This document shows, piece by piece, positions 1 through 37,794 of a DNA stretch of 37,794 nt (position 1 is the stretch's first letter; each line of letters begins with the position of its first letter). The notes beneath the pieces were generated by a model that saw only the letters and a list, made by a program, of their open reading frames with translations, made no database searches and had not been told where the DNA came from. The translations under genes were made by a program, and so were the position numbers. Origin of the DNA: Leptolyngbyaceae cyanobacterium C42_A2020_001 (GTDB taxonomy: Bacteria; Cyanobacteriota; Cyanobacteriia; Leptolyngbyales; Leptolyngbyaceae); assembly GCA_015272515.1 (NCBI GenBank), contig JACYLN010000114.1, forward strand, positions 1 to 37,794, read 5' to 3'.

Positions 1-1
1 G

Positions 2-196
2 GTGCGAAGTTGGGCTGAAGTCCGTAATTTGCTTGAGATTGCTGAGTTAATTTTGCGGAGTGCCCACTTCCGAACGGAAAGCCGGGGTGGGCACTACCGT
101 TCTGATTACCCAGAAACTGACCCGGCTTGGCAGGTGCATACGCTGGTGCAGCGCAATCACTGGTGGACAGGTGTCGTGGATTCAACCAGTTTCTAG
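2..196 (+). CDS. nadB: L-aspartate oxidase, C-terminal end (partial)
   Basis: This open frame enters from the left edge and ends at TAG 194-196. The visible 64 codons read like the C-terminal helical region of L-aspartate oxidase: LLEIAELILRSAHFRTESRG followed by GHYRSDYPETDPAWQ. The motif ESRG(G)HYRxDYP is characteristic of NadB and of the related succinate dehydrogenase/fumarate reductase flavoproteins. NadB oxidises L-aspartate to iminoaspartate in the first step of de novo NAD synthesis. The FAD-binding and catalytic parts lie outside the window. Its last 15 bases overlap, tail to tail, the end of the minus-strand HTH gene. The first codon here (GTG) is internal, not a start. The identification is good; NadB is preferred over SdhA because of the short C-terminal tail after the PAWQ motif. 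Confidence 0.85.
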   Translation: MRSWAEVRNLLEIAELILRSAHFRTESRGGHYRSDYPETDPAWQVHTLVQRNHWWTGVVDSTSF

Positions 197-715
197 CAGG
201 ACGAGTCGCGGGTCTTCCTCCTCGCCTAAGCCAGCCGTTTGGGCGAGGGGGGCGGCTTTGGGAGTGCTGGGTTGAGCACTTGAGCGGGTTGAAAGCCCCA
301 TTTCTTTGAGTAAGTAGTTGATATAGCGGCTGCTGACCTTGATGCCAAGCTCTTTTTCCAGGTGTTTTGCCAGCCATTGAGCAGACCAGCGACGAAATGG
401 ATAGCCCATCTCTCGTGGACTGTGGCTAACAAGTTCTTGCAGTCGAGTGCGGTAAGCATCGCTGACGGTTTTAGGACGACCCATCGGGCGATCGCTCCAG
501 CGCAACGCATTGCCAGATTGCGCCATCGTGATCCAGTAACGAGCCGTTTCGTGAGAACAGCCCAGTCTTTCGCAGATTTTAGTTTGAGAGTAGCCTTCGT
601 CTGCCATCAGCATAATTTCAATGCGGCGGCGATACTCTGCGCGAATATTGGCATCCAGGCTTTTTTCTAGCAGTTTGCGATGGAATGGACTGAGCAACTG
701 ATGTGGATTGTTCAT
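182..715 (-). CDS. Small HTH protein, IS630-like DNA-binding half
   Basis: The 177-residue protein has a first helix-turn-helix at about residues 26-68 (RRRIEIMLMADEGYSQTKIC, then LGCSHETARYW) and a second winged-helix-like segment at about 87-145 (PFRRWSAQWLAKHLEKELGI). This is the layout of the N-terminal DNA-binding half of IS630/Tc1-type transposases, but the DDE catalytic domain is absent. A low-complexity acidic tail of about 30 residues follows instead. I chose the ATG at 715 because it has AAGGAAAG eight bases upstream; a longer frame starting at 778 has no such site. The stop overlaps the nadB stop. It may be a domesticated transposase fragment acting as a DNA-binding regulator. Its role and target are unknown. 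Confidence 0.8.
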   Translation of the reverse strand: MNNPHQLLSPFHRKLLEKSLDANIRAEYRRRIEIMLMADEGYSQTKICERLGCSHETARYWITMAQSGNALRWSDRPMGRPKTVSDAYRTRLQELVSHSPREMGYPFRRWSAQWLAKHLEKELGIKVSSRYINYLLKEMGLSTRSSAQPSTPKAAPLAQTAGLGEEEDPRLVLLETG

Positions 716-720
716 AGGTT

Positions 721-787
721 CTTTCCTTACGGGGCATTGGGTCGGTAAGGGAGTCCTGCTGAGAGCGGCGATCGCCAACCAAGCAGG
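721..787 (-). promoter_or_regulatory. Two hairpins in the HTH gene leader, one covering the RBS
   Basis: Read on the minus strand, CCTGCT (787-782) can pair with AGCAGG (760-755), enclosing the palindrome GGCGATCGCC. Next, CCTTAC (750-745) can pair with GTAAGG (730-725). The second stem includes the AAGG of the Shine-Dalgarno sequence for the start at 715, so it could limit translation. Pairing is seen directly; a regulatory effect is inference. Confidence 0.4.
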
Positions 788-832
788 ATAAAGACCTATC
801 AGTTTGAGAAATCCTTTTTATGCATTTATGCA

Positions 833-3190
833 TTACAGCTTGCTCATAATCTCAGGTAGCAAACTGGGTGGAATTTGGGAGAGCGCAAAACTTTGTCCCT
901 CAATACCAAACTCATTGAAGAAGGCGCGCACCGTTTGCACGATGAAATCCAACGTGGATTGTTGTAAGTTGGTTAGGTTTTCCCATCCTTGAAGTGACTT
1001 CAGGTGGTTTTTCAAGGCGGCTTCCAGATGTGCCCGCCGCTCCTTCGCCGTCAGGTTATTTTTTGGATCGGTGGCACGCTGGTAATAAGCCAGCCCCAGG
1101 TTGTTGTAGGTGGCAAATACGTCAAATGTCAGCGCTGGATGCTGTGAAGATTGAAGAGTTAATACATCAACTGCCGCGATCGCCGCTTCGTAAGCCGTAA
1201 TCGCAGACTGTAGCCGCTCTTGACGGTCTTTGGGAGCGATCTTGGCAAGATTGGCTAAATCCCAGTAGGCAGTTCCCAGGTTGTTTTGTGTTGCGGCATA
1301 GGCAAGGGGTGCCGCCTGGAGTGTGCGGTAGACCAGTGCCTTTTGGTATGCCGCGATCGCGAGTTGCAGCAGAACATCAGGGGAGACACCCGTTGTTGCA
1401 AGATGACTCTTACCGGGTTGAACGTGCTGTGCCAGATTCCAATAAGCAGTGCCCACGTTGTTCTGAATCATGGCATAGCTGAGGGGTTCATTATCGGGCG
1501 TGTAGTACTGCAAAGCTGCTTCGTAAGCCGCGATCGCCTGCTTCAGATGAACAATAGGTTGTTGATGCTGTGCCAGATTCCAGCAGGCGGTACCCAGGTT
1601 ATTTTGCGTCGCAGCGTAGCGTGCTGGTTCCTCCGTGGCAGAACGCAATTGCAGCGCTGCGTGGTAGGCTTGAACCGATTTTTGCAAATTCTCCGCTGGT
1701 GCTTGATGTTGTGCTAAATCGCCATAGGCAGACCCCAAATTGTTCTGAATCATGGCGCAGGTTTTGGGGTGTTCTCTGGGGTTTGTTTGAGCCAGAGCAG
1801 TTTTATATGCTTGAATCGCTTGCTCCAGGCTGCTTAACTGCACATCTGCCTCCACAGCGTGGCGCGATCGCATCCAGTACAAATTGCCTAAATCATTAGC
1901 AACATCCGCTCCCAAAGCAGCATCCTCTTCCAAAATCGCGATGGTTTGCTCATGGGCGGCGATCGCGGTCGTTAAGGTGTGGTCAGAACTGTCGCCCTGC
2001 TCAATACATTCCCGATAAGCCCTACCTAACGCATAGTAAGCTGCCGCCAGTGCATTAGCTGGAATCTGTTGTTCCTGTAACTGCTCAATTCGTTGCAGCG
2101 CCGCCAAACCAAACTGGTGCTGCTCAGACTGGGGTGCTTCCTCTAAGGCAGCCAGAATCCGTTGTTTCAGGAGAGAGTTGGTGGAGGTTGGGGTTGGGGG
2201 TTGGGGGTTGGGGGAAGGAGTTGCAGATTGGGGATTGGAGATTGCAGATTGAGGAATTAAAGAATTTTGAATTTTGGCTTCCGGTGAGTCAGCCGAACCG
2301 AATTTTGAATTTTGAATGTCTCCCCTATCTTTCTCACTTCCTGCCTCTTGTCTTTGCCGTCTACCTTCCGTCTCCTCCTCCTGCCATTGCGCCAGGTCTT
2401 GCGTCAAAATGTCCCAAACGGCTTCTGGAAAATAGTCGTTATCATGCAGTAGCGCTGCATCTTCGATTTCGCCAGAGTCCAGATCTGCCGCAATCACTTG
2501 AGGATGATCGTTTGATGGTTGACGAGGCTCGCTACGCGGCGGTGGAGGCGGCGTAGTCATAGTGGAACCAAGCCACGGCTCGATTTTGGCAAGCTGAAGC
2601 CGAGTAACGGGTGACGCTACAGGCGATCGCGTTGATTGGGAAGAACGAACCGGGGTGGGATCACCTTCAAACTCAAACAGGGCAGTGTGCCATTCCCAAA
2701 AGGTGGGAGCTGATTGCCGAATGCTGCCTAACCAGGGACGAGGCACCCACAGAAGCAAGGTGCATTCCAGGGTGGGCATGTAATACTCAATTGCCTGCAA
2801 ATGGGTTAGAAACCGCTTTTGCACGGGCGCTGGCTGGCGAGTTAGATGTTCAATGCCCAGAATTTGGAAGCCAGGGGAGGGCGATCGCTGTCCGTCCAAC
2901 TCTTTTCGCCGGTGGTTGAGCCATTGCGACGCTTGCGCCATCGGGTTTGGGTCTGCCAGGTTAAGATTGAGACTCACAAAATGGGGAGATAGCTCCGCCT
3001 GAAGTTTGTTGACTAATTGATTCCGCAGTTCTAAGTCGTCACAAACCGCCAAAAAAATCTGTCGTCGCAAATTTAGTTGTAGCGACATTTTCAACCGCGC
3101 ATAGGTTTTCTGGTTCGATCCAGAAATAGGTTGGGCAGCGGCATTCATCACAACAGGGGTGGGAATAGGAGGACGGTCTACGAGTTGCAT
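833..3190 (-). CDS. Large TPR protein with NTPase-like N-terminus
   Basis: This 785-residue soluble protein has three parts. Residues about 35-190 resemble a STAND/AAA-type NTPase fold: an FLAVCDDLELRNQL strand-helix where a P-loop would be expected, then FQILGIEHL resembling a Walker B strand. No GxxxxGK[ST] Walker A is present, so ATP binding is doubtful. Residues about 280-345 are a Q/E/P/N/S-rich linker. Residues about 430-740 hold six TPR-like units marked by NNLGxAYxxLAQ at roughly residues 432, 482, 529, 575, 634 and 695, spaced 46-61 residues. This long TPR type is common in cyanobacterial CHAT and STAND proteins and usually mediates protein-protein contacts. There is no signal peptide. 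The start is uncertain: neither ATG 3190 nor ATG 3148 has a clear RBS. The specific function is unknown. Confidence 0.75.
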   Translation of the reverse strand: MQLVDRPPIPTPVVMNAAAQPISGSNQKTYARLKMSLQLNLRRQIFLAVCDDLELRNQLVNKLQAELSPHFVSLNLNLADPNPMAQASQWLNHRRKELDGQRSPSPGFQILGIEHLTRQPAPVQKRFLTHLQAIEYYMPTLECTLLLWVPRPWLGSIRQSAPTFWEWHTALFEFEGDPTPVRSSQSTRSPVASPVTRLQLAKIEPWLGSTMTTPPPPPRSEPRQPSNDHPQVIAADLDSGEIEDAALLHDNDYFPEAVWDILTQDLAQWQEEETEGRRQRQEAGSEKDRGDIQNSKFGSADSPEAKIQNSLIPQSAISNPQSATPSPNPQPPTPTSTNSLLKQRILAALEEAPQSEQHQFGLAALQRIEQLQEQQIPANALAAAYYALGRAYRECIEQGDSSDHTLTTAIAAHEQTIAILEEDAALGADVANDLGNLYWMRSRHAVEADVQLSSLEQAIQAYKTALAQTNPREHPKTCAMIQNNLGSAYGDLAQHQAPAENLQKSVQAYHAALQLRSATEEPARYAATQNNLGTACWNLAQHQQPIVHLKQAIAAYEAALQYYTPDNEPLSYAMIQNNVGTAYWNLAQHVQPGKSHLATTGVSPDVLLQLAIAAYQKALVYRTLQAAPLAYAATQNNLGTAYWDLANLAKIAPKDRQERLQSAITAYEAAIAAVDVLTLQSSQHPALTFDVFATYNNLGLAYYQRATDPKNNLTAKERRAHLEAALKNHLKSLQGWENLTNLQQSTLDFIVQTVRAFFNEFGIEGQSFALSQIPPSLLPEIMSKL
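2177..2345. repeat. Low-complexity repeat block inside the TPR gene
   Basis: The plus strand carries TTGGGGG-type heptamers at about 2182-2215, then GATTGGGGATTGGAGATTG at about 2226-2244, then A/T-rich units of the type GAATTTTGAATTTTGAA at about 2300-2316. On the coding strand it stays in frame and encodes the linker with IQNSKF, PQSAISNPQSA and PNPQPPTPTS. The same word family occurs in the spacers at 15455-15650, 16870-16984 and 27100-27185. It resembles the short tandemly repeated repetitive (STRR) sequences of filamentous cyanobacteria. Confidence 0.7.
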
Positions 3191-3299
3191 ATAAGAATTT
3201 GCCTAATGCCCAGAGTAAAAAGGCTTCGGGCTGTCATAAGTTCTATATCACCTTCATTCAAGGGTTTTACGCTTCCTCAGGAAAGTGGCACAGGGGCCG

Positions 3300-3485
3300 A
3301 GTGAAGGGGGAAGTGGAGAGATTAAAGGCAGGAGTCTAAAGTCAAGAGTCTCAAGGTGAAGGAATGGGTTAGGGGATCGGATATGGAATTTCGCCTTTTG
3401 CCCTTCGCCTGCTTCCCTTCTTTGCTACCTTTCTCACCCTTCCTACCTTCCTCATCTCCCACCTCCCATCTCCCACTCCCACAAA
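3300..3485. repeat. STRR-like low-complexity block in a divergent spacer
   Basis: The 379-bp spacer between the divergent TPR gene and glycosyltransferase contains this block. A purine-rich plus strand at 3301-3350 is followed by a C/T-rich stretch at 3395-3482 with repeated words such as CTCCCACCTCCCATCTCCCA. It matches the style of the other repeat blocks in the window. I see no gene in 3191-3569 and no convincing promoter, apart from an A/T-rich stretch just before the start at 3570. Confidence 0.6.
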
Positions 3486-3569
3486 TTCCTGGTGACGAGT
3501 GTTGGAAAAGCGCATAACTTTTGAGTGATACCCCTTAAAATAAGGAGCGAATTTGCGTAAACAAATATT

Positions 3570-4532
3570 ATGCGGATAGTAGCCCTCGTTCCCGGCGGAA
3601 TTGGCGATCAGATATTGTTTTTTCCCACGCTGGATGATTTAAAGAAGACTTACCCAGAGTCTCAAATTGATGTGATTGTGGAGCCGAGAGCGATCGCCGC
3701 TTATCGTGTTAGCAAATCAGTGCGAGACGCGATCCCGTTTGATTTTAAGGGGCGTAACAGTCTGGCGGATTTCGGTAATTTGTTAGGAGTAATTCGCGAT
3801 CGCGAGTATGACATCGCCCTATCTTTAGGACAGAGAGCAGCCGTGGGGTTTCTCCTTTGGCTAACGGGAATTCCTACTCGTGTGGGTTTCGCCGGGGGAG
3901 GCGGTGAACGATTTTTGACGAGTGCTGTTCCTTTGAAAAAAGAACAATACGCCGCTTGCATGTATCACGACTTGGTGAAAGGCTTGGGAATTGATACGCC
4001 CTGCCCAGACATTGCAGTGAGCGTTCCGGCAAAAGATTTGGATTGGGCAGATGCCGAGCGCAAGCGTTTAGGTATTGGCACAGGTGGATATGTGATCATT
4101 CATGGAGGCTCTAGCCAACTTGCCAGAGAAAAGGGCATTGATAAAATCTATCCTGTAGACAACTGGAAGGGGATTATTCAAGACTTTAACCAGCGACAAC
4201 CCGATCTTCCAATTGTGGTAGTGCAAGGTCCCGACGATAAAGACTTGGTGCAAGCGCTGTTAAAAATCAACCCCAATCTCAAAGCTACTAGCCCGCCCAA
4301 TATTGGTAAGCTTACAGCGATGATTGCGGGAGCTAGCTTGATGCTATGTACCGACAGTGCTCCGATGCATCTTGCGGTAGCGGTGAGAACCTATACGGTG
4401 GCGCTGTTTGGTCCTACTGATCCAGCTAAGCTGTTGCCTAATGACAATCGCTTTGTTGGCATCAAATCCATGACTGGCAAAATGGCGGATATTGTGCCCG
4501 CTGCTGTGTTGGAGCGCGTGTGGGCAGGCTAG
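3570..4532 (+). CDS. Glycosyltransferase family 9 protein (heptosyltransferase-like)
   Basis: The 320-residue protein begins MRIVALVPGGIGDQILFFPT, the N-terminal motif of GT9 enzymes (ADP-heptose:LPS heptosyltransferases). The C-terminal GT-B half contains YVIIHGGSS near residue 175, VVVQGPDD near 217, and CTDSAPMHLAVA followed by ALFGPTDPAKLLP near 260-290. The D-S-x-x-M/x-H-L-A motif is the nucleotide-sugar contact region. The family transfers sugars onto lipopolysaccharide core or other surface glycans at the cytoplasmic face of the inner membrane. Length is normal and there is no signal peptide or membrane segment. No other glycan genes are adjacent, so donor and acceptor cannot be predicted. 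The ATG at 3570 is preferred because the GT9 motif starts directly there, although no strong RBS is visible. Confidence 0.85.
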   Translation: MRIVALVPGGIGDQILFFPTLDDLKKTYPESQIDVIVEPRAIAAYRVSKSVRDAIPFDFKGRNSLADFGNLLGVIRDREYDIALSLGQRAAVGFLLWLTGIPTRVGFAGGGGERFLTSAVPLKKEQYAACMYHDLVKGLGIDTPCPDIAVSVPAKDLDWADAERKRLGIGTGGYVIIHGGSSQLAREKGIDKIYPVDNWKGIIQDFNQRQPDLPIVVVQGPDDKDLVQALLKINPNLKATSPPNIGKLTAMIAGASLMLCTDSAPMHLAVAVRTYTVALFGPTDPAKLLPNDNRFVGIKSMTGKMADIVPAAVLERVWAG

Positions 4533-4839
4533 GAGTGATCAGGGTTGCCAGGGTCAAATTCTCCGATGCAGGCAGCCAGGAAAAAAGTCATAACAAGACA
4601 ATAGACAGTAAGCATAAGCTTTTCTGAATGAGCTAATGACAGTAGTGTATGCAGCCTAGAACTAGGTTTTATGGCTGTTGTCTTTATTACAGGGTTGAGG
4701 CTGATGTTCTACCTCCTCCCCTCGATATAAGTCTGCTTAGAACTGGACTTTATTGGGGTCTGCAAATGACTCTTTCGTCTTCAACCCAACCTCACCCTAA
4801 AATGAGGGTTGGGTAAACCATTTCAGGACGCTGGAAACC
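4533..4839. other. Spacer between GT9 gene and hom
   Basis: The 307-bp spacer has no plausible gene. A small hairpin, CCTAG-AA-CTAGG followed by TTTT at about 4654-4670, might help end the glycosyltransferase transcript, but it is weak. Close to hom there is a stronger hairpin, annotated separately. Confidence 0.5.
4784..4814 (+). promoter_or_regulatory. Hairpin just upstream of hom
   Basis: ACCCAACCTCA (4784-4794) pairs with TGAGGGTTGGGT (4803-4814) with a one-base bulge and an eight-base loop. It ends 25 bases before the GTG start of hom and is not followed by a T-run, so it is more likely a leader structure than a terminator. Confidence 0.4.
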
Positions 4840-6165
4840 GTGGGATTCAAGATTGGCTTGTTGGGTTTGGGAACCGTTGGTACCGGAACTGCAAAGATTT
4901 TGCTCGATCCAGTTCAGCGACACCCGTTAGTAAAAGAACTGGAACTGTATCGGGTGGGGGTAAAGTCTCTGGAGAAACCCCGATCGCTGGAGTTGCCTCC
5001 TGAGATTGTGACGACTGACCTGGAAGCCATTGTTACTGACCCAGCCGTAGATATTGTGGTGGAGGTGATTGGTGGTTTAGAGCCTGCGCGATCGCTAATT
5101 CTCAAAGCGATCGAACATGGTAAACACGTGGTGACAGCAAATAAAGCCGCGATCGCTCGGTTTGGCGATGAAATTTTTACGGCGGCGACGAAAGCAGGCG
5201 TATACGTGTTGTTGGAAGCGGCTGTGGGGGGTGGCATCCCGGTGATTGAGCCGTTGAAACAATCGCTCTGCTCTAACCGAATCAATGCTGTCATGGGGAT
5301 TGTCAATGGCACCACCAACTACATCCTGACGCGGATGCAGAATGAAGGAGCCGATTTTGCAGACGTGCTGGCAGATGCTCAACGGCTGGGATATGCGGAA
5401 GCTGACCCTACAGCGGATGTGGATGGATTGGATGCGGCAGATAAGATTGCAATTTTGGCATCGCTGGCGTTTGGTGGGCGGATTAAGCTGTCCGAAGTGC
5501 ATTGTGAGGGGATTCGTCAGATCAGTGCTGCTGACATTGCCTATGCCGAAAAATTGGGTTTTGTCATCAAGTTGATCGCGATCGCCAAACGCGACTCACA
5601 GCTCTCTAGCGAACTAGAACAACTTCAGGTACGGGTGCATCCAACACTGGTACCAAAAACGCATCCTCTCGCCAGCGTGAACGATGTTTACAATGCGATT
5701 TTGATTGAAGGTGACCCAATCGGGCAGGTGATGTTTTTTGGTCCCGGAGCCGGAGCGGGACCGACTGCCAGCGCGGTTGTTTCAGATATGCTCAACATTG
5801 CTGCCATTCTCAAAGTTGAGCGAGGCAACTCCAAACAAGCGAATGGCACACCCCTGCTTGATCCGCTGCTGGCATGTTCTCATCAGCATTACTGCGCGAT
5901 CGCACCCATTGCAGAACTCTCTACCCGCTTCTATGCTCGCTTTTTGACGAAAGACACTCCCGGTGTGATTGGCAAGTTGGGTACCTGCTTTGGCAATCAC
6001 GAGGTGAGTCTGGAGTCGGTGGTGCAAACCGATGTACGCGGCGACGTTGCCGAGATCGTGGTAGTGACCCATGACGTGCGTGAGGGTAACTTCCGGCAGG
6101 CATTGGCAGAGATTCAAGCAATGGATGCGATCGCCAGCATTCCCAGCACATTAAGAGCGCTCTAA
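4840..6165 (+). CDS. hom: Homoserine dehydrogenase
   Basis: The 441-residue enzyme reduces aspartate semialdehyde to homoserine with NAD(P)H, the branch point towards threonine, methionine and isoleucine. The N-terminal Rossmann domain has GLGTVG at residues 9-14. VEVIGG and TANKAAIARFG follow, then the catalytic-domain signatures GIVNGTTNYILTRM and ADPTADVDGLDAADKIAILA with its conserved Asp and Lys. Residues about 360-441 form an ACT domain (FYARFLTKDTPGVIGKLGTC), typical of the long bacterial type that threonine inhibits. The start is a GTG; the nearest upstream ATG (4802) is followed by a stop after four codons, which supports 4840. Length matches the family. It is monocistronic and converges with the gene ending at 6233. 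Confidence 0.95.
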   Translation: MGFKIGLLGLGTVGTGTAKILLDPVQRHPLVKELELYRVGVKSLEKPRSLELPPEIVTTDLEAIVTDPAVDIVVEVIGGLEPARSLILKAIEHGKHVVTANKAAIARFGDEIFTAATKAGVYVLLEAAVGGGIPVIEPLKQSLCSNRINAVMGIVNGTTNYILTRMQNEGADFADVLADAQRLGYAEADPTADVDGLDAADKIAILASLAFGGRIKLSEVHCEGIRQISAADIAYAEKLGFVIKLIAIAKRDSQLSSELEQLQVRVHPTLVPKTHPLASVNDVYNAILIEGDPIGQVMFFGPGAGAGPTASAVVSDMLNIAAILKVERGNSKQANGTPLLDPLLACSHQHYCAIAPIAELSTRFYARFLTKDTPGVIGKLGTCFGNHEVSLESVVQTDVRGDVAEIVVVTHDVREGNFRQALAEIQAMDAIASIPSTLRAL

Positions 6166-6173
6166 AAACCCCT

Positions 6174-6220
6174 CCACCTCGGACATTGCAATGGAGTTCA
6201 GCAAAAATGTCCGAGTGTGG
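6174..6220. terminator. Inverted repeat between convergent genes
   Basis: CTCGGACATT (6178-6187) is perfectly complementary to AATGTCCGAG (6206-6215). The stem extends outward by CCAC/GTGG with one bulged base. It lies between the convergent stops of hom and the glycine-zipper gene. On the minus strand a T-run (TTTTTAGA) follows shortly after the stem, so it probably serves mainly as the minus-strand terminator. Confidence 0.6.
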
Positions 6221-6232
6221 ACGGGATGCGGG

Positions 6233-6922
6233 TTAGTAATAGGCGCGGCTAAATGTGAGCGGAGAATCTAAGGTCAGAACCAGGTCAGAGTCCGAGTCAA
6301 TTACGATGACTTCAGCTTTGCGTTTGCCAAAAATCAATCCTCCTGCAGCACCTGCCCCCGCGCCCAACAGCACGCGGCCCAGAGTAATCCGGCGGTTCCC
6401 CAGAATTCCCGACAAAATCGCGGCGGCACCTGCCCCGATCGCCGATCCTTTGATTAATGCGTCTCCATTGACTCCAGGCTGCACTTCTTGCCGCTTGCTA
6501 ATCACATCCGAGCGAGCATTCAGCGGCGATCGAGTGCCATCTGGCAAGATCAGTGTATCCGCAACGAATTGAGATCCGTCTCCCACAGGTTGGACTCTGC
6601 CAGAAACTCGGCTACCCGCCGGAACCAGCACCGTTCCGTTAGACAGTCGCAGATTTCTGGAGACGGTCACAGTTAGAGGCAGTGTTTCGTTTGGGGCAAC
6701 CACAATTTTTTCAGCGCCGTCATAACGGGTAGGGATGCGGGTGCCTGCGGGCAATGTGACATTGCGCGGAGCACTGGAGTTGGGGAATAGCTGGGCCACG
6801 GTAATTGGAGCAGGCGTAGCCAGAGATTGCAGCGGTAAGGTGAAAGGTGCGATCGCGCTGGTAATGAGACTGACTGAAGCGACTAGGGTAGGAAAGAGAT
6901 GCGATCGATGGTGAAGTAACAT
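6233..6922 (-). CDS. Exported glycine-zipper protein
   Basis: The 229-residue product starts at ATG 6922, which has GAGGGA upstream; the longer frame to 6970 has no RBS. Residues 1-36 look like a Sec signal peptide (a hydrophobic LVASVSLITSAIAPFTL core ending near LATPAP). Two stretches of the form LPAGTRIP and VPAGSRVSGRV resemble the beta-barrel motif of VirB10/TrbI proteins. Residues 158-200 are a Gly/Ala-rich hydrophobic segment (GSAIGAGAAAILSGILG, then LLGAGAGAAGGLIFG) with glycine-zipper spacing. It probably resides in the periplasm or an envelope membrane. Homologues may be labelled TrbI-like, but no conjugation genes occur here, so a conjugative role is not supported. Function unknown. 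Confidence 0.75.
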   Translation of the reverse strand: MLLHHRSHLFPTLVASVSLITSAIAPFTLPLQSLATPAPITVAQLFPNSSAPRNVTLPAGTRIPTRYDGAEKIVVAPNETLPLTVTVSRNLRLSNGTVLVPAGSRVSGRVQPVGDGSQFVADTLILPDGTRSPLNARSDVISKRQEVQPGVNGDALIKGSAIGAGAAAILSGILGNRRITLGRVLLGAGAGAAGGLIFGKRKAEVIVIDSDSDLVLTLDSPLTFSRAYY

Positions 6923-6999
6923 AATCTGTCCCTCATGTGAGTGGAATGAGCAGATGTATTGAAGACTCACATCGCAGGTGAAAAGTTCCGAACTGCGGC

Positions 7000-7548
7000 T
7001 TATCCAGCCTCATCTTGCAGTCGTCTCAGCAGCCAATCCAACCGGGTTTTTGCCAGTGCTACGTTTTCTTTTGCGTCTTTAGTTAGCTCATTCATCGATA
7101 GCTCATATTCAGGAGAAGACGGCAGAGCAAAATTTTGCAAACGACTGACTGTGAGCCTGAGCCGAGTAGATAAGGAAATTGCTAAGGCTCGGTAAAAACG
7201 AGCTGCAAATCCGCCATCCAATTCCAGTTTTTGAGTGAGCTGTTCTTTAGAAATCGACAGCACAATAGAGTTCTGCTTTGCCGTAACGGTGGCAGACGGC
7301 GGGCGGGTATCAACAAATGACATTTCTCCCACGATGTCACCGCTGAGCACATTGGCAATTTCCTGCCCGTTTGATGCAGCCGTTGTCACACTGAGTGCGC
7401 CCTCTAGCAGAATGAACAATGTGCTGATGGTTTGTCCCTCGTGAATGAGTACGGTTCCCGCCGCCACTTCCTGGCGATCGCCTGCCTCAATCAGCCAGTC
7501 GATATCATCGTCATCTAGCTCACCCAGTAAGAACAGAACCGTTCTCAT
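7000..7548 (-). CDS. Cyclic-nucleotide-binding domain protein without HTH
   Basis: The 182-residue protein is a single Crp-like effector domain. It has the beta-roll sequence GTVLIHEGQTISTLFILLEG, then the phosphate-binding cassette region GDIVGEMSFVDTRPPSATV with the conserved Gly-Glu and an Arg. A helical C-terminus (about residues 115-180) shows no helix-turn-helix, so it is unlikely to bind DNA alone. Such stand-alone domains are common in cyanobacteria; some are cAMP sensors and others have lost ligand binding. Two adjacent in-frame ATGs (7554 and 7548) are possible starts and neither has a clear RBS. It is divergent from the mini-protein pair, with a CRP-like palindrome between them. 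Confidence 0.85.
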   Translation of the reverse strand: MRTVLFLLGELDDDDIDWLIEAGDRQEVAAGTVLIHEGQTISTLFILLEGALSVTTAASNGQEIANVLSGDIVGEMSFVDTRPPSATVTAKQNSIVLSISKEQLTQKLELDGGFAARFYRALAISLSTRLRLTVSRLQNFALPSSPEYELSMNELTKDAKENVALAKTRLDWLLRRLQDEAG

Positions 7549-7710
7549 GTGCATTACGATCCTTGCTGTTCACCCGTAATGACAGGGTGATTATTGCAGC
7601 ACTAAATTCCCCCTTCCGTTGTAACCGAGATTAATTAGACTCGGTGCAATGATGTGTAAAGGTTTAACGATCGCGCCACTATCCCCACTTTTCTATTCCT
7701 GATTCTCCTC

Positions 7711-7724
7711 GTGATCGCTATCAC
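7711..7724. promoter_or_regulatory. CRP-like operator, GTGA-N6-TCAC
   Basis: GTGATCGCTATCAC is an exact match to the two half-sites of the CRP consensus (GTGA and TCAC separated by six bases), flanked by C and G that keep the palindrome. It sits in the spacer between the cyclic-nucleotide-binding gene (start 7548) and the first mini-protein (start 7849). Cyanobacterial SYCRP1-type regulators recognise a TGTGA-N6-TCACA-like site; here the outer bases are C/G. No well-placed -10 box fixes which gene it serves. Confidence 0.5.
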
Positions 7725-7848
7725 GCACTGAGAAGCGATTTCATCACGCGGCGATTACGAAAATGTCACGATTTTGCGCCCCGGTGCGTCACCTGAATCC
7801 CAAGCCAGGAAGGTGATATTAGAACCATCGAGTTCCAACACCTTCCGA

Positions 7849-8064
7849 ATGATTTCACATCAATGCCTCCCAAACGCCATTTCTGAACTGTTTGTTCAAG
7901 CTTCGACAACGTGCAAGCTAACACTGGCAGATCGCTACGGTATTTTGGCAGCGCTGTGTGAAGAAACCATGTCCGAGGAAGAAATGCAAGCTCTTGACCG
8001 CCTGTTTTATGCCATCCGCAAGGGGTATGTGCAGGTTGTTAATGACCTCTCAAGTGTTGTTTAA
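7849..8064 (+). CDS. Cyanobacterial mini-protein A
   Basis: The 71-residue product contains ISELFVQASTTCKLTLADRY followed by GILAALCEETMSEEEMQALD and RLFYAIRKGYVQVV. This is a small cyanobacterial family I recognise by pattern: a helical hairpin with a trial of the form (L/I)T-x-D-R-x-x-L-x-x-x-L, then EEExxxxxRLFxxIxxGxxxVV. The role is unknown. An earlier TTG (7774) keeps the frame open, but the ATG at 7849 gives the family's usual N-terminus. No clear RBS is seen. It is followed six bases after its stop by a paralogue, so the two probably form one unit. Confidence 0.65.
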   Translation: MISHQCLPNAISELFVQASTTCKLTLADRYGILAALCEETMSEEEMQALDRLFYAIRKGYVQVVNDLSSVV

Positions 8065-8070
8065 GCCACG

Positions 8071-8271
8071 GTGCAAGACGATCAGGTGCAGCCAGATATG
8101 CAATTAATCGAAATCATGACTCAAGTGCTAGAAACGGGTTTGTTGCCAATGGCAGTAGAGCGAAAAATTCATCGGCTTCTAGACAGCAAAGAAATTAGCG
8201 AAGCGGAAATGATGTTAATTGATCAGTTTATTGATGCGTTGGCACAGGGAGATGTGCAAGCGATCGCTTGA
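8071..8271 (+). CDS. Cyanobacterial mini-protein B (paralogue of A)
   Basis: The 66-residue product carries LIEIMTQVLETGLLPMAVER, KIHRLLDSKEISEAEMMLID and QFIDALAQGDVQAI. Aligned with its upstream neighbour it keeps the same positions of hydrophobics, the SEEE/SEAE acidic turn, the central D, and the final G-(Y/D)-VQ-(V/A). It begins with GTG at 8071, six bases after the previous stop; an ATG at 8098 with AGGTGC upstream is an alternative start giving 57 residues. It ends nine bases before the stop of the convergent beta-glucosidase gene. Function unknown; it looks like a tandem duplication that has diverged. Confidence 0.6.
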   Translation: MQDDQVQPDMQLIEIMTQVLETGLLPMAVERKIHRLLDSKEISEAEMMLIDQFIDALAQGDVQAIA

Positions 8272-8280
8272 TTGCAACCT

Positions 8281-9654
8281 TCACACAACGCGATTTTGGC
8301 GAATACATTCGGCATACCAGTGAAAGCTCGCTTTTGGGGTGCGCTGTTGGGTGCGGTAGTCGTTGTAAAGTAATCCAAATCGGTGCTCATACCCCCACGA
8401 CCATTCAAAGTTATCCATTAAGCTCCAGGCAAAATACCCTCGAACCGGATAGCCTTCTGCCACAGCCCGATGCAGCGATCGCAGATACTCCCGTAAATAG
8501 ACGATGCGATCGGTGTCTAAAATCTCTCCCTTGTCCGTCTTTTCATCCTGTGCAGCACAACCATTCTCTGTGATCAAAAGTGGAAGTTCTGGGCGTTGCA
8601 ACACCTCTGCAATGTGGCGGATTCCCCAATACAGGGCATCGGGCACTAGCCACAGCCAGGGCATATTTAATCGAGGATAGCCTTTGGCATAGTCTAAAAA
8701 TTCGTAGCCTTGAGCATTGTTGGTGGCTCGGACGTAAATTCCAGTGTAAATATTCAGCCCCAGAGCATCCAGGGGTTGATGAATTGTTTCCAGATCGCCT
8801 GGCAGAATATCGGGTGCATCGTTACCCAATTGTTCCCACTGAATTTCGCTGTAGGCTCCAGTTAATACGGGGAAAATAATCCCTCCGTTTGCCCAGTTCA
8901 CATGAAACGCCTTTTGAGCGGCGGCAATATCCTCTGGTGATTCGGTGAGTGGTACTGTGATTGAGGGATTATCGACCAGGACGATGGAGCAAGGTTGAGG
9001 CGAGGCGGCACGAATTGCTTGACAACCCAACCCATGAGCTAACAGAGCATGATGAGACGTTTGCCACACGTCTTTGCGGCGCGGTACCCGAGTTCCAGGG
9101 GCATGTTGGGGTGTTTGCAGTACGTCATAACCCAAGTGCGTGAAGCAGATGATTTCGTTGAGAGTCATCCAATTAGTGACGCGATCGCCCAACCGCTGCA
9201 CCACGGCTGTACAGTAATCGGCAAAATCGGTTGCCATTTCTCGACTGCGCCAGGAACCGTATTTGGTTTCCAATGCCTGGGGGCTGTCCCAATGAAACAG
9301 GGTGATGTGAGGCGTAATCCCTTTTGCCAGCAGGCAATCCACCAGGCGACGGTAAAAATCCATGCCTACTTCGTTCACTTGCCCGCGTCCATCCGGGATC
9401 ACTCGTGACCAGGAAATGCTGAAACGATAATGCTGAATACCCAGCCTCACCATCCATTCAACATCGCTCTCATACCGATGATAGTGATCATTGGCAATAG
9501 CCCCTGTATCGCCGTTTAGCACTCGTCCCCGGCGTGCACTAAACACATCCCATACGCTTGGCTTGCGTCCACCCTCATTGGCTGCGCCCTCAATTTGATA
9601 CGCAGAAGTCGCGGCTCCCCAAAGGAAATCACTCGGAAATTGGTAGCTAGTCAT
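8281..9654 (-). CDS. Beta-glucosidase, glycoside hydrolase family 1
   Basis: The 457-residue protein begins MTSYQFPSDFLWGAATSAYQ, the GH1 N-terminal signature. Catalytic residues are both present: acid/base Glu167 in MTLNEI and nucleophile Glu363 in LLITENG. The sugar-binding residues of HITLFHWDSPQAL and WSLMDNFEWSWGYEHRFGLL are also intact. It should be a cytoplasmic retaining beta-glycosidase acting on cellobiose, aryl-glucosides or beta-galactosides. No signal peptide is visible. The start at 9654 has AGG upstream and fits the family; the longer frame to 9717 adds residues with no homology and overlaps the decayed reductase remnant. It may serve in breakdown of oligosaccharides or plant-type glucosides; the exact substrate cannot be read from the sequence. 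Confidence 0.92.
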   Translation of the reverse strand: MTSYQFPSDFLWGAATSAYQIEGAANEGGRKPSVWDVFSARRGRVLNGDTGAIANDHYHRYESDVEWMVRLGIQHYRFSISWSRVIPDGRGQVNEVGMDFYRRLVDCLLAKGITPHITLFHWDSPQALETKYGSWRSREMATDFADYCTAVVQRLGDRVTNWMTLNEIICFTHLGYDVLQTPQHAPGTRVPRRKDVWQTSHHALLAHGLGCQAIRAASPQPCSIVLVDNPSITVPLTESPEDIAAAQKAFHVNWANGGIIFPVLTGAYSEIQWEQLGNDAPDILPGDLETIHQPLDALGLNIYTGIYVRATNNAQGYEFLDYAKGYPRLNMPWLWLVPDALYWGIRHIAEVLQRPELPLLITENGCAAQDEKTDKGEILDTDRIVYLREYLRSLHRAVAEGYPVRGYFAWSLMDNFEWSWGYEHRFGLLYNDYRTQQRTPKASFHWYAECIRQNRVV

Positions 9655-9688
9655 ACAAAACCTGGTTGAAACGCACGGATACTTACCA

Positions 9689-10111
9689 TCATGAAAGACT
9701 AGAAGCCTGTCGCCCACCCCTTCGTTGCTCTAACGCAGCAGGTAAGACTTGGATAGAAATCGTAGTGTCGGGATTTTGTAACTGCTGTGTTAAGTGACTC
9801 AACAATAGGAAGATAGGCAAATCCCTCTGGAATTTCAAAATTATTACAGTCAATTAAAATTTTGCCGCATGGCGTTTCAACAGAGGTCAGAACTTCCGCT
9901 GGATTGACTCCACGAACTGTATAAAGCAGGGCATCCCTAAATAACGCTGCTTCATTGTTGGTCCGCCTTGCGTTCCGCGTTCAACAAATGCTGCGACTGA
10001 CTCTCCTTTTTCTTTTGTTCGCGCACCAAAGAAAACTTCGTGCCGTGTTTCTGCCCATAGCAGACCGAGAGAGCGCCCTATATTACCGCTGCCGATAATC
10101 CCAATTTTCAT
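9689..10111 (-). pseudogene. Frameshifted NADPH-F420-reductase-like gene, truncated
   Basis: The first 46 codons encode MKIGIIGSGNIGRSLGLLWA and HEVFFGARTKEKGESVAAF, a Rossmann nucleotide-binding N-terminus of the NADPH-dependent F420 reductase / NAD(P)-binding family. The open frame ends at 9887, but homologous-looking sequence continues in another frame after about 9960 (NEAALFRDALLYTVRGVNPA and KILIDCNNFEIPEGFAYLPI). It then shifts again near 9793 (ESLTQQLQNPDTTISIQVLP) and stops at 9689. The second half expected for the family, about 100 residues, is missing. Two frameshifts and a truncation make this a decaying gene rather than a 74-residue protein. Sequencing error could explain one shift but not the missing half. 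Confidence 0.75.
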
Positions 10112-10179
10112 AAGTGGAGAACTCTCCTACCATTAGTTCCCACCATATTAGGTGCATTGAGTTAGTGAATGGACTCAGC

Positions 10180-12042
10180 CTATTGAAGATCCGATAGGTG
10201 GACACCGAGCCAACCTTGAAATTTTTGTTCCTGTTTGCGGGTGGGGCGATCGCAGGGCACGATCTGGTAGCGCGTAGGGCGAGGTTCTGCCAGGGTTAGC
10301 ATGGTCAGGCGCAGCTCGTCTTGATGGAAGAAGGCGACTTGGATCAGATTGCCAGGTTGAAAATCGCGCAGGCGATCGCTGAGTTGGTCAGCACTCACGC
10401 GAATCCCATTCATTGCCAGCAGTTCGTCTCCAGCATCCATCCCCACTCGCTGCGCCGGAGAATCGCTTTCCACAAACTTAATTACTTCCCGTCCGTTTTC
10501 GGTCTTGAGGGTTAAACCTAGATAGGGCACCGAGCTATCGCCTTCGGCGTTTAGCCGTAAGCCAAATGGTTCCAGGTATTCATCAAAGGGTAGTTCTTCG
10601 GAACTGTGAAGAAAGCGTTGAAACAAGTGGCTTAAATCGGTGCCAGCAACTAACTCAATGACCTGCTGAAGGTCTTCGGGTGTAAAACCAATTTCTGGCT
10701 TGCCAAAGCGTTCCCACATTTGACGCATAACATCGTCCAGCGATCGCCCGTTGTTGTGACGCTCTCGAATCAGCAAATCCAACAGCAGCGATACCATCTC
10801 ACCCTTCAAGTAATAGGACATCTGGGAGTTGGGGCTGTTGGCATCCTGGCGATATAGCTTAATCCAGGCATCAAAGCTGGACTCTGCCAACGGTTGAACT
10901 TTGCGACCCGGCGTGGTTAAAAAGCGAGTAATTTCTTTGCTCAAGGCACTGAAGTAAGCCCGCACATCATACACTCCCGCTCGATACGGAATCACCAGAT
11001 CGTAATAGCTAGTGGTGCCTTCGCTAAACCAGAGGGAGGGGGTGTAGTTTTCCTGGTCATAATCGAACATTTCCAACGCTTTGGGACGGATGCGCTTGAC
11101 GTTCCAAAGATGGAAAAATTCGTGGGCAACCAGTTGAATGAAGCGATCGTACTTTTCTTTGTTGCGAAATCCAAACCGTTGATAGATTAATGAACAGCAG
11201 TTTTTATGCTCTAACCCGCCGAATCCCTGAGACGACAGATGCAGCAAGAACAGGTAGCGATCGTAGGGCAATTCTCCAAACAAATCAGTTTCTACCTGGA
11301 TCACGCGCTGCATATCTAACAGCAGTGGCTCTGGCTCCAGGTTTCCCTCTCCCCACACAGCAAGCTGGTGAGGTTTACCTGCCGCCTCAAACTCGTATAG
11401 GCGATGCTTGCCAACCTCAAAGGGGCTGTCAACCAGGGTGTCAAAATCCTGTGCTTCAAAGGTGTTGGGTTCGTTTTCAACGGCTGGCAATGCTGTGACC
11501 ACTTGCCAATCGGGGCGGGGCGGGGCGATCGCTACCCGAATTGGAGCACGCTCGTAGCCCGGAACGTAGAGAAAAACAGCCGCTCCATTAAAGTAGCCAT
11601 GAGAAATATCGAGATGGTTAGTACGCACCGAGAGTTCGTTGGCATAGATGCGATACTGAATCCTCAAATCTGCATGACCCTGAGTATTCACCTGCCAATG
11701 GTTCTTGCCAGCTTTGCGCCATGGCAGCGCCATACCCGACGCTGTTGCCGCGTGAAAATTCTGTAGATGGCGGGCGTACTCCCGAACTAGATAAGACCCT
11801 GGTGTCCAAACAGGCATCTTCAGATCCAGCCAATCTGAGCCGTTTCTCCAACCTGTGAATTGAAGCGATACCTCAAACAGGTGGGAAGACGGATTCGGCA
11901 TCGCCACCTGATACAACAATTGCAATGGCAGCGGTTTCGGTGTTGGAGTTGGTACAGATTCCACTGGATAAAGCCTGGAATCTCGCTGTTCCAGGCTTTC
12001 GCTTTCTGTGACTTGTTCTGAATCCCACGACTCGCGATTCAT
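10180..12042 (-). CDS. M61-family metallopeptidase with PDZ domain
   Basis: The 620-residue protein belongs to the glycyl-aminopeptidase-like M61 family. The zinc motif HEFFH is at residues 307-311 and is followed by the family signature WNVKRIRP and by LWFSEGTTSYY with the third ligand Glu near 340. A beta-rich N-terminal domain (about 40-215) has MPVWTPGSYLVREYARHLQ, typical of the family. A PDZ domain at about 515-590 (FVESDSPAQRVGMDAGDELL) probably binds peptide C-termini. There is no obvious signal peptide, so it is likely cytoplasmic. The first 35 residues are charged and proline-rich and not conserved-looking, so the true start could be internal. It is downstream of the Crp gene by 39 bases and possibly co-transcribed. 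Confidence 0.9.
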   Translation of the reverse strand: MNRESWDSEQVTESESLEQRDSRLYPVESVPTPTPKPLPLQLLYQVAMPNPSSHLFEVSLQFTGWRNGSDWLDLKMPVWTPGSYLVREYARHLQNFHAATASGMALPWRKAGKNHWQVNTQGHADLRIQYRIYANELSVRTNHLDISHGYFNGAAVFLYVPGYERAPIRVAIAPPRPDWQVVTALPAVENEPNTFEAQDFDTLVDSPFEVGKHRLYEFEAAGKPHQLAVWGEGNLEPEPLLLDMQRVIQVETDLFGELPYDRYLFLLHLSSQGFGGLEHKNCCSLIYQRFGFRNKEKYDRFIQLVAHEFFHLWNVKRIRPKALEMFDYDQENYTPSLWFSEGTTSYYDLVIPYRAGVYDVRAYFSALSKEITRFLTTPGRKVQPLAESSFDAWIKLYRQDANSPNSQMSYYLKGEMVSLLLDLLIRERHNNGRSLDDVMRQMWERFGKPEIGFTPEDLQQVIELVAGTDLSHLFQRFLHSSEELPFDEYLEPFGLRLNAEGDSSVPYLGLTLKTENGREVIKFVESDSPAQRVGMDAGDELLAMNGIRVSADQLSDRLRDFQPGNLIQVAFFHQDELRLTMLTLAEPRPTRYQIVPCDRPTRKQEQKFQGWLGVHLSDLQ

Positions 12043-12081
12043 CCCAGGTTTACTCCAGTATCAACACTAGCCACACTAGCA

Positions 12082-12774
12082 CTAAACCTTTCCAGCCAGA
12101 TGCATGAGTTGCTTCATGTTGAGAATATGCATTACTTGGCTAGTGGTATCGGTCTTAATCCAACCCTTGCTATCCAGCTTCTCCATAATTTTGATTGTTT
12201 CTTCCACGCCGATGTCGCTCACATCCGCTAAATCTTTTGCCGGAATATTGAAAATGTTGATTCCACTGGCTGATTCATGTCCATAGCTTTCTGCCAGAGT
12301 TACGAGAGTGTTGGCAAGTTTTACCGCAGGGGGTTGATGGCGAAGCTGGAACCGTAGATTGGTTTGGCGCAAACGCCGCACCATTAATTGCAGCATTCGG
12401 TGGTGTAGCTGTGAATCTTTGAACAGGGTTTGAATGAACCGCTGAGCTGAAATGCTGATGAGTTTGACTGGAGATAGAGCGATTACATCGGTGGAGCGGG
12501 GAGATTCATCCAAAATCGCCATCTCGCCAAAAAAGTCTCCCCGACCCAGAATTGCGAGCGTGACGACGTTATCTTCCCCAGCCCCCGATAATCGACGAAC
12601 CTTGACCCAGCCAGAAACAATGAAGTAGACGGCATTGCCCCAGGCATCTTCCATGAGCACTGCGCGATTCGCTGGATATTCATGCTCCACAGCGACAGAG
12701 AGTAACCATTCTAGTGTTTCCGGGTTAGCAGCAGTTAAAAGAGGAAACAGCTCACTAAACGCTTCGGTCTGCAT
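12082..12774 (-). CDS. Crp/Fnr-family transcriptional regulator
   Basis: The 230-residue protein has a cyclic-nucleotide-binding domain at about residues 5-120 with the cassette GDFFGEMAILDESPRSTDVI; Glu84 and Arg93 are the residues that contact cAMP in Crp. A dimerisation helix (about 110-140) and a C-terminal HTH (about 170-220) follow. The HTH reads PAKDLADVSDIGVEETIKIM, which differs from the usual (S/T)RE(T)(V)SR recognition helix: the DNA-contacting Arg residues are replaced. Ligand binding is therefore likely while DNA specificity may differ from classical CRP. Its gene lies between an IMPase-family gene and the M61 peptidase on the same strand, with 39- to 71-base gaps. Confidence 0.88.
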   Translation of the reverse strand: MQTEAFSELFPLLTAANPETLEWLLSVAVEHEYPANRAVLMEDAWGNAVYFIVSGWVKVRRLSGAGEDNVVTLAILGRGDFFGEMAILDESPRSTDVIALSPVKLISISAQRFIQTLFKDSQLHHRMLQLMVRRLRQTNLRFQLRHQPPAVKLANTLVTLAESYGHESASGINIFNIPAKDLADVSDIGVEETIKIMEKLDSKGWIKTDTTSQVMHILNMKQLMHLAGKV

Positions 12775-12845
12775 GAAAAATGTTTAGAGGTAGAACGACG
12801 AGTGGTCTGTAAAAATACTAGCAGTGTAAAAAAGCGAGCAAAACA

Positions 12846-13739
12846 CTAGTATAAACAGTCTGACTCCACTCTCACACCTGATTTTTTGGATGTGCTATGA
12901 ATCGCGGCAACCAATTTGGGGCGTAGTTCTGCAATTAGATGAGGCTGCCCAATCAGGATGGCTTGTTTGTGGGCAAGGGTATCTGGATCGATCGCGTTTG
13001 GCACAAAGCAGATTGGTTCCCCTTCAAGACTGCAACAGGCGAGTCCTGCGGTTTTTGCCAGGGACAAAGGTCCGGTTGTATCCCAGAGCTTCACTCGTCG
13101 ATTTAGATACAGATACAAGTCAGCGCGTCCCATCACTACTTCCAGCACCTTCAACCCAAAGCTACCGATGAAATAAAACTCAACATTTGGTAAGGCAGTA
13201 ACAATCGCGGCTCCATATCGCTGATGGTCACGGTGCCCAATTAACATCCGCAGAGGAGCAGTTGGGGATGACTGGCGCGATTCCATGGGGAGTGGAGTTG
13301 GGTCGCGATCGCCCGTCGCTTCAAATAATCCCCAGTTAACACCACCAAAATACATCTGGTCACGGCTTGGAGCATAAACCCATCCGGCGCGGGGTTGATA
13401 GTCTTCCAGTAACCCAACCATGACAGAGTAATTGCCTCGCCCGTGAATAAAATCTTCGGTGCCGTCGATCGGGTCGATGCACCACAAACGCGAGAAATTG
13501 TTATGAAATTGCTGGCGCGATCGCCGATTTTCTTCAGTGATCACGCCGTCATTGGGAAACAGGTCTGTAAATGCAGTCGCCAACTGTACATCCAGCGCTG
13601 CATCAATGTTAGTGACATAATCCTCCGGTCCTTTTTCAGTGACTTCAAACCCCTCAGAAGCCATCTGTTCTGCCTGTAAACCGCAACGGCGAATAATCTG
13701 TCGAATTTTTCGATCTAAATCAGAGGAAATTGGGGTCAT
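12846..13739 (-). CDS. Inositol monophosphatase family protein
   Basis: This 297-residue Mg-dependent phosphatase has the family motifs in order: VITEE (residues 66-70) supplying a metal-binding Glu, CIDPIDGTEDFIHG (87-100) with Asp89 and Asp92, and KLWDTTGPLSLAKTAG near 215-230 with the third metal-binding Asp. The family includes inositol monophosphatases, fructose-1,6-bisphosphatases and 3'(2'),5'-bisphosphate nucleotidases (CysQ). The sequence does not separate these clearly. In cyanobacteria such enzymes may act in sulfate assimilation (PAP hydrolysis) or inositol metabolism. There is no signal peptide. It precedes the Crp gene by 71 bases on the same strand. Confidence 0.88.
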   Translation of the reverse strand: MTPISSDLDRKIRQIIRRCGLQAEQMASEGFEVTEKGPEDYVTNIDAALDVQLATAFTDLFPNDGVITEENRRSRQQFHNNFSRLWCIDPIDGTEDFIHGRGNYSVMVGLLEDYQPRAGWVYAPSRDQMYFGGVNWGLFEATGDRDPTPLPMESRQSSPTAPLRMLIGHRDHQRYGAAIVTALPNVEFYFIGSFGLKVLEVVMGRADLYLYLNRRVKLWDTTGPLSLAKTAGLACCSLEGEPICFVPNAIDPDTLAHKQAILIGQPHLIAELRPKLVAAIHSTSKKSGVRVESDCLY

Positions 13740-13836
13740 AGGATGTCACTGGGATAGTGCCTTTTAAACGCAAAGAGCGCAATGCCAAAAAGGCTTGCGC
13801 TTACGAACTTTGAATACTCCCTTCCAATGGAGTCGT

Positions 13837-14136
13837 TTAGTACAGAGCTTCTTCTTGATGAGTTTGAATCGTAACATCAGATGTGGGGTAAGCCACACAG
13901 GTTAGAACGTAGCCTGCTTGAATTTGGTCATCATCCAGGAAGGATTGATCGGATTGATCAACACCTCCAGAAACCAGCTTACCAGCGCAGGTTGAGCAAG
14001 CACCTGCACGACAGGAGTAAGGCAGGTCAATCCCTTGTTCTTCAGCCGCGTCGAGAATGTACTCGTCATCGGGAACATCAATGGTTGTGTTCAACCCTTC
14101 GGCTTCGTTAATTAGGGTAACTTTAAAAGTTGCCAT
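13837..14136 (-). CDS. petF: Plant-type [2Fe-2S] ferredoxin
   Basis: The 99-residue protein, [10 protein letters not shown]..., is the photosynthetic ferredoxin that carries electrons from photosystem I to ferredoxin-NADP reductase and other acceptors. The four cluster cysteines are present as CRAGACSTC (Cys42, 47, 50) and Cys80 in YVLTCVAYP. Length and acidity match the main PetF1 type. The start at 14136 has GAGAGGA upstream at the right distance; the longer frame to 14166 is not supported. It is divergent from bvdR, whose enzyme is also tied to phycobilin metabolism. It is probably monocistronic with a promoter in the 370-bp divergent spacer. Confidence 0.95.
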
Positions 14137-14172
14137 CAGTGGTCCTCTCAATAATGGATACAGCACTTGAGC

Positions 14173-14202
14173 TTGTTAAAGATTAAGGAAAAGTGGTCTC
14201 AA
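14173..14202 (-). promoter_or_regulatory. Possible petF promoter
   Basis: On the minus strand, TTGAGA (14202-14197) and TAACAA (14178-14173) are separated by 18 bases. The first is a 5/6 match to a -35 box, the second only a 3/6 match to a -10 box. It would give a leader of about 30 bases containing the GAGAGGA site. I see nothing else notable in the spacer 14137-14509 beyond a CCTGGA/TCCAGG inverted repeat at 14395-14428 before bvdR. Confidence 0.3.
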
Positions 14203-14509
14203 ATTTAAGACTACTTAACATCTCAATCTCACCATTTTTGATACTACGGGATAAATCAACCATTGATACCGTTGAAGCTCGTTTGGGACGAATGGGATTC
14301 GTAATGAAAACGGGCAATTTAATCTGCTTATCTTATAGGACGACTACAAAATTTCTCGAATTGGGTCAGAAGTAGGGAGAAAAGCCGGAAAAGACCTGGA
14401 AGATCAGCATTTTGTGTAGAAGTCCAGGGATTTGAGAAATCTTTAATAGCCAGCATAAACACTATGATGTTTTCTTATGAATGCATCGAGAGTGGAACGG
14501 GTTTTGCCT

Positions 14510-15475
14510 ATGCGAGTGGGTTTGATTGGAACAGGCTATGCCGCCAAACTACGAGCTGAAGCTCTGAAAGCAGAGCCTCGTGCAGAATTGGTTGCGATCG
14601 CGGGACGCACCCCAGCACGTACTCAGGAGTTTAGCCACACCTACGGCGCGATCGCCTGTGCCTCCTGGCAAGATTTACTCATGCTGCCTGATCTCGACTT
14701 GGTGGTGATTTCTACTGTAAATCAAGATCATGGTGCGATCGCCCACGCCGCCCTGACTGCCCAAAAGCACGTAATCGTGGAATACCCATTGTCGCTAGAT
14801 GTAGCAGAAGCACAAGCACTGCTTGACTTAGCAACAACTCAAAACAAACTATTACACGTTGAACACATCGAATTGTTGGGCGGTGTCCATCAAGCGCTGC
14901 GAACAACCCTTCCACGAATTGGCTCTGTTTTTTACGCCCGCTACGCCACCCTCAAACCCGAACATCCTGCTCCTCAGCGCTGGAGCTATCACACGCAAAC
15001 ATTTGGCTTCCCCCTCATGGGGGCACTCTCCCGGTTGCATCGACTAGTGGATTTGTTTGGGGAGGTAGACACGGTTGCCTGTAGTGCCCATTTTGAAAAA
15101 ACCTCCGATTTCTACTACTCTACTTGCCTCTGCACAGCTCATTTGCAGTTCAGAAATGGCGTAATGGCAGAAGTAACGTATGGCAAGGGGGAAGCGCTGT
15201 GGCAGGCAGAACGAAAATTTGAAGTGCAGGGTGAACAAGGAGCACTGGTGTTTGCTGGAGAACAAGGAACCCTGATTAACGCAGACGGAGTGGAAGCATT
15301 GGAGGTAGGGGGGCGACGGGGACTCTTTGCCAAAGACACAACAATGGTGCTGGATTTCTTAACGCTAGGAAACCCACTTTATGTCACACCTGAAGCCAGC
15401 CTCTACACGTTGAAAGTAGCGGATGCAGCTCGTCGGGCGGCAGAAGAGGGACAGAGGTTGAGGATTGGAGATTGA
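14510..15475 (+). CDS. bvdR: Biliverdin reductase
   Basis: The 321-residue Gfo/Idh/MocA-type oxidoreductase closely follows what I recall of Synechocystis BvdR: VGLIGTGYAAKLRAE at the N-terminal Rossmann fold, HVIVEYPLSL, LLHVEHIELLGGVHQALR, VFYARY, PAPQRWSYHTQTFGFPLMGA and the late GRRGLFAKDT. It reduces biliverdin IXalpha to bilirubin with NADPH, and in cyanobacteria it affects normal phycobiliprotein assembly. ATG 14510 is chosen because the Rossmann motif begins there; an in-frame ATG at 14477 would add 11 residues. The last codons (RLRIGD) lie within a GGTTGAGGATTGGAGATTGA repeat word, suggesting the 3' end has been altered by the spacer repeat. It converges with amiC. Confidence 0.88.
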   Translation: MRVGLIGTGYAAKLRAEALKAEPRAELVAIAGRTPARTQEFSHTYGAIACASWQDLLMLPDLDLVVISTVNQDHGAIAHAALTAQKHVIVEYPLSLDVAEAQALLDLATTQNKLLHVEHIELLGGVHQALRTTLPRIGSVFYARYATLKPEHPAPQRWSYHTQTFGFPLMGALSRLHRLVDLFGEVDTVACSAHFEKTSDFYYSTCLCTAHLQFRNGVMAEVTYGKGEALWQAERKFEVQGEQGALVFAGEQGTLINADGVEALEVGGRRGLFAKDTTMVLDFLTLGNPLYVTPEASLYTLKVADAARRAAEEGQRLRIGD

Positions 15476-15650
15476 AGAAGATGGGCAATGGGGTAGGTGG
15501 GTAGGTCGGGAGACGGGGAGACAGGGAGATGGAAACTCACTCACCCACTCACTCACCCACTCACTCACTCACCCACTCACTCACCCACTCACTCACTCAC
15601 TCACCCACTCGCTTACCTTCCTCATCTCCTACTTCTGACTCCTTTCTTCA
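15476..15650. repeat. STRR-like block with CACTCACC tandem repeats
   Basis: This spacer between the convergent bvdR and amiC genes begins with a G-rich run (about 15490-15532, words like GGGTAGGT and GGGAGAC). A tandem array of CACTCAC/CCACTCACT units at about 15536-15612 follows, then CTTACCTTCCTCATCTCC and ACTTCTGACTCC. The plus strand switches from purine-rich to pyrimidine-rich, so the halves can partly pair. It is the longest of the repeat blocks outside genes and contains no coding signal. Confidence 0.75.
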
Positions 15651-15652
15651 CC

Positions 15653-16738
15653 TCAACTACTTCTGCCCAGATAACGTAAAATGCCACGAGCGATCGCGGC
15701 TGCCATGCGACTACGATAACCAGGGTCGCGCAACTTGGCAGCATCCTCAGCTCCAGTCACGAATCCGGTTTCCACTAATACGGAGGGCATTTTAGTGTGG
15801 CGCAAGACGTAGAAGCGAGCCTGACGAACTCGGCGATCGCGCACGCCTGTTTCTTCCAAAATCGTGCGATGAATCACGTCTGCCAGTTCTTTGCCACTAT
15901 TGAAATAGTAGGTCTCCAAACCACTGATATCTGGACGGGAGAGACTGATAGCATTGGCGTGAATGCTGACAAACACGGTGGCATTTGCCCGATTTGCCAG
16001 TTGGACTCGTGGCTCCAAGCCCAGATCGTATTCGGCATCGCGGGTTAACACCGCAGAAATGCCCTGTCGTGATAGCAAGGCGGCAACTTGGCGACCAATG
16101 TCCAGCACTATATCTGTTTCCCGTAATCCACCAATTCCCACAGCTCCCGGATCGGGACCGCCATGCCCTGGATCAACAATCACAATCGGCTGCCCATTCG
16201 GAATGATGGGCACAGTTGGGTTTGGGCGCGGGTTGGGTGAAACGGGGAATAACCCAACCACTGATGGTCGAACCATAACGGGCGCGATCGGTACTTCCAG
16301 CGTTTGGTCATCCTGGTCATCGTCGCTGGCGATCGCTGGATTATATTCTGGTTGGGGCAAGTCGATTGTCCAATTTTGGGCAGTGGTGTAACGAAACCGA
16401 ACTCGTTTGGGGTCAATCGTGTATCCAGGAGATAGTTCCAACACTAAGCGTGTAGTATCCCGATCAAATTGGGCAACCCTGAGTGCGGTCACTGTACCGC
16501 CAAACTGTTCTAGCTGCTTAGGACGACCTAACCGGGTTCCAGGCAAATCAATGACTAACCGCGTAGGGTTATAGATGAGTTGAGCACGTGGTTGAACCCC
16601 ATCATCAGTTCTTAATTCAAGCCGATTGTCTCGCTGATCAAATCGCCAAAACTGGAGGTTAGCAGCTTCTGCAATGGATGACAATAGCAACCAAAAGCCT
16701 ACCAAACCAGAGAACAACCACCGTATCTTCACAGTCAT
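15653..16738 (-). CDS. amiC: N-acetylmuramoyl-L-alanine amidase (AMIN + Amidase_3)
   Basis: The 361-residue protein has a signal peptide (hydrophobic WLFSGLVGFWLLLSSIAEA, cleavage near residue 26), an AMIN domain at about 27-130 that directs such enzymes to the septal wall, a proline-rich linker, and a zinc amidase domain at about 184-360. The zinc and catalytic residues are all visible: His192 (VDPGHGG), Glu207 (LRETDIV), His260 (VSIHANA) and Glu323 (LVETGF). It cleaves the amide bond between MurNAc and the stem peptide during cell separation. In filamentous cyanobacteria AmiC-type enzymes also drill nanopores in septal peptidoglycan. The start at 16738 has GAGG just upstream; the frame to 16759 is less likely. 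Confidence 0.92.
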   Translation of the reverse strand: MTVKIRWLFSGLVGFWLLLSSIAEAANLQFWRFDQRDNRLELRTDDGVQPRAQLIYNPTRLVIDLPGTRLGRPKQLEQFGGTVTALRVAQFDRDTTRLVLELSPGYTIDPKRVRFRYTTAQNWTIDLPQPEYNPAIASDDDQDDQTLEVPIAPVMVRPSVVGLFPVSPNPRPNPTVPIIPNGQPIVIVDPGHGGPDPGAVGIGGLRETDIVLDIGRQVAALLSRQGISAVLTRDAEYDLGLEPRVQLANRANATVFVSIHANAISLSRPDISGLETYYFNSGKELADVIHRTILEETGVRDRRVRQARFYVLRHTKMPSVLVETGFVTGAEDAAKLRDPGYRSRMAAAIARGILRYLGRSS

Positions 16739-16849
16739 GACCTCTGTAATCTGTCTCAAGGTTGAGTTTGCGGAACTGAATCCCCTTGACTGAGTTGACA
16801 GCTTATCATGTTCCCTGCTCTTCGGAACTTAGCAGGAACACTTAGTGGT

Positions 16850-16984
16850 TAGTACAAGTAAAACGAATGGGAATCAGGAAAGGGGAGGGGGAAGCGGTGG
16901 TTGGGGATTGGAGATGGGGGATTGGGTAGATGGGTAGGGGAAATTTCACTCACCCCTTCTGACTTCTGACTTCTAACTTCTCCA
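16850..16984. repeat. STRR-like block downstream of the DUF4350 gene
   Basis: The spacer 16739-16984 holds a G-rich stretch (about 16878-16940, with GGTTGGGGATTGGAGATGG and GGGTAGATGGGTAGGGG) followed by CTTCTGACTTCTGACTTC and CTAACTTC at about 16958-16980. The core word GGGATTGGAGAT is shared with the block inside the TPR gene. It separates two same-strand genes. Confidence 0.65.
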
Positions 16985-18163
16985 TCACGTTAGAGAGGCA
17001 ATTTTAGATGGAAGCGCTTGTCGCACGGTTTGAACGTTTGCTGCCCACTGTTGCAGTTCTGCATCGGAAAGGCGGCGGTGGCGAGAAGCCGTTTTTAGCA
17101 CGGATTTCAATGTTTCGGGCGATCGCCCCGTTTGCCGCTCCCAGGCTTCTGCCAATGCTTCAATTGGTAGTGGAATGGTTCCTAACCCCAATGCTTTTTG
17201 GATTTCAAGTTGTTCTGCTTTACCAATGGTTTCCAGCACAAATTCGCTACAGTCTGCTTTGTGCAATACGCCAGCCATCGCCTGAATGTAGGCTTCGCTA
17301 TTGTCTACTTTTGGGGACAATAGGGGTTCAGCAACACCAAGACGGTGGTTTTGCCCCCAAATTAGGACTGCCAAAATGATTAAGCTTTGCAATGCCAGCA
17401 ATGCTAGCGGTGTTTTGAGCAGGTAGGAGATTAAATCGGTTTCGGTTTCAAGTTCGCCGTTTGGGGTGGTTTTGTCTTCATGTCCATGCATAAACTCGTC
17501 AACCCAAATCGGATGACCCGGTTCTGCTACCAACTTTGCCAAAAATTCGTAGTTTGCGGGATGATCCTGGTAAGCGTTTGCTGCCAGGTAAGGTGTTGAT
17601 GAGTAGATGATTTTTCCCTTGCCTAGTGCCTCTTGCCAAACTGCAGCTCCGGCGCGATCGCTCAACAGTGCTGCCTCTTTGCCGCCTGCTCTGGTTTTGC
17701 GATTAGTAATTAGCTGACGGCGGCTTGTTTCAATCCGGACTTTGCCATGGGGACTATTCAAATCAGAGGTAAAGGGTGCATCGGTAACCCGTGGCTTCAT
17801 TCCCAGTAATACCAGCACATTGCCTCGCTTTACCCACTCATCATTGGGAGCTAGAAAATCACTGCCGTTGCTAATCCGAATCAGCGTCATGGGTGATTTG
17901 GGAAGGGTTGCAGAGGATTTCTGGTCGGTTGGTGTGGAGGGTGAGTCATACAAATCATGCAGGGGGCGCTGCCAGCGCTGGAGGGGTGTGCCCCGTTTTG
18001 CCATGAAAGCGTACCAGGCACCATAGCCCTGCGGTACTCGGCTATAGGTTGAGCCATACTGCCGCAGATTGCCGCTGCTGGGCGCAAGAAACAGGGTAAG
18101 CAAGACCAAGGATACCAGGACGATCGCCAGGAGAATGATCTGTCGGCGAGAAAGTTGCATCAT
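16985..18163 (-). CDS. DUF4350 domain membrane protein
   Basis: The 392-residue protein has an N-terminal membrane segment (residues about 8-29, IILLAIVLVSLVLLTLFLAP), a large extracytoplasmic DUF4350 domain (YSRVPQGYGAWYAFMAKRGT, later VLVLLGMKPRVTD and KGKIIYSSTPYLAANAYQD), and a second membrane segment near 251-275 (LALLALQSLIILAVLIWGQ). A cytoplasmic helical C-terminus follows. The family function is unknown. It is repeatedly found beside DUF4129 and MoxR/DUF58 genes in bacteria, suggesting a membrane complex. Its ATG overlaps the stop of the DUF4129 gene by four bases (ATGA), which implies translational coupling. No MoxR or DUF58 gene lies nearby here. Confidence 0.8.
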   Translation of the reverse strand: MMQLSRRQIILLAIVLVSLVLLTLFLAPSSGNLRQYGSTYSRVPQGYGAWYAFMAKRGTPLQRWQRPLHDLYDSPSTPTDQKSSATLPKSPMTLIRISNGSDFLAPNDEWVKRGNVLVLLGMKPRVTDAPFTSDLNSPHGKVRIETSRRQLITNRKTRAGGKEAALLSDRAGAAVWQEALGKGKIIYSSTPYLAANAYQDHPANYEFLAKLVAEPGHPIWVDEFMHGHEDKTTPNGELETETDLISYLLKTPLALLALQSLIILAVLIWGQNHRLGVAEPLLSPKVDNSEAYIQAMAGVLHKADCSEFVLETIGKAEQLEIQKALGLGTIPLPIEALAEAWERQTGRSPETLKSVLKTASRHRRLSDAELQQWAANVQTVRQALPSKIASLT

Positions 18164-18792
18164 TGGGCTTCAATCTCCCGATATGCCTGCTCACAGCGGT
18201 TGTAGGTTTCTTGGGTAATATCGGTGCGGCTAAAGCATAGCCGTTCGTGGGTGCGGATCAGCACTTGATAGGGGCGGGGGTCAGGCAGGGTTTGCAGGAC
18301 GTTGAGATATTCACCATCCGTGCGGCTTAAGAGGGCGGGAGCGAGTCCTGCGTCATCTAATTTTTGCAGTGCTGCTTGATATAACGCCCGACAGGCCTCT
18401 CGATAGTTGCCCTGTTGCGCCAGCGATCGCGCTTGTTGCAGCCACTCGGAGGTGGTTCGTTTTGCCGATGGTTGGGTTGTTATTGTCTGCTGTCCTTTGC
18501 CTGCCAGAATGCTGATGCCCAGGTAAGGAGCCAAGATGGAATAAAGCTGCCACAACATCCATAGAAGCAGGGCAATGGCGATCGCCCAAAATAAACTCCT
18601 CAGCAGCCACTCTGGAAATGACCAGTTGGGCAGGCGCACATCGTTATTATTGGAAGACTGAAAAAGTCGGTCAAACCACTCGGCAATACGGAGTTGCCAG
18701 AGATGTAGTTGCCAGTCGAGACTATTTTTCTCAAAATCGCCAGCCATAAGGGAAACGGGGCTAGGATGCAGGTTAGCTAGCCTTGTGTCCAT
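18160..18792 (-). CDS. DUF4129 domain membrane protein
   Basis: The 210-residue protein has hydrophobic segments around residues 65-95 (LLRSLFWAIAIALLLWMLWQ). Its cytoplasmic C-terminal DUF4129 domain is at about 115-205: ARSLAQQGNYREACRALYQA, followed by RTDGEYL and HERLCFSRTDITQETYNRCE. DUF4129 is typically the C-terminal part of membrane proteins, some with transglutaminase domains; here it stands alone. The start at 18792 lacks an RBS. An in-frame ATG at 18747 (MAGDFEKN) is possible and would remove 15 residues. It is the first gene of a two-gene unit with DUF4350, whose start it overlaps by four bases. Function unknown. Confidence 0.78.
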   Translation of the reverse strand: MDTRLANLHPSPVSLMAGDFEKNSLDWQLHLWQLRIAEWFDRLFQSSNNNDVRLPNWSFPEWLLRSLFWAIAIALLLWMLWQLYSILAPYLGISILAGKGQQTITTQPSAKRTTSEWLQQARSLAQQGNYREACRALYQAALQKLDDAGLAPALLSRTDGEYLNVLQTLPDPRPYQVLIRTHERLCFSRTDITQETYNRCEQAYREIEAQ

Positions 18793-18819
18793 TATGGGCG
18801 ATTACGGTTCATTCGTCGT

Positions 18820-18940
18820 TGGCGGTGGACTCGAAGCCAGAAGCCAGAGTCCACCGACGGGGGGCTGCCAATGTGTGAGTACCCACTGATGGGGGTAGCT
18901 TTATCATCAGGTGACAACGGTAGTTAGAGATACTACCCTT
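18820..18940. promoter_or_regulatory. Structured spacer with competing stems
   Basis: The spacer 18793-19015 lies between two minus-strand genes. It contains GGTGGACT (18824-18831) pairing with AGTCCACC (18848-18855), then TACCC (18880-18884) / GGGTA (18893-18897), CTGATG (18886-18891) / CATCAG (18905-18910), and GGTAG (18919-18923) / CTACC (18933-18937). GGGTAG at 18893-18898 could instead pair with CTACCC at 18933-18938, so some stems exclude each other. The strand of any transcript is unknown. It could be the DUF4129 leader, a terminator for the upstream CNNM gene, or a separate RNA. Confidence 0.4.
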
Positions 18941-19015
18941 GCGGGGAATTTCACTGACTGAGGAATGATTCAAACAGGTTGCCAGAAACATTAGAACTAA
19001 AACAGTTGAGGATTT

Positions 19016-20317
19016 CTAATCGTCGGCTTCTGGCTCAGGCAACGGTACGACTGCTACACGCACACGCTGTCCATCTTCCAAAACGGTGAGTAACACATCG
19101 TTTACCTGGAGGCGATCGCCTGCTACGGGTGGGCGCTGCAAATCTTCTAAGAACAATCCAGCTAAGGTTGCGGCATCTTCGCGAGGCAGTTCCAGGTTCA
19201 GTTCATTATTCACAGTAGCAATGCTGGCGCGAATCTTGAAGATCCCCTCGTGTTCACTGATTTGGCGAAATTCCCGCTCTTCTTCCGCGTCGTATTCATC
19301 CCGAATTTCACCCACAATTTCTTCCAGTACGTCCTCTAGGGTGACTAATCCAGCGGTGCCGCCAAATTCGTCTCGCACAATCACCAGATGCAGGCGATTT
19401 TTCTTCATTTCTTCGAGCAGATCGTGAACAGGTTTGGTTTCAGGTACGTAATGAACCGGGCGCACTAGTTCAGCAATGGAAGGAGGATGTTCTCGCAGTT
19501 CGGGTAGGGGGCGAATTAAATCTTTCACATGTAGAATGCCAACGATGTGATCTAAATCTTCTTCGCAGACGGGTAGCCGGGTGTGGGCGTTTTCGGCAGC
19601 GACCTCGTAAGCCTCCTCTAAGGGAGTGGTGGTTTTCAAATACTGAATCTGCACACGGGGTACCATAATGGCACGAGCAGTGACGTTACTCAGTTCCACA
19701 GCGCCATGAATAATCCGCCGCTCTTGCTCCCCCACCGAGCCACCTGCCCGTGCGGAGTCAACCATGGCTTTAATTTCTTCGGTGCTGACGCTTTCTTCCT
19801 CGTTAATGACTGCATTGCCCGTGAGTCGCAAAATCAGGTTGGTGCAAATGCTGAGAAATTTGACGATGGGCGCGGCAACTTTGCCTAAAAGGCGAATGGG
19901 ATTGATCGAAGCAAGAGCGATCGCTTCGGCATTACGAAGCCCCAAACGCTTGGGCACCAATTCGCCCAGTATCAAACTGATAAAAGCGATGATGATTGTT
20001 ACGCCGATGAAAGACACCGTCCCAGCCGCATCTTTTAAGACGGGTTGAAGCAGTTCTGTGACTGGGGCAGACAGATTAGTGGCAGCCGTTGCTGAGGTAA
20101 AAAAGCCTGCCAGCGTAATGCCAATCTGAATCGTTGCCAGAAAGCGAGTGCTGTCATCCATGGCGGCAAGAACTCGCCGTGCCGACCGATTTCCTTCCTC
20201 CGCCATCATTCTCATCCGTACAGGATTTGCAGATACCAGGGCGATTTCGGCGGCGGCGAAAAAGGCATTCACCCCAATTAGAAGCAGGATGAGACCTAAA
20301 TCAGTTGCAACGTTCAT
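19016..20317 (-). CDS. CNNM/CorC (HlyC/CorC) family transporter
   Basis: The 433-residue integral membrane protein has an N-terminal DUF21/CNNM domain with several membrane helices (LGLILLLIGVNAFFAAAEIA, FLATIQIGITLAGFFTSA, IGVTIIIAFISLILGELVPK). A CBS pair follows at about 205-330 (GVELSNVTARAIMVPR and VIVRDEFGGTAGLVTLEDVL), then a CorC_HlyC domain at about 345-425. The family includes Mg/Co efflux proteins; the name hemolysin is historical. The conserved motif LGELVPKRLGLRNAEAIA is intact. I start at ATG 20317 because the frame to 20362 begins with TTG and adds a non-hydrophobic stretch without RBS. Mg2+ transport is inferred from family. Confidence 0.88.
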   Translation of the reverse strand: MNVATDLGLILLLIGVNAFFAAAEIALVSANPVRMRMMAEEGNRSARRVLAAMDDSTRFLATIQIGITLAGFFTSATAATNLSAPVTELLQPVLKDAAGTVSFIGVTIIIAFISLILGELVPKRLGLRNAEAIALASINPIRLLGKVAAPIVKFLSICTNLILRLTGNAVINEEESVSTEEIKAMVDSARAGGSVGEQERRIIHGAVELSNVTARAIMVPRVQIQYLKTTTPLEEAYEVAAENAHTRLPVCEEDLDHIVGILHVKDLIRPLPELREHPPSIAELVRPVHYVPETKPVHDLLEEMKKNRLHLVIVRDEFGGTAGLVTLEDVLEEIVGEIRDEYDAEEEREFRQISEHEGIFKIRASIATVNNELNLELPREDAATLAGLFLEDLQRPPVAGDRLQVNDVLLTVLEDGQRVRVAVVPLPEPEADD

Positions 20318-20519
20318 AGGTTCGAGACTGTGAGGGTTGAGGAAATAGACCTGATTATTCAACCCTTGCCAGATTATAGGGATATGAGCGTTATGAAATG
20401 CAACATCATTGAGGCAAGGTCTTTGTCGATACGAGTTAAAATTCAGAGAGTTTTTCGCGGTCTGGGCAGGTTTTAGCAGTTACGATTCAATTTGTTGGGT
20501 GCCTGTTGGTTTAGGCAAA

Positions 20520-21140
20520 ATGAAGGCAGCAGAGCCTGCCTCAATTGGTTACGGAGCATCGGTGACAGTCAACGACTTTGCAGTGCAAGCCAAATCGATC
20601 GCAGACATGATTGTGTATGTCTGGCTGTTTTCCTTAGCGATCGCGCTTGTGCTCGGCAGAAACCTTAATGCACTGGGTTTCACGTTTCGCACGCTGCCTG
20701 GTTTCTGGAGTCCTCCCGTTTCCGAGTCGATCAATCGCACTGAGCGCGTCTTTGCTAATGCCGAAACGTTTTTATTGTTGGGTAGCTTGCTGCTGCTGCG
20801 GGGCACACGTGATTTGCTTATCGTGACGCTAATTGCGCTGCTAACAGACTGCTTAAATGGGGTGTTGTTTCCCAAATCTGCCAAATTTTTTAGCAGTAAC
20901 AATATTTTATTCAGTTATCTTGGGTTTCTCTTGCTACGGGGTTATTTTGAACCTGGCATCATTGCAATTCTGGTCACAATTTTGGTGGGCTGCGTTTGTA
21001 GCCGCATGTTGTGGGGCATGGTGCCTATCACTGGTGATTCAGTCTGGAAGTCCCATCTGATTAGCTTTTTGGGGGGTGTTCTGGCAGCACGCTTTTTAGA
21101 CGCGATCGCTGTATTTCTCCCGGTGAGCCAGTTTTGGTAA
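20520..21140 (+). CDS. Hypothetical integral membrane protein
   Basis: The 206-residue protein from ATG 20520 (MKAAEPASIGYG) has about four to five hydrophobic segments: IADMIVYVWLFSLAIALVLG, TFLLLGSLLLL, LLIVTLIALLTDCLNGVLF, ILFSYLGFLLLRGY and IIAILVTILVGCVCS. The C-terminus is also hydrophobic. I do not recognise the family. The frame stays open to 20409, but the extra residues look unlike a membrane protein N-terminus. An RBS is weak (TTAGG). It ends two bases before the stop of the convergent aminotransferase. A membrane location is the only safe inference. Confidence 0.6.
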   Translation: MKAAEPASIGYGASVTVNDFAVQAKSIADMIVYVWLFSLAIALVLGRNLNALGFTFRTLPGFWSPPVSESINRTERVFANAETFLLLGSLLLLRGTRDLLIVTLIALLTDCLNGVLFPKSAKFFSSNNILFSYLGFLLLRGYFEPGIIAILVTILVGCVCSRMLWGMVPITGDSVWKSHLISFLGGVLAARFLDAIAVFLPVSQFW

Positions 21141-21142
21141 GG

Positions 21143-22366
21143 CTACTTCTTGGCTTGTAAGCTAGCAGCGAGTTCTGCCCCAGAGTGGTAGGTGATGCCA
21201 GCTTGTTTAAGGCGGCGCAGGGCTTCTCCCAGGCGATCGCAATCCGCAATCAGGCTAATTCGCACGTAGCCTTCCCCCCCTGCACCAAAGGCGTTACCCG
21301 GCGTAACGACTACCCCCGTTTGTTGCAAGACAGAGAGCGCAAAATCCGTAGAACTGGCTCCCGGTGGGCAAGGCACCCACAGGTACATGGTGGCTTTCGT
21401 CTTGGGCACCTCCCAGCCCAGCTCTGCCAACCCTTGAATCAAAAAATCACGGCGGGTGCGATAGCGTGCCTGCACCTCGTGCAAATACACATCTGGCAAT
21501 TGCAGTGCTGTTTGAGCCGCTGTTTGCAGCACTCGAAAGATGCCGTAATCTAGATTCGTTTTGAGGGTTCGTAAGCCCTGGACAACATGGCGATTGCCCA
21601 CCACAAAACCTACCCGCCAACCTGCCATGTTGTAGGTTTTGGACAGGGTGTGGAACTCAACGCTGATATCGATCGCGCCTGGAATTTCCAGCAGACTCGT
21701 GGGCTGATAGCCATCAAACGCAAGCTCGGCATAGCACAAGTCATGCACCAGCAAAATGTTGAAGCGACGGGCAAAGGCAACCACCTCTTCAAAAAATTCG
21801 CGCGGGGCAGTGGCAGCCGTAGGATTGCTGGGGTAGTTAAAGTAGAGAATTTTTGCCCGTTCTGCCACTTCATCTGGAATCGATTTAAGGTCAATTACCC
21901 AGTCATCTTCCGGTTTCAGGATGATGCTGTAGATGGTTGCTCCAGCAATCAACGGACCGCGAAAATGGGCAGGATAGGCAGGACTGGGCACCAGCACTAC
22001 ATCCCCCGGATTGACGTATGCCAATGCCAGATGGGTTAACCCCTCTTTAGACCCCAACAATGGTAGTGCTTCACTATCGGGATTCAGTTTGACCCCGTAG
22101 CGACGCTCGTACCATTCTGTGATGGTTTGGCGGAAGCCAGCCGTACCCTCAAAGGGAGGATAACCATGATTGGAGGAATCTTGTAGCGCCGCGATCGCCG
22201 CTTCTACAACGGGTTGCGGCGTGGCACCATCGGGGTTCCCCATGCCCAGATCAATCAAATCTAATCCCTGTTCTTTCGCTCGTGCTTTCAACTCATCCAG
22301 CCGCGCGAAAACGTAGGGAGGGAGGGTTTTCAACCGATCTGCCGGGGTTAGCCAGTCCAAACTCAT
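21143..22366 (-). CDS. PLP-dependent class I aminotransferase
   Basis: The 407-residue fold-type I enzyme has IDLGMGNPDGATPQPVV, GYPPFEGTAGFRQTITEWY, the NYPSNPTAATAPREFFEEVV loop, VHDLCYAEL (Asp209, Tyr212 contacting PLP), the Schiff-base Lys243 in TLSKTYNMAGWRVGFVVG, and a substrate-carboxylate Arg in EGYVRISLI near 375. The GNPD/YxxxxGxxxxR pattern groups with the alanine/aspartate aminotransferase (AlaC) and LL-diaminopimelate aminotransferase-like branch. Substrate cannot be fixed from sequence alone. Its start overlaps the stop of the upstream alcohol dehydrogenase gene by four bases (22363-22366), so the two are probably coupled. Confidence 0.85.
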   Translation of the reverse strand: MSLDWLTPADRLKTLPPYVFARLDELKARAKEQGLDLIDLGMGNPDGATPQPVVEAAIAALQDSSNHGYPPFEGTAGFRQTITEWYERRYGVKLNPDSEALPLLGSKEGLTHLALAYVNPGDVVLVPSPAYPAHFRGPLIAGATIYSIILKPEDDWVIDLKSIPDEVAERAKILYFNYPSNPTAATAPREFFEEVVAFARRFNILLVHDLCYAELAFDGYQPTSLLEIPGAIDISVEFHTLSKTYNMAGWRVGFVVGNRHVVQGLRTLKTNLDYGIFRVLQTAAQTALQLPDVYLHEVQARYRTRRDFLIQGLAELGWEVPKTKATMYLWVPCPPGASSTDFALSVLQQTGVVVTPGNAFGAGGEGYVRISLIADCDRLGEALRRLKQAGITYHSGAELAASLQAKK

Positions 22367-23529
22367 GCTTGCACCTCATGTTCTTGACGCTCCATCTCTT
22401 CTTCGCTCCACCGCTTGCTTCCCTGACAGGGTGGTGCGGTAGTGGATACCATTGCCGCCATTAGTTGAGTTGGGTTGACGGGAAAGGGAAGGTGATGAAT
22501 GTCGGATTGCTCGGCGCAGGCGATCGCGGCCGCGTGTTCCAAGTCTGCGATCGCAATGTGAGATAGTCCCAGATCATGCAGACTGCTCGGTAACCCAATT
22601 TCGCTGTAAAACTTCAAAAGCTGATGGCGGGCGGTGGCGGCAAGTTGGCTTCCCTGCACTAACTCCTCTAAGCGCAACTGCACCAAAATCCCGTAAGCCA
22701 CTTTCTCGCCGTGTAGGGTGCCGTGGCTGGCGGGCAAATGGGTCAAGCCATTATGGACGGCATGGGCAGCAACTGTGCGGCATTGTGCACCCCCTAAACC
22801 CCCAATTACCCCTGCCAGCAACACTGTGGCATCGATGACTGCTTGCCACGTGTCACTACCAGGTTGCTGCAAGGCTTCTACCGATTTTTGAAACAAAATA
22901 TCTCGTAAAACCCTGGCTTGTTGCACAGCAGCAATAATTAAGGTGCTTTGCGAATGCCCACTGCTGACAGAGGCTTCGTACCATTTGGCGATCGCGTCTC
23001 CAATGCCCGCAACCAGGGTGCGTTGCGGAGCCGTAGCGATCAGGTCATAGTCAAGAATCAGCAGGTTGGGGCAATGAGGTAGGGGCACATCATATAAAAA
23101 TGCACCTTCGTTGGAATAGACGTTTGATAACGCTGTCCAAGCAGCACAGGTGGCTCCAGAGGTGGGGATGGTAACAACGGGAACGCCACACCGGAATGCT
23201 AACAACTTGGCCGTATCTAGCGCTTTTCCACCGCCAACTCCAATCACCACGTCTGCCTGGTGTGCCTGAACCACCTCGCGCAAAGCCGCTAAACTGGTTT
23301 CGCTACAGTCTGGCAGGTAGGATTGATAAGCAACGGATAGATTGTGATGGTTCAAGGCAGGTTCTAGCTGCGATCGCACGAGTTCTAGCGTGGAGCTACC
23401 GCTTACCAAAAACGGACGTTGCCCCAACTGCGCGATCGCTGCCACTGCTTCTGTGCAAATCCCTCGACCTCGGATCACTTGGGAGGGCGAAACACTCAGG
23501 ACAGGAAGCGGGTGAACAGTCGTTGACAT
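22363..23529 (-). CDS. Metal-dependent alcohol dehydrogenase (glycerol dehydrogenase-like)
   Basis: The 388-residue protein belongs to the iron-containing alcohol dehydrogenase / glycerol dehydrogenase superfamily. The NAD-binding loop is GVGGGKALDTAK (98-109) and is followed by PTSGATCAAWTALSNVY. Predicted metal ligands are Asp178 (AGIGDAIAKWYE), His256 (TVAAHAVHNGLTHLP) and His273 (GTLHGEKVAYG), matching the zinc site of glycerol dehydrogenase. I choose ATG 23529 (MSTTVHPLP) because the upstream extension to 23604 has no homology and no RBS. It is the first gene of a coupled pair with the aminotransferase. The pairing suggests an oxidised product that is then transaminated, but this is inference. 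Confidence 0.82.
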   Translation of the reverse strand: MSTTVHPLPVLSVSPSQVIRGRGICTEAVAAIAQLGQRPFLVSGSSTLELVRSQLEPALNHHNLSVAYQSYLPDCSETSLAALREVVQAHQADVVIGVGGGKALDTAKLLAFRCGVPVVTIPTSGATCAAWTALSNVYSNEGAFLYDVPLPHCPNLLILDYDLIATAPQRTLVAGIGDAIAKWYEASVSSGHSQSTLIIAAVQQARVLRDILFQKSVEALQQPGSDTWQAVIDATVLLAGVIGGLGGAQCRTVAAHAVHNGLTHLPASHGTLHGEKVAYGILVQLRLEELVQGSQLAATARHQLLKFYSEIGLPSSLHDLGLSHIAIADLEHAAAIACAEQSDIHHLPFPVNPTQLMAAMVSTTAPPCQGSKRWSEEEMERQEHEVQA

Positions 23530-23616
23530 ATCGCAGGAAAACAAAAAATGGATAGAAGCTGATCTTAGTACTTGCAGCCAGGTATTCGCCAATACCTGGT
23601 ACATCCTTCAGCCCTT

Positions 23617-24135
23617 CTATGCGGTTGGTTGAGGTAATTCAGCGAGTTTTGTGGGATCAATCTCAATTGCCAACTCGTTGTCTTGCCGGGAGAGCAGCGA
23701 TCGCTGCACTTGCCCCAAATAAACGAGCTTGGAAACCCCTGGTTCGGGATGCAGGATCGTTCTTGCTCGGATCGTTAACTTATCGGTGCCTTGAGAGAGC
23801 CGTCCGGGAGAGTACAGATCCAATGCGGCTTGTTTCAGAGTGGCTTGCAGTTGGGTTTCGGTGACTGTTGGCGGCACGGCAATTACAACATTGGTGCCGC
23901 CCATATCAAACACGCAGGCAAAGCGTACCGCGTCTGGAATGGTGGGACGAATGTAAAGCCCTAAGCTGAGCGCAAACAGCCCACCCGTGAGGACGGTCAT
24001 AAACCCAGTAATACCAACCAGGCGAAAGCGAATCCCCCACTTCAGTAACCAGCCCAGTAAAGTAATCACGGCAAAGGCGATCGTCACATAACCTGCCCAG
24101 CGGGCATCAATTAGTAGTTGCTCAGTGGAGAACAT
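23617..24135 (-). CDS. ycf51: Ycf51 family protein
   Basis: The 172-residue membrane protein is conserved in cyanobacteria and some algal plastids. It has two N-terminal membrane segments (about 13-35, YVTIAFAVITLLGWLLKWGI, and about 40-62, GITGFMTVLTGGLFALSLGL), then a soluble domain with VIAVPPTVTETQLQATLKQ, LYSPGRLSQG and LTIRARTILHPEPGVSKLVY. Length and layout match the family. Function is unknown. It lies alone between the dehydrogenase gene and the small TPR gene, all on the minus strand. Confidence 0.85.
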   Translation of the reverse strand: MFSTEQLLIDARWAGYVTIAFAVITLLGWLLKWGIRFRLVGITGFMTVLTGGLFALSLGLYIRPTIPDAVRFACVFDMGGTNVVIAVPPTVTETQLQATLKQAALDLYSPGRLSQGTDKLTIRARTILHPEPGVSKLVYLGQVQRSLLSRQDNELAIEIDPTKLAELPQPTA

Positions 24136-24178
24136 ACGCGAAACTCAATCCTTCAGTGAAACGCTCGCTTAAATGTGT

Positions 24179-24598
24179 CTACTCAAATAACCAGGCTTTG
24201 ACCCGCTCTAAACTTTTCCAGCCAGGTTTACGCGTGAATCCATCTTGAAGGTTTTGCTCAATTTCTTCCCGCAGTTCGGCAGCGACCAAGATGATTTGTT
24301 GCACCAGTTCAATGTGTTGCCGGACTCCTTTCTTTTCGGCATCAAGCATTGCCAGTGATAGGTTGACTCGTGCTTGCGGGTCTTGTGGGTTGAGTTTCAC
24401 CGCTTTTTGGGCGGCTTCGTAGGCTTTGTTGGGCTTGTCGGTGAGCAAATACAGCCACGCAAGGCACGTCCAGGCAGAACTGCTTTTGGGCGCGCGATCG
24501 CACACTTCTTTGAAAACCGGAATCAGATCCTCAGGGGATTCTCCCGCTTTATAGCGCTCAATTCCTTCATCAAAAAGTGATTCGATAGTTTGAGTCAT
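24179..24598 (-). CDS. Small TPR protein
   Basis: The 139-residue soluble protein has about two TPR units: LIPVFKEVCDRAPKSSSAWT with CLAWLYLLTDKPNKAYEAAQ, followed by KAVKLNPQDPQARVNLSLAM. A helical C-terminus follows (LVQQIILVAAELREEIEQNL, ending RVKAWLFE). It is of a type common as a single gene in cyanobacteria and probably binds another protein. No partner can be named. It lies between ycf51 and sufA on the same strand; the 150-bp gap before it contains an 18-base tandem duplication. Confidence 0.75.
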   Translation of the reverse strand: MTQTIESLFDEGIERYKAGESPEDLIPVFKEVCDRAPKSSSAWTCLAWLYLLTDKPNKAYEAAQKAVKLNPQDPQARVNLSLAMLDAEKKGVRQHIELVQQIILVAAELREEIEQNLQDGFTRKPGWKSLERVKAWLFE

Positions 24599-24704
24599 GG
24601 AAATGGTGAGATTTTAAGATGGCAGGTTTTTTGAGCGCAGTCATCTAGAGAACTGCAATCTATCATCGTAGCCGATGCGGTTCCCCCCCGCTACTTCAAC
24701 CAGC

Positions 24705-24740
24705 CTGGACTTTGCATCTTCTCTGGACTTTGCATCTTCT
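24705..24740. repeat. Perfect 18-bp tandem duplication
   Basis: CTGGACTTTGCATCTTCT occurs twice back to back (24705-24722 and 24723-24740), ending eight bases before the sufA stop codon. It is an exact recent duplication in non-coding DNA. Confidence 0.85.
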
Positions 24741-24748
24741 AAGGATGG

Positions 24749-25105
24749 CTAGGCTGAAAACGACTTACCGCAACCGCAGGTTTGGTTGGCGTTGGGATTG
24801 GTGAACTGGAAACCTCCACCAATCAAAGCATCACTGTAGTCCAGCACCAAGCCGTATAGATACAACATACTCTTAGGGTCACAAACGACTTTGAAACCTT
24901 CGTAGTCATACACTTCGTCTGTTTCTTGAATGTTGCTAGGGTCTTCAAAATTCATTGTGTAAGACATTCCAGAGCAGCCACCACCTCGCACGCCTACCCG
25001 CAGACAGAGGTCTGTTCCTTGCTTCTCCCGCAATCTCAAAACGTGATTGAGGGCGGTATCCGTCATCTGGATTCCTCGCTGTTGAGCCTGAGTTGTTTGT
25101 GTCAT
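24749..25105 (-). CDS. sufA: Fe-S cluster assembly scaffold/carrier, A-type
   Basis: The 118-residue A-type carrier has the three conserved cysteines: Cys44 in GGGCSGMSY, and Cys110 and Cys112 in the C-terminal [28 protein letters not shown] is the hallmark of the HesB/IscA/SufA family. The sequence is very close in pattern to Synechocystis slr1417, called SufA or Ycf57. It would accept and pass on iron-sulfur clusters, relevant to photosystem I and ferredoxin. Start ATG 25105 ([16 protein letters not shown]) fits the family; an AGGGAG lies rather far upstream. Other suf genes are not adjacent. Confidence 0.92.
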
Positions 25106-25440
25106 GGATTCTTAAAACTCCCTGGCGATCGCACAATAGATTTCTCACGGTTAGTTTGAACCATATCATCCAGCATAGACCACTAGCTCGTGGCTCGGTT
25201 GCCAAGTCAACGAATTATTAGTCTCCTGGTTGAATTGGCAAAAATTAGGATGCCCCATGCCTCCGCTGATAGTTTCAACGTTATATGAATTAACTCTCAT
25301 AACTTCAACCGTTTCCATCCAGATCCGCCACAGTAATATGAATATCTACCCGCAATCTGGATCAGCCCATTGTCGATTTGCAGATCGCTTGTTGAGTTCG
25401 GATCAGGGTGGTTCCTCCCACTCCTAAACTACACTCGTCT
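25106..25440. other. Divergent spacer, sufA / unknown gene
   Basis: The 335-bp spacer between divergent starts must hold promoters for both genes, but I cannot place convincing -35/-10 pairs. A CCAGAT ... ATCTGG inverted repeat spans about 25319-25365. I see no gene. Confidence 0.4.
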
Positions 25441-27084
25441 ATGAATGCGCTTAACCGCTCTACCCGTCGTCGCCTGCAACAGTTAAAGCAAATCCCCAGT
25501 GTTTGGGAAGGCGATCGCCGTCGCCTAATTACGAACGCTGAGGGGGGTGACTGGCTGGAAATGGATTCTGAAATTCCTCCAGAAGGCGACTGCATTCTCT
25601 GGGTGGATGGCACGCAAGGGATGGTGCGGGCAATGGATATTGTGACGCTGCAAACGGGACCGGAGGCTGTGGTTCGTACACTGCTGAAAGCGATGGAACA
25701 ACCCCACAACCCCGGTACTCCTGCTCGTCCCAAAAAGATTGTGGTGCGGGATCGCGAGTTGCAATTTTTTCTGCGCGGGGTATTGCAAGATTTAGACATC
25801 ACGCTGGAGTATGTACCTGAACTACCACTGATTGACGAGATTTTTCGAGGATTGCAAGAAGCGATTGGCAATCGCCCGCCCAATCTTCCCCCCCAATTTG
25901 CAGAGACATTAATTGAAAAAGCTTACGAAGTTTGGGAGGATGCGCCCTGGCAAGTACTTGCTGATCACGAAATTATTGCAATTGAACTAAACCAGTGGGA
26001 TGTTGGCACACTCTACGCTTCCGTAATGGGAATGCTGGGGATGGAATTTGGTGTACTGTTCTATCGTTCTGTTGATTCCCTTAAGCAATTTCGGCAGCGG
26101 GCCATTTCGCAAGAATCCTTAGAGCAGATGCAAGAAGCCTTTTTGGGGCAAGATTGTTTGTTCATCACGTTTGAGATCAGCAACGAAGACCAGCCCAGCG
26201 ATCGCCTATTAAGACTTGAGTCACCCCCTCCTAGCGAAGAAGTCGAACCTGTGTTTGGGAATCTGCACCCTCTAGAAGGGCTGCGATCGTTCCTATACGA
26301 AGATGAAGCTGCCAGTATGCTTGTGAGCCTGGAAGCCCTGCATCGGTTTCTTCGACAACATCGCCAAAAGCTGCAAGATGATGCATTTCCGCCCATTGGC
26401 AGCCGCTACCGCATCCCCCTGCCCAGCAGCGACGACAGCGAGGAAACCGCTCAACTATCGGTCAAAGTTTCGACGATGCCCGATTTAGCAGCCGATTTAC
26501 TGGCAATGGAAGGGGGCGAGGAGGATTCAGAATCGTTCTTGCCCTCCGTCAGAAACGACCTAGTCCCAGACAACTCCTTCCTGAGCCTGGGTATGGTTCC
26601 CTGGGAAATGCTGGAAATGCTGCGGTTAGGCGCTGAGTATTACCAACCTCAATCGATCACACAAGCGGGAGATGGGCTGCCCGTAGTTATGATTCAAACC
26701 TCCCGCCCCAAAGCCAAAGCTCTGATCCAGGACTTGAAAGACGCAGGTGGGCTGCAAGCGATTTGCTTCAATCCAGGGGAAGATCCACTGGGGGGCGATC
26801 GCTACGATATTGGCTTACTCCAAACGGGCAACGGTGATTTGCACCTGTTTGGGGAATTTGGCGAAGACGACCCCACCCACGTCGCTGCTCGCAAAAAATG
26901 GGAACAACGTTGCAAAAAAACCAAAGGCTACTGTGGTCTGATCATCGCCAAAGGGCTAACAGGTGCATCCCGTGGTAACCCGCAATTCAAAGACATGATG
27001 GCGATCTTTGAAGCGCGTGCCCTCTCCGATAAAGAACTGGGGCTAGGCACCTTACAACTCAGCCTTGCCGTTGACTTTATCTAG
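25441..27084 (+). CDS. Conserved cyanobacterial protein of unknown function
   Basis: The 547-residue soluble, acidic protein has no signal peptide or membrane segment. It starts with a basic MNALNRSTRRRLQQLKQIPS. An alpha/beta region follows (residues about 40-150) with CILWVDGTQGMVRAMDIVTL and RPKKIVVRDRELQFFLRGVL. A central part reads IAIELNQWDVGTLYASVMGM. An acidic stretch is near 340-380, and the C-terminus contains VVMIQTSRPKAKALIQDLKD and CGLIIAKGLTGASRGNPQFK. It may match the cyanobacterial DUF6930 family, but I am not certain. GTG 25408 is an alternative start; ATG 25441 is preferred, though neither has a good RBS. Confidence 0.7.
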   Translation: MNALNRSTRRRLQQLKQIPSVWEGDRRRLITNAEGGDWLEMDSEIPPEGDCILWVDGTQGMVRAMDIVTLQTGPEAVVRTLLKAMEQPHNPGTPARPKKIVVRDRELQFFLRGVLQDLDITLEYVPELPLIDEIFRGLQEAIGNRPPNLPPQFAETLIEKAYEVWEDAPWQVLADHEIIAIELNQWDVGTLYASVMGMLGMEFGVLFYRSVDSLKQFRQRAISQESLEQMQEAFLGQDCLFITFEISNEDQPSDRLLRLESPPPSEEVEPVFGNLHPLEGLRSFLYEDEAASMLVSLEALHRFLRQHRQKLQDDAFPPIGSRYRIPLPSSDDSEETAQLSVKVSTMPDLAADLLAMEGGEEDSESFLPSVRNDLVPDNSFLSLGMVPWEMLEMLRLGAEYYQPQSITQAGDGLPVVMIQTSRPKAKALIQDLKDAGGLQAICFNPGEDPLGGDRYDIGLLQTGNGDLHLFGEFGEDDPTHVAARKKWEQRCKKTKGYCGLIIAKGLTGASRGNPQFKDMMAIFEARALSDKELGLGTLQLSLAVDFI

Positions 27085-27185
27085 AAGGCTAGTGAGTGAG
27101 ATGCCACCTAACCCCCTCCTCAATCTCCAATCGTCACCCTCTCATCTTCCCTAACCTCTAACCCCCACCCCCTTATCCCCTTCCT
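27085..27185. repeat. STRR-like C/T-rich block between convergent genes
   Basis: The spacer between the unknown gene and tamB (convergent) is C/T-rich with CTCAATCTCCAATCGTCACC and CTCTAACCCCCACCCCCTTA. CAATCTCCAATC is the reverse complement of the GATTGGAGATTG word in the blocks at 2177, 15455 and 16870. Confidence 0.6.
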
Positions 27186-30100
27186 CTAAAACCTCAACTC
27201 ATACTCAACCGAGGCGCGGGTATCGCCAGAGAAGTCAGTAGAGCTACGCAACAACAGGTTGTTGTTAATCCGATAACGCAAACCGAACTGAGCGGGTTCG
27301 CCGTTGGTCAAGATTTTGAGGACACTGACTGAAAGCGCTGGTGTGATGTCAACTGCTGCTTCTGCCGCGAGTCCCAACGTGCCGCTGGTTTCACCCGTGT
27401 CACGGTTATTGCCTGTGGTAAAGGTGGGGAACAAGCGGAATTCACTTAATCCCAACGTTCGTCCGATCGCCGTTTGCACATTCGCCAATAAGGCTGACCC
27501 TGCCAGATTGGCAAGCCCTAGCAAAGTGCCGCCCCGTCCCAATGTATCTACATAACCGCCACCAATTAACGCCACAATCTCTGACTCTGATCGCGGCGGA
27601 CTGCTCGTTAACTCTAGATTGTCTGAAAGGCGACTGGCTGGTCCCACCACCTCTGCTCGCACTCGTACTGTTCGCAGTGAACCGAAGCTAGAGGCTGGAG
27701 CCGGAACATCCAAAATTTCAGACGGTGCCAGTACAGAGGGTTGACGGCGATTGGTAACTTCGGGCACCAGGGCAACCAGGCGCACGTTTAACTCCGGATC
27801 AAGCCCGCGATCGGGGGCAAAAATGGCAGTTTGGGTGTAGCCCCGCTCTAGGGTGAATTGCGTGGTGAATAAGTTGACCTGCCCCGATGTTAATTGAATA
27901 GTGCCGGAAGGTTCAGGGTTGGTGACATTTCCATTAATTGTTAGGTCTCCCCTGGCGACGAAACTCAGCAATGGCTGATTCACCAACACTACACCGTTCC
28001 CCAGGGTTAATCTGAGGTCAGCAAATTCGATGTTAGAGGCTTGTGCCGTGCCAGTTTGCGCTGGTTCACCTGTCTCTGTAGCCCCAGCAGAAAGCTGCAC
28101 CTGCCCATTGCTGAGCTGAATGTTGCCGCCAATGACAGGGGCAAGAGCAGCTCCAGTAATGATTACACTGCCGTCAACTCCGCCTCGGTAAAGCCCCTTC
28201 AGGTTCAGGGCGATTTTGTTGAGCTGGACGGTGAGTGGATTCTCGATGTCTGGATCGGTTTGAGGCAACCGATTGGCCAGGGGGATAACGCCGGAAGCCA
28301 CAACTTTCCCTTGACTAAAATCGCCGCCGAATTGCTCAACCCGAATGCGATCTTGCACAAACCGGGCGATGCCGTTCACATTGGTTAGAGGTTCAGGTAA
28401 GGCTCTGGCTTGCAGGGTGGCATCTTGTAGGCGCACCAGCCCAACGGCGATCGGGTTCTTGAGAGTACCTCTCACCTGCACTCTGACTTCGCCTCGGCCA
28501 TCCACCCAACTGACTTGATTGGTGAGGATGTTTAACAGCGCTAGCCCTTCGTCTTGCACGTTGATATCCAGGCTGATGGTGTCGCTGACAGGCTCATAGC
28601 TAAACAGCTTCAGGGGAACGCTGCCAACGATGTAGAGTGGTTCTGTGTCGGCGATCGCGATCGTATTGGAGAAGTCGAGTCGAGCATTGGTGTAGGTGAA
28701 ACTGCCCCGCACAGTTTGAACATCTTTGGCATTGAGCTGGGCGTTGTTCAGGTTGTATTGCCCAACAGCTTGAGGATTTTCAAAGCTACCGGAGATGGTG
28801 GCAGTGGCGTTGAGCAAGCCAGTAACATCAATGGGCAACTGCACAAGGTCAGCAAGTTGCTCAATGGGGAATTTTTCAACTCGAAGCTGCCCCGATTGGT
28901 TGGCTCCCAACAGTTGCCCAGAGAAGGCAATTACGGCATCGTCAGATTGCAGCCGCAGAGGCAGCAGTGTTAATTCGCCATCCTGGAAATTACCCACAGC
29001 AACCACTTGTTTGGCAGTGAAGCGTCCCCATTGGAAATCTTGCCCCCGGATATTAAAGTTGGCATCAATCCCAGAAGCCAGGGAGCCAGCTACGTCAATT
29101 GTTCCGGTGAAGGTTCCCTTTAGCTCTGACAGATCTGGAACAATTGCCGCCTCACTCTGAGACTGCCGAATTGCTTGCAAAGCTTGAATTTCGGCTAAAC
29201 GTCGCAGTTGGGTTTGGATGGAGACATTGGTAGCATCGATGGGAACGGTTTGTAAGTCGGCGGCACGCCCATAGATAGGGGCACGAGTGCCACGTTGAAA
29301 GTCCTGAATTTCAAAGATTTGCAAGGCTTCCAGTACGTCTTGAATATTGCCTTGAGCGATGTTGATTTGCCCTTTGAATTTGGGGTCAGGGCTGAACAAG
29401 TTAGCAGAGGCATCGAGTTGCAGAATGGTTTGTCCCCGTCGCAACTGTCCCCCTATTAAGGTAGCAATGCCGTTGGCGAAGTTAATCCGTCCGGTGAATT
29501 CATCTGCCCGGTAGCCACCCAATCCAGGTTGGGCGATCGCGATGTCACCTGTGGCAGTTCGACGATCCAGATTTACAGCAAAGGTGCCGTTGAGGGTGCC
29601 GCTGGGCGAGAACTGGTTAGACAAGCCTGGCAACTGCGCCAACGCCAGCGGGAAGTTTTTCACGTTGACTAACAGGAGTTCACCCTGGGTGCGTCCTTCG
29701 GCAATCGCATCGCCTCGGCGAATCTCAAAGGCGATCGGGCGGAAGCGCGAATCTAAGACGGCGGCAATCCGATCTTGCTGACCTCTTAGATCTAGCCGCA
29801 CCCCCTGACCATATTGAAGTTTTCCTGAAAGGTACGGTTCAAACGCTACGCCATTCACAATCAATTGTTTGAGTGCCAGGTTGCCGTTCACATTCAACGC
29901 AGTCGGTGTGCCTGTAATTTTGCCAGCAAAATCGGTGCGCCCGGAGTAGTTGATGTTGCCTGGTAGATTAACAGCAAAATCCTGGAGATTGTAATCATCT
30001 AGCCGCACATTGAGATCTAGTCCTGTAATGGCGGGGGTGCCTTCTAGCCGCAGGGCGATCGCGCCATTGGCACTGAAGCCGGGAGCGGTGGCTTCCTGAA

Positions 30101-31958
30101 TCAACAATTGTTGCCCGTTCCACTGAACCTGTGCCACCAACGGCTTGTCCACCACGGCAATCCCCTCGGAAAAGCGAGCAGTGCCTTGTGCCCGAATGTT
30201 GGCAGGGCTGAACGCAGACAGCGACCCAGAAGCTGTGAATTTGCCGCTAAATAGTCCTCTCAGTTCGGGAGAAAAGCGATTCAGGGGAATGCTAGAGCCA
30301 GAGACCACTGCCTGCCAGCGACCATTTGCCGCGATCGCATCAATATTGGCAGTTCCCCCTTCCACGTTGAAAGTTGTGTCTTGTAAGCGGGTAACCCCAT
30401 CGGCAATCAAAATCTTGCCTGAACCCGCATAGGTGGCATTGGGAGCGCTCCAGCGCACACTGGTTCTGATATTGTCTGCCGAACCCGAAATAAGCGCCTG
30501 GGCATCCACTGCCCTAACCGTGACCGGCAGCGGGTTGCCGTTGTTATATTCCCGTGCGATTGCGTCTCCTGGAACGCCCTGCACCAAAAAGTTGAATGCC
30601 AGTTCGGGGCGCGCCTTCCCAGCCGCATCAGTGCTGCCAAAGTCGATCCGTCCCGATCCGGTGACGGTGCCTCCAGCGGCTGGGATTGCCTGAATCCGTT
30701 GCACCACTAGTTCTTCATTGGCAGTGTTCAGTACAAAGTCAGTGCTGTAGGTTGCCAGCGCGACGCGATCGAGCCTTCCGGGTGCCACACTCCGCGCCGT
30801 TCCGGACAAAATTGGGTTCTCAATCGAACCAATCACTTTCAAATCGGCTGTAACGCGCCCGACAACGGGGAAAGGCAGTGACAGTTTCAGCGTCTCGGTT
30901 AGATCGGGCAATGTAATGGGACGCACTTTGGCGCTCAGGTTAAAGCCCTTGTTCAGATCGATCGCGCCATTCACTACACCCACCGCCTTGCCATAGCTGC
31001 CCACCACCTCTTCCGGCAAAATCTGGTTGCCGCGAAACTGAAGCGTGCCTTTGGCATTGGTAAAAGGGCGGGGAATCCCTGGAATTGCCAGGGTCACTCC
31101 TTCAAACCGAGCGGTGCCGTTGATCGGCGGATTTTTGATATTGGGACGCAGTTCTACATTGAAGTTGCCGCCGCCACGCCCTTTTGGCAAATCAAAGGGA
31201 AGGTTCAGCAGGCGATCAACTTCGGATACGAGAAAATTCTCAGCCTGCACCTGCAAATTTGTTTCTTGCGATGGCAGCAAGGTTTCGCCCAATAGTTTCA
31301 GCTTGCCGTCTGTGGCAGATTGTCCTGACAGTTCATAGGTAAACCGCTTATTCTCATCAAACAGGTCAATCTTGCCGTTGAGTTGGTTCAACACCACCGC
31401 CGATCGCTTGCCCGCGATCGTCCCCAGTCCCAACAACCGAGCTGTAGCGTTTTCTACCCGAATGGTACCAATTTCAATCCGCCCTTCGTCTGCTTGGGGC
31501 GTAAAGCGAGTCGTGATCCAGCCCTCTTTTTGCTGCTCCAAAAAAATGGCAGCATCCTTCAGCGTGATGTCTAGCTTTAGCTTGCCAGTCATCAATGTTT
31601 GAAACAGGTTAAAGCCCACTTCAATCGTTTCAACGCTTGCCTCATCCGTGTCGTTGGCTGTAGGAGGAATCGATGACTCTCCAATCACCAAGCCGGATAG
31701 GCTCACTCCTTCTACATCTCCCACCTCGACCGGACGATTCAAGGTTTCGCTCAGATTTTGGGCAACGATTCCAGGCAACTCTTTGTGGATGAAGCGCCAT
31801 CCCCAGAATGCAGCACCTCCTACGCCTGTAACTAAGACAATCCCAATGGGAATGGCAAGGCGGCGAACACGACGAAAGCGAGAGGGACGACGGGGGGGTT
31901 GGGGGTCAAGTGGGGGTTCAGAGTTGGGGTCGCGATCGGGAGTGGGTGAATGAGTCAT
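27186..31958 (-). CDS. tamB: Translocation and assembly module protein TamB
   Basis: The 1590-residue protein is an AsmA/TamB-type bridge protein. It has a basic proline-rich N-terminus, a single membrane anchor at about residues 34-53 (LAIPIGIVLVTGVGGAAFWG), then a very long beta-rich region with many short repeats of the form GxxxGSGRIDFG and NGAIAL (repeating beta-groove). The C-terminal DUF490 domain (about 1300-1590) includes SSPPRSESEIVALIGGGYVD and ends in YELRF, a terminal aromatic typical of TamB. It should span the periplasm and work with an Omp85/TamA protein in outer-membrane protein or lipid transport. I start at ATG 31958 (MTHSPTPDRD); the longer frame to 32051 adds an unsupported tail. 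It is divergent from clpP. Confidence 0.9.
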   Translation of the reverse strand: MTHSPTPDRDPNSEPPLDPQPPRRPSRFRRVRRLAIPIGIVLVTGVGGAAFWGWRFIHKELPGIVAQNLSETLNRPVEVGDVEGVSLSGLVIGESSIPPTANDTDEASVETIEVGFNLFQTLMTGKLKLDITLKDAAIFLEQQKEGWITTRFTPQADEGRIEIGTIRVENATARLLGLGTIAGKRSAVVLNQLNGKIDLFDENKRFTYELSGQSATDGKLKLLGETLLPSQETNLQVQAENFLVSEVDRLLNLPFDLPKGRGGGNFNVELRPNIKNPPINGTARFEGVTLAIPGIPRPFTNAKGTLQFRGNQILPEEVVGSYGKAVGVVNGAIDLNKGFNLSAKVRPITLPDLTETLKLSLPFPVVGRVTADLKVIGSIENPILSGTARSVAPGRLDRVALATYSTDFVLNTANEELVVQRIQAIPAAGGTVTGSGRIDFGSTDAAGKARPELAFNFLVQGVPGDAIAREYNNGNPLPVTVRAVDAQALISGSADNIRTSVRWSAPNATYAGSGKILIADGVTRLQDTTFNVEGGTANIDAIAANGRWQAVVSGSSIPLNRFSPELRGLFSGKFTASGSLSAFSPANIRAQGTARFSEGIAVVDKPLVAQVQWNGQQLLIQEATAPGFSANGAIALRLEGTPAITGLDLNVRLDDYNLQDFAVNLPGNINYSGRTDFAGKITGTPTALNVNGNLALKQLIVNGVAFEPYLSGKLQYGQGVRLDLRGQQDRIAAVLDSRFRPIAFEIRRGDAIAEGRTQGELLLVNVKNFPLALAQLPGLSNQFSPSGTLNGTFAVNLDRRTATGDIAIAQPGLGGYRADEFTGRINFANGIATLIGGQLRRGQTILQLDASANLFSPDPKFKGQINIAQGNIQDVLEALQIFEIQDFQRGTRAPIYGRAADLQTVPIDATNVSIQTQLRRLAEIQALQAIRQSQSEAAIVPDLSELKGTFTGTIDVAGSLASGIDANFNIRGQDFQWGRFTAKQVVAVGNFQDGELTLLPLRLQSDDAVIAFSGQLLGANQSGQLRVEKFPIEQLADLVQLPIDVTGLLNATATISGSFENPQAVGQYNLNNAQLNAKDVQTVRGSFTYTNARLDFSNTIAIADTEPLYIVGSVPLKLFSYEPVSDTISLDINVQDEGLALLNILTNQVSWVDGRGEVRVQVRGTLKNPIAVGLVRLQDATLQARALPEPLTNVNGIARFVQDRIRVEQFGGDFSQGKVVASGVIPLANRLPQTDPDIENPLTVQLNKIALNLKGLYRGGVDGSVIITGAALAPVIGGNIQLSNGQVQLSAGATETGEPAQTGTAQASNIEFADLRLTLGNGVVLVNQPLLSFVARGDLTINGNVTNPEPSGTIQLTSGQVNLFTTQFTLERGYTQTAIFAPDRGLDPELNVRLVALVPEVTNRRQPSVLAPSEILDVPAPASSFGSLRTVRVRAEVVGPASRLSDNLELTSSPPRSESEIVALIGGGYVDTLGRGGTLLGLANLAGSALLANVQTAIGRTLGLSEFRLFPTFTTGNNRDTGETSGTLGLAAEAAVDITPALSVSVLKILTNGEPAQFGLRYRINNNLLLRSSTDFSGDTRASVEYELRF

Positions 31959-32133
31959 AGTCCGAGGGCATCTGGAGACGGGCTTCTTGAAAAATATACC
32001 GTCTACACTACCGATTCCTGTGTCGGAGTCAACATCCTTCTGGACACTCACGAAATAGTCCAGTCCGGGTTTCCCTCACCTGCTTCCCACAACAAATCTG
32101 TAGAATGGGGAAAACATCTATTGGACAGGCTCC

Positions 32134-32739
32134 ATGATTCCCACCGTCATTGAACAGTCTGGTCGCGGCGAACGCGCCTTTGACATCTACTCGCGGCTTC
32201 TGCGGGAGCGGATTGTCTTTTTAGGACAGCAGGTTGATTCCGACCTGGCGAATTTGGTAGTCGCGCAACTGCTGTTTCTCGATGCTGAAGACCCTGAAAA
32301 AGATATTTATCTTTACATTAACTCTCCGGGTGGTTCGGTCACGGCTGGAATGGGCATTTTTGATACGATGAAGCAAATTCGCCCAAATGTTTGCACGATT
32401 TGCCTGGGTTTGGCTGCCAGTATGGGCGCATTTCTGCTTAGTGCTGGAGCTAAAGGCAAGCGCATGAGTTTGCCTCACTCTCGCATCATGATTCACCAAC
32501 CGCTGGGGGGTGCTCAAGGGCAGGCAACCGATATCGAAATCCAGGCCAAGGAAATTCTGTACCACAAACAACGCCTGAATGAACTGCTGGCAGATCATAC
32601 TGGGCAACCCCTTAGCCGGATTCAAGAAGATACGGAGCGTGATTTCTTTATGTCAGCCGAGGAGGCGAGGGATTACGGATTGATTGATCAAGTTATCGAT
32701 CGCCGTCCTTCTGCAACAAATCCTGTAGCACTTGTCTAG
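32134..32739 (+). CDS. clpP: ATP-dependent Clp protease proteolytic subunit
   Basis: The 201-residue serine peptidase has a complete catalytic triad: Ser96 ([11 protein letters not shown]), His121 ([10 protein letters not shown]) and Asp170 (EDTERDFFM), one off the E. coli numbers 97/122/171. Other hallmarks include [20 protein letters not shown] and the C-terminal [12 protein letters not shown]. It forms the tetradecameric chamber that works with ClpC or ClpX. Cyanobacteria have several ClpP paralogues plus inactive ClpR; this is an active ClpP and I cannot say which number. ATG 32134 is the standard start, preceded by ACAGG. A possible -10 (TAGAAT, 32101-32106) lies 28 bases before the start. 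A strong hairpin terminator follows. Confidence 0.95.
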
Positions 32740-32763
32740 TTGATTCAAAACCCCTAAATCTCA

Positions 32764-32800
32764 AAAACCCTCCAAATTCTCTGAGAATCTGGAGGGTTTT
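32764..32800. terminator. Bidirectional intrinsic terminator
   Basis: AAAACCCTCCA (32764-32774) is perfectly complementary to TGGAGGGTTTT (32790-32800). The inner ATTCT/AGAAT (32776-32780, 32784-32788) extends the stem. It has U-runs in both directions and sits between the convergent clpP and the gene ending at 32806. Confidence 0.92.
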
Positions 32801-32805
32801 GATTG

Positions 32806-33591
32806 TTACAGCCCACTTAATGAGGGCAGTGCGCGTAGGTAATTCAAGAAATCCATCAGTTCAGCTTCATCCAACCGCTGCCGAGTTGATTTGCCGTAGG
32901 TGCGCTTCAGATACTCCCGCCCTTCTTGCTTCGTCCAACCAATCCGATCCATTTCCACATCTGTCATTGCAATTAGAGAAGACAAATCATCAGTTTCTTT
33001 GGTTGGGGATGGGGTTTCTTTCTCAGATTGTGAGGGTTTCTGGGGCTTGGCTGTGGTTGTCGGCTTTAGCGATCGCGGGTTGGGCGAAATTGGCTCTGGT
33101 TCTGGTAGGTCGGGGGCTGAATCCACTACAAAAGTTTCAGTGTCATGGAAGTATTCCGGTTCGGGTGCCTCTTCATCCTCCACGTCAAAGGTGGGGGCAT
33201 CGTCAATGAGTTCTTTGGGGGGAATGAACGGGCTGACTGGCAGGGGAGTTTCGAGGGGGGCAGAGTCAAGCCAGGGATTGTTTGCGATCGCTGGCTTGGA
33301 GGTCAACCCGTTGCCGTTGGTCAAAGCGATAGGCTGAATGGATGCAGGTTCTACTCCATCTGCCACAATCCCTAAAAGGCTTAAGACACGAACTCGTGCC
33401 TGGTCTTCTGCCAGTTCTACAGAGGCGGCGGCAGCTATGCCCGTGGCGATCGTAGTTCCTCCCACCTGAACCAGTGCTCTCACCACAAATAGCCCTTCGT
33501 GCACCTGTACCAATTCAGTCAACAAGCTGCTGGTGGGATACCGTGCTTGCAGTTTCAGGAACAAATCATGAATCTGAACGGATGGGTGCAT
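32806..33591 (-). CDS. Unknown protein with alpha-beta-beta-beta-alpha N-terminus
   Basis: The 261-residue protein starts at ATG 33591 (MHPSVQIHDLFLKLQARYPT); the longer frame to 33717 is unsupported. Residues about 5-75 read as helix, three strands (LLTELVQVHEG, LFVVRALVQVGG, TTIATGIAAAAS) and helix (VELAEDQARVRVLSLLGI). Residues about 80-195 are an acidic, Pro/Ser/Thr-rich linker. The C-terminal segment (about 200-260) is WTKQEGREYLKRTYGKSTRQ then LDEAELMDFLNYLRAL, a small helical domain. This pattern is conserved in cyanobacterial proteins I have seen, without a known role. The N-terminal topology resembles dsRBD and Rad52-type folds, and the C-terminal tail resembles those after Rad52-like annealing domains, but this is only pattern similarity. 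Confidence 0.65.
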   Translation of the reverse strand: MHPSVQIHDLFLKLQARYPTSSLLTELVQVHEGLFVVRALVQVGGTTIATGIAAAASVELAEDQARVRVLSLLGIVADGVEPASIQPIALTNGNGLTSKPAIANNPWLDSAPLETPLPVSPFIPPKELIDDAPTFDVEDEEAPEPEYFHDTETFVVDSAPDLPEPEPISPNPRSLKPTTTAKPQKPSQSEKETPSPTKETDDLSSLIAMTDVEMDRIGWTKQEGREYLKRTYGKSTRQRLDEAELMDFLNYLRALPSLSGL

Positions 33592-33962
33592 AGGATGAGA
33601 TATCAACAGAAGCGGAAGTTGCCTAGCTACAATAGCGCGATCGCCCTTTTCAGTCACAATGATTTGTGAAGATTTAACCAACCCAGAGGCGCTGCTAATC
33701 TCATCAAATATTGACAATATTTTAATTTTTCCTTGTAGATCAATCCGTTGTTCAATTTCTGGGCTGACTCATCTGCCTTTGTTGATTGCGCTACAGAAAA
33801 TTCTTCCGGTTTTCGACGAACGGATCTGTGCTCAAGTTCGGGGCTGTATTCTGCGATATGTTCTGATCTGAAAGACAAGGTTTATATACTTGGAAAGGTA
33901 GTTCCGCGAACTGTTCTTCAGGGGACTGCCGCTAAAGGGTTTAAGTATGAATTGGTGAAAAA
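33592..33962. other. Divergent spacer before phoU
   Basis: The 371-bp spacer between divergent starts holds TATACT at 33885-33890, a good -10 box for phoU, but no clear -35 seventeen or eighteen bases before it. One TTTAACCA at about 33672 resembles a single unit of the cyanobacterial Pho box; the expected tandem array is not present. I see no gene. Confidence 0.35.
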
Positions 33963-34616
33963 TTGGAAGTTTCTGGACCAACCCGGATTCATTTTGAACG
34001 ACAGCTCAAGCGCATTCAGCGGGATGTACTGCGGATGGGCGCACTGGTTGAAAACTCATTTTGGCTGGCGCGGCAAGCACTATTTGAGCGAGATCTAGAG
34101 GCTCCAAATCAGATCTCAGTTCAGGATGACCACATTGACCAGCTCTATCGCCAAATTGAGCAAGATTGCGTCGCACTGATCGCGTTGCAATCGCCAGTTG
34201 CACAGGATCTGCGGCTTTTGAGTGCCTTGATGCAGCTTGTTCGAGATTTGGAGCGAATCGGCGACTATGCCGAAGATTTGGGCGAGATTGCGGTGCAATT
34301 GTTCCCCTACCCTAATCCTTCTCATATGGAGCAGGTGAAGCGTATGTGCGATCGCTGCCGAGCGATGCTGGCGTTGAGTCTGGCGGCTTTGTCCGATTTA
34401 GATGCAGAATCAGGCTTAGCCGTTAAAGTGCGGGATGATGCAGTTGATCTAGACTATGAAACGCTTTATCACTCGCTGGCCCAACAGCGCAACATTCAAG
34501 GGGTGGTTGAGCCGATTGTCCTGCTCGTGCTGATTATTCGTCATCTAGAACGCATGGCTGATCACGCTACCAATATTGGCAAGCGAGTGGCCTACATCGT
34601 CACGGGGCAGCGGTAA
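33963..34616 (+). CDS. phoU: Phosphate signalling protein PhoU
   Basis: The 217-residue all-helical protein contains two PhoU repeats: FERQLKRIQRDVLRMGALVE with RDLERIGDYAEDLGEIA, and SLAALSDLDAESGLAVKVRD with IIRHLERMADHATNIGKRVA. The (E/D)RxxD(Y/H)A(T/E)(D/N)(I/L)(G/A) motif pair that binds metal clusters is intact in both. PhoU represses the Pho regulon through the PstSCAB transporter and the SphS/PhoR kinase when phosphate is ample. The start is non-canonical: TTG 33963 gives the normal N-terminus and has GGTGAAA upstream, while no ATG occurs before codon 25. No pst or kinase gene is adjacent. It converges with hflX, with only 16 bases between stops. Confidence 0.9.
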   Translation: MEVSGPTRIHFERQLKRIQRDVLRMGALVENSFWLARQALFERDLEAPNQISVQDDHIDQLYRQIEQDCVALIALQSPVAQDLRLLSALMQLVRDLERIGDYAEDLGEIAVQLFPYPNPSHMEQVKRMCDRCRAMLALSLAALSDLDAESGLAVKVRDDAVDLDYETLYHSLAQQRNIQGVVEPIVLLVLIIRHLERMADHATNIGKRVAYIVTGQR

Positions 34617-34632
34617 ATGACATTCAGGCGTT

Positions 34633-36345
34633 TCAACCCGACATGGCGTAGTGAACCAGTTGTCCCAGTCGTCGCCGTAACGTCTCCAATCCTAGGCGGT
34701 CGCTGGCCGAAATGAAGACCGCCTGCGGAAATTCCTCTTGAGCAAGGGCTAAGGTGTCACCATTGACCTGCTCGATTTTGTTGAAGGCAAGCAAAACTGG
34801 TCCTGGTGCGATCGGCATCTGCGACAAAATTGCCATCACTGAGCGAACCTGGTTATGCCACGCCGGATGGGACAAATCCACCACGTGCAGTAGCGCGTTC
34901 GCCTCGGTGACTTCTTCTAAGGTGGCGCGAAAGGCATCCACTAGCGACGGTGGTAGATCGTGAATAAATCCCACCGTATCTGTTAGCAGTATTGAGCGGG
35001 GTTCCTGAGTTAGGGCATCTGGAACAACCAAGCGCCGCGTTGTGGGATCTAACGTTGCAAACAACTGATCAGCCGTGTAAACTTCGGCGTTCGTCAACAC
35101 GTTGAGCAGTGTCGATTTACCCGCATTCGTGTAGCCTACCACGGCGATCGAAGGAACTTCCTGATGCTGTCGTCGCTGGCGCATTCTGGCTCGATGAGCC
35201 TGCAATTGGTTAACTTCCTGTTGCAAACGTGAGATCCTACGTTGAATTGCCCGTCGCTCAGTCTCTAATTTCGTTTCACCCGGTCCTCGTGTCCCAATTC
35301 CGCCCCCCAATCGAGACATTGCCTGTCCTCGTCCAGTCAATCGCGGCAATCGGTACTCTAGCTGAGCCAGTTCAACCTGCAACTTCCCGGCTCCCGATTG
35401 GGCACGTTGGGCAAAAATATCCAAAATCACTTCAGTCCGATCCACCACACGTAGCCCAATTTGCTCTTCTAAATTCCGTACCTGCGCCGGAGACAGATCA
35501 CGATCAAAGACAATCACGTTTGCCCCAATTGTTTGAGCGGTACGGGCAATTTCCTGCACCTTACCTTCCCCAACGACGGTTTGAGGGTGGGGTTGAGGTC
35601 GTCGCTGCTTCATGCTTTGCAACACTTCTCCCCCAGCGGTGTCTACTAACCTCGCCAATTCTGCCAACCCATCCTGAAAATCTTGAGTAGTACGATTGTC
35701 AGTATGCAAACCCACAATCAGCACTCGGTCTTGATCTCGATCTACCTGACGAGCAACAAACTCACGCTGAAACTCTTCCTCTAATCCTTCTACGAGGCTG
35801 ATGAAATCCTGGCTGGTCAACACATCCAGGCTCAGAGGGGGAGAAACAGTCCAATCTGCCTCCGGATGCGGAATCAAATGAGCCAGATACGTTTCCTGAA
35901 TGTAACCCGTGGCTCCCCCGCCCCGTTTTTCAAAGCCCCCACCGCTCACCGTCAGAACAATGAGTGCATCCAACCGTTGAATTGCCATGCAGGTCAAGGT
36001 TGATTCATTCGGGGGATCGGTCTTCAGTTGCGTGGAAATACAACGAATGCCGCTTAACCGTTCAGCTCCATAACGCGGTAGTTCCAGCGGTGGAATGCGG
36101 GTTTGGCGCAGGTTGCCAACGCCGACTCGAATCACTTGTCCGCGCCGATTAACGTACACACAAATCGGCTGCCCCAAATCGGCACTGATGGCGGCAACCC
36201 GTTGAGCAAACTTCGGCGTTGTGATGCGATCGCCCGGTAGTCGCGATTGATAAAGTCGCTGCAACTGTTTAAGCTGGCTCGACTTGAGTCCCTGAAGATG
36301 TCCGTAAACTGTCTCGATATGCACATCTAGCCAAACGCAATCCAC
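34633..36345 (-). CDS. hflX: Ribosome-associated GTPase HflX
   Basis: The 570-residue GTPase has an HflX N-terminal domain (about 205-350, VGLHTDN onward, with GEGKVQEIA and VIVFDRDLSPAQVRNLEEQI), a linker helix pair, and a G domain at about 399-570. G1 is GYTNAGKST (404-412), G3 is DTVG (458-461) and G4 is NKIE (522-525). It splits or rescues ribosomes under stress. The first 200 residues are an extra region absent from E. coli HflX (426 residues) but usual in cyanobacterial HflX, with METIYG-like HIETVYGHLQGLKSSQLKQL at the start. The start codon is GTG at 36345 or, giving the family N-terminus, GTG 36324. Its stop lies 16 bases from that of phoU. Confidence 0.92.
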   Translation of the reverse strand: MDCVWLDVHIETVYGHLQGLKSSQLKQLQRLYQSRLPGDRITTPKFAQRVAAISADLGQPICVYVNRRGQVIRVGVGNLRQTRIPPLELPRYGAERLSGIRCISTQLKTDPPNESTLTCMAIQRLDALIVLTVSGGGFEKRGGGATGYIQETYLAHLIPHPEADWTVSPPLSLDVLTSQDFISLVEGLEEEFQREFVARQVDRDQDRVLIVGLHTDNRTTQDFQDGLAELARLVDTAGGEVLQSMKQRRPQPHPQTVVGEGKVQEIARTAQTIGANVIVFDRDLSPAQVRNLEEQIGLRVVDRTEVILDIFAQRAQSGAGKLQVELAQLEYRLPRLTGRGQAMSRLGGGIGTRGPGETKLETERRAIQRRISRLQQEVNQLQAHRARMRQRRQHQEVPSIAVVGYTNAGKSTLLNVLTNAEVYTADQLFATLDPTTRRLVVPDALTQEPRSILLTDTVGFIHDLPPSLVDAFRATLEEVTEANALLHVVDLSHPAWHNQVRSVMAILSQMPIAPGPVLLAFNKIEQVNGDTLALAQEEFPQAVFISASDRLGLETLRRRLGQLVHYAMSG

Positions 36346-37050
36346 TCGTATTCTATCGACTTCTTCCTGTATCAGGAGTCAGATCAAAGGAATGATCCCT
36401 GAGCTTGAGGGACTTTATTAGTTTCAACTTTTAGAAGAAACTGCTGTAATAAAAAACACAATCTAATATTTAGAAACATTTAGAAATCAATAGAAGCTAT
36501 AAGTTCCGCAAAGAAATCCTATAGGATTGGTCTTTTTTAGTTGGTTATCCGGAATCTTATCTCGGGTTAGTGCATCTTCTATTAAGTTCAACCTCACCCT
36601 TAATTGTAAGCGAAGCATTCAATAGCCTTAAGCGCTGACTAGGGACTTGTAGATCTGCATCGATAGCTGAAATACGTTCAGAGTAGTGGTTTGATACCCT
36701 TAATCAGGGATGCGTTTAAGGCTTAGTTGAAAAAACTAGATATGCTTTCGCTAACTACCAACGCTTGAATCAATCAGGAAAGCTGATATAGGGATGAAAA
36801 TTTTTTAATTAGATAAACTGAGGTAAGGTAGACGAGAAAAGGTAACAATCTTGATACCAGAAAAATTTCATCCTAATGACTGTTTCTGTTGATACCTTGC
36901 TTTTCTAAAGCATCCAATATTATGCCTCTAAAAGCTGTATTACAGAAGCTTTGGAGTTGGCGATTTGAAACCAAATCATTAATTCGGCAGTTAGAATCTT
37001 AAAAAAGTCTTGAAAGGTTTAGAATTAGGTGTGGTGATTGGAGGGCAACT
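36346..37050. other. Long A/T-rich spacer between divergent genes
   Basis: The 705-bp spacer between hflX and the small gene at 37051 has no long frame on either strand. It is richer in A/T than its surroundings. It contains the perfect palindrome AATCCTATAGGATT (36515-36528) followed by GGTCTTTTTT, which could be a weak plus-strand terminator, a TCCCT/AGGGA hairpin near 36397-36413, and TACCCTTAATCAGGGAT at 36696-36712. It may carry a small RNA or long leaders; I find no recognisable RNA family. Confidence 0.5.
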
Positions 37051-37401
37051 GTGTTCATTCGACTTGCAGAACAACATCGTCAGTTCGTCCAAGACTTAGT
37101 GATGAACCTACAAGCTCTGGCAATTGTGTTGGAGCGGCAGGGCTACTTAGCGTCTTGCTACACCTGTGGAGGGCAGATGAACAGTGCGTCCTTCATGGTA
37201 AGCCTTACAGATAATCATCTTATTCGCTTCTTGGTCTCGGACTACGGCATTACATGGACTGAGATGCGCGATGACCGGGAATTGATGAAACTGGAAGGTG
37301 CAGAGGCAATTAGCCAGCTACAAGAGCTTGCTAACTTAGTCAAGTACCAGATTAAGCCTTCTCAACATCAGTCAGCGATCGCCGTAGAAACCATTGGCTA
37401 G
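37051..37401 (+). CDS. Small conserved protein of unknown function
   Basis: The 116-residue protein starts with GTG 37051, supported by a strong GGAGG seven bases upstream. It reads MFIRLAEQHRQFVQDLVMNL, QALAIVLERQGYLASCYTCG, then SASFMVSLTDNHLIRFLVSD and YGITWTEMRDDRELMKLEGA. The first 30 residues are helical. A CxxC pair (Cys at about 37 and 40) is followed by a beta-rich part. There is no signal peptide. I do not recognise the family. The paired cysteines could bind metal or be redox active, but there is only one CxxC. It ends 350 bases before psbA and is separated from it by a strong terminator, so it is not co-transcribed with psbA. Confidence 0.7.
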   Translation: MFIRLAEQHRQFVQDLVMNLQALAIVLERQGYLASCYTCGGQMNSASFMVSLTDNHLIRFLVSDYGITWTEMRDDRELMKLEGAEAISQLQELANLVKYQIKPSQHQSAIAVETIG

Positions 37402-37540
37402 TACTGCCTGACTTGAGCGATGATTCATTTCTTTTAAGTTCAGGATTGGTTTCTGTGCTTGTGCTGCTGATACAAATGTTTTATTTCAATCGTTGAATTG
37501 CCAAGAGGCAAAAAGTTCTACATCTAGAAATTATCCGGAG

Positions 37541-37566
37541 GCACCCTTTCATTAAGGGTGCTTTTT
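37541..37566 (+). terminator. Intrinsic terminator before psbA
   Basis: GCACCCTT (37541-37548) pairs with AAGGGTGC (37554-37561), with loop TCATT and a following TTTTTGTTTT. It is a classic rho-independent terminator that insulates psbA from the upstream small gene. Confidence 0.93.
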
Positions 37567-37656
37567 GTTTTGGTTTTCGTCAAACGCCGACCCAGCAGCG
37601 TCTGAACGGCTGAAAATCGCGGTTGATTAAACAGTAAAAATTTTTTCTTACTTTTC

Positions 37657-37685
37657 TTTACAAATCTGAGCTGAATTGTTACATT
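37657..37685 (+). promoter_or_regulatory. psbA promoter
   Basis: TTTACA (37657-37662) and TACATT (37680-37685) are separated by exactly 17 bases, close to a sigma-70-type consensus and like known cyanobacterial psbA promoters. Transcription would start near 37692, giving a leader of about 64 bases. The preceding DNA is A/T-rich. Confidence 0.75.
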
Positions 37686-37692
37686 ATGTACA

Positions 37693-37710
37693 CGGTTGAT
37701 GAACCAACCG
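37693..37710 (+). promoter_or_regulatory. 5' leader hairpin of psbA
   Basis: CGGTTG (37693-37698) pairs with CAACCG (37705-37710) around a six-base loop, right at the predicted 5' end of the transcript. Terminal stem-loops in psbA leaders can affect mRNA stability and light control; a role here is inferred. Confidence 0.45.
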
Positions 37711-37755
37711 CAAATTTATACCCGTACATTTCATTTACTGCACTCATAACGGACT

Positions 37756-37794
37756 ATGACCACAACACTACAGCGCGTCGAGCGCCAAAACGTG
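37756..37794 (+). CDS. psbA: Photosystem II D1 protein (first 13 codons)
   Basis: The window ends 39 bases into this gene. The visible residues MTTTLQRVERQNV match the start of D1 (MTTTLQxxxxxxxWEQF). The promoter, short leader and GGA upstream of ATG 37756 fit psbA. D1 is the core photosystem II subunit that binds P680 and the manganese cluster. Cyanobacteria have several psbA copies; residues 7-11 (RVERQ) are not those I most often recall, but too little is visible to say whether this is a standard, low-oxygen or divergent isoform. Confidence 0.85.
   Translation, partial: MTTTLQRVERQNV

Follow-up and report, generated by a model that had tools for sequence, protein, structure and literature searches.

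A conserved slr1353-family protein of cyanobacteria with a dsRBD/Rad52-like domain and a Red-beta-CTD-like module, a candidate SSB-linked DNA-maintenance factor

The stretch of DNA analyzed here (the window; 37,794 nucleotides of contig JACYLN010000114.1 from Leptolyngbyaceae cyanobacterium C42_A2020_001) encodes, on the minus strand at 32806..33591, a protein of the slr1353 family. The open reading frame comprises 261 amino acids and runs from an ATG at 33591 to 32806, with the stop codon inside these coordinates. We favor this ATG over upstream TTG and GTG starts because the relatives in loci L002 (MQQPVDFHTLF) and L003 (MYQPVDLQGLF) have a methionine at or near the same point. The protein matches the NCBIfam model NF058667, “slr1353 family protein”, over residues 22-255 of 261 with an E-value of 2.8e-51 and 175.2 bits, where the curated cut-off is 100 bits, and is a member of this family, the name of which tells no function. 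The own genome contains a single match to the protein. Downstream and convergent on the plus strand lies a gene that we take to be clpP (32134..32739), and a divergent gene, presumably phoU, is located at 33963-34616 on the plus strand, both named by sequence recognition; a 1621-aa frame at 27186-32051 on the minus strand presumably encodes a TamB/translocation-type protein, judging by its look. In 22 related loci, several of them truncated, clpP is found tail to tail with the slr1353 gene in 11, phoU inside the locus in 2 and hflX in 1. No RNA family reached its gathering score in the window.

The family is widespread. A sample of 292 genomes from across the phylum contained 125 with a match to the window protein at E ≤ 0.001, of which 122 belong to the window's own class (122 of 139), the other three matching via proteins of the AETRA type (see below); no match came from the 11 listed genomes of the strongly reduced genus g33. 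Profiles of the two halves, searched at E ≤ 0.01, found the N-terminal domain (N-domain) in 81 and the C-terminal module (C-module) in 85 of 194 genomes. Among the fetched loci, where 139 ORFs have the C-module, it is present in 112 of 112 ORFs with the N-domain (duplicates counted). An alignment of 37 N-domains, the window's included and 15 of 52 ORFs excluded as near-duplicates or truncated, has seven invariant columns (P19, V37, A61, E62, D63, A65 and R68). Given these columns and the matches in 125 of 292 genomes, the observation is far beyond chance. A Pfam scan of the window protein matched no family, and there is no family of single-strand annealing proteins (SSAPs) among the 14 Pfam families listed for the 34 members of alignment A3, from which three multi-module proteins were excluded. 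Phage records searched with the window protein yielded nothing beyond one phage (two records) at E 0.8, and sequence searches of solved structures with the protein and with alignments A1 and A2 (the modules of L021 excluded from the latter) produced no credible match. The name slr1353 occurs in PMC3516471, where it refers to an antisense RNA in a table of expression data; search listings of the published literature show no chromosomal strand-annealing protein that is widely conserved in cyanobacteria.

An earlier note on this DNA had read from the sequence a helix-strand-strand-strand-helix N-terminus, a long disordered acidic linker and a compact C-terminal helical module. The residues that it quoted from both termini are present in the 261-aa frame, and an AlphaFold model based on a 34-sequence alignment reproduces all three parts, with confidence restricted to residues about 4-80 and 201-254. 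The N-domain (residues about 4-75; 33367..33582, minus strand) is predicted to consist of a helix (4-17), three strands (21-31, 34-43 and 46-55) and a second helix (58-72), with block pLDDT values of 87-97 over residues 11-80. The proline-rich linker (residues 77-200; 32992..33363, minus strand) contains 24 prolines and 23 Asp or Glu against 8 Lys or Arg residues, and pLDDT values of 48-59 across blocks 81-200 indicate disorder. The C-module (residues 201-254; 32830..32991, minus strand) forms three predicted helices (201-217, 221-232 and 242-254), with a mean pLDDT of 92.7 when modeled alone.

Fold searches place the N-domain near both folds that the earlier note had guessed, the double-stranded RNA-binding domain (dsRBD) and the Rad52 type. 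The list of Foldseek matches is topped by dsRBDs (5npg, E 6.2e-4; Staufen 7e4v, target-normalized TM 0.70), and in VIA-align the best dsRBD is again 7e4v (Z 9.3, rmsd 2.1, 71 aligned residues), with Mgm101 (9yi9) at Z 8.2 (rmsd 3.5, 81 aligned) and RAD52 at 8.1-7.8 (8ril, Z 8.1, rmsd 2.4, 71 aligned). The model has the alpha-beta-beta-beta-alpha arrangement of the dsRBD (PF00035) as well as the three-stranded sheet crossed by a helix that is found in Rad52 and other SSAPs, and the two folds are resembled about equally, RAD52 and Mgm101 scoring about 1 Z unit below the best dsRBD, level with many other matches. A beta-hairpin belongs to the SSAP core motif (PMC11783212); this element is absent from the 76-residue N-domain, the model of which has three strands only. 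In a search of viral models with the whole model, the top matches were mostly uncharacterized phage proteins, and lower down there were dsRBD proteins, two SAK3 proteins (ranks 24 and 29) and one Rad52/59/22 protein (rank 34), the SAK3 and Rad52/59/22 matches having weak E-values of 8e-3 to 2.5e-2.

The residues fit the dsRBD less well than the fold does. At the two sites where a dsRBD begins helix 2 with its lysine pair, the 37 aligned N-domains have Val, Ile or Leu in all 37 and Glu in 36 or Ala in one, so that Lys or Arg occurs at either position in none, as opposed to Lys-Lys in 16 and a single Lys in 3 of 19 RNase III dsRBDs. The dsRNA-binding role proposed in the earlier note finds no support here: the fold suits it, the key residues do not. 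The mean net charge of the 37 N-domains is -1 (range -3 to 1) versus +1.5 for 18 dsRBDs, and the window's own N-domain has 5 Lys or Arg and 6 Asp or Glu residues. With this charge and no lysine pair, a strongly basic surface of the N-domain is unlikely; the lack of such a surface had been named as evidence against a nucleic-acid role, and a near-neutral domain goes part of the way there. Arginine is kept at R68 in 37 of 37 sequences and at R38 in 36 (Lys in one), and E59, E62 and D63 are conserved acidic residues.

We compared the N-domain by hhalign with several profiles, and each shuffle count given here applies to its single comparison. The best result was obtained with a family that we call AETRA, a working name taken from its MAETRA motif, which comprises seven sequences from basal members of the phylum and from phages or viruses (4 of 146 genomes of the phylum, 2 of 50,697 phage records and one viral contig): the probability was 73 and the score 30.5, with a best score of 15.3 in 100 shuffles and 15.9 for reversed sequences. 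Against RNase III dsRBDs (a profile built from 13 of the 19 loci, one strand only), the score of 18.7 exceeded all 60 shuffles but the probability was just 8, a weak similarity. The Rad52 comparison fared worse, with a probability of 0.7 and a score of 14.55 against four PF04098 N-domains (best of 60 shuffles, 14.37), which is no usable similarity. Two Sak3-like sequences gave a score of 14.1, equaled or exceeded by 5 of 60 shuffles, and residues 1-188 of Red-beta were matched as well by 4 of 60 shuffles; hhalign thus lends no support to membership in the Rad52, Sak3 or Red-beta families by sequence, and the window protein is not matched by profiles of the Rad52/SSAP superfamily (PF04098, PF06378). 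Taken together, the fold searches and profile scores put the N-domain into the dsRBD/Rad52 fold space with one clear sequence link, to AETRA. The AETRA profile itself matched neither dsRBDs, where 14 of 59 shuffles scored as high, nor Rad52, where 46 of 59 did.

The AETRA family of phages and basal genomes probably has a recombination context, and only two observations tie it to annealing: one phage member is annotated as “DNA repair and recombination protein”, and another (L133) lies directly upstream of ssb. SSB-like tails terminate two of the three phage or viral members (L224:2962-3627, QDDDLPF; L134:4977-5630, KEDKPPF). Three of the four basal members carry the C-module (hhalign probability 98.9), and the fourth (L223) has none within its 170-aa frame. 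A sequence search of solved structures with phiT1 gp34 matched nothing, and a basal AETRA protein found no relative among viral contigs.

The C-module alone, searched against the whole PDB, found the C-terminal domain (CTD) of Red-beta first (6m9k, and 8tfu with an SSB peptide), with a query TM of 0.63-0.67, a probability of up to 0.63 and weak Foldseek E-values of 2.6 and above. In VIA-align, this match reached Z 7.8 (rmsd 2.1-2.2, 57-59 aligned residues; next fold, 5.6), which for a small helical bundle is middling and within the range of chance arrangements. The C-terminus of the 80-alpha Sak annealase (8qe9) is also among the matches (Z 4.7), and the module has the three-helix arrangement of the Red-beta and Sak CTDs that bind the SSB tail. 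By sequence, the module shows no similarity to Red-beta, 19 of 60 shuffles scoring as high in hhalign. The C-module profile did match the C-termini of three Rad52 proteins with a probability of 86 and a score of 31, which none of 60 shuffles reached. Four such PF04098 proteins had been retrieved from the phylum, and L225 was left out of this comparison; one of the three used (L226) also matches GemA at 1.7e-4, below the GemA cut-off. The N-terminal module of Mu GemA (PF06252) shows some likeness (probability 21, none of 60 shuffles as high), and of 34 family members, 4 have weak Pfam matches to GemA, the best at E 0.0082; these are, however, under the cut-off, and a stretch of GemA starting at residue 91, used as a control, does not match (39 of 60 shuffles score as high). 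The phage AETRA proteins phiT1/L224 matched weakly at their C-termini (probability 2, none of 60 shuffles as high). Across 42 aligned C-modules, W219, L228, L245, F248 and L252 are present in all 42, R237 in 40, and R216 and K234 in 39. In Red-beta, the lysines that contact SSB are K214 and K253. Overall, the window protein resembles the Rad52/Red-beta/Sak3 SSAPs (PF04098, PF06378) in the core fold of its N-domain and, in the C-module, Red-beta by fold and Rad52 C-termini by profile; it differs from them in the small, hairpin-less N-domain that lacks a usable Rad52 or Sak3-like profile match.

The C-module is shared with other proteins. We fetched 23 places, a subset of all such places, where it occurs without the N-domain. 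Seven are dual-OB (DuOB) proteins, confirmed by Pfam in 7 of 7, with the module at the end, and one of these (L125) terminates in EDDIPY. Two are reverse transcriptases (L116:2265-4034 and L117:2384-4237; best PADLOC model RT_XIII, E about 1e-160) that combine TPR repeats with the C-module and have tails like the tip of SSB, TDDPPF and LDEPPF. One UvrD-type helicase (L113:2-1867; best PADLOC model GajB) and one CyRepA1-type plasmid replication protein (L118:2-3208) have the module at or near the C-terminus, and there are one McrB-like AAA protein, one P4-primase-like protein (under the family cut-off), three AETRA-type proteins, one short ORF and one fragment. The remaining five form one unnamed family (MDVKLGFGSIPKPQYVFV...) ending in the C-module, four members of which were scanned against Pfam and matched nothing. 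Among plasmids, three records match the window protein, solely from residue 162 onward; for one of them the matching part belongs to a primase/polymerase gene and for another to a DUF3987 gene.

SSB is the first candidate for a partner of the C-module because the CTDs of Red-beta and Sak act via SSB and because of the tails of the SSB proteins in the own genome. The Red-beta CTD is reported to bind SSB and lambda exonuclease (PMC8303780), and efficient annealing on SSB-coated ssDNA to require the CTD of Sak80alpha and the SSB tail (PMC11846896). The own genome has two SSB genes; one (L230) encodes a protein ending in NLDDIPF and the other (L229), with the stronger Pfam match, one ending in NDEF.

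On the strength of sequence, models and analogy, we tentatively propose, with a probability of roughly 0.4, that the slr1353 protein derives from single-strand annealing proteins and acts as a cellular, non-phage factor in DNA maintenance or annealing that is linked to SSB. We infer that the C-module would dock on the acidic tail at the C-terminus of SSB, such as that of L230, or on a similar partner, and that the flexible acidic linker would give the N-domain access to ssDNA freed from SSB, where it might oligomerize and aid annealing or strand loading in repair or replication. The annealing idea of the earlier note thus survives in indirect form, through the AETRA link, the shared C-module and the Red-beta/Sak fold match, while the direct Rad52 and Sak3-like profiles are of no use for it. 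Several observations count against the main proposal, among them the low probability for the phage AETRA C-termini, the AETRA member L223 without the module and the ranking of dsRBDs above Rad52 in the fold search of the N-domain. The clpP, phoU and hflX neighborhood has no link to recombination and counts against it as well. In a broader proposal, which we consider unlikely, the slr1353 family would be a vertically conserved set of chromosomal annealing-type proteins of cyanobacteria with a miniature, hairpin-less fold. The C-module would serve generally to recruit proteins to SSB, as a tag that became fused, in cyanobacteria and their mobile elements, to helicases, retron-type reverse transcriptases, plasmid replication proteins, primases and DuOB proteins, sometimes with an SSB-like acidic PF tail.

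The chief rival, still on the doubtful side, is a pure adaptor, in which the N-domain would serve for protein-protein contact or dimerization, as do dsRBDs whose RNA binding has been lost, and the C-module would recruit the protein to SSB or the replisome, with no contact to nucleic acid. A near-neutral dsRBD-like fold without the basic pair, its conserved acidic residues and the presence of partner-binding dsRBDs among the fold matches (the Dicer-TRBP interface, 4wyq, and Miranda-bound Staufen dsRBD5, 5cff) all suit such a role, whereas R68 and R38 could touch nucleic acid and the clearest profile link of the N-domain, among the families compared, is to AETRA. That the protein is a divergent dsRNA binder with structured RNA as its target appears improbable: the top fold matches are mostly dsRBDs and the RNase III profile scores above its shuffles, but the lysine pair is missing throughout, and those partners of the C-module that can be named are mostly DNA-metabolism or mobile-element proteins. 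A ribosome-associated factor, such as kin of hibernation promoting factor (HPF), is very improbable despite hflX nearby in the window and matches to HPF (4hei, Foldseek E 8.7e-3) and a mitoribosomal chain (4v1a_h, Z 8.2), since hflX is close in just one related locus, HPF is placed under the leading dsRBDs and the ribosomal assembly chain 8d8l reaches a mere Z 2.5 among the C-module matches.

A role in competence was also considered. DprA is reported in 144 of 145 genomes of the class, in several small genomes only at E about 1e-4; four g33 genomes in this sample have neither a strong DprA nor slr1353, three genomes have slr1353-like matches without a strong DprA, and two have DprA without an slr1353 match. 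Because of these mismatches in both directions, the co-occurrence lends no support to such a role, and the available portion of a natural-competence screen (PMC7125226) does not name the protein. Other annealing proteins are scattered in the phylum, with Rad52 in 5 of 98 genomes and weak Sak3-like matches in 3 of 292. The slr1353 protein is conserved but unstudied and, judging from the models, probably a DNA-maintenance helper. If the SSB-linked reading is correct, a protein of 122 of the 139 class genomes would enter the SSB-centered repair network, and one small domain would flag the cyanobacterial helicases, reverse transcriptases and replication proteins that are brought to SSB.

Some slr1353 proteins themselves end in LPF, ESPF, VPF or PDPIAGF and many otherwise, the window protein in LSGL. 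For background, 125 different ORFs with a length of 150 aa or more were drawn mechanically from L002-L023; of these, 7 have a terminal F and none a terminal PF. As a meaningful feature, these SSB-like tails are suggestive only, and the PDPIAGF tail seems to go back to a single inherited event. Some relatives have two or three C-modules, and one ORF (L075:579-1415, genome G125), directly downstream of an slr1353 gene, encodes four tandem C-modules without an N-domain and ends in PNPIAGF.
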